Shown one piece after another: positions 1 to 33,011 of a stretch of DNA of 33,011 nucleotides. Each line of letters starts with the position of its first letter. The first letter of the stretch is position 1. Source of the DNA: Patescibacteria group bacterium. Its GTDB lineage: Bacteria > Patescibacteriota > Doudnabacteria > UBA920. Both the position numbers and the translations under genes were made by a program. The stretch is from the NCBI GenBank assembly GCA_023484515.1, contig JAMDAY010000013.1:1-33011 (forward strand). The letters run 5' to 3'. The notes beneath the pieces are model-generated. The model worked only from the letters and a program-made list of their open reading frames with translations. It had not been told where the DNA came from and searched no databases.

Positions 1-136
1 GTAATATGCTGGTAAGCCATGTAATTGTGGGTTTAATGGTAAAGTTTGTTGCTTTAACCATCTTACCTTAATTACTGGCCCTTTTTAATGCCTGCGGAGG
101 CGGTTGCACTTCAGATTAGAATTCGAGGACTACGTC

Positions 137-165
137 TTGACAAAACTTTTAATGGCAGATATTAT
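137..165 (+). promoter_or_regulatory. sigma70-like promoter (TTGACA-17-TATTAT) of micro-ORF unit 1
   Basis: TTGACA at 137-142, 17-bp spacer, TATTAT at 160-165; ATG at 173 is about at the expected start site. Confidence 0.6.
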
Positions 166-172
166 GACTGCA

Positions 173-265
173 ATGGACAAACATTCTTCCAATTCTGCTT
201 CTAAGGCCCTTAAGAGCCCGGCTGCCACTAAGGCAACCAAGCGCCTTTTGCGGCTGGAAGCATAA
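173..265 (+). CDS. putative leaderless 30-aa basic micropeptide MDKHSSNSASKALKSPAATKATKRLLRLEA
   Basis: ATG 7 nt after the -10; stop TAA 263-265; intrinsic terminator at 300-324; no SD. Confidence 0.4.
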   Translation: MDKHSSNSASKALKSPAATKATKRLLRLEA

Positions 266-299
266 CAGGATCCCCTCTCTAAGATTTCCCTAAATGCAA

Positions 300-324
300 C
301 CTCCCGCAAACCGGGAGGATTTTT
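300..324 (+). terminator. intrinsic terminator
   Basis: CCTCCCG-CAAAC-CGGGAGG followed by ATTTTT. Confidence 0.75.
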
Positions 325-424
325 GTTGCCCATAATATGTTGCAGATCATATAAAACAAGATACTGCTTTTTCTTTCCAGTTTATGGAGATAAGATACAA
401 TCCCCGTAGGCTGGAGGGCAAAAG

Positions 425-703
425 ATGTTACATAAAAGCCAGCCCATTGAAGTGCTCGTTGATGGGCAATGTAAGCCGTTGGTTCAAGTTTTTTGCATTA
501 GCGGCTCGTTCGGCACCCTGATAAACTGGCAGACTGTGCAGAAAAATATAAGAAAACAGGAAAGCTTCACGATTTTCGAATATGGTGAAGGCGAACCTCA
601 GGCAGTAAGAGGAACGTTCTATACTATTGACGATTTCCGGGCAGCGGCAAACAGGCCGGGCTGCAGAGTTAAAATCAAAATCACGGGGAGGAAAATTATA
701 TAG
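425..703 (+). CDS. small hypothetical protein (92 aa)
   Basis: ORF with upstream GGAGG (ggagggcaaaagATG), followed by a long hairpin terminator. Confidence 0.7.
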   Translation: MLHKSQPIEVLVDGQCKPLVQVFCISGSFGTLINWQTVQKNIRKQESFTIFEYGEGEPQAVRGTFYTIDDFRAAANRPGCRVKIKITGRKII

Positions 704-716
704 GAGAATTAAAACA

Positions 717-811
717 AAAGCGGGGCTTGTCGCTGTGGACAACCGAAGCAGGCGTTGACCTGCCAAAGGTTAGTCCGTCTGCTAGGAGCGACCAGGCCCG
801 CTTTCTTTTTG
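717..811 (+). terminator. long structured terminator-like hairpin
   Basis: 18-bp outer stem (16/18) AAAGCGGGGCTTGTCGCT / AGCGACCAGGCCCGCTTT enclosing nested hairpins, then CTTTTT. Confidence 0.6.
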
Positions 812-879
812 GTCTTGTTATTAAAGCGAAGGCAAGGGCGTCCTTCCGGGATTAGCCTACTAAAGCCAGATTATTGGGA

Positions 880-973
880 GATGACGCACATCTGGGACAA
901 TCTTCCTTAAGTTTGGTTGATGATGATTATTATCCGGCAATTTAAAGACCGCTTATCCCAGATGTGAGTCATC
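880..973 (+). repeat. palindromic element, copy A (94 bp)
   Basis: GATGACGCACATCTGGGA...TCCCAGATGTGAGTCATC, same length as copies B and C, conserved core. Confidence 0.9.
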
Positions 974-1082
974 ACTGCCTCTAAAGCCTGTTTGTCCCCT
1001 AAAGGGTGCCTTCATTGCCATTTCAACTGCATATTAACCATAAATAATACGTATTTCTTTGTTTGCTCCTATAGTTGTCCTT

Positions 1083-1110
1083 GTAGGGACAGGTCTAGAC
1101 CTGTCCCTAC
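1083..1110. repeat. perfect 28-bp palindrome GTAGGGACAGGTCT/AGACCTGTCCCTAC
   Basis: exact self-complementarity; partial copy AGACCTGTCCCTGCG at about 1163. Confidence 0.85.
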
Positions 1111-1277
1111 GCCTCTGATATCTGTGATCGGCTTGGCAATGGCTTCACCCAGCGCATACTTAGACCTGTCCCTGCGTCCCGGACGTTAGCGGCCTGTGTC
1201 GGTCCGCCTGCGGTGATCCGTGCCGTGGCCCTATACCGGAGCGCAGCGGCTGGCGCAGGGCTAATTTACCCTTCCCC

Positions 1278-1305
1278 TTGACAGCCTGTTTATAGCTGAT
1301 ATAAT
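1278..1305 (+). promoter_or_regulatory. consensus sigma70-like promoter TTGACA-16-TATAAT of micro-ORF unit 2
   Basis: TTGACA 1278-1283, TATAAT 1300-1305. Confidence 0.8.
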
Positions 1306-1314
1306 AACCCTAAC

Positions 1315-1392
1315 ATGAACAGAATAATCTCTTCCCAGATAATTAGCATTATTACTCCGGCGCCGCTTGGCACGGGAAGAGTTTTGGTCTAG
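1315..1392 (+). CDS. putative leaderless 25-aa Ile-rich micropeptide MNRIISSQIISIITPAPLGTGRVLV (or incidental ORF in a small RNA)
   Basis: ATG 9 nt after -10, stop TAG, followed by an AAGAGTTTT/AAAACTCTT hairpin and an intrinsic terminator. Confidence 0.45.
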   Translation: MNRIISSQIISIITPAPLGTGRVLV

Positions 1393-1405
1393 CTTAAAAA
1401 CTCTT

Positions 1406-1434
1406 AACCCCGGGCCTAGCGGCCCGGGGTTTTT
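1406..1434 (+). terminator. intrinsic terminator
   Basis: AACCCCGGGCC-TAGC-GGCCCGGGGTTTTT. Confidence 0.9.
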
Positions 1435-1455
1435 GATTTTATGTACCAAATAATT

Positions 1456-1552
1456 GTGTCATTGCGAGGAATGCAGGGCTTAGTCTGCATGACGAAGCAA
1501 TCCTTGCCTTGGATTAGATCGCTTCGGTCGTCTGACTCCCTCGCAACGACAC
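1456..1552. repeat. interspersed repeat of the GTCATTGCGAGG...GAAGCAATC type, copy 1
   Basis: GTGTCATTGCGAGG...GACGAAGCAATCC...GGATTAGATCGCTTCGGTCGTC...CCTCGCAACGACAC, inverted halves; related copy at 6269-6379. Confidence 0.8.
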
Positions 1553-1700
1553 CACGCACTTTGTGACCGCAAAAATGGCAGCTTGTCTCCTCCCCCTCCC
1601 TCTTGAGAGCAAACCAAAGAGGTGTTGGAACAAATTAATAAATTGCCATTTTCGCGGCCAGAAAGCTAACTGGGCCGTACCAACTCCAAGGAGGTTGTGT

Positions 1701-1955
1701 ATGATACACTTTAACGAAGAAGAAATAAAAGTCAACGTTTCTGAAGTGGCAGAAGGGGTGCAAGTGAACGGATCATTGAAAATCACGGTATGCTCAAAAC
1801 CGACCGTCCACCACCCTTTCTACTATATGGAATGCGTTGACACACAAGGCCGGCATTTTGCCGGACTTCGACCGCAGAACGATCCCATTGCCATCTTGCG
1901 GCGCTGCCGTTCTTCGGACAGCGTTGAGGTACTCGCCAGGGAGCAAAGCGCTTAG
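1701..1955 (+). CDS. small hypothetical protein (84 aa)
   Basis: AAGGAGGTTGTGTATG SD and start; the longer ORF start at 1563 is unlikely. Confidence 0.7.
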   Translation: MIHFNEEEIKVNVSEVAEGVQVNGSLKITVCSKPTVHHPFYYMECVDTQGRHFAGLRPQNDPIAILRRCRSSDSVEVLAREQSA

Positions 1956-1969
1956 GCGCTTTGCTCCCT
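1938..1969 (+). terminator. 14-bp perfect hairpin overlapping the stop codon of the 1701-1955 ORF
   Basis: AGGGAGCAAAGCGC-TTAG-GCGCTTTGCTCCCT; TAG stop in the loop; weak T-tract. Confidence 0.55.
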
Positions 1970-1986
1970 ATTAATTATCATTGAAA

Positions 1987-2082
1987 CGAGGGCCGTCCTC
2001 TGGGATTACTTATTTTAAGATCGGTAGACGATAGTCATAAACTAGCAATCTAAAAACTGTTTATCCCAGAGGGCGGCCCCCG
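1987..2082 (+). repeat. palindromic element, copy D (96 bp, diverged arms)
   Basis: CGAGGGCCGTCCTCTGGGA...TCCCAGAGGGCGGCCCCCG; inner core colinear and equal in length to copies A-C. Confidence 0.75.
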
Positions 2083-2111
2083 TAAATGTTTAAACCCGAT
2101 GCCAAAAAAAT

Positions 2112-2138
2112 TTGACATCATTTTTATAAGGGTATAAT
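2112..2138 (+). promoter_or_regulatory. sigma70-like promoter of micro-ORF unit 3
   Basis: TTGACA 2112-2117, TATAAT 2133-2138 (or TAATAT 2135-2140 with 17-bp spacer). Confidence 0.65.
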
Positions 2139-2147
2139 ATATTGTTA

Positions 2148-2279
2148 ATGTATATAACCTTGCAAAAACTGGATATTTCCTTAACTTTGGGACTCCTTCT
2201 TAGCCTCGGCCTTTTGCTTATGCATGGCCTTTTAGGGGTTAGGAAAGAAGTTTTTGTAAAGATTAAATCCAAGCGATAA
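2148..2279 (+). CDS. putative leaderless 43-aa single-TM microprotein MYITLQKLDISLTLGLLLSLGLLLMHGLLGVRKEVFVKIKSKR
   Basis: ATG 9 nt after -10; hydrophobic segment then basic C-terminus; stop TAA 2277-2279; terminator at 2297. Confidence 0.6.
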   Translation: MYITLQKLDISLTLGLLLSLGLLLMHGLLGVRKEVFVKIKSKR

Positions 2280-2296
2280 TCCTTTCATAAACTTTT

Positions 2297-2325
2297 ACCG
2301 GCGCCTAAAAGGCGCCGGTTTTTTG
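2297..2325 (+). terminator. intrinsic terminator
   Basis: ACCGGCGCC-TAAAA-GGCGCCGGTTTTTTG. Confidence 0.9.
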
Positions 2326-2414
2326 TTTGTGGTTGCAAAAATGTTTATTTTTTAGCCGCCTTAAAGCCGCTCCCAATAAATATTTTTGTGAACACAATCT
2401 AAAAGGAGAGGACT

Positions 2415-2789
2415 ATGATCCAAAGGGTCGGAATAAAAATGGACGAAATGTACAAGAAAGGCCGTAAGGCTACATTTCAAATCGGCGAAATTGATGTAGA
2501 AGACATGATTGCAGAATACGAAAGCATCAACGTCAACGGCATCAAAGGCTGTCGAGTCCAGTTCGGCAAACTCAATATTGCCTTCTTCTTCAACATCAGC
2601 AGCGCCGTTGGTGCGGCTGGTGACGACGGAGAAACGCTGGAAGAACTGCAAGACGCCATTCGCTTGTTTGTTTCAAATAACAAACGGCAAACTGAACAAG
2701 AAAGATACCTGAACGAAAGGCGACGCGCTATAATCAGTATGGACAACAGCCTCAACCCGCTGCTGCCAATCTCCGCCGAATGCGTTTAG
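2415..2789 (+). CDS. small hypothetical protein (124 aa)
   Basis: AAAAGGAGAGGACTATG SD; followed by intrinsic terminator. Confidence 0.75.
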   Translation: MIQRVGIKMDEMYKKGRKATFQIGEIDVEDMIAEYESINVNGIKGCRVQFGKLNIAFFFNISSAVGAAGDDGETLEELQDAIRLFVSNNKRQTEQERYLNERRRAIISMDNSLNPLLPISAECV

Positions 2790-2842
2790 CTATTTTACCC
2801 TCTCCCTGCCCGGTCAACCGGCCAAAGCAGGCCAGCACGCGC

Positions 2843-2876
2843 AGGCCGGCGGCTTACCAGCTCGCCGGCCTTTTTA
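2843..2876 (+). terminator. intrinsic terminator
   Basis: AGGCCGGCG...CGCCGGCCTTTTTATTT. Confidence 0.85.
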
Positions 2877-2908
2877 TTTGCCTGATTCGCGTTAAACCGG
2901 TAACTTTT

Positions 2909-2944
2909 ACATTTCTCTCATGCTACATAGCATGAGAGAAATGT
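2909..2944. repeat. 36-bp palindrome, copy 1
   Basis: ACATTTCTCTCATGCTAC|ATAGCATGAGAGAAATGT, one central mismatch; homologous to 22751-22786. Confidence 0.85.
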
Positions 2945-2974
2945 ATAAATGGCCAGGATCCGGAAAACCTAAAA

Positions 2975-3001
2975 GGGCGGCCCGCCGAAGGCGGGCCGCC
3001 C
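2975..3001 (-). terminator. rplA terminator with UUCG-type loop
   Basis: minus strand GGGCGGCCCGC-CTTCG-GCGGGCCGCCC then TTTTAGGTTTT. Confidence 0.8.
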
Positions 3002-3040
3002 AATTTGATAACTTTGGAAACTTTACAAATTTGGCAAACT

Positions 3041-3724
3041 TTATGCTTTTACTTTTATCCCCGGACCCATGGTGGAATTTACGGTAATGGAAGCAATAAA
3101 CTGCCCTTTAACGGCTGCCGGTTTGCTGCGGATTACGGATTCGTAAAAAACTTTAAAGTTCTCCGCCAGCTTTGCGGTTTCAAAATTGCTTTTCCCGATA
3201 ACCTGGTGGATGTTGCCGGAATCGTCATTTTTAAAGTCCACCTTGCCGCCGGCTATTTCTTTTATTACCTGCCCGACATTGGCCGAAACCGTGCCGGTTT
3301 TGGGGTTAGGCATTAAGCCGCGAGGGCCTAAAATCTTCGCAATTTGGGCCAATTTTGGCATTAAGGAGGGTTCTGCCACGGCAATGTCAAAGTCGGTTTT
3401 TCCGGTTTCCTTAATCTTCTTAACCAATTCCTCTCCCCCGACCATTTCCGCTCCCGCTTCCCTGGCCTCTTTTTCCTTGGCTTCGGTCACAAAAGCCGCG
3501 ACTTTCTTGCTCTTGCCGGTCCCATGGGGCAAAGTGGCCATGCCGCGCACAGCCTGGTCGGTTTTTTTGGGGTCTATGTTAATGCGGATATGCGCTTCTA
3601 TGGATCCGGTAAATTTAGTATTGGCTGTCTTCTTGGCAAGTTCTACGGCCTCTTCCGGGCTATAAAGCTTATTACGGTCAACCAGCTCGTTGTTGGCCTT
3701 GACCCTCTTGGCAACTTTCGCCAT
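3041..3724 (-). CDS. rplA: 50S ribosomal protein L1
   Basis: MAKVAKRVKANNELVDRNKLYSPEEAVELAKKTANTKFTGSIEAHIR..., GPRGLMPNPKTGTV motif; SD AAGGAGA. Confidence 0.97.
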   Translation of the reverse strand: MAKVAKRVKANNELVDRNKLYSPEEAVELAKKTANTKFTGSIEAHIRINIDPKKTDQAVRGMATLPHGTGKSKKVAAFVTEAKEKEAREAGAEMVGGEELVKKIKETGKTDFDIAVAEPSLMPKLAQIAKILGPRGLMPNPKTGTVSANVGQVIKEIAGGKVDFKNDDSGNIHQVIGKSNFETAKLAENFKVFYESVIRSKPAAVKGQFIASITVNSTMGPGIKVKA

Positions 3725-3738
3725 ATGTTTTCTCCTTC

Positions 3739-3766
3739 GTGGTAGACGATCTAAAAGATCTCCCAC
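3739..3766 (-). promoter_or_regulatory. hairpin in rplA 5' leader, candidate L1 autoregulatory site
   Basis: minus strand GTGGGAGATCTTTTAGATCGTCTACCAC: two helices with an asymmetric internal loop, directly upstream of the SD. Confidence 0.4.
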
Positions 3767-3857
3767 AAATAATTATTTAAAAATATAAAATAAAAAAAAT
3801 AAAAAAATTTATCCTTTGGAATTATTATATTTTTCAATTATTCTATTATTAAATTGC

Positions 3858-4301
3858 TTATGCCTCTTTTCTCGCCATTCTCCAATGATACCACCATACC
3901 GGGGAAGCTACGGCTATCATGGCTATGGCTTGCGCCGCGTCGCGCTGGCGCTGGGCCGCGCTATTTTCCTCGGCCTGCTTGCGCTGCTCAGCCAAGACTG
4001 TTTCGTCGCAGCTTATATTCTTGCTTCCGTCCGTATTAATCGCCGTGCACGAAGGATAACCGTAATACTGCTGGTCGGCTTTGGTAAACACCCACGCTTT
4101 AAGCGCCAGGTTAATAAGCATAATGGCGCCGACCACGGCGATTATTAAGGATATCACGGAAACCAAATAGAGATATGCTTTCTTTAAAGTCATATCGCTC
4201 CTTTCTTTTTGTTTTGCCGCCGCTATCACGGCAATAATGATTATTATGACCAGGCCGATGCCGAATAAAGGCAACAAGCCTAAAAATACAAGGTTTGTCA
4301 T
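3858..4301 (-). CDS. membrane protein of unknown function
   Basis: two TM segments; ATGA overlap with upstream SPFH gene. Confidence 0.7.
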   Translation of the reverse strand: MTNLVFLGLLPLFGIGLVIIIIIAVIAAAKQKERSDMTLKKAYLYLVSVISLIIAVVGAIMLINLALKAWVFTKADQQYYGYPSCTAINTDGSKNISCDETVLAEQRKQAEENSAAQRQRDAAQAIAMIAVASPVWWYHWRMARKEA

Positions 4302-5056
4302 TTCCTTTCGTTAGCCATAAAATTTTTAATGTCCGTGACCGTGCTCATGAACTGCGCCGGGAAAATAATGGTGGAATTTTTTTCAATGGCAATTTCCGAC
4401 ATTGTCTGCAAATTGCGCAGTTGCAGGGCTATCGGATGCTGCGCAATAATATCCGCGGCTTCCGACAATTTTTGTGAAGCCAAAAGTTCGCCTTCGGCCG
4501 CAATAATTTTGGCCCGCTTTTCCCTTTCGGCCTCGGCCTGCCTGGCCATGGCGCGCTGCATGTTTTCCGGCAGCTCTATGTCCTTTATCTCTACCACGGA
4601 AACCACCACGCCCCAGGGCTCGGTGTGCGTGTCCAAAACCTTCCGAATTTCCCCGTTTATAATGTCGCGTTCGCTTAGCACCTCGTCCAACTGGAACCTG
4701 CCCACAATATTCCTGACGGTCGTCTGGGCAATCTGGTTAATGGCGGACATGACGTTTTCTATGGCCACAATGCTTTTAACGGAATCTATTATCTTGTAAT
4801 AGGCCACTGCGGAAATGTCTACAGATACGTTGTCCTTGGTAATAATGCGCTGCGGTGGAATGGGCAAGGTAATGGTGCGCAAGTCCACCTTTTTTACCCA
4901 CTCTATATATGGGATAACCCATACCAATCCCGGGTCTTTCAGTCCCACAATTTTGCCGAACCGGAACACCACGCCTTTTTCGTATTGCTGCACAATGCGC
5001 AAGCCAGGCAAGATGATAAAAATGATAACCAGGAGAATGAGCCAAAGTATTGGCAT
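4298..5056 (-). CDS. SPFH/band 7 (stomatin-like) protein
   Basis: N-terminal TM, QQYEKGVVFRFGKIVGLKDPGLVWVIPYIEWVKKVDLRTITLPIPPQRIITKDNVSV. Confidence 0.93.
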   Translation of the reverse strand: MPILWLILLVIIFIILPGLRIVQQYEKGVVFRFGKIVGLKDPGLVWVIPYIEWVKKVDLRTITLPIPPQRIITKDNVSVDISAVAYYKIIDSVKSIVAIENVMSAINQIAQTTVRNIVGRFQLDEVLSERDIINGEIRKVLDTHTEPWGVVVSVVEIKDIELPENMQRAMARQAEAEREKRAKIIAAEGELLASQKLSEAADIIAQHPIALQLRNLQTMSEIAIEKNSTIIFPAQFMSTVTDIKNFMANERK

Positions 5057-5225
5057 ATATTTGTTATTAATAATTTTTATTATACACTTACTGACGATCG
5101 CCAATAGGTGGTATATTATTTTGGAATTTCCTTATTCAAGACTCTCCTGCACCGGGGACGTGCGTGCCGCTGAAAACTATACTACTATCCTGCGCGGCCG
5201 CGTTTTATCGTAGTAAGCAAAACCG

Positions 5226-5279
5226 GCTTAATCCACAACCTCAACCCGCATGCTACACGCGGTGCTGTCGATGATTCTC
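5226..5279 (-). pseudogene. degenerate duplicate of the rplK 3' end
   Basis: minus strand IIDSTACSMRVEVVD-stop vs rpl[16 protein letters not shown]-stop (10/15 identical). Confidence 0.65.
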
Positions 5280-5280
5280 C

Positions 5281-5323
5281 TTGATGACAGTCATCTGGGG
5301 CAGCCCCAGATGACTGTCATCAA
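5281..5323. repeat. perfect 43-bp palindrome, element E (coreless relative of A-D)
   Basis: TTGATGACAGTCATCTGGGGC-A-GCCCCAGATGACTGTCATCAA. Confidence 0.9.
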
Positions 5324-5338
5324 TTCGGGAAATCCCGC

Positions 5339-5761
5339 TTAATCAACGACTTCCACACCCATGCTCCGGCAGGTGCCGCGGATAATTTTTTCCGCAGCTT
5401 CCAAGCTGTTGGCGTTTAAGTCCGCCATTTTCTTTTCCGCAATTTCGCTAATTTGCTTGGAAGTAATTTTGCCCACTTTGTTAAGCAAGGGGTTGGCTGA
5501 CCCTTTCTGCAAACCTATTGCTTTCATGATCAAGTTGGAAGCCGGCGGGGTTTTTAGAATAAAGTTGAACGACCGGTCTTCGTAAATGGTCATTTCCACG
5601 GGGATGATCATGTCCCCGCCCGCGGTTTTGTCGTTGAATTCCTTGACGAACGCGGCAATATTGACGCCGTGGGGTCCAAGGGCCGTACCAACCGGCGGCG
5701 CCGGCGTGGCCTTGCCCGCCGGAAGCTGGAGCTTTAAAACTGTCTTGATTTTCTTTGCCAT
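5339..5761 (-). CDS. rplK: 50S ribosomal protein L11
   Basis: [43 protein letters not shown]... Confidence 0.98.
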
Positions 5762-5773
5762 AATAGTATAAAA

Positions 5774-5882
5774 TTTCTAAATTCTAAAATCTAAATCCTA
5801 AACAAATTAGAAGCTCAAAGGTCAAATTTGAATATTTGAAATTTGAAATTGTTTAGAACTTAGAAATTAGGGTTTAGAGCTT
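5774..5882. repeat. AT-rich inverted-repeat element (TCTAAATTCTAAA / TTTAGAACTTAG) upstream of rplK
   Basis: arms 5774-5805 and 5849-5882 are inverted, degenerate copies. Confidence 0.7.
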
Positions 5883-5969
5883 AACCGAATTGTTATATAA
5901 TCAATTATATAATTCTTATTTTATTCTCATTTCAAGGTTGTTGAAGCCAGCTGTGAAGCAGGGAGAAAA

Positions 5970-6188
5970 TTATCTTTTTATTCTGTTAATTGTCTGTTCT
6001 ATTCCTATTCCTATCATACCAACCACAAACCAAATCGCAAGCAAAGGTATATAAGGCTCGGTACAATCGGAACAGCTTGTGGGTTGTGGCTTCCACCATA
6101 TTGAATAAATGATTAGACAAATAAACCCGAGTAGCCATATAGCAAACAAAGTTTTTTTGGTTTGATCTTTTGGTTTATCGTTTTCCAT
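5970..6188 (-). CDS. small membrane protein, unknown function
   Basis: 72-aa ORF with two hydrophobic segments. Confidence 0.5.
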   Translation of the reverse strand: MENDKPKDQTKKTLFAIWLLGFICLIIYSIWWKPQPTSCSDCTEPYIPLLAIWFVVGMIGIGIEQTINRIKR

Positions 6189-6268
6189 ATTTTTTTATAT
6201 TCTGGATCCCAGATATTTTTGCGGCCTGGCGATACATCAGCGCAAAAAAATCCGGAATGGCACAATGG

Positions 6269-6379
6269 GTGTCATTGCGAGCCATAAGTGCATCCGAATG
6301 GCGAAGCAATCTTTCATTAAGCGACAATAAGATTGCTTCGTCGCCCCTCGGATGCACTCGGGGCTCCTCGCAATGACAC
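6269..6379. repeat. interspersed repeat of the GTCATTGCGAGG...GAAGCAATC type, copy 2
   Basis: GTGTCATTGCGAG...GGCGAAGCAATCT...AGATTGCTTCGTCGCC...CCTCGCAATGACAC, inverted halves. Confidence 0.85.
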
Positions 6380-6444
6380 CTGCGGAGCAGGCCAAGGGCC
6401 TGCACTACATCTGCGTCATCTGTTCCCTATCTGCGTATCTGCGG

Positions 6445-6990
6445 TTATATTTTCTTGACTTGCAAAAAATCCAATTCCACCGGCGTTTCCCTGCCGAAGA
6501 TGGTGACCATTACTTTTACTTTGCCGTGGCCTTCGTCTATTTCCCCCACCTTGCCTTCATAATCCTTAAACGGCCCGTCCGTAATTTTAACCAGGTCGCC
6601 AATGGCAAATTCCACCTTGAATTTCGGTTCTTCCACGCCCATGCGCTTTTGCAGATAATCCCATTCTTCGCGGGCAATGGGCGTCGGCACCGTGCCGGAA
6701 CCCACGAACCCGGTCACGTTGGGCGTGTTGCGCACCACATACCAGGAGTCGTCCGTAACTATCATGTCCACCAAAACGTATCCGGGGAAGATTTTTTCTT
6801 CCACGGTCGTGCGCTTGCCGTCTTTAATCTTAATTTTCTTCTCTTTGGGCACCATGGCGTCAAAAATCTTGTCCTGCATGTTTAAGGACTCTATCCTCTG
6901 TTTCAAATTGTAAGCCACGCTGTCTTCGTAGCCGCTGTAAGTATGCAAAACGTACCAATGACGTTCGCCGGTAACTTGTTGTCGTGCCAT
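6445..6990 (-). CDS. nusG: transcription termination/antitermination factor NusG
   Basis: HWYVLHTYSGYEDSVAYNLKQRIES...FPGYVLVDM...GDLVKITDGPFKDYEGKV KOW motif. Confidence 0.97.
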   Translation of the reverse strand: MARQQVTGERHWYVLHTYSGYEDSVAYNLKQRIESLNMQDKIFDAMVPKEKKIKIKDGKRTTVEEKIFPGYVLVDMIVTDDSWYVVRNTPNVTGFVGSGTVPTPIAREEWDYLQKRMGVEEPKFKVEFAIGDLVKITDGPFKDYEGKVGEIDEGHGKVKVMVTIFGRETPVELDFLQVKKI

Positions 6991-7014
6991 ATGCCGCCGA
7001 TCTGGCGCGGATTA

Positions 7015-7635
7015 TTACGCTGATTTAACGCTGATATCGCTTTGTCCGCGCTTATCAGCATCGCCACCTGCGTGATTCCGCGATAATTTAATGTAAATAA
7101 TTAAGGCTAATAAAATTATTAATATTTCCAAATAAAATGTAACTGAATGAGAATATGACCTTAAAAATCCCAACCAAAAACTAAGAACCCCCTCGGATCT
7201 TGCCTCCATGCCGCCGGTAATAACGCTATGTGATCCGGGAATAATGGCATATAACTTATTATTAATCGGCCACAGCCACCTTACGCCATATTCTATAGAA
7301 TCCAACAAGAAATGCGACCAAGAAGCCAGCCAAACCAATAAACCTAAAATTCTATAAAAAGGTTTTTTTGCCAGAAAAAATATCAACAATCCTGCAATCA
7401 ACCAAAGCAGCGGAGTATGAGTCAGATATATCCGGTGATTGGCCACTGCGGGATTCACGGTCAGGCTGGAACTTTTATAAAAAGAATAAAATGTGTCCAA
7501 GTCTGGGGCAAAAGCCAGGAAAATTCCCCACCATACCAGCTTGTTTCTTTGCTTATCGGGCAGGCTTTTCGCTTTTCTGCCTAACAGGGCTTCGGCCGCC
7601 AAATAGCCGGCCGCCATGTGTCCCGGGGGCAGCAT
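7015..7635 (-). CDS. membrane-bound metal-dependent hydrolase-like protein (YdjM/DUF457-like)
   Basis: polytopic protein with YLTHTPLLW and SHFLLDSIEYGVRWLWPI motifs; start overlaps secE stop (TAATG). Confidence 0.65.
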   Translation of the reverse strand: MLPPGHMAAGYLAAEALLGRKAKSLPDKQRNKLVWWGIFLAFAPDLDTFYSFYKSSSLTVNPAVANHRIYLTHTPLLWLIAGLLIFFLAKKPFYRILGLLVWLASWSHFLLDSIEYGVRWLWPINNKLYAIIPGSHSVITGGMEARSEGVLSFWLGFLRSYSHSVTFYLEILIILLALIIYIKLSRNHAGGDADKRGQSDISVKSA

Positions 7636-7820
7636 TAGGCGCCTTTGCGGGTAAGGATAATTTCAAATGCTTTCAGCAAACCATAGTCCGCCGCTCCCAA
7701 AATGGCGGCAACTACCAGGCTGAATACTATGACAACCACGGTATACTTAATGGTCTCCTGCCTGGTAGGCCAAACTACTTTGGAAAGTTCGGTTTTGACT
7801 TCACCTAAAAATTTAAACAT
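7635..7820 (-). CDS. secE: preprotein translocase subunit SecE
   Basis: MFKFLGEVKTELSKVVWPTRQETIKYTVVVIVFSL; located upstream of nusG. Confidence 0.93.
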   Translation of the reverse strand: MFKFLGEVKTELSKVVWPTRQETIKYTVVVIVFSLVVAAILGAADYGLLKAFEIILTRKGA

Positions 7821-7892
7821 ATGATATTTTAATAAAGCTTGCCTTTTTTAAAAGGCCCTTTGGCCTTTATTTGGATTATAATACCAAACCTC

Positions 7893-8282
7893 TCAACTTT
7901 TGTCAAATTCCAAAACTTGGCCAATGCGCACCACCACCTGCTCCAGCTTGGTGTGGGCTTTTACGAAATAATCGGCCACTTTCAGCCCCTGCACCTGCAA
8001 AATATCCTTCTGGCTCCAAAGGTTGCTTAAAACAATGACGCGCATGCCGGAAATTGCCGGGTCAGGATAAGCCCTGAGCCTTTCTAATACCTTAAACCCG
8101 TCCAGCTTGGGCAGGAGCAAGTCCAGCAAAACCAGGTCGGGACGGTGGTTTAATATCATGGTAATTGCCTCCTCGCCGTCCGCAGCCTGGTAAACTTCCA
8201 AAGGAAGCGCGGCCAGTTTCCCTGCCATGGCATTCCTTAAATTTTCGTCGTCTTCCACTAACAAAATTTTTTTCTTTGCCAT
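7893..8282 (-). CDS. receiver-domain-only response regulator
   Basis: ILLVEDDENL...PDLVLLDLLLPKLDGFKVLERL...VLSN...YFVKAH. Confidence 0.93.
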   Translation of the reverse strand: MAKKKILLVEDDENLRNAMAGKLAALPLEVYQAADGEEAITMILNHRPDLVLLDLLLPKLDGFKVLERLRAYPDPAISGMRVIVLSNLWSQKDILQVQGLKVADYFVKAHTKLEQVVVRIGQVLEFDKS

Positions 8283-8299
8283 AATATAATTTGATAATT

Positions 8300-9160
8300 T
8301 TACTTCAGCAACAAATTCCGGTTAATGACGTTTTCCTGGCCGACTTTAATTGAAAAAGTCTTTTGCAGCTCTTTGTCTTCCCTGCTAAGACTCGTAGAAA
8401 TTTTTAACAAATACTTGCCCGGATCGGCCCTTAGGAAAAACTTTCCGTCAGCCATAATTTCCGCCTTGGCTATGGCCGTATCCGGCAAGAGCGGAAAACT
8501 TAACTCAACTAAGCCTTCGGAAGCGGGATTTTTATCGGAGCCTAAAAATACCCTTCCCCACCTGCGCGGTTTCGGTATGACCATAGCCAGAAAAAATATT
8601 GCTACGTAAAATCCCAATACCGCGTAAACAAAATTGGAGGGACTAAAAAAAATATGCACTAAGGCCAAAATCAACACAAACCAGAACAGCAAAGAAACCA
8701 GGCGACGCCACAAGTGTTCCCAAAAAGGGGAAAATTTTACCACTTGCTCCTTGGCCTTCTGGTTCCAGTCAAAATTAACGGGATCCATGGGAATATTGAA
8801 CGGCACCACGTCGGAATCTTCAGATATTTCAAAAAATTCCCCATGGTATAAATTTTCGTAAACGCCATCTTTGTTTCCCGAGACTTTTTGGGATGGAAAA
8901 GCGTAATTGCTTTTTCTCGGCAAAATTTTAAACTTGCCTGGCCAAACCAAAAAACCGTAACGTCCGGTTATGCCTGTTATGCAGGTTTCCGCCACTTTGC
9001 CGGTATGGGCGTTGACCAGCCTGACCACCACCGGGTCCAATGGCTGCTTGGTGACGCTGTCATAAACCGTACCCCAATATGCCTGTCCTTTGCGCAAGCC
9101 CGATAAAACCAAAAAACGGTCCAAATAATTATTAACAAAGATAAATAAATTGGAGAGCAT
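8300..9160 (-). CDS. membrane protein with carboxypeptidase-regulatory-like beta-sandwich repeats
   Basis: WGTVYDSVTKQPLDPVVVRLVNAHTGKVAETCITGITGRYGFLVWPGKF, central TM pair, second similar region. Confidence 0.65.
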   Translation of the reverse strand: MLSNLFIFVNNYLDRFLVLSGLRKGQAYWGTVYDSVTKQPLDPVVVRLVNAHTGKVAETCITGITGRYGFLVWPGKFKILPRKSNYAFPSQKVSGNKDGVYENLYHGEFFEISEDSDVVPFNIPMDPVNFDWNQKAKEQVVKFSPFWEHLWRRLVSLLFWFVLILALVHIFFSPSNFVYAVLGFYVAIFFLAMVIPKPRRWGRVFLGSDKNPASEGLVELSFPLLPDTAIAKAEIMADGKFFLRADPGKYLLKISTSLSREDKELQKTFSIKVGQENVINRNLLLK

Positions 9161-9184
9161 ATTTTAAAATTAAGCCTGGAATTT

Positions 9185-10015
9185 TTATATTTTATTTTTT
9201 GCCACTTTCAGCACGTTTTCCAAAAGTTTGGCCACGGTCACGGGACCAACCCCGCCCGGCACCGGGGAAAGGAACGCCGCCTTGCCGCGGACCGATTCAA
9301 GGTCCACATCCCCCGCAATACCACCGTCAGATTCAGCCGTGCCTGCGTCAATAATAACCACACCTTCCCTGATATTATTGCCATTTATCAGTTTAGGTTT
9401 GCCGACTGCGCTAATTATAACGTCGGCTGCCTTTAAAATTTCTTCCGGTTTTTCCGTGGAACGCCTTACTATTTCCGGCTTTAGGCCCCTGGCTTCCAGC
9501 AGCGTCTTAACCGGCCTTCCCACCAATTCCCCCTGCCCGACAATTACGATACTTTTGTTTTGCAGGTCCATGTTTACCGAATCCAGCAAAGCCATAACGG
9601 CCGCAGCGGTAGGAAAGACCATGTAAGGCCGGCCGCTGTAAAATTTTTCACTGTTAACCCGCCCGATGCAATCCACGTCAATGGACGGATCTATGGCGTT
9701 AAGCACCGTTTGTTTTTCCATGGATGCGGGCAAAGGCAGTTGGACAATTAATCCGCACATATTCGGCTCGCTGCCGATTTTTTTAATTTCCTCCGCCAGG
9801 CCGGCGGCAGTTATGGAAGCCGGGTAGTCCGCCTGCCGGAATTTAAAGCCCACCCTCTCCGCGGCTTTGGCTTTCATCCTTACATACTGCGCCGAAGCCG
9901 GGTCGTCCCCTGCCAAGACATCGCAAAACACTGGCTGAAAAGGCAGTCGGGCCACTTCTGATTTTATTTGGTTTTGGATTTCTTTCGCTAACTTCCTGCC
10001 GTCAATAATTTCCAT
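9185..10015 (-). CDS. folD: bifunctional methylenetetrahydrofolate dehydrogenase/cyclohydrolase
   Basis: GLIVQLPLP, IDPSIDVDCIG, IVIVGQGELVGRP, PVPGGVGPVTVAKLLENV. Confidence 0.96.
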   Translation of the reverse strand: MEIIDGRKLAKEIQNQIKSEVARLPFQPVFCDVLAGDDPASAQYVRMKAKAAERVGFKFRQADYPASITAAGLAEEIKKIGSEPNMCGLIVQLPLPASMEKQTVLNAIDPSIDVDCIGRVNSEKFYSGRPYMVFPTAAAVMALLDSVNMDLQNKSIVIVGQGELVGRPVKTLLEARGLKPEIVRRSTEKPEEILKAADVIISAVGKPKLINGNNIREGVVIIDAGTAESDGGIAGDVDLESVRGKAAFLSPVPGGVGPVTVAKLLENVLKVAKNKI

Positions 10016-10152
10016 AATGCAAAGTAAACTACAACAACCTTATTATAGCAGATTTTATGTCATGTCAAAATATAAATATGATAGTATCCGCCCGCTTTTT
10101 ACAGTAGTAGTTTGATAATCCGCAATCTTTCAATTTTCAATTATTAAATCTT

Positions 10153-12102
10153 TCAATTTTTGTTATACCTGTTTTCCGCCCACCATTTTAAGGCATCCTT
10201 GGCCACTGGCAAGGCTACGGCATTCCCTTCCCCGCCGGCTTCCACCAAAACGGTGACCACAATCTGCGGGTCCTCGTAAGGGGCATAAACCGTAAACCAG
10301 GCATGGGTTTTGTTCGGGTCGCTGCCGTCAAACTGGGACGTACCGGTTTTGCCGGCAGAAGTAACAGGCAAGGCATCCAACTGCCTGGCAGTGCCGCTGG
10401 TTACGGTCTGCCTCATTCCTTCCTGTACAATCTTAATATTGTCTTGTGACGCGATGTTGGAAACTAAAACCTGCGGCTGGTTTTGCCAAACCACGTTACC
10501 CTGCTGGTCCAGGGCTTTTTCCGCCACCTGCGGCTTAAAGCCGACTCCATTGTTGGCAATTATTGCCGTCCACTCCGCCACTTGCAGCGGCGTGACCAGC
10601 AAGTCACCCTGGCCAATGCCTAAATGGTAAGTGTCACCCAAATACCACTTGCCTTGCAAGGGGTCGTTGTCAAAATAATCCATTTTCCAGGCCGGGTCGG
10701 GAACCAGGCCGGGTTTTTCCCCCTGCACGTCAATGCCTGTAAGCTGCCCCAAGCCGAACTTGCGGAAGTATTCCGCCAACTTGTCGGGGCCCAGCCCTTG
10801 CATGGATCCGTTTGGGGATCCGCCAGCGACTTCGTAGAAAAAAATGTCGGAGCTCTGCGCAATGGCGCTGCGCACGGTCATTGGCCCCAACCCGCCGGGC
10901 TTCCAGCCGTGAAATTGATAGCTGGCCCCGCCGTATTGGTTCGGCACAACCAATACGCCATTATCGTTAATTACGGTGTTGGGCGTAATTACGCCTTCCT
11001 GCAAACCGGCGGTCGCGGTCATCATTTTAGAAGTTGATCCCGGAGGATAAGTACCGGAAAAGGCGCGGTTAAACAAAGGAAGATTTTTGTCGGTAAGCAG
11101 TTTCTGATAGTCTGCGTTTTTAATGCCATGCGCAAATAAGTTATTGTCAAACCCCGGCAACGAAAGCAATGCCAAAACCTGCCCATTTCTTGGATCCAAG
11201 GCTATTGCCGCGGCTTTCCTCCCCGGCATGCCTTTTTCCAGGCTATTATATAATTGCTCCTGCAGGCCCTTGTCTATGTTCAACACCAGAGTATCTCCCG
11301 GCAAAGGGCTGTCTTCGCCCAGCACTTTTTGCAAACGCCCGGCCGCATCCACTTCCACCAAATTCTGCCCGTTAATACCGTGGAGGTATTTTTCATAGGA
11401 AGATTCAATCCCCGATTTGCCGATAAAATCCACGCTGGCGTAAGCGTTTGCGTCCAACTCCTTTAAGTCGCCCGGGCTAACCAGGCCGGTGTAACCGAGC
11501 GTGTGCGAAAAAACCTGCGGGTCCAGATATTCCCTCACGGGAATTTTCTGCATGGAAAAACCCGGAAATTCCGCTGCCCTTGATTCAAACAAAATACTCT
11601 GTTCCTGGGGCATATCCTGTTTAATCACTATTGGCTCAATGGAATTTTTATTGGCCCTTTCTAAATCCCCCGAAATTTCCTTCGCATCCAGACCGAAAGT
11701 TCCGGCTAAATTTTTTACCATTCCGTCCAAACCTTCCTTTGGCAAATCAAAAGGAACCGCTACCAGGTTAAAGCTGGCGGTATTCTGGGCCAAAGTTTCC
11801 CCGTAACGGTCCTTAATTAGGCCGCGCGGCGCCAGTATGGTCTGGCTCCTAATGCGGTTATTTTCCGAAAGCAATCGGTAACCGGAACCGTTGATTATTT
11901 GCAGGTTGAACAGTTTGACTGACAGCGCCATAAAAGACAAAAATAGCGCAAGCCCCAGCCAGCGCAATTCCGGAGTCTTGCGCTCCCCGTTAAAGACGTC
12001 ATCCACGCGGCCCTGGGTATCTGCCGCGGATTCGTCCCAATCCAGGGGTTTTTTGCCGCCGCCTGGCCGGGAAGTTGTATATATTTCAAATGGATCCCTC
12101 AT
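10153..12102 (-). CDS. mrdA: penicillin-binding protein 2
   Basis: NRIRSQTILAPRGLIKDRYG, GTYPPGSTSKM (SxxK), SSD, SAGKTGTSQF (KTG). Confidence 0.95.
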   Translation of the reverse strand: MRDPFEIYTTSRPGGGKKPLDWDESAADTQGRVDDVFNGERKTPELRWLGLALFLSFMALSVKLFNLQIINGSGYRLLSENNRIRSQTILAPRGLIKDRYGETLAQNTASFNLVAVPFDLPKEGLDGMVKNLAGTFGLDAKEISGDLERANKNSIEPIVIKQDMPQEQSILFESRAAEFPGFSMQKIPVREYLDPQVFSHTLGYTGLVSPGDLKELDANAYASVDFIGKSGIESSYEKYLHGINGQNLVEVDAAGRLQKVLGEDSPLPGDTLVLNIDKGLQEQLYNSLEKGMPGRKAAAIALDPRNGQVLALLSLPGFDNNLFAHGIKNADYQKLLTDKNLPLFNRAFSGTYPPGSTSKMMTATAGLQEGVITPNTVINDNGVLVVPNQYGGASYQFHGWKPGGLGPMTVRSAIAQSSDIFFYEVAGGSPNGSMQGLGPDKLAEYFRKFGLGQLTGIDVQGEKPGLVPDPAWKMDYFDNDPLQGKWYLGDTYHLGIGQGDLLVTPLQVAEWTAIIANNGVGFKPQVAEKALDQQGNVVWQNQPQVLVSNIASQDNIKIVQEGMRQTVTSGTARQLDALPVTSAGKTGTSQFDGSDPNKTHAWFTVYAPYEDPQIVVTVLVEAGGEGNAVALPVAKDALKWWAENRYNKN

Positions 12103-12143
12103 AGTTCCAGCCCTTAAAATTTAAATTTGATAATGCCTGGCAT

Positions 12144-12695
12144 TCACTTAATTTTCCTGAATTGAACGGATAAATATGCGATACCCCGCTTTACGGATTC
12201 TGCAAATAAATACATCGGGTAAAGCAGCAATAAATTATATACCAGTGAGATTAAGTATCCGCTCCTTAAAACCTTTCCATCCAACAGATACGCAGCCCAC
12301 CCCAGGCGGAAACACAGCAGGTTGTAAAACCAAATAAAAAAACTTAAGGCGGCAAGGCTTACAGCCAGGGCAGCGCTGTAATATTTCCAATTCATCTCAA
12401 ATACCAGCAAATGTCGGGACGACAAACGCAAAACCAGGCTAATAAGCAAAAAAGCCAGGGCAAAGCTGCCAAAAAACGTTGTTGATGAAAAATCCAGAAA
12501 CAAACCGGACAAAAAAGCAATTACTAGAAAATCCGCATTGTCTCTGGTTTCGCTATCGCCTCTGTCCAAAGAAAATAAGACCATAAAAAGCAATAACAAA
12601 TTCGGCATAACACCTTTTATCTGAAATGAGGAAAAAATTCCCGCGTTTAATCCCAGCAACAGGATTATGGCTAGCAGATAAATTAGGTATTTCAT
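12144..12695 (-). CDS. mreD: rod shape-determining protein MreD-like
   Basis: polytopic membrane protein between mreC and mrdA. Confidence 0.75.
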   Translation of the reverse strand: MKYLIYLLAIILLLGLNAGIFSSFQIKGVMPNLLLLFMVLFSLDRGDSETRDNADFLVIAFLSGLFLDFSSTTFFGSFALAFLLISLVLRLSSRHLLVFEMNWKYYSAALAVSLAALSFFIWFYNLLCFRLGWAAYLLDGKVLRSGYLISLVYNLLLLYPMYLFAESVKRGIAYLSVQFRKIK

Positions 12696-12752
12696 AATCT
12701 CTTACGTAAATAAGATATGCGGGTCTTATGGCAACGAAAAATTCCATAAAAT

Positions 12753-13562
12753 TTACTTTACCGCAAACACGAATTCCAAACCGTTAAAATCTATGGGACT
12801 AAGCAGAGTGGCTTTTTTAAATAAATCGTTCGAGTTGGAAACCACTTCCCCGACTTCCCCGATTAGAATATTTTTTGGGATCCTGGAATCAATGCCGCCG
12901 GTCACTACCTGCCAGCCTTTGTCCGCGCTGTCACTCTGCGACAATTGGTCTAAAATTATGCCCGAACCGAAAGATCCGTTAACCACCCCGCTTGCCCCGG
13001 TCTTGCTTAACTTGGCGTCTGTAGTAAAATTAGAGCTGGTTATCAGCAAGGCTGTGCTGTATCCCTTGCCGGCGTAAATAATTTTCCCCACCAAAAAGCC
13101 CTGGGAAATTATCGCCTGACCTTCGCTTACCCCCCGGTCGGACCCGCAATTCAACACCAGGGTGTCGCTGGCGCCGAAAGGGTTCTGCGACATAACCGTG
13201 CAAGGAACAAGCGACAAGCCGGTGTTCGCCGCAAAGCCCAACTCTTTCCTTAGGGCTTCGTTTTCCCGCTTTTCCTGGTCAAACTGAACCAAGTCCTGCT
13301 GCAACTGGAAAACCTGCTGAGTCAGGGCGGCATTTTCTTTCGTAATTTTCCGCAGGTTATACGCCGTAGAAAAAAAATACTTTATTGGCTTGGCCGCTTT
13401 TGCAACCGCGTAAGTTACTGGCCGCGGGGAATTAATAAAAACCGTTTTCAAGGGATCCAGCCAGCCCTTGACTTGCATCAAAACCAATAAAGCCGTTATT
13501 ACCATAAAAGCGGAAAAAACGGCAAAAGTTTTTGTGTAGATAAATCTCATAAATATTCGCAA
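12753..13562 (-). CDS. mreC: rod shape-determining protein MreC
   Basis: N-terminal TM, coiled coil ENEALRKELGF, SDRGVSEGQAIISQGFLVGKI. Confidence 0.93.
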   Translation of the reverse strand: MRIFMRFIYTKTFAVFSAFMVITALLVLMQVKGWLDPLKTVFINSPRPVTYAVAKAAKPIKYFFSTAYNLRKITKENAALTQQVFQLQQDLVQFDQEKRENEALRKELGFAANTGLSLVPCTVMSQNPFGASDTLVLNCGSDRGVSEGQAIISQGFLVGKIIYAGKGYSTALLITSSNFTTDAKLSKTGASGVVNGSFGSGIILDQLSQSDSADKGWQVVTGGIDSRIPKNILIGEVGEVVSNSNDLFKKATLLSPIDFNGLEFVFAVK

Positions 13563-13594
13563 ATATACAAATCCTCATGGAAGCCTTGAGCCTT

Positions 13595-13688
13595 GATGAC
13601 GCACATCTGGGATAAGCGGTCTTTAGATTACCGGATAATAATCACCATCAACCAAACTTAAGCAAGATTGTCCCAGATGTGCGTCATC
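13595..13688 (-). repeat. palindromic element, copy B (94 bp, inverted relative to A and C)
   Basis: reverse complement GATGACGCACATCTGGGACAATCTTGCTTAAGTTTGGTTGATGG...TCCCAGATGTGCGTCATC. Confidence 0.9.
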
Positions 13689-13767
13689 AACTTTCATCAA
13701 TAACTAACTTATACCGGTCATTCCCATAATAATCGGATCTCAATACCAATTTGTATATTTGTGATTG

Positions 13768-14820
13768 CTACTTTGGAATTTTTGCGAACTCCGTAGGAAC
13801 CAGTACGTCCTTTAAGGTTTCCAAATCTTCAACCACAACTCCCGCGCCCCTGGCCACGCAAGTCAGCGGGTCGTCAGCCACCACGATCGGCATGGAAGTC
13901 GCCTCGTGCACCAGCCGGTCCAAACCGCGCAGCAGCGCGCCGCCGCCGGCCAGAACGATTCCGTTGCGCATTATGTCCGAAATCAGTTCCGGAGGAATTT
14001 CCTCCACCACGCCTTTGATGCTGTTAACAATAATTTTCAAACTGTGCATCAACGCTTCCCGCACTTCGGTGTCGGAAATAACCACTTCCTTAGGCAAGCC
14101 GGAAACCAGGTCGCGGCCGCGCATAATAGCCTGCAGCGGCTCTTCCAGAGGATAGGCGCTGCCTATTTGGATTTTCACATCTTCGGCCGTGCGCTCCCCC
14201 AGGAGCAGGTTGTAATTTTCACGCGCATACTGGATAATGTTTTCGTTCATTTCGTCCCCGGCAATGCGGATACTTTTGGAAATGACAATGCCGCCCAGGG
14301 AAATGACCGCAATTTCCGCGGTTCCGCCGCCTATGTCCACTATCATGCTGCCTTGGGCGTCCTGCACGTTCAGCCGTCCGCCAATGGCCGCGGCCATGGG
14401 CTCTTCTATTAAATACGCGGCCGACGCCCCGGCGTTGGTGGCCGCGTCCACCACGGCGCGCTTTTCCACTTCGGTCACGCCGGAAGGGATGCCAATAACC
14501 ACGCGCGGCCGACGCAAAAACGCATAGGTCTGGGAATGGACCTTGTCAATAAAATAGCGCAGCATGGCCTCAGTCACCTCAAAGTCCGAAATAACGCCGT
14601 CCACCAGCGGCCTGGTGGCCACAATATGCGGCGGCGTGCGGCCGACCATGCGGCGGGCCTCCGCGCCAATGGCCAAAATCTGTTTTGTCCTCTGGTTTAC
14701 CGCCACAACGCTCGGCTCATTGATAACAATACCCTTGCCTTTTACGTAGACGAGGGTATTGGCCGTGCCGAGATCTATGCCGATGTCTTTGGAAAATTTT
14801 TTGTAGAAATTATTGAACAC
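13768..14820 (-). CDS. mreB: rod shape-determining protein MreB
   Basis: DIGIDLGTANTLVYVKGKGIVINEPSVVA...MIVDIGGGTAEIAVISLGGIV. Confidence 0.98.
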   Translation of the reverse strand: MFNNFYKKFSKDIGIDLGTANTLVYVKGKGIVINEPSVVAVNQRTKQILAIGAEARRMVGRTPPHIVATRPLVDGVISDFEVTEAMLRYFIDKVHSQTYAFLRRPRVVIGIPSGVTEVEKRAVVDAATNAGASAAYLIEEPMAAAIGGRLNVQDAQGSMIVDIGGGTAEIAVISLGGIVISKSIRIAGDEMNENIIQYARENYNLLLGERTAEDVKIQIGSAYPLEEPLQAIMRGRDLVSGLPKEVVISDTEVREALMHSLKIIVNSIKGVVEEIPPELISDIMRNGIVLAGGGALLRGLDRLVHEATSMPIVVADDPLTCVARGAGVVVEDLETLKDVLVPTEFAKIPK

Positions 14821-14841
14821 GGAAATAATTTAAATTTTGAT

Positions 14842-16071
14842 TTATCCGGGGAAAACTTCTGCCAATTTATCCATTTTTACCAGCTCTGATTTATCAGATG
14901 AACGTTTTTTTACCTCTATAGATTCCTGCGCTAAAGTCTTTTCCGAAACGACCGCGCGATACGGGATGCCTATCAAGTCCGCATCCGCAAATTTCTTGCC
15001 GGCGCTTACTTCCCGGTCATCGTATAATACCTCAATTTGCCGTTTTAATAAAGCCTGGTATATTTCTTCAACCTGTTTTTCCGCGCCTTTAAGGGCAAGC
15101 AAGTGGATTTTAAACGGCGCCACGCTCTCTGGCCAGATTATACCCTTGTCGTCATGGAATTTTTCCACTATTACGCCCATAAGCCGCGAAGTGCCAATGC
15201 CATAACAGCCCATAATTACGTCTTTCTTTAACCCTTCCCGGTCCGTATATGCCAAATTAAAAGCCTTGGAATATTTGGTTTTAAGCTGGAAAATGTTGCC
15301 GACTTCGCTTGCCGTAGTTTCGCGCCACGACGCTGACCCGCATGCCGTGCACTTTACCCCCTGTTCAAAAATTTCCTTATTTTTGGCTAAGCCGCACTTC
15401 CCGCACACGTAAATGGTGTCTTCGCCATTTTCTATCTCCACTTGGTATTCATGGGAAAATTTGGAAAACGTGCCGCCGCTGGCTTCCGTTAAAATTGCGT
15501 CCAAACCCATCCGCTTATAAGTTTTTTGGTAGGCCGGAATAGCCGCCTTGTCGTAATAGTTTTGCAGATCTTCTTCCGTAGCATGGAAGCTGTATAAGTC
15601 TTTCATGCGGAATTCGCGGCCCCGTAAAAGCCCGGATTTGGCGCGCGGCTCGTCGCGGAATTTGGTCTGAATCTGGTAAACGGCCAAAGGAAGGTCTTTG
15701 TAGCTGCTGATAATAGGCAGCGACGCCGGCGTGACAATTTCCTCATGCGTCGGGCCCAGAGCGTATTCGTTGCCATGTTGGGATTTAACTTTAAATAACA
15801 CATCCAGGCCGGCCCACCGTCCGGTTGCCAGCCAGTTGTCCTTTGGCTGCAAAGCCGGCATCAGCATTTCCTGTCCGCCAATATTGTCCATTTCCTCACG
15901 CACGATGTTTTCTATCTTATTCAAAACGCGCCAGCCCAGCGGTAAAAAAGTATACACTCCGGCCATCGCTTTTTGTACAAACCCGCCCTGTTCAAGCAAT
16001 TTGGCGTTGACTGACACGTCGTCTGACGGCGCGGTTTTGGAGGTTTTCAGAAAGTATTGCGATTGTTTCAT
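14842..16071 (-). CDS. proS: prolyl-tRNA synthetase, short form without INS editing domain
   Basis: MKQSQYFLKTSKTAP..., class II motifs (RDEPRAKSGLLRGREFRMKD; MGCYGIGTSRLMGVIVE). Confidence 0.95.
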   Translation of the reverse strand: MKQSQYFLKTSKTAPSDDVSVNAKLLEQGGFVQKAMAGVYTFLPLGWRVLNKIENIVREEMDNIGGQEMLMPALQPKDNWLATGRWAGLDVLFKVKSQHGNEYALGPTHEEIVTPASLPIISSYKDLPLAVYQIQTKFRDEPRAKSGLLRGREFRMKDLYSFHATEEDLQNYYDKAAIPAYQKTYKRMGLDAILTEASGGTFSKFSHEYQVEIENGEDTIYVCGKCGLAKNKEIFEQGVKCTACGSASWRETTASEVGNIFQLKTKYSKAFNLAYTDREGLKKDVIMGCYGIGTSRLMGVIVEKFHDDKGIIWPESVAPFKIHLLALKGAEKQVEEIYQALLKRQIEVLYDDREVSAGKKFADADLIGIPYRAVVSEKTLAQESIEVKKRSSDKSELVKMDKLAEVFPG

Positions 16072-16072
16072 A

Positions 16073-16134
16073 TTATCCAGTGCCAATTTTTATGCAAATT
16101 AATTAAATATAGAATAAAAATTTGCACTGGATAA
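16073..16134. repeat. inverted repeat in proS 5' leader
   Basis: arms 16073-16093 and 16114-16134, 20/21 complementary, abutting the ATG. Confidence 0.8.
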
Positions 16135-16171
16135 ATTATACCCTATTTTCAGCAATATACAAAGCCAATAT

Positions 16172-16208
16172 TTAACGGCTCAACGGACAAAGGCCGTTGA
16201 GCCGTTAA
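16172..16208 (-). terminator. 15-bp perfect hairpin downstream of rseP
   Basis: TTAACGGCTCAACGG-ACAAAGG-CCGTTGAGCCGTTAA. Confidence 0.55.
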
Positions 16209-16235
16209 GCTGAATAACCGGACAAGTGGCAGCGT

Positions 16236-17393
16236 TTATCCTCCGAACAGCCGCCGAAAAACGTGCGTAACTCCGCCAAAGCCGTTAATGTCCTTTATGG
16301 TGACTAAAATCATTAAAAAGATTAAGGCCAAAAACCCTGCCGCATTGACCCATTGCTCCACCGCCTGGTTATTCCGCTTGCGGCGGATTTTTTCTATAAG
16401 CAGGAAAAGGATCCTGCCGCCGTCCAAAGCCGGAATGGGCAGAATGTTCAAAATGGCCAGGTTAATGGAAAGCAAACCGGTAAAGTTCAATAAAGGTATA
16501 AAACCCAAGGACGCGACTTCGCCAGTCAGTTGGGCAATCTTAACCGGCCCGCCGACTTCGCTAAGCGCCGCCTTGGAAGTGAAGAGGTGGTATACGCCCT
16601 GCACAATGACTACGGTCAAATTCGCAGCCCGCTCCACGCCCAGGCCAATAGCCGTATACCAGGGCACGCGCACCGTGCCCACTTCGGTCAGGCCAATGCC
16701 TGTAGGCCCTTCACCTTGCCGGGGAGAACTTTGCGATTGCACGTCTAAAGTCTTGGTCTCGCTGAGGCGCTTTACAATAAACTGGAAGTCCTTGCCTTTG
16801 TTGGCGTTAATATAGTCCTGCACCTGCTGGATATTTGTAAAGTCATGCCCGTCAATGGACAAAATTATGTCGCCTTCCTGCAGCCCGGCTTTTTGGGCGG
16901 GCATGCCGTCCGCAATGTAGCTAATGGCCGTCTGCTGGTTGGTAATGTGCGCGCGGGCCATGGCCGGGTCGCTCGGGTCAATTTCGCTGGTCACGCCGAC
17001 CGCGAATACAATGGAAAACAAAACGGCCGCCAGAATCCAGTTCATGCTGACGCCAGCGATTAAAGTGAAAAACCTGGACCAGAACGGCTTGTTTATAAAA
17101 CTGCGCGGGTCTTCTTCGCCTTCGTTGTTTTCGCCCAAAATTTTCACGAATCCGCCGAACGGGATCCAGTTAATGGAATAGACCGTATGCTCCTTGTCCA
17201 TTGGCTCGCGATGGCCCCAAACCCATTTAATTTTGCCGTCAATTTTCTGGATGCCCGCAATGCGGGGAGGAAACCCGAACCCGAACTCCTCTACTTTCAT
17301 CCCGCTCCTTTTGGCAACAAAAAAATGCCCGCCTTCATGGACGAGGACCAGGACGCCAAGGATAATGATAAAAATTATAATCGTTAAAAACAT
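16236..17393 (-). CDS. rseP: site-2 protease RseP, M50 family
   Basis: VLVHEGGHFFVAKRSG (HExxH), PDZ region, NILPIPALDGGRILF. Confidence 0.95.
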   Translation of the reverse strand: MFLTIIIFIIILGVLVLVHEGGHFFVAKRSGMKVEEFGFGFPPRIAGIQKIDGKIKWVWGHREPMDKEHTVYSINWIPFGGFVKILGENNEGEEDPRSFINKPFWSRFFTLIAGVSMNWILAAVLFSIVFAVGVTSEIDPSDPAMARAHITNQQTAISYIADGMPAQKAGLQEGDIILSIDGHDFTNIQQVQDYINANKGKDFQFIVKRLSETKTLDVQSQSSPRQGEGPTGIGLTEVGTVRVPWYTAIGLGVERAANLTVVIVQGVYHLFTSKAALSEVGGPVKIAQLTGEVASLGFIPLLNFTGLLSINLAILNILPIPALDGGRILFLLIEKIRRKRNNQAVEQWVNAAGFLALIFLMILVTIKDINGFGGVTHVFRRLFGG

Positions 17394-17418
17394 AAAAAAA
17401 ATTAATTATGAGGCGCGA

Positions 17419-17444
17419 ATCACGTCGTTCGCGAACGACGTGAT
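17419..17444. repeat. perfect 26-bp palindrome between rseP and frr
   Basis: ATCACGTCGTTCG|CGAACGACGTGAT. Confidence 0.85.
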
Positions 17445-17505
17445 GGATTAGGAATTATGGAACTGCAGTAACTCTAATTCATAATTCCATATTCCTGATT
17501 CCTAT

Positions 17506-18063
17506 TTAAACCGTCATCACTTCCTTTTCCTTTTCCCCGGCCATCCGCTTAATTTCTTCGTTATATTTGTCCACCGTTTCCTGCAATTTTTTCTGGCCTC
17601 GGGCTAAATCGTCTTTGCTGATTTTCCCGTCGCTTTCGGCTTTTTTCATTTCTTTAATGACGTCTTCGCGCGCGTTTCTTACGCCAATTCTCGCTTTTTC
17701 CGCAATTTGCCCAACCAGCTTGACCATTTCCTTGCGCCGTTCCTCGTTTAAGGGCGGCAAAGTTATGCGGATTACCTGCCCGTCATTAGACGGATTAAAC
17801 CCCAAATTGGCCATTTGGATGGCCTTTTCCACGGCCTGGAGCTGGCCCTTGTCCCAGGGGCTTATGGTTAAAGTGCGGGCATCGCTCACCGTGACGGAAG
17901 CAATATGCTCAATGGGCATCTTGGACCCGTAACTTTCCACTTGCACGGTATTAAGCAGCGCGGGGTTGGCCCTGCCCGTGCGCACGCCGGACAATTCGTG
18001 CGCGTAATGTTCCAAGGCTTTTTCAAAATCCGGCTTGTGGTTCTGCAAAATTTGGTCTGTCAT
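17506..18063 (-). CDS. frr: ribosome recycling factor
   Basis: HELSGVRTGRANPALLNTVQVESYGSKMPIEHIASVTVSDARTLTISPWDK. Confidence 0.98.
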   Translation of the reverse strand: MTDQILQNHKPDFEKALEHYAHELSGVRTGRANPALLNTVQVESYGSKMPIEHIASVTVSDARTLTISPWDKGQLQAVEKAIQMANLGFNPSNDGQVIRITLPPLNEERRKEMVKLVGQIAEKARIGVRNAREDVIKEMKKAESDGKISKDDLARGQKKLQETVDKYNEEIKRMAGEKEKEVMTV

Positions 18064-18070
18064 AAATAAT

Positions 18071-18147
18071 ATTTAAAAATAAAATAATAGAAAAATAGAA
18101 GGATTAAACGCATATCTTTTTATTTTTATATTATTTTATTTTTAAAT
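18071..18147. repeat. AT-rich inverted repeat between frr and the downstream gene
   Basis: ATTTAAAAATAAAATAATAG... / ...TATTATTTTATTTTTAAAT. Confidence 0.7.
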
Positions 18148-18153
18148 TACCCC

Positions 18154-19206
18154 TTATTGCGCCGCGTAAATGCCGGCATACGCAATTTGCGGCAAAACGG
18201 GATCTATTAAAATATAATTCACATACCCCGTTGTGGCAAGGCTTTGGGTTTGCCATGTCCCTCCGCCGTTGGTTGACTTGTATATAGTTGAGCCGATATT
18301 GGTGAATACAATGTTGCTGCTGGCGTTGGATACCGCAACGGACACCGCGGCATTGCTGTCCTGCTTGACCGGCAAAGCCATTTTTTGCCAGGTTCGTCCG
18401 CCGTCCACAGTCTTATACAATCCGTTGCTGGCCGTAAGATACATCAAATTGGCAGACAGGGAGTCGGCGTAAAACTGGCTAAATGCGGATATGGTTTCGG
18501 AAGGCGCCGCGTAATTGGAATAGGAAGGTTTGGACAAATTGGCGGTTAAGTCGTCAAAACTGCCCGGCGTGGAAGAAGACTTAAACAATCCCTTGGTGCT
18601 GAGCAGCACGAACAACGAGCCGTTCTGCCATGACATTTCGTTTACCTTGTCGCTAAAGTTTGCCACCAGCCTCCAGGATATGCCGCTGTCGTCGCTTCTG
18701 ATTATATTGCCGGAACTGGTGCCAATGGTGATTTGATTGGGATTGGCGGGATTAAGTGCCAATGACCGCACCGCATTTTGGCCGGTAGGGTCGTTATAAA
18801 TTTCCTGCCAGGATCCCCCGCCATCCGAAGTTTTTAGCACTTTGCCCTGGTTTCCGAAATAGCCGGCGGCATAAATGACCTTTTCGTCCGCCGGACTGAT
18901 TGCAAAGTCGTAAACCGCAATCTTGGAAAGGATGTTGGCCCAACTGGCGGCCGAATCTTGGGATTTATAAAGCCCGCCGTTGTAGCTGCCGGCAAAGACC
19001 GTTTCGCGGTTTTGCGGGGAAAAAGCCAGCTTGGAAATGTCCAGGCCGGAAATAGTGGCATTCTTGCCGCCGGCAACGGCGTTGGAAAACTGCCAGTCCG
19101 CTCCCCCATTTACGGTTTTTACCACTCCCGCCGGCACGGCCTTTTGAAAAATATTGCAGCCGGCGGACAATAAAAATATTGCTGATATTAATATGATTTT
19201 TTTCAT
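18154..19206 (-). CDS. lipoprotein with beta-propeller (BNR/Ycf48-like) repeats
   Basis: lipobox LSAGC; repeated SxDGGxSW motifs (KTSDGGGSWQ, RSDDSGISWR, KTVDGGRTWQ, KSTNGGGTWQ). Confidence 0.85.
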   Translation of the reverse strand: MKKIILISAIFLLSAGCNIFQKAVPAGVVKTVNGGADWQFSNAVAGGKNATISGLDISKLAFSPQNRETVFAGSYNGGLYKSQDSAASWANILSKIAVYDFAISPADEKVIYAAGYFGNQGKVLKTSDGGGSWQEIYNDPTGQNAVRSLALNPANPNQITIGTSSGNIIRSDDSGISWRLVANFSDKVNEMSWQNGSLFVLLSTKGLFKSSSTPGSFDDLTANLSKPSYSNYAAPSETISAFSQFYADSLSANLMYLTASNGLYKTVDGGRTWQKMALPVKQDSNAAVSVAVSNASSNIVFTNIGSTIYKSTNGGGTWQTQSLATTGYVNYILIDPVLPQIAYAGIYAAQ

Positions 19207-19357
19207 TTTGATTTATTTTTATGTTAATCTGCAGATTAGCTGATAATGCGGATACCTGCAAATATCGCCCGAGCGACATATGATGATCATTAAATAGTTA
19301 GCATTCGGGCAACTTCTGTAAATATCCGTATATTCGCATTAATCCGTAAATCCGTAG

Positions 19358-20194
19358 CTATATTTTCATAAACAACCCCTGCAGCAGCATTTTCCGGTTC
19401 TTGTTGGTGGCAAGCTGCCGCAAGGCTTCGGCCAGGGCAGATGAAATTTTATATTCTTTAGGATGGCCTTTTAACTGCCCGGCCTGCCAGTAATGCCAAT
19501 TTTCCAAAACCTGCCTTAAATCGCGTTCTTCCAAATCCGCCAGTTTTCCGATTGTTAACAGTTTTTCCGCCAAGGGCGCAGCTTTCAGGCGCTTTATTTG
19601 GCTGATATTTTCCAGTTGCCGTCCGGCAAAGTCCGGATCCTGCGCTAATTTTAGCAGGCGCGCCGGGGAGCCGAAGCTCAATTCTATTTTTTCCCGGTCC
19701 GCGCTTAGATTCCGGCTCTTGGCAAAATCTTCCAACTGCCCGCAGGTAAACAGGTTAAAATGCAAAACCTGGCAGCGGGAAATAATGGTCGGCAGCATCC
19801 GTTCCCTGGCAATTAAAATTATTACGGTGCTGGCAGAAGGCTCTTCCAAAGTTTTCAGCAAGGCGTTGCTGCTTTGCAAATTCAGGTTCTGGGCATTGTT
19901 GATTATGGCGACTTTTCTTTCTCCCAGAAAAGGTTTAAAGCCCAAGCGCGAAATAAACTCCTTGGCCAGGTCCATGGTAATTTCCCCTTCAACGTCCAGC
20001 ATCTGGAAATCGGCATGGCTTTCCGGTTTTTCCGCGTTTAAAATTTTGGCCGCAAATTCCAGGGCCAAAGTTTTTTTCCCCACCCCGTCCGGGCCTAACA
20101 TCATATAAGCATGCGGAAGTTTTCCGGATAGCAATTGTTTTTCCAAAATGGATTTGGCCGGCCCGTGGCCGAAGGTTTTCCAGGCTTGTTGCAT
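19358..20194 (-). CDS. holB: DNA polymerase III delta' subunit-like
   Basis: LPHAYMMLGPDGVGKKTLALEFA, NNAQNLNLQSSNALLKTLEEPS, ISRCQVLHF. Confidence 0.88.
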   Translation of the reverse strand: MQQAWKTFGHGPAKSILEKQLLSGKLPHAYMMLGPDGVGKKTLALEFAAKILNAEKPESHADFQMLDVEGEITMDLAKEFISRLGFKPFLGERKVAIINNAQNLNLQSSNALLKTLEEPSASTVIILIARERMLPTIISRCQVLHFNLFTCGQLEDFAKSRNLSADREKIELSFGSPARLLKLAQDPDFAGRQLENISQIKRLKAAPLAEKLLTIGKLADLEERDLRQVLENWHYWQAGQLKGHPKEYKISSALAEALRQLATNKNRKMLLQGLFMKI

Positions 20195-20378
20195 AACAAA
20201 TTTTTACAGATTGATTATACCATTTTTAAAGTCTTGTATCAAAAATGCGGCTTTACGGAATATTGGCCGGCCTTTGGCTGGAATAAACTAATTCGGGAGA
20301 TGGCTGATCCCTTTCGGCAGTGAAGACGGCCTTTAAGGGGTTACCATGCTAAAGTAAGGCTGGTGATTAACATTGGGT

Positions 20379-20472
20379 GATGACGCACATCTGGGACAAT
20401 CTTCCTTAAGTTTGGTTGATGATGATTGTTATCCGGCAATCTAAAAACCGCTTATCCCAGATGTGCGTCATC
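20379..20472 (+). repeat. palindromic element, copy C (94 bp, perfect 18-bp terminal stem)
   Basis: GATGACGCACATCTGGGA...TCCCAGATGTGCGTCATC. Confidence 0.92.
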
Positions 20473-20551
20473 ACTGCCTCTATCCCGGAAGGGTGTCTTC
20501 ATCCTTTATCCGTACTAATCCGTATTCCGTAAAGACAGCAAGGCTGTTATT

Positions 20552-21115
20552 TTATTTACTGACTTTCACCACGCCCGTCGCTTCCGGGTTTAGCTGGTCA
20601 TAATACTTCAAGGTGCCCGGTTCAAGAAATTGGAACTGGTATCTGCCGCCGGGAGCAATGGCCTTGCCGGCATCAAAACCCGGATATTGGGACTGGACAA
20701 AATTAGGGTCGCTGGCCGGCCAAAAATTTGTATTGCTATTATTTTTAAAAATTACGTAGTCGCCCGCTTTAACATCTATCGGGCTCGGGGAAAATGCCGT
20801 GTCCGTATAAACAACTTCCACCACGGCAATGTCCGCGCCCAAGTCGCCTTCGTCGCCGCTGCTGAACACTCCTTGCGCGGGCTGGCCGGCTGCGGGATCC
20901 TGCCGGGACGGCTCCGGATTTTCCTGGCCGGAAGCCGCTTGCGGGGTTGCGGAAGCCAAATCCGGCGCGGCTTGTTCCGCATTTCCATTGTTATTACTTT
21001 CAATTCGGCTGTTTTCCGTTACCGGCGCCTGCGCCGGCTTTGCCGTTTTAAAATAGTAATAATAAGCGCCTCCGGCTATCAGCAAAATTGCCAAAATTAT
21101 GTAAAGGTATTTCAT
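20552..21115 (-). CDS. membrane-anchored cupredoxin-like protein
   Basis: TDTAFSPSPIDVKAGDYVIFKNNSNTNFWPASDPNF...GFDAGKAIAPGGRYQFQFLEPGTLKYYDQLNPEATGVVKV. Confidence 0.8.
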   Translation of the reverse strand: MKYLYIILAILLIAGGAYYYYFKTAKPAQAPVTENSRIESNNNGNAEQAAPDLASATPQAASGQENPEPSRQDPAAGQPAQGVFSSGDEGDLGADIAVVEVVYTDTAFSPSPIDVKAGDYVIFKNNSNTNFWPASDPNFVQSQYPGFDAGKAIAPGGRYQFQFLEPGTLKYYDQLNPEATGVVKVSK

Positions 21116-21160
21116 ATTTTTTTTCTTAATGATAAACTAATTATACCACCAATTTTGCTT

Positions 21161-21298
21161 ATGCGGAAAAAAATATTTGACGAGGCCGTAACCAAGGCAA
21201 AAAGACGGGAACTGAAAAAACGGCCGCGCATGAAAATGCACGGGCGGTCTTTGCTGCGCAACGGCGCCCATGCCGGAAAAAAATTGGCGTCGCGATAA
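21161..21298 (+). CDS. small basic protein (45 aa) upstream of miaA
   Basis: MRKKIFDEAVTKAKRRELKKRPRMKMHGRSLLRNGAHAGKKLASR; real start internal to the long ORF 20630-21298. Confidence 0.6.
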   Translation: MRKKIFDEAVTKAKRRELKKRPRMKMHGRSLLRNGAHAGKKLASR

Positions 21299-21302
21299 AT
21301 TT

Positions 21303-22283
21303 ATGGTTTCTAAGCAATCCGAAATTCCAAATCTAAAGCCTAAAGTTCTCATAATTGTCGGGCCCACCTCGTCCGGCAAATCCGAATTGGCAGTCAGGCT
21401 GACCAAGCGTTTTAACGGAGAAATAATTTCCGCGGACAGCCGGCAGATATATCAAGGCATGGACCTGGGGACCGGCAAAGTCCCGGGAAAGTGGAAGACT
21501 AACAATTTTCACGGCCGTGAAAATCGTTCGCTTTATATTTACAAGGGCATTCGCCATCATTTGATAGATTTTGTAAACCCAAAAAGGCAATATTCGGTTT
21601 CGTTGTTCCAAAAAAAAACGCAAAAAGCCATTGCGGATATTGCCCGGCGAGGCAGGCTCCCGGTTATCTGCGGCGGCACCGCGCATTGGATTGATGCGGT
21701 AGTTTACAAGCAACAAATCCCTGATGTCAAACCGGATTTAAAATTGCGCCGAAGATTGGAAAAGCTTTCAACCGACGGCTTATTCGCGCGAATAAGCCGG
21801 CTAGATCCCAATCGGGCAAAAATCATAGATAGGCATAACCGCCGCCGCCTGGTCCGCGCTCTGGAAATAGTACTGACCACGAAAAAACCTGTCCCCAACC
21901 TGTCCACTGTCCACTACTGTCCACTGTCCACTTTTAACGCGCTTTGGATAGGAATTACCCAACCGCAAGACGTTTTATACCAACGAATCGAAAAACGGCT
22001 CAAGCGGCGCCTTAAGGCGGGAATGATTAAAGAGATCCAAAAACTCCATAAACAAGGCTTGTCCTGGCGGCGTCTGGAAACCTTTGGCCTGGAATACCGC
22101 TTCGGCGCCCTTTATTTGCAAAAAAAGATTAGCCACGAAGAAATGCTTAAGCAGATGCTACTGGCCAACAAGCATTATGCCAAGCGCCAGCTAACCTGGT
22201 GGAAACGAAATAAAAATATCCATTGGATCACCGCCGAAGCGGAAGCAAGGAAATTGATTGAAAAATTTAAAGATGGCGAATAA
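21303..22283 (+). CDS. miaA: tRNA dimethylallyltransferase
   Basis: VLIIVGPTSSGKSELAVRLTKRFNGEIISADSRQIYQGMDLGTGK; HHLIDF; CGGTAHWIDAV. Confidence 0.96.
   Translation: MVSKQSEIPNLKPKVLIIVGPTSSGKSELAVRLTKRFNGEIISADSRQIYQGMDLGTGKVPGKWKTNNFHGRENRSLYIYKGIRHHLIDFVNPKRQYSVSLFQKKTQKAIADIARRGRLPVICGGTAHWIDAVVYKQQIPDVKPDLKLRRRLEKLSTDGLFARISRLDPNRAKIIDRHNRRRLVRALEIVLTTKKPVPNLSTVHYCPLSTFNALWIGITQPQDVLYQRIEKRLKRRLKAGMIKEIQKLHKQGLSWRRLETFGLEYRFGALYLQKKISHEEMLKQMLLANKHYAKRQLTWWKRNKNIHWITAEAEARKLIEKFKDGE
21900..21933 (+). repeat. in-frame tandem repeat (CTGTCCACTGTCCACTA x2) inside miaA
   Basis: CTGTCCACTGTCCACTA-CTGTCCACTGTCCACTT. Confidence 0.85.
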
Positions 22284-22317
22284 CGGCCACTTACCCAAAC
22301 CAAGGCTGCGCTATATA

Positions 22318-22364
22318 TTAACAAAAGGCAATTTATGCGCAGCGCATAAATCGCCTTTTGTTAA
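22318..22364. repeat. 47-bp palindrome downstream of miaA
   Basis: TTAACAAAAGGCAATTTATGCGC-A-GCGCATAAATCGCCTTTTGTTAA, 22/23 arm match. Confidence 0.85.
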
Positions 22365-22420
22365 CTTGAATCTTTTAAGGAATATATATATACTGCTTCC
22401 GAGAAGGAGGCGGTATATCA

Positions 22421-22629
22421 TGGCGGTTCTCGAAGATGGTGTTGGTAGCAATTTCGCCGATCTCGAAACGGAAACCGAACACTTCGGTTTCCCTACCGGC
22501 CAGGCCATCGCCGATCATGGCCCCAGTCATCCGCCCAAAGACATGGCGGCGCTTCAGGTAGAAATTCCGATCAGGCACCCCGACACCGTCGCGCGTTTTG
22601 TGAGGGCGTCAGGATGCGACGACGACTGA
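22421..22629 (+). CDS. small acidic hypothetical protein (68 aa)
   Basis: GAGAAGGAGGCGGTATATCATG SD; start internal to ORF 22258-22629; terminator follows. Confidence 0.65.
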
Positions 22630-22637
22630 CCCGCGGA

Positions 22638-22713
22638 CCTGCGGGGACGCAATGAGCAAGCCTAAAATTTATTGGGCAAACTCTTGCGCTCCCCGCAGGC
22701 GCTATTTTATTTT
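22638..22713 (+). terminator. long nested terminator hairpin
   Basis: CCTGCGGGGACGCAATGAG...CTCTTGCGCTCCCCGCAGG, then a T-rich tract. Confidence 0.65.
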
Positions 22714-22750
22714 ACCTATTTTGTCTATTTTTTCTCGTCTGCATTTTCTG

Positions 22751-22786
22751 ACATTTCTTGCATGCTATATAGCATGCAAGAAATGT
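22751..22786. repeat. 36-bp perfect palindrome, copy 2
   Basis: ACATTTCTTGCATGCTAT|ATAGCATGCAAGAAATGT. Confidence 0.9.
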
Positions 22787-22920
22787 TCCAAAAGGTAATT
22801 AAACATGAGAAAAATGCCGCAAGATTTACAGGCTGCAAAAATTACGGTAAACTTGCATAAAGGATTACGAAACGCAAAACTTCGCGTTCCGCGATTTTTT
22901 ATTCTACCAAGGAGGCAGCA

Positions 22921-23160
22921 ATGCCAAAATCCGTTGCCCCCGGACAAGTCAGGGCAGTGGTCAAACGGCGGGATTCAGGCCCCAAAGGGCCGTTTGCCTT
23001 TTGCAAGGCCGACGGTTTTATGAGGCTTATTACCTTTTCGCTCAACCCGCCCTGCTGGACGGAAAAAACCAAGCCCAAAAGAGGAGATGTAGTGCTAATT
23101 TCCGACTTTTCGGAAACACGGCACGGTTGGAGGGCGCACAAAGCCAGCTTTTGTTGTTAG
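22921..23160 (+). CDS. small protein, possible divergent cold-shock/OB-fold protein
   Basis: CCAAGGAGGCAGCAATG SD; GQVRAVV...KGPFAFCKADG...KPKRGDVVLISDFSETRHGWRAHKA pattern. Confidence 0.6.
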   Translation: MPKSVAPGQVRAVVKRRDSGPKGPFAFCKADGFMRLITFSLNPPCWTEKTKPKRGDVVLISDFSETRHGWRAHKASFCC

Positions 23161-23211
23161 CAATATAGTATTACAGCCAACAGCCTACAAAAATCACAGG
23201 AGAAACCCAAA

Positions 23212-23565
23212 GTGGCCACATATAGCAGAAACAGCGAATACAGATACAGAGGAACCGCCAAGCAGCTTATTTGAGAAAGCGTAAAAATAGTTTTTGACCA
23301 CCTGCCGGCCGGGGCGGTTGTCAGTTTCCACGATCTATACACTTCGCTCAAGCCCGACATTTCCAGGATAATGAAAAAGGCCAGCGGAAACCCGAAATGG
23401 TCTCTTCGCTCCGATTACCTGCTCAGCACCCTGCATCACTCCCCCGGCCCCAAGCATTACTACTTCCTCATCTGCGGGAATGCCGTCAGCCGGATAACTT
23501 CCCCTTTGCAAATTACGCACTATCTCAAACCGCCGGCCAAAAGGCGTTTTAGGGGCAAACGGTAA
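23212..23565 (+). pseudogene. small ORF with SD and GTG start interrupted by an in-frame TGA at codon 21
   Basis: CAGGAGAAACCCAAAGTG; TGA at 23272-23274; same frame then open to TAA 23563-23565. Confidence 0.5.
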
Positions 23566-23571
23566 CAGCAA

Positions 23572-23599
23572 AGCGGCGTTCCGAAACCGGAACGCCGCT
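23572..23599. terminator. bidirectional hairpin between the small ORF and gatB
   Basis: AGCGGCGTTCCG-AAAC-CGGAACGCCGCT (12 bp). Confidence 0.7.
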
Positions 23600-23610
23600 C
23601 ATAAATTTAT

Positions 23611-25206
23611 TTACGACAATTTTTGTTTAAGCAACTCGTTTATCACCTGCGGATTGCCCTTGCCTTTCAGTTCTTTCATGGTTTGACCAACTAAAAAGCC
23701 AAAAGATTTCTGCTGGCCGGCTTTATAATCTGCCACAGCCTTTTCGTTGGCCGCAATTACCCTGTCTACCGCTTCGCCAATGGCCGCTTCGTCGCTAACC
23801 TGGTGCAGGCCCAAATCTTCCACAATATTGCTAGGATCGCCGCCCTTTTCAAACATTTCCTTAAATACCTGTTTGCCCGCGCTGCCGGAAATTTTTCCCT
23901 GCTGGATCATTTTAAGCAGCTCGGCAAAGTTTTCGGGAGTTACGCGGCTTTCCGCGGGGTTAAGTTTGCTCTGGTTTAACAACGCGCTAAAGTCGCCAAG
24001 GCACCAGTTGGCCGCCTGCTTGATCAATAATTGCCGGTCTGTGGGGGAAGATACCATCTTCCCGTCATCCGGGCGGATAGTATCCGCCCCTACATCCTGT
24101 CCTATCCATTCATCAATCTCGCTGACCACGTCCTCAAAATAATAAGTCAGATCTTTCCAATTGGTCAAATTTTCTATAACGGCTTCGTCTAAACCGTATT
24201 CTTCGTTAAACCGCTTTCGCTTTTGCGCCGGCAGTTCGGGCAAGCCGGCGCGTAATTTTTCCAAATACTCTTTGGAAAAATGCAAAATGGGCAAATCCGG
24301 TTCCGGAAAATAACGGTAGTCGTTGGCTTCTTCCTTGGACCTTTGTTCAACTGTCACGCCTTCGCGCTCGTTCCATCCCATAGTTACCTGCTTGGGCGTG
24401 CCGCCTTCTTTTAAGATGTTTGTCTGGCGCTCAATTTCGTAATTTATGGCCGCTTCGGCAAATTTAAAGCTGTTAATATTCTTAACTTCCACTTTATAGT
24501 TCGGCAGCGTTGTCTCTCCGGGTTTTCTTACGCTGATGTTCGGCTCCACGCGCATGGTGCCTTTTTCCATGTCCGCTTCGCTGGCGCCCACGTAGCGGAT
24601 AATGTTGCGCAATTCCTGCAAAAACACGCGCGCCTCTTCCCCGCTTTCTATTTCCGGTTCGGTTACAATCTCCAGCAAAGGATTCCCGGCGCGGTTGTAG
24701 TCTACCAAAGAATAAGACAAGCCTTCGGGATGCACGTTTTTTCCCGCATCTTCTTCTAAATGAGCACGGGTTATTCCGATTCTCTTAATCTGCGTTTTGT
24801 AGTTAGCCGATTTATCGGCTGTTCCATTTGAGCCCATAAATGGGCTGGCTACGGGTAATTCAATATCCAAATACCCATTTCTTGATATCGGCTGATCGTA
24901 TTGTGAAATTTGGTAGCCTTTGGGCAAGTCGGGATAAAAATAGTGTTTGCGGTCAAATTTGCTCCATTCGTCAATTTGGCAGTTTAAAGCCAACCCGACC
25001 AGCGCGGCCAACCTGATCGCTTCTTTATTTGCCACGGGCAAAGTTCCGGGCTGGGCCGTAACGATTTCGTCTATATTCTTATTCGGCTCCTTCTCGTCCG
25101 GATCATTCGGCGCCGGCGAAAACATCTTGCTCTTGGTCGCAAGCTCAACGTGTATTTCAAACCCAATGACGGGTCTATATTCGGTTGAAGATTCAAACTG
25201 CTTCAT
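23611..25206 (-). CDS. gatB: Asp/Glu-tRNA amidotransferase subunit B
   Basis: YRPVIGFEIHVELATKSKMFSPAP..., KHYFYPDLPKGYQISQYDQPI. Confidence 0.97.
   Translation of the reverse strand: MKQFESSTEYRPVIGFEIHVELATKSKMFSPAPNDPDEKEPNKNIDEIVTAQPGTLPVANKEAIRLAALVGLALNCQIDEWSKFDRKHYFYPDLPKGYQISQYDQPISRNGYLDIELPVASPFMGSNGTADKSANYKTQIKRIGITRAHLEEDAGKNVHPEGLSYSLVDYNRAGNPLLEIVTEPEIESGEEARVFLQELRNIIRYVGASEADMEKGTMRVEPNISVRKPGETTLPNYKVEVKNINSFKFAEAAINYEIERQTNILKEGGTPKQVTMGWNEREGVTVEQRSKEEANDYRYFPEPDLPILHFSKEYLEKLRAGLPELPAQKRKRFNEEYGLDEAVIENLTNWKDLTYYFEDVVSEIDEWIGQDVGADTIRPDDGKMVSSPTDRQLLIKQAANWCLGDFSALLNQSKLNPAESRVTPENFAELLKMIQQGKISGSAGKQVFKEMFEKGGDPSNIVEDLGLHQVSDEAAIGEAVDRVIAANEKAVADYKAGQQKSFGFLVGQTMKELKGKGNPQVINELLKQKLS
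24061..24094. repeat. palindromic repeat inserted in frame in gatB
   Basis: TGTAGGGGCGGATACTATCCGCCCGGATGACGGG on the minus strand, encoding VGADTIRPDDG. Confidence 0.75.
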
Positions 25207-25212
25207 AAAAAG

Positions 25213-25240
25213 CTCTAAATTCTAAATTCTAAATAATTTC
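25213..25240. repeat. left TCTAAATTCTAAA arm flanking the four-helix-bundle gene
   Basis: CTCTAAATTCTAAATTCTAAATAATTTC. Confidence 0.7.
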
Positions 25241-25253
25241 AAAATTCAAATAC

Positions 25254-25607
25254 TTAAGCTTTGGAAACAATGCTGCCAAAAATTTTCATCAACTCCGTAC
25301 ACTCCTGGATTAAGCGATCGCGCTCCTTAAGCTGCCGATCTTCGCAATAAACTAAATTCAACCAGTAAATGGTCTCTTTTGCTTCCTTACGGCAAATTTT
25401 TACCCTCATTAGAAAATCTTTCTTACTCAAACACTCACACGCCTCAATATAATTTGCACCTACCGAACCTGATGACCTGATTACCTGCTTGCCATCCTCA
25501 ATATTCCCGACTGTTCTTGGCAACTCCCTAACAAACAACCTTACATCTTTAGAAAATTTTAACGTCCTTTCCCCAAGATCATATATTTTGTTTTGAACTT
25601 GGTCCAT
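25254..25607 (-). CDS. four helix bundle protein (S23/intervening-sequence protein family)
   Basis: FSKDVRLFVRELPRTVGNIEDGKQVIRSSGSVGANYIEACECLSKKDFLMRVKICRKEAKETIYWLNLV. Confidence 0.95.
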   Translation of the reverse strand: MDQVQNKIYDLGERTLKFSKDVRLFVRELPRTVGNIEDGKQVIRSSGSVGANYIEACECLSKKDFLMRVKICRKEAKETIYWLNLVYCEDRQLKERDRLIQECTELMKIFGSIVSKA

Positions 25608-25613
25608 TAGTAT

Positions 25614-25648
25614 TTGTTTAGAACTTAGGGTTTAGAGTTTAGAACTTA
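25614..25648. repeat. right TTTAGAACTTAG arm flanking the four-helix-bundle gene
   Basis: TTGTTTAGAACTTAGGGTTTAGAGTTTAGAACTTA; overlaps the gatA stop. Confidence 0.7.
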
Positions 25649-27133
25649 CACCAAAGGGTGTTTTTTATGCCAATCCGTAGCCTGCTGATATGCATACCCC
25701 ACGTTAAAAATTTTCTGTTCCCCGAACTGCGGCCCGATAATCTGCAAACCCACGGGCAAACCGTCCAAGGAAGGCGCGTCCCCGTCCGAAGGCCGGGCAA
25801 AGCCGCAGGGGATGGAAATGGCGCACAAGCCCGCCAGGGAAGCCGGAATATTCAACTGGTCAGCAATGTAACCGTGCAAAGGATTGTCCGCCGCTGATCC
25901 CAATTTCGTGGCTACGGACGGCGTGGCGGGCGCCACCAGCACATCTACCTTTTTAAATACTTCGGCAAACTCTTTGATAATTAAACTGCGGACTTTTTGC
26001 GCTTTTTTATAATAGGCGTCGTAATATCCGGCAGACAATACATAAGTTCCGGTCATTATTCTCCTTTTAGCCTCATCGCCAAAACCTTCAGCGCGCGACC
26101 TGGTATAAACTTCCATTAAATCTTTTGCAGTTCCATGGACGGTGTGGCCGTAACGGATGCCGTCGTATCTTGCCAGGTTAGACGATATTTCGGATGGGCA
26201 AATAATGGCATAAACCATTTGCGCGTAACGCGTGGTAGGCAAGCTAACTTCTACGGTTTGCGCCCCCAATTTTTCCAACTCCTTAACAGCTTCCAAAACT
26301 TTCGCCTTTACGCCTTCTTCCATCCCTTCTATAAAATATTCTTTGGGGATGCCAATTTTAACCCCGTTTAAATTATTCTTGAAATTTTTAGCATAAGCAG
26401 GAACTTCAACCTGGCCGGTGGTGGAATCTTTGGGGTCTTGCCCGGCAATAATTTCCGTAATATGCGCCGCGTCTTCCACGGACAATGATAAAAATCCGAT
26501 GGAATCCAAGCTTGACGCCATGGCAATTACCCCGTAACGGCTTACGCGTCCGTAAGTCGGCTTGTAGCCGGTTACGCCGCAATGAGCTGCCGGATTGCGG
26601 ATGCTGCCGCCAGTGTCGGTGCCTAAGGCAAAAGGAGACAAGCCGGCGGAAACGGACGCGCCGCTGCCTGAGGAGGAGCCTCCTGTCAGCCTGGTTTTAT
26701 CCCAAGGATTCTTGGTGGGCCCGTAAGCCGAAGTTTCGCCAGAAGATCCGTGCGCGAACTGGTCTTGATTAAGCTTGCCTAACAAGACTGACTTTTGATC
26801 TTTCAATTTGCCAATAACCGTAGCATCGTAAGGCGGAATATAGTTATCCAAAATTTCGGACGCGGCAGTCGTTGGGATTCCTTTAGTTAAAAACATATCC
26901 TTAGCCGCATACGGAATGCCGCACAAAAAGGGATTTTCGCCGGGCGAAGCAATAAAGTCGTCCGCGGCTTTTGCCTGCTGAACGGCTTCTTCTTCGCTGA
27001 CCGTGATAAACGCGTTCAAGTCGCTCTTTTTTATGCGACCCAAAAAATACTTCGTTAATTCAACGGAGGAAATTTCTTTTTTATCCAGCTTTTCTCTTAA
27101 TTCGGTAAGAGATAAATAAGCAAAGTCCATCAA
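25646..27133 (-). CDS. gatA: Glu-tRNA amidotransferase subunit A
   Basis: [52 protein letters not shown]. Confidence 0.98.
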
Positions 27134-27134
27134 A

Positions 27135-27245
27135 TATCAAATTACAAATTTCAAATGTCAAATAAAATCCTAATTTATAAATTTCAAAATTTATACTTTA
27201 GCCATTTGGCATTTATTTGAAATTGGAAATTGGAAATTTGACATT
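27135..27245. repeat. AT-rich CAAATTTCAAAT-type inverted repeat between gatA and gatC
   Basis: CAAATTTCAAATGTCAAATAAA ... TTTATTTGAAATTGGAAATTGGAAATTTGACATT. Confidence 0.65.
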
Positions 27246-27249
27246 AAAG

Positions 27250-27531
27250 TCAAAGGATGGCTTTGACTTTATAATACCCGTCTTTCATTTCCGGCGCGTT
27301 TTTAAAAATTTCTTGATGGTTGTCCGCCGTTTCCACCTTGTCGTCTCGCTGAATGTTTTGCAGGCCGGTCACTTCAAAAACTTCCGGCACGTTGGCCGTG
27401 TCCACTTTTTTCAATTCTTCCACGTAATCCAAAATAGTGGAAAGCTGTTTTTGGAACTTTTCCACTTCTTCTTGGGACAACTGGATCCGCGCCAAATTGG
27501 CAATTTTTATTACTTCTTCACGGGTAAGCAT
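27250..27531 (-). CDS. gatC: Asp/Glu-tRNA amidotransferase subunit C
   Basis: MLTREEVIKIANLARIQLSQEEVEKFQKQLSTILDYVEELKKVDT. Confidence 0.94.
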   Translation of the reverse strand: MLTREEVIKIANLARIQLSQEEVEKFQKQLSTILDYVEELKKVDTANVPEVFEVTGLQNIQRDDKVETADNHQEIFKNAPEMKDGYYKVKAIL

Positions 27532-27578
27532 AGGAGAATTATATACAAAAAAACCAGCCGTGACAAGCGTTAAATAGA

Positions 27579-27651
27579 TTGAAAATTGAAAATTAAAAAA
27601 TTGAAAAATTATGGAAACCCCCAATTTTTCAATTTTTAATCTTTCAATCTT
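27579..27651. repeat. AT-rich inverted repeat between gatC and secA
   Basis: AGATTGAAAATTGAAAATTAAAAAATTGAAAAATT ... AATTTTTCAATTTTTAATCTTTCAATCT. Confidence 0.65.
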
Positions 27652-30018
27652 TTAACTTAGCTTCCCCTGCTGCCCCAAATGGACGAACAGCGAAGAAAGA
27701 AATTGCTTTTTGACGCCCATTTGCATTTGCGCGAACAAATTTTTGCTTTCCAGGGCATAGTCTACCAGCGGGTCTTCGGAAGCGTAGGAAAACATGTTTG
27801 CCTCTTCTTTTAAAATATCCATCAATTCCAAATGGCCGCTCCAATGGCTGTCTATTATCTCTAAGATTAAATTTTGGCTTGCCTGCCAGACTTCCGGTTC
27901 CTGCCTGATTTGCATAACTTTGTTTTCCAAAAATTCCGTCATTTTTTCCTTGACTTCGGCCATATTCCATTTTTTTGATTTTTTTTTGGCGCCCAGCATC
28001 TCCTTAAATTCCGTTTCGGGAATATCCAGCAAAAATATTTCGCGGAACTGCCGCGCGGCCAAAGCCGGGTCGTCCAAGCTAAAAATATGGCTGACCGTTT
28101 CCGAAAGACAATTTTTCAGGAATTGCAAAAATTCCGCTTCATTCTCCAAAAGCGACTCCCGTAAGTTATAAACCGCCTCGCGCTGGAAGTTTATTACGCT
28201 GTCATACTTGTATAGATAAATCCTGCTGTCATAATTTTTGCTTTCCACAAAATCCTGCGCCTTTTTAAAGGCCTCGTCCAACCCTTTGCCGGAAATGTAT
28301 TCATCTTCGGGAATGTCGTACTGTTCCATTATGTCTATTATTTTCTCGCTGCCGAACAACTGCATTATTTCGTCTTCCATGGAAATTAGGAATTGCGATT
28401 CTCCGGCGTCGCCCTGCCGGCCGCTGCGGCCAATAAGCTGGTCGTCTATGCGCCGCGATTCGTGCCGTTCCGTGCCCAGCACGTAAAGCCCGCCTTTTTC
28501 CGCAATGCCGGGGCCGAGCAGAATGTCGGTGCCGCGGCCGGCCATGTTGGTTGCCACGGTTATCATGCCTTCCTGTCCGGCTTTGGCGATTTTTTCCGCT
28601 TCGGCGCGGTGGTCGGCCGCGGTTAAAAGCTGGAACGGCAAGCCTTCGTTTTCCAAAATGCCCGCTACCAAATGGGCGACTTCCACGTTGCGGGCCCCTA
28701 TTAGCAAAGGCTGCCCTTTCTTGCTGATAAATTTAATTTTCTTTACCAGGCCTTCAAATTTCCCCTTTTGCGTCTTGAAAAACAGATCATGGTGGTCCTG
28801 GCGGATTACCGGCCGGTTAGTGGGAATTTGAATCACATCCAGCTTGTAAACTTGCGCGAACTCGTCGCGGCTGCGCATTACCGTGCCGCTCATGCCGGAA
28901 AGCTTTTCGTATTTGGGAAAAAAATTCTGGAACGTGATGGCCGCCGCGGTCCGGTCGGCTTCTTTTACCCTTACCTTTTCCTTGGCTTCAATGGCCTGGT
29001 GCACGCCGTCCGTAAACCTCCGGCCCGGCAGGACGCGGCCGGTAAATTCGTCCACTATTTCCACCCCTTCTTGGGTTACAATATAATCTCTATCCTTTTC
29101 AAAAAGAGTTTTAGCCCTAAGGCACACATCCAGATAGAAAACATACATGGGATTGTCCTTGGAAAATACGGGGTTGCCTAAAATCTGCTCCACTTTATTT
29201 AAGCCCGCATCGGTCATGGCCGCCTGCTTGTTTTTATAATCCACGGTGTAATCTTCGTCTTCTTTAAGCTGGTCCGCCACTTTGGTAAACAAGTCGTAAA
29301 AATTCCGCTCTTCTTCCATCGGCTCGGCAATAATCAGCGGCGTACGCGATTCATCTATTAAAATGCTGTCTATTTCATCCACAATGCCGAAATGCAAAGG
29401 ATGTTTGGCCCTTAATACCTTGTCCTTCCGCGAAAATACCAAATTATCCCGCAGGTAATCAAACCCCACTTCCTGGTTGGTCACATAAGTAATATCGCAG
29501 GCGTAAGCTTTTTGCCGGCCTTCGTTTTTCATTTGCGATGTCACAAAGCCGGTAGTTAACCCTAAAAAATTGAACAGCTTACTGTTTAAATTGGCGTCCC
29601 GTTCCGCCAAATAATCGTTAGTGGTAATTACATGAACGCCGTTGCCTTCCAAGGCGTTCAAATATACGGGCATGGTTTCCGTTAAAGTTTTGCCTTCCCC
29701 GGCCTTCATTTCCGCCACTTTGCCTAAATGGATTACCAGCCCGCCCAAAATCTGCACCGGATAAGGAGACTGGCCGAACACGCGGCGGGCCGCCTCATTA
29801 ACCACGGCAAAAGCCTGGACCAAAATGGAATTCATGGTCTTGCCTTTGGCCAAATCGTCCTTAAAAGCCATGGTAGCCAGTTTCAGTTCTTGGTCTTTCC
29901 AGCCTTTCAACTCTTCCCGTTCCCGCATAACCAATTTGACGCGGTATTCCAAATCATGAATGGCAACATTGTCAATATAGCGGTTGACTGACTCTTTTAA
30001 TTGTTCTGCGACATTCAT
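27652..30018 (-). CDS. secA: preprotein translocase subunit SecA (no C-terminal zinc-binding tail)
   Basis: MKAGEGKTLTETMPVYLNAL, VDEIDSILIDESRTPLII, VATNMAGRGTDI, GRSGRQGDAGESQF. Confidence 0.97.
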   Translation of the reverse strand: MNVAEQLKESVNRYIDNVAIHDLEYRVKLVMREREELKGWKDQELKLATMAFKDDLAKGKTMNSILVQAFAVVNEAARRVFGQSPYPVQILGGLVIHLGKVAEMKAGEGKTLTETMPVYLNALEGNGVHVITTNDYLAERDANLNSKLFNFLGLTTGFVTSQMKNEGRQKAYACDITYVTNQEVGFDYLRDNLVFSRKDKVLRAKHPLHFGIVDEIDSILIDESRTPLIIAEPMEEERNFYDLFTKVADQLKEDEDYTVDYKNKQAAMTDAGLNKVEQILGNPVFSKDNPMYVFYLDVCLRAKTLFEKDRDYIVTQEGVEIVDEFTGRVLPGRRFTDGVHQAIEAKEKVRVKEADRTAAAITFQNFFPKYEKLSGMSGTVMRSRDEFAQVYKLDVIQIPTNRPVIRQDHHDLFFKTQKGKFEGLVKKIKFISKKGQPLLIGARNVEVAHLVAGILENEGLPFQLLTAADHRAEAEKIAKAGQEGMITVATNMAGRGTDILLGPGIAEKGGLYVLGTERHESRRIDDQLIGRSGRQGDAGESQFLISMEDEIMQLFGSEKIIDIMEQYDIPEDEYISGKGLDEAFKKAQDFVESKNYDSRIYLYKYDSVINFQREAVYNLRESLLENEAEFLQFLKNCLSETVSHIFSLDDPALAARQFREIFLLDIPETEFKEMLGAKKKSKKWNMAEVKEKMTEFLENKVMQIRQEPEVWQASQNLILEIIDSHWSGHLELMDILKEEANMFSYASEDPLVDYALESKNLFAQMQMGVKKQFLSSLFVHLGQQGKLS

Positions 30019-30578
30019 AAATCCATAAAGTAATACGCTATCATATGGCAAATTATCAGGTGGACATCTTCTATCCTGCCCATGTGGGGATTTGCTACTT
30101 GAATATTTAATTGCGCGACTTGGCCCAGTTTGCCGCCGTCCCGGCCGGTTAAGGCAACGGTTTTGCAGCCGATTTGATTGCCGTATTCTACTGCTTTGAT
30201 TACATTCTTGGAATTCCCGCTGCCGGAAATTGCGATTACCGCATCGCCTTTTTGGGCAAAGTTCTTAAGCTGCTCCACAAACGCTTCGCGGTAATCCACG
30301 TCATTGCTATAAGCCGTCAAAGTCGGCATGTTGTCCGCCAGCGATATGACTTTGAATTTTTTATCTTTTTGAAAGCTTGCGCCTTTTACCAGATCGCAGG
30401 CAAGATGGGACGCCGTGGAAGCGCTGCCGCCATTGCCGCAGGTAAAAATTACGTGCCCGCTGTCGCGCGCTTCTTTTAATATTTCTACGGCTTGCTTAAT
30501 TTTTTTCAAATCAACCTGCCCCAATGCCCGCAGCAAATCCTCTTTATACTCTAAAAGAAATTGCATTTTTTGTTTCAA
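30015..30578 (-). CDS. SIS-domain phosphosugar isomerase (GmhA-like)
   Basis: TCGNGGSASTASHLACDLVKG, AISGSGNSKNVIKAV, ATGA overlap with secA. Confidence 0.85.
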   Translation of the reverse strand: MKQKMQFLLEYKEDLLRALGQVDLKKIKQAVEILKEARDSGHVIFTCGNGGSASTASHLACDLVKGASFQKDKKFKVISLADNMPTLTAYSNDVDYREAFVEQLKNFAQKGDAVIAISGSGNSKNVIKAVEYGNQIGCKTVALTGRDGGKLGQVAQLNIQVANPHMGRIEDVHLIICHMIAYYFMDL

Positions 30579-30692
30579 ATTAACTTGTTTTCAGTATTAT
30601 TTTACCACAAACATTTATTAACGCCAAATAGACCCGCGGGAATTCTAACCTGAAGCGCAACCGCCGCTAACCACACGTCCCCCACAAAGCCT

Positions 30693-30730
30693 TTCCTTCT
30701 TAAAATCACGGCCGTGATTTTAAGAAGGAA
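30693..30730. repeat. perfect 38-bp palindrome abutting the PaaX-like gene stop
   Basis: TTCCTTCTTAAAATCACGG|CCGTGATTTTAAGAAGGAA. Confidence 0.9.
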
Positions 30731-30731
30731 T

Positions 30732-31259
30732 TTATTTCAAGCCAAAATGTTTTTTCAAATTTTGATCGTCATTAATTTCCTCAACCTTTAATAGGCGGAT
30801 ATAATCAACCAACCCCACAGTTTTTATATAAGTCACCGCTTCCCGATTTAAGGGGTAAGGACTTACAAAAACGCTGGCCTGCAATTTTGCAAAATTATTT
30901 CTTTTTAACAAACCACGTAATAAGTCACGTTTTTCTCTGGCTTTTTCTGGGATATCAAATATGAGCAGTCTCCATTTACCATCCCATTTGTCAATTTTTT
31001 TTACTCCTGCCTTCTGAATAAGCAACTCTAATTCACCTTTGGATGTCAATTTAATAAATTTCTCGTCACGTTTCCTTATCATTTTTATAAATCCCTGCCT
31101 TTTCAATGACGATACTGTGTTTTGAAATTTTTTTCTGGAACCATATAATTGTTCATAACGCCAGCTGGCCGAATATTCCAAAGGCCAACGAAACAGTCCG
31201 GTTGCCTCGCCGACCGCTTTTAAAAATTCGCTTGATAATGTTCCGTACTTTCTTGACAT
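30732..31259 (-). CDS. PaaX-like regulator (winged helix plus Cas2-like ferredoxin-fold C-terminus)
   Basis: WRYEQLYGSRKKFQNTVSSLKRQGFIKMI...KWDGKWRLLIFDIPEKAREKRDLLRGLLKRNNFAKLQASVFVSPYP. Confidence 0.8.
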   Translation of the reverse strand: MSRKYGTLSSEFLKAVGEATGLFRWPLEYSASWRYEQLYGSRKKFQNTVSSLKRQGFIKMIRKRDEKFIKLTSKGELELLIQKAGVKKIDKWDGKWRLLIFDIPEKAREKRDLLRGLLKRNNFAKLQASVFVSPYPLNREAVTYIKTVGLVDYIRLLKVEEINDDQNLKKHFGLK

Positions 31260-31385
31260 ATAAACTAAAAACTTGACCTGCTATTAAGGCCCGCATATTA
31301 TCTTGAATAATTTTTGTTTTCAGTAAGCCCAAATTTATTCAACTGATTTTGCGGAGATCGATAGTAAAAATTATTTTCCTTCGTA

Positions 31386-31403
31386 AAATCACGGCCGTGA
31401 TTT
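31386..31403. repeat. 18-bp palindrome AAATCACGGCCGTGATTT upstream of the PaaX-like gene
   Basis: same core as 30693-30730. Confidence 0.8.
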
Positions 31404-31703
31404 ATTTAAGGATATCAAAATTCCATTTTCTAGACAACAAATAATAGGAATGCTGGACAGATTTGCTAAATGTCAACGCAAACAACAGTTTATGCCTTTA
31501 CGCTTCCCGTCTATCCGCATAAATTTGCTAATCTTATAAAATATTGCCTTGCTATATTTCCAGACCATTTCCAAATATTTCATCCTGCATTTTATTTTAC
31601 CCTAAAAAATGCTATAATTTAGGCATAACAATTAAAATAGCCTTAAAAAACCGTTGAGTTTTCCTTTAACGGACTTAGCGATCTTAAGGGATAATCAAAA
31701 TAT

Positions 31704-32252
31704 ATGTGGATAGCCATTATTGTAATTGTGGTTTTGGCAATAATTGCCGTAGCTTTATATAACGGCCTGGTTTCTTCCCGCAACCGCGTGGACGAAGCCT
31801 GGAGTGACATAGAAGTTCAGTTAAAAAGAAGGTATGACTTAATTCCGAACATTGTGTCAACCGTAAAAGGATACGCGGCGCATGAGTCCGGCGTATTTGA
31901 CCGCGTTACCCAGGCCCGCGCCGCAGCCATGGGCGCGAGCAATATGCAGGAAAAGCTGAAAGACGAAAATACGCTCTCCGGCGCTTTAAAAAATTTGTTC
32001 GCTGTGGCCGAAGCCTACCCGGACTTAAAAGCCAACCAGAATTTTTTGCAGTTGCAGGCGGAACTGACCGACACGGAAGACAAAATCCAGGCCGCGCGCC
32101 GCTTTTATAACGGCAACGTGCGCGATTACAACACCAAGATCCAGCAATTCCCGGGCAACATATTCGCCCCCATGGGTGGCTTTACCAAGCGCGAATTCTT
32201 TGACATAGACGAAAAAGGCCCGGAAGGCCAGCCTGTGAAAGTGGAATTTTAA
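31704..32252 (+). CDS. lemA: LemA family protein
   Basis: N-terminal TM; LVSSRNRVDEAWSDIEVQLKRRYDLIPNIVSTVKGYAAHE; ARRFYNGNVRDYNTKIQQFPGNIFA. Confidence 0.96.
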   Translation: MWIAIIVIVVLAIIAVALYNGLVSSRNRVDEAWSDIEVQLKRRYDLIPNIVSTVKGYAAHESGVFDRVTQARAAAMGASNMQEKLKDENTLSGALKNLFAVAEAYPDLKANQNFLQLQAELTDTEDKIQAARRFYNGNVRDYNTKIQQFPGNIFAPMGGFTKREFFDIDEKGPEGQPVKVEF

Positions 32253-32336
32253 TCCGCCTTAGCTCCGAGTGTAACCGCTCCCAGGGTGTCGAAATTGAAA
32301 AATAGGAGTTCAACTTGAATCTTAATTTCAACAAAT

Positions 32337-33011
32337 ATGCCATCAAGAGATTATCCGGCCCCTTCACAAGAGAAAACCACGCCGGAATCAGTGGAAACAA
32401 AAAGAGAAAATATTCAAGACCGCCTTTTTCGCATGCTGGATGAGCTAAATGCTGAATTTACTGCCAATGGGCTGGAGAAAGACAAGGAAACATTAACGGA
32501 AATCAAAAAAGAAATATCCCGGTTACCGAAAGAGTTCAAGGACAAGCATGGACAACTTAACGAAATAGTTAAGGAATTTGAAAACAGGGAGGCTACTTTT
32601 GATGAAGTCTATAACGGCTACCGGCCATCTACTCCGCAAATTCGCAGCCAAATTTTCAATAAATACCGCTATGATAAGGGACAGCAAAAATATTTAACTG
32701 ATTCCCGCCAAGTGCTTGTTTCTCTACGGACATCTGATCCTAACAACAGCGTTTACATTGGACGTTTAAAAAATCTTGGATCATATGGAAATTCGGAAGT
32801 AGGTTTAAAAACCGCCCTCCAAACCCGCGCTATCGAACCGGCTAACCATGGACTAAGTCCCCAAGCGGAAAAAATTTTCTTGGCAAAATTTGGCTTAATT
32901 CCAAATACTGGAGATGAAGAGTGGTATAGGGAACTTTTTCGCAAAGGCGAAACTCAGCCAGAAGATAAAGTTTTAGGATGGTATTCAGGAAACCATAAAA
33001 CAAGCGTGCCT
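32337..33011 (+). CDS. hypothetical protein, truncated by window edge (at least 225 codons)
   Basis: open from ATG 32337 to the window end; MPSRDYPAPSQEKTTPESVETKRENIQDRLFRMLDELNAEF...; missing from ORF track because no stop is in the window. Confidence 0.6.
   Translation, partial: MPSRDYPAPSQEKTTPESVETKRENIQDRLFRMLDELNAEFTANGLEKDKETLTEIKKEISRLPKEFKDKHGQLNEIVKEFENREATFDEVYNGYRPSTPQIRSQIFNKYRYDKGQQKYLTDSRQVLVSLRTSDPNNSVYIGRLKNLGSYGNSEVGLKTALQTRAIEPANHGLSPQAEKIFLAKFGLIPNTGDEEWYRELFRKGETQPEDKVLGWYSGNHKTSVP

Follow-up and report, generated by a model that had tools for sequence, protein, structure and literature searches.

REPIN and RAYT systems are best known from Proteobacteria, and in known REPINs it is the REP that is conserved and the spacer that varies. 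REPINs consist of inverted REP pairs that form long hairpins, in which compensatory changes are common (PMC3116915). For TnpAREP subclass 2.4, REPs with a 'double foot' and REPs lying in frame inside the transposase gene have been described (PMC6006769), while TIRYTs have been described as RAYT-like genes with terminal inverted repeats, some of them self-complementary and some forming moderately abundant families (PMC3733652). In the literature searched, which most subscription papers fell outside, no description of REPIN/RAYT systems in Patescibacteria/CPR was found. Here we describe a family of 94-bp palindromes from a Ca. Doudnabacteria genome, which we interpret, with a probability of about 75%, as REPIN-like non-autonomous mobile elements moved as ssDNA by a RAYT-like HUH/Y1 transposase.

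The window analyzed, 33,011 nucleotides long, corresponds to the entire contig C19 of a Ca. Doudnabacteria genome of 1.30 Mb, 97.8% complete. Its MreB shares 86% identity with that of Ca. Doudnabacteria genomes, which places the genome in CPR/Patescibacteria. Three copies in it belong to the major subfamily: A (880..973, forward strand), B (13595..13688, reverse strand, in the mreB/mreC spacer) and C (20379..20472, forward strand). The three are about 95% alike and, as proposed in the earlier note, all are 94 bp long and bounded by an 18-bp terminal stem. This stem is perfect in B and C and pairs at 17 of 18 positions in A, where the arms (GATGACGCACAT plus the foot CTGGGA) carry one mismatch. 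Older host copies were recognized around copy A (834..1013, forward strand, arms AAGGGCGTCCTTCCGGG and the reverse complement of GAAGGCACCCTTTAGGG) and around copy C (20322..20500, forward strand, arms GAAGACGGCCTTTAAGG and the reverse complement of GAAGACACCCTTCCGGG). Copy D (forward strand) is a member of the GAGGGC subfamily with arms GAGGGCCGTCCT and the foot CTGGGA; the gapless alignment of its core to that of C was reproduced (71%), while its bounds, previously placed at 1987-2082, are better drawn at 1988..2081, and its stem pairs at 17/18 positions with one G·T counted. The element E (5281..5323, no strand assigned) has the same design without the core and had been correctly recognized as arms only, with two arms set mirror to mirror (GATGACAGTCATCTGGGG-CAG-CCCCAGATGACTGTCATC).

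The layout of the element is arm-foot-core-foot-arm, with a 13-nt arm (GANGNNNNNCNTC), a foot YGGGA and a core of about 58 nt, followed by the mirror image, and the foot reads 5'-TCCCR-hairpin-3' on both strands. Among 39 aligned copies there are 18 distinct left-arm types, and the 18-bp pairing of the arms is kept in nearly all of them. Each 13-nt arm is also palindromic in itself, a detail absent from the earlier note: positions 1-4 pair with positions 13-10 in about 37/39 copies, and this inner pairing covaries, position 3/11 being T-A, A-T or G-C. Since the arms are both self-palindromic and mirrored, a single copy has two possible folds, one long hairpin or a pair of small hairpins that each bear a foot. 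Within the core, an inner helix of CTTAAGATT with AATCTAAAG (80% of cells paired) fits better than the two small hairpins in a three-way junction that had been suggested before; in that arrangement 67% of cells pair, no better than a slid control, with a 3-column slide scoring equally (0.269 vs 0.243).

A DNA search of the same genome recovered about 20 near-identical copies together with a further set with other stems. The covariance-model search of this and related genomes that the earlier note had recommended was carried out with a model (R1) built from the 39 aligned copies (alignment A1), and it matched 67 distinct places in the genome at E <= 0.001, of which the weakest are partial or doubtful, giving a safe count of at least about 60. 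A search for the pattern CTGGGA-N45-75-TCCCAG gave 29 places, of which 28 belong to this palindrome family; the reversed control gave 0. Folding z-scores of the copies range from about -4.9 to -9, indicating a long ssDNA hairpin beyond chance. The family is near-absent from relatives, with weak matches to the covariance model in only 2/99: a 90-nt cousin with the arm GATGGGCACCATC in G021 and a core-less double arm in G018. Core-less double arms like E are also found in relatives G001, G003 and G018. An exact 25-mer of the element had no match in viral contigs.

These palindromes resemble REPINs and REP doublets (BIMEs), the RAYT (TnpAREP)-linked elements found for example in Pseudomonas fluorescens SBW25, in having an inverted palindromic pair, a spacer of tens of bases and a long hairpin. 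As in REPINs (PMC3116915), compensatory changes occur, the copies are extragenic and numerous, and there are RAYT-like genes with related flanking repeats. In contrast to REPINs, they carry a TCCCR foot and not GT[AG]G, have 13-nt arms and reside in the reduced genome of a Ca. Doudnabacteria host, and it is their arms that vary among copies, around a common core. No canonical GT[AG]G foot (GTAG/GTGG) was seen 5' of the hairpin when the alignment was inspected, TCCCR being present instead, and we therefore refer to the elements as REPIN-like and do not file them as canonical REPINs. The double-foot gene-end hairpins (e.g., TCCCCAGAGGCCGGCCTCTGGGGA) and the in-frame REP inside the gene are likenesses to the REPtrons of TnpAREP subclass 2.4, which differ from the genes here in their GT[AG]G, in having the in-gene repeat between HuH and Y and not before the HuH motif, and in that the family score here falls below the curated cut-off. 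By description (PMC3733652), the RAYT-like genes with flanking self-complementary repeats are also comparable to TIRYT/TIRtrons, for which a shared core like the one observed here is not mentioned in the accessible part of the source.

Three Y1_Tnp genes were identified in the genome. Two of the encoded proteins (C27:36749 and C27:49493) are 58% identical and have the HuH motif HFH and a catalytic Tyr plus N in YIHNNPKT; the best NCBIfam match of both is the REP-associated tyrosine transposase NF047646, at 36-59 bits, which does not reach the curated cut-off of 80. Searching the PDB by sequence for the RAYT-like protein gave no meaningful match. The RAYT-like gene C27:49493 is flanked on both sides by hairpins of the CCCTTGAAGGGTCTCTTCAAGGG type and contains a further one in its reading frame. 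Apart from this locus, the genome has the 16-mer CTTGAAGGGTCTCTTC of its hairpin only in a single isolated hairpin and in the arms of the elements C3:9393 and C14:47836. For the arm GAAGGGTCTCTTC, a matching RAYT-like gene flanked by the same repeat is present in the same genome, and in the homologue from relative G003 (C17:85884) both gene ends and the gene interior carry GAGGGCCGACCTCTGGG, nearly identical to the copy D arm GAGGGCCGTCCTCTGGG. A RAYT flanked by the arm of copies A, B and C (GATGACGCACATC) was not found in the 97.8%-complete genome, so that mobilization of these copies in trans, by a resident or since-lost RAYT, is something we only infer. All ten RAYT-like homologues, taken from the gene family (alignment A2), have a hairpin of 9 bp or more at one or both ends, compared with 13/79 control ORFs (both ends, 1/79), and several of the hairpins flanking the homologues are double arms like E. 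Through these hairpin-flanked genes, the palindromes are tied in their design to RAYT-like genes. The in-frame REP-like hairpins at C27:49393 and G003 C17 lie in two homologous RAYT-like genes, where both occupy the variable loop before the HuH motif (local positions about 1399-1422 in the C27 stretch and 1793-1813 in the G003 C17 stretch).

The copies are predominantly intergenic (60/67), compared with the roughly 20% expected from random placements, about 80% of which fall in ORFs. The flanking genes are in the same orientation for 36 copies, convergent for 10 and divergent for 10 (background 125/26/28), with no clear enrichment at convergent gene pairs and no terminator-like orientation bias. 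Major-subfamily copies lie in differing surroundings, many of them with the ends of other repeats (TTGGGT and ACTGCC-like) on the two sides, and a recognizable older copy encloses 6 of the 21, copies A and C among them, as opposed to 0.6% of random positions. One composite of this kind, 230 bp long, recurs on C10 and on C11 at loci that are unrelated, the similarity ending at the outer arms. Copy B is absent from the mreB-mreC spacer of ten related loci, which are too distant to provide a base-exact empty site. Judged from the sequence, the palindromes are real, widespread in the genome and mobile in origin. The earlier note had offered a pair of readings; that of a ssDNA recombination or transposition substrate is favored by the dispersal, the nesting, the composite and the RAYT-like genes with the same hairpin type, whereas that of a structured RNA is not. 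Its concern that all copies might be degenerating duplicates of a known IS end came close in kind, the arms being REP-like repeats of the type that flanks Y1 (IS200/IS605-related) transposase genes. A second palindrome, CCACAACACGTGTTGTGG, within GAACGCC...GGCGTTC, was noted nine times in the same genome (e.g., C10:34158, C13:33119, C16:16547, C20:10542 and C27:24086); a major-subfamily copy adjoins at least five of the nine, and this palindrome is probably a further repeat carried along with the composites.

Pairing in the family is kept as the sequence drifts, as had been proposed from the copies in the window, with compensatory changes found genome-wide. Double changes occur at 11/18 stem pairs, and the covariation score was reached by 0/500 shuffles, contrary to the possibility raised earlier that no significant covariation would be found. 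Stem cells are paired in 97.7% of cases, and double-changed cells number 118 over both helices. Selection for RNA pairing is expected to leave more G·U than A·C among one-sided changes on the transcribed strand. Stem mismatches were G·T in 48 cases and A·C in 45 (67 copies), and in the aligned set the corresponding counts were 6 vs 7 in the stem and 13 vs 19 in the inner helix; as mismatch cells are non-independent, this balance is an indication and not proof. The lack of a preference for G·T over A·C means that RNA folding is not the visible constraint, and the balance fits mirroring of the arms at the DNA level. Inverted-repeat arms are known to be homogenized by template switching (PMC8604942), which may also act on the arms of these palindromes. 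Covariation by itself is thus no evidence of RNA, and the ratio of G·T to A·C here points to correction at the DNA level.

The significant covariation and the very stable predicted folds would also suit a structured RNA, either a small RNA or an element within an mRNA, with selection for RNA pairing maintaining the helix; a structured RNA was one of the readings in the earlier note. We regard this as very improbable, given that G·U does not exceed A·C in the stem or in the inner helix, that position and orientation relative to genes are inconsistent, and that the family is nearly absent from relatives and includes nested copies; in addition, Rfam gave no match in the window, and only tRNAs at four other loci. 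Even less credible are intrinsic transcription terminators common to gene ends, despite the strong intergenic hairpins and the position of E just after rplK: convergent pairs are not clearly enriched, ten copies lie between divergent genes, and none of the terminator-like matches at 700-2200 falls on copy A or D. A classical DDE-transposase MITE, with terminal inverted repeats and double-strand cut-and-paste insertion, would account for the many short inverted-repeat copies and their sharp boundaries, yet it is improbable, since border direct repeats of at least 3 nt that could represent a target-site duplication were found in 0/67 copies, palindromic arms are unusual for DDE terminal repeats and Y1 transposase genes are flanked by arms of the same type.

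Another alternative, which we consider unlikely though less so than the preceding three, is that the core is the mobile unit and inserts into the tip of existing core-less REP-like palindromes such as E, the arms belonging to the target. The occurrence of 18 arm types against shared cores is consistent with such insertion, as are the core-less palindromes in the same genome and in relatives and the copy C14:43764, whose core is up to 90% like that of the major subfamily while each 12-nt arm shows four mirrored differences. Against it, the arm sites listed include about 20 pairs of the major arm GATGACGCACAT with a core but none without one; in the other subfamilies, similarity of the arms goes weakly with similarity of the cores (Mantel r 0.19, p 0.009); and copies of the major subfamily that share arms and core differ in their outer surroundings.

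In the REPIN-like reading that we prefer, the unit would consist of two inverted REP-like arms around the core of about 58 nt. During replication, the single strand would fold into a long hairpin whose ends present two small hairpin-plus-foot signals, and a RAYT-like HUH/Y1 transposase, the product of a gene at another site in the genome, would recognize these signals and cut and join the single strand. The unit would thereby be pasted into intergenic DNA, at times into older copies, without target duplication, and hairpin-templated copying would correct one arm from the other, leaving the arms as mirror images. We infer RAYT mobilization, the ssDNA intermediate and the hairpin-templated correction from the features described above.

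Copies outside the major subfamily have a core identity of 58%, compared with 39% for shuffled cores, and are only 49% alike at variable arm positions. Arms and core might, tentatively, be separate evolving modules, with a shared core that repeatedly gains a new and perfectly mirrored REP-like arm pair, by hairpin-templated copying or by homing of the core into REP palindromes; one family could in this way switch RAYT specificities. Stepwise mirrored drift and wholesale arm replacement fit the present data alike. With at least about 60 copies, nesting and mirrored arm sets on a shared core, this reduced genome of 1.3 Mb represents a natural experiment in the change of RAYT-end specificity and in arm matching.

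Several neighboring features of the window were also recorded. E has the rplK stop codon on one side and, on the other, a diverged second copy of the 3' end of rplK (...SMRVEVVD*; 5218-5276 vs 5330-5387), with a local alignment score of 25 (shuffle maximum 18.5); this is a gene-end duplication beside a hairpin. A gene with a PaaX_M (Cas2-like) domain (30732-31259, reverse strand) lies between near-identical palindromes (TTTCCTTCNTAAAATCACGGCCGTGATTT...) at 30692-30729 and 31375-31412, the 18-mer core of which has one further occurrence in the genome (C32:16418); these palindromes may be an operator pair or mobile ends. Finally, the segment 1278-1435 combines an exact TTGACA-16-TATAAT promoter match with an ORF of 25 codons, read by eye as MNRIISSQIISIITPAPLGTGRVLV, and with a strong terminator hairpin; judged by its sequence, it resembles an independent unit for a leader peptide or a small transcript.
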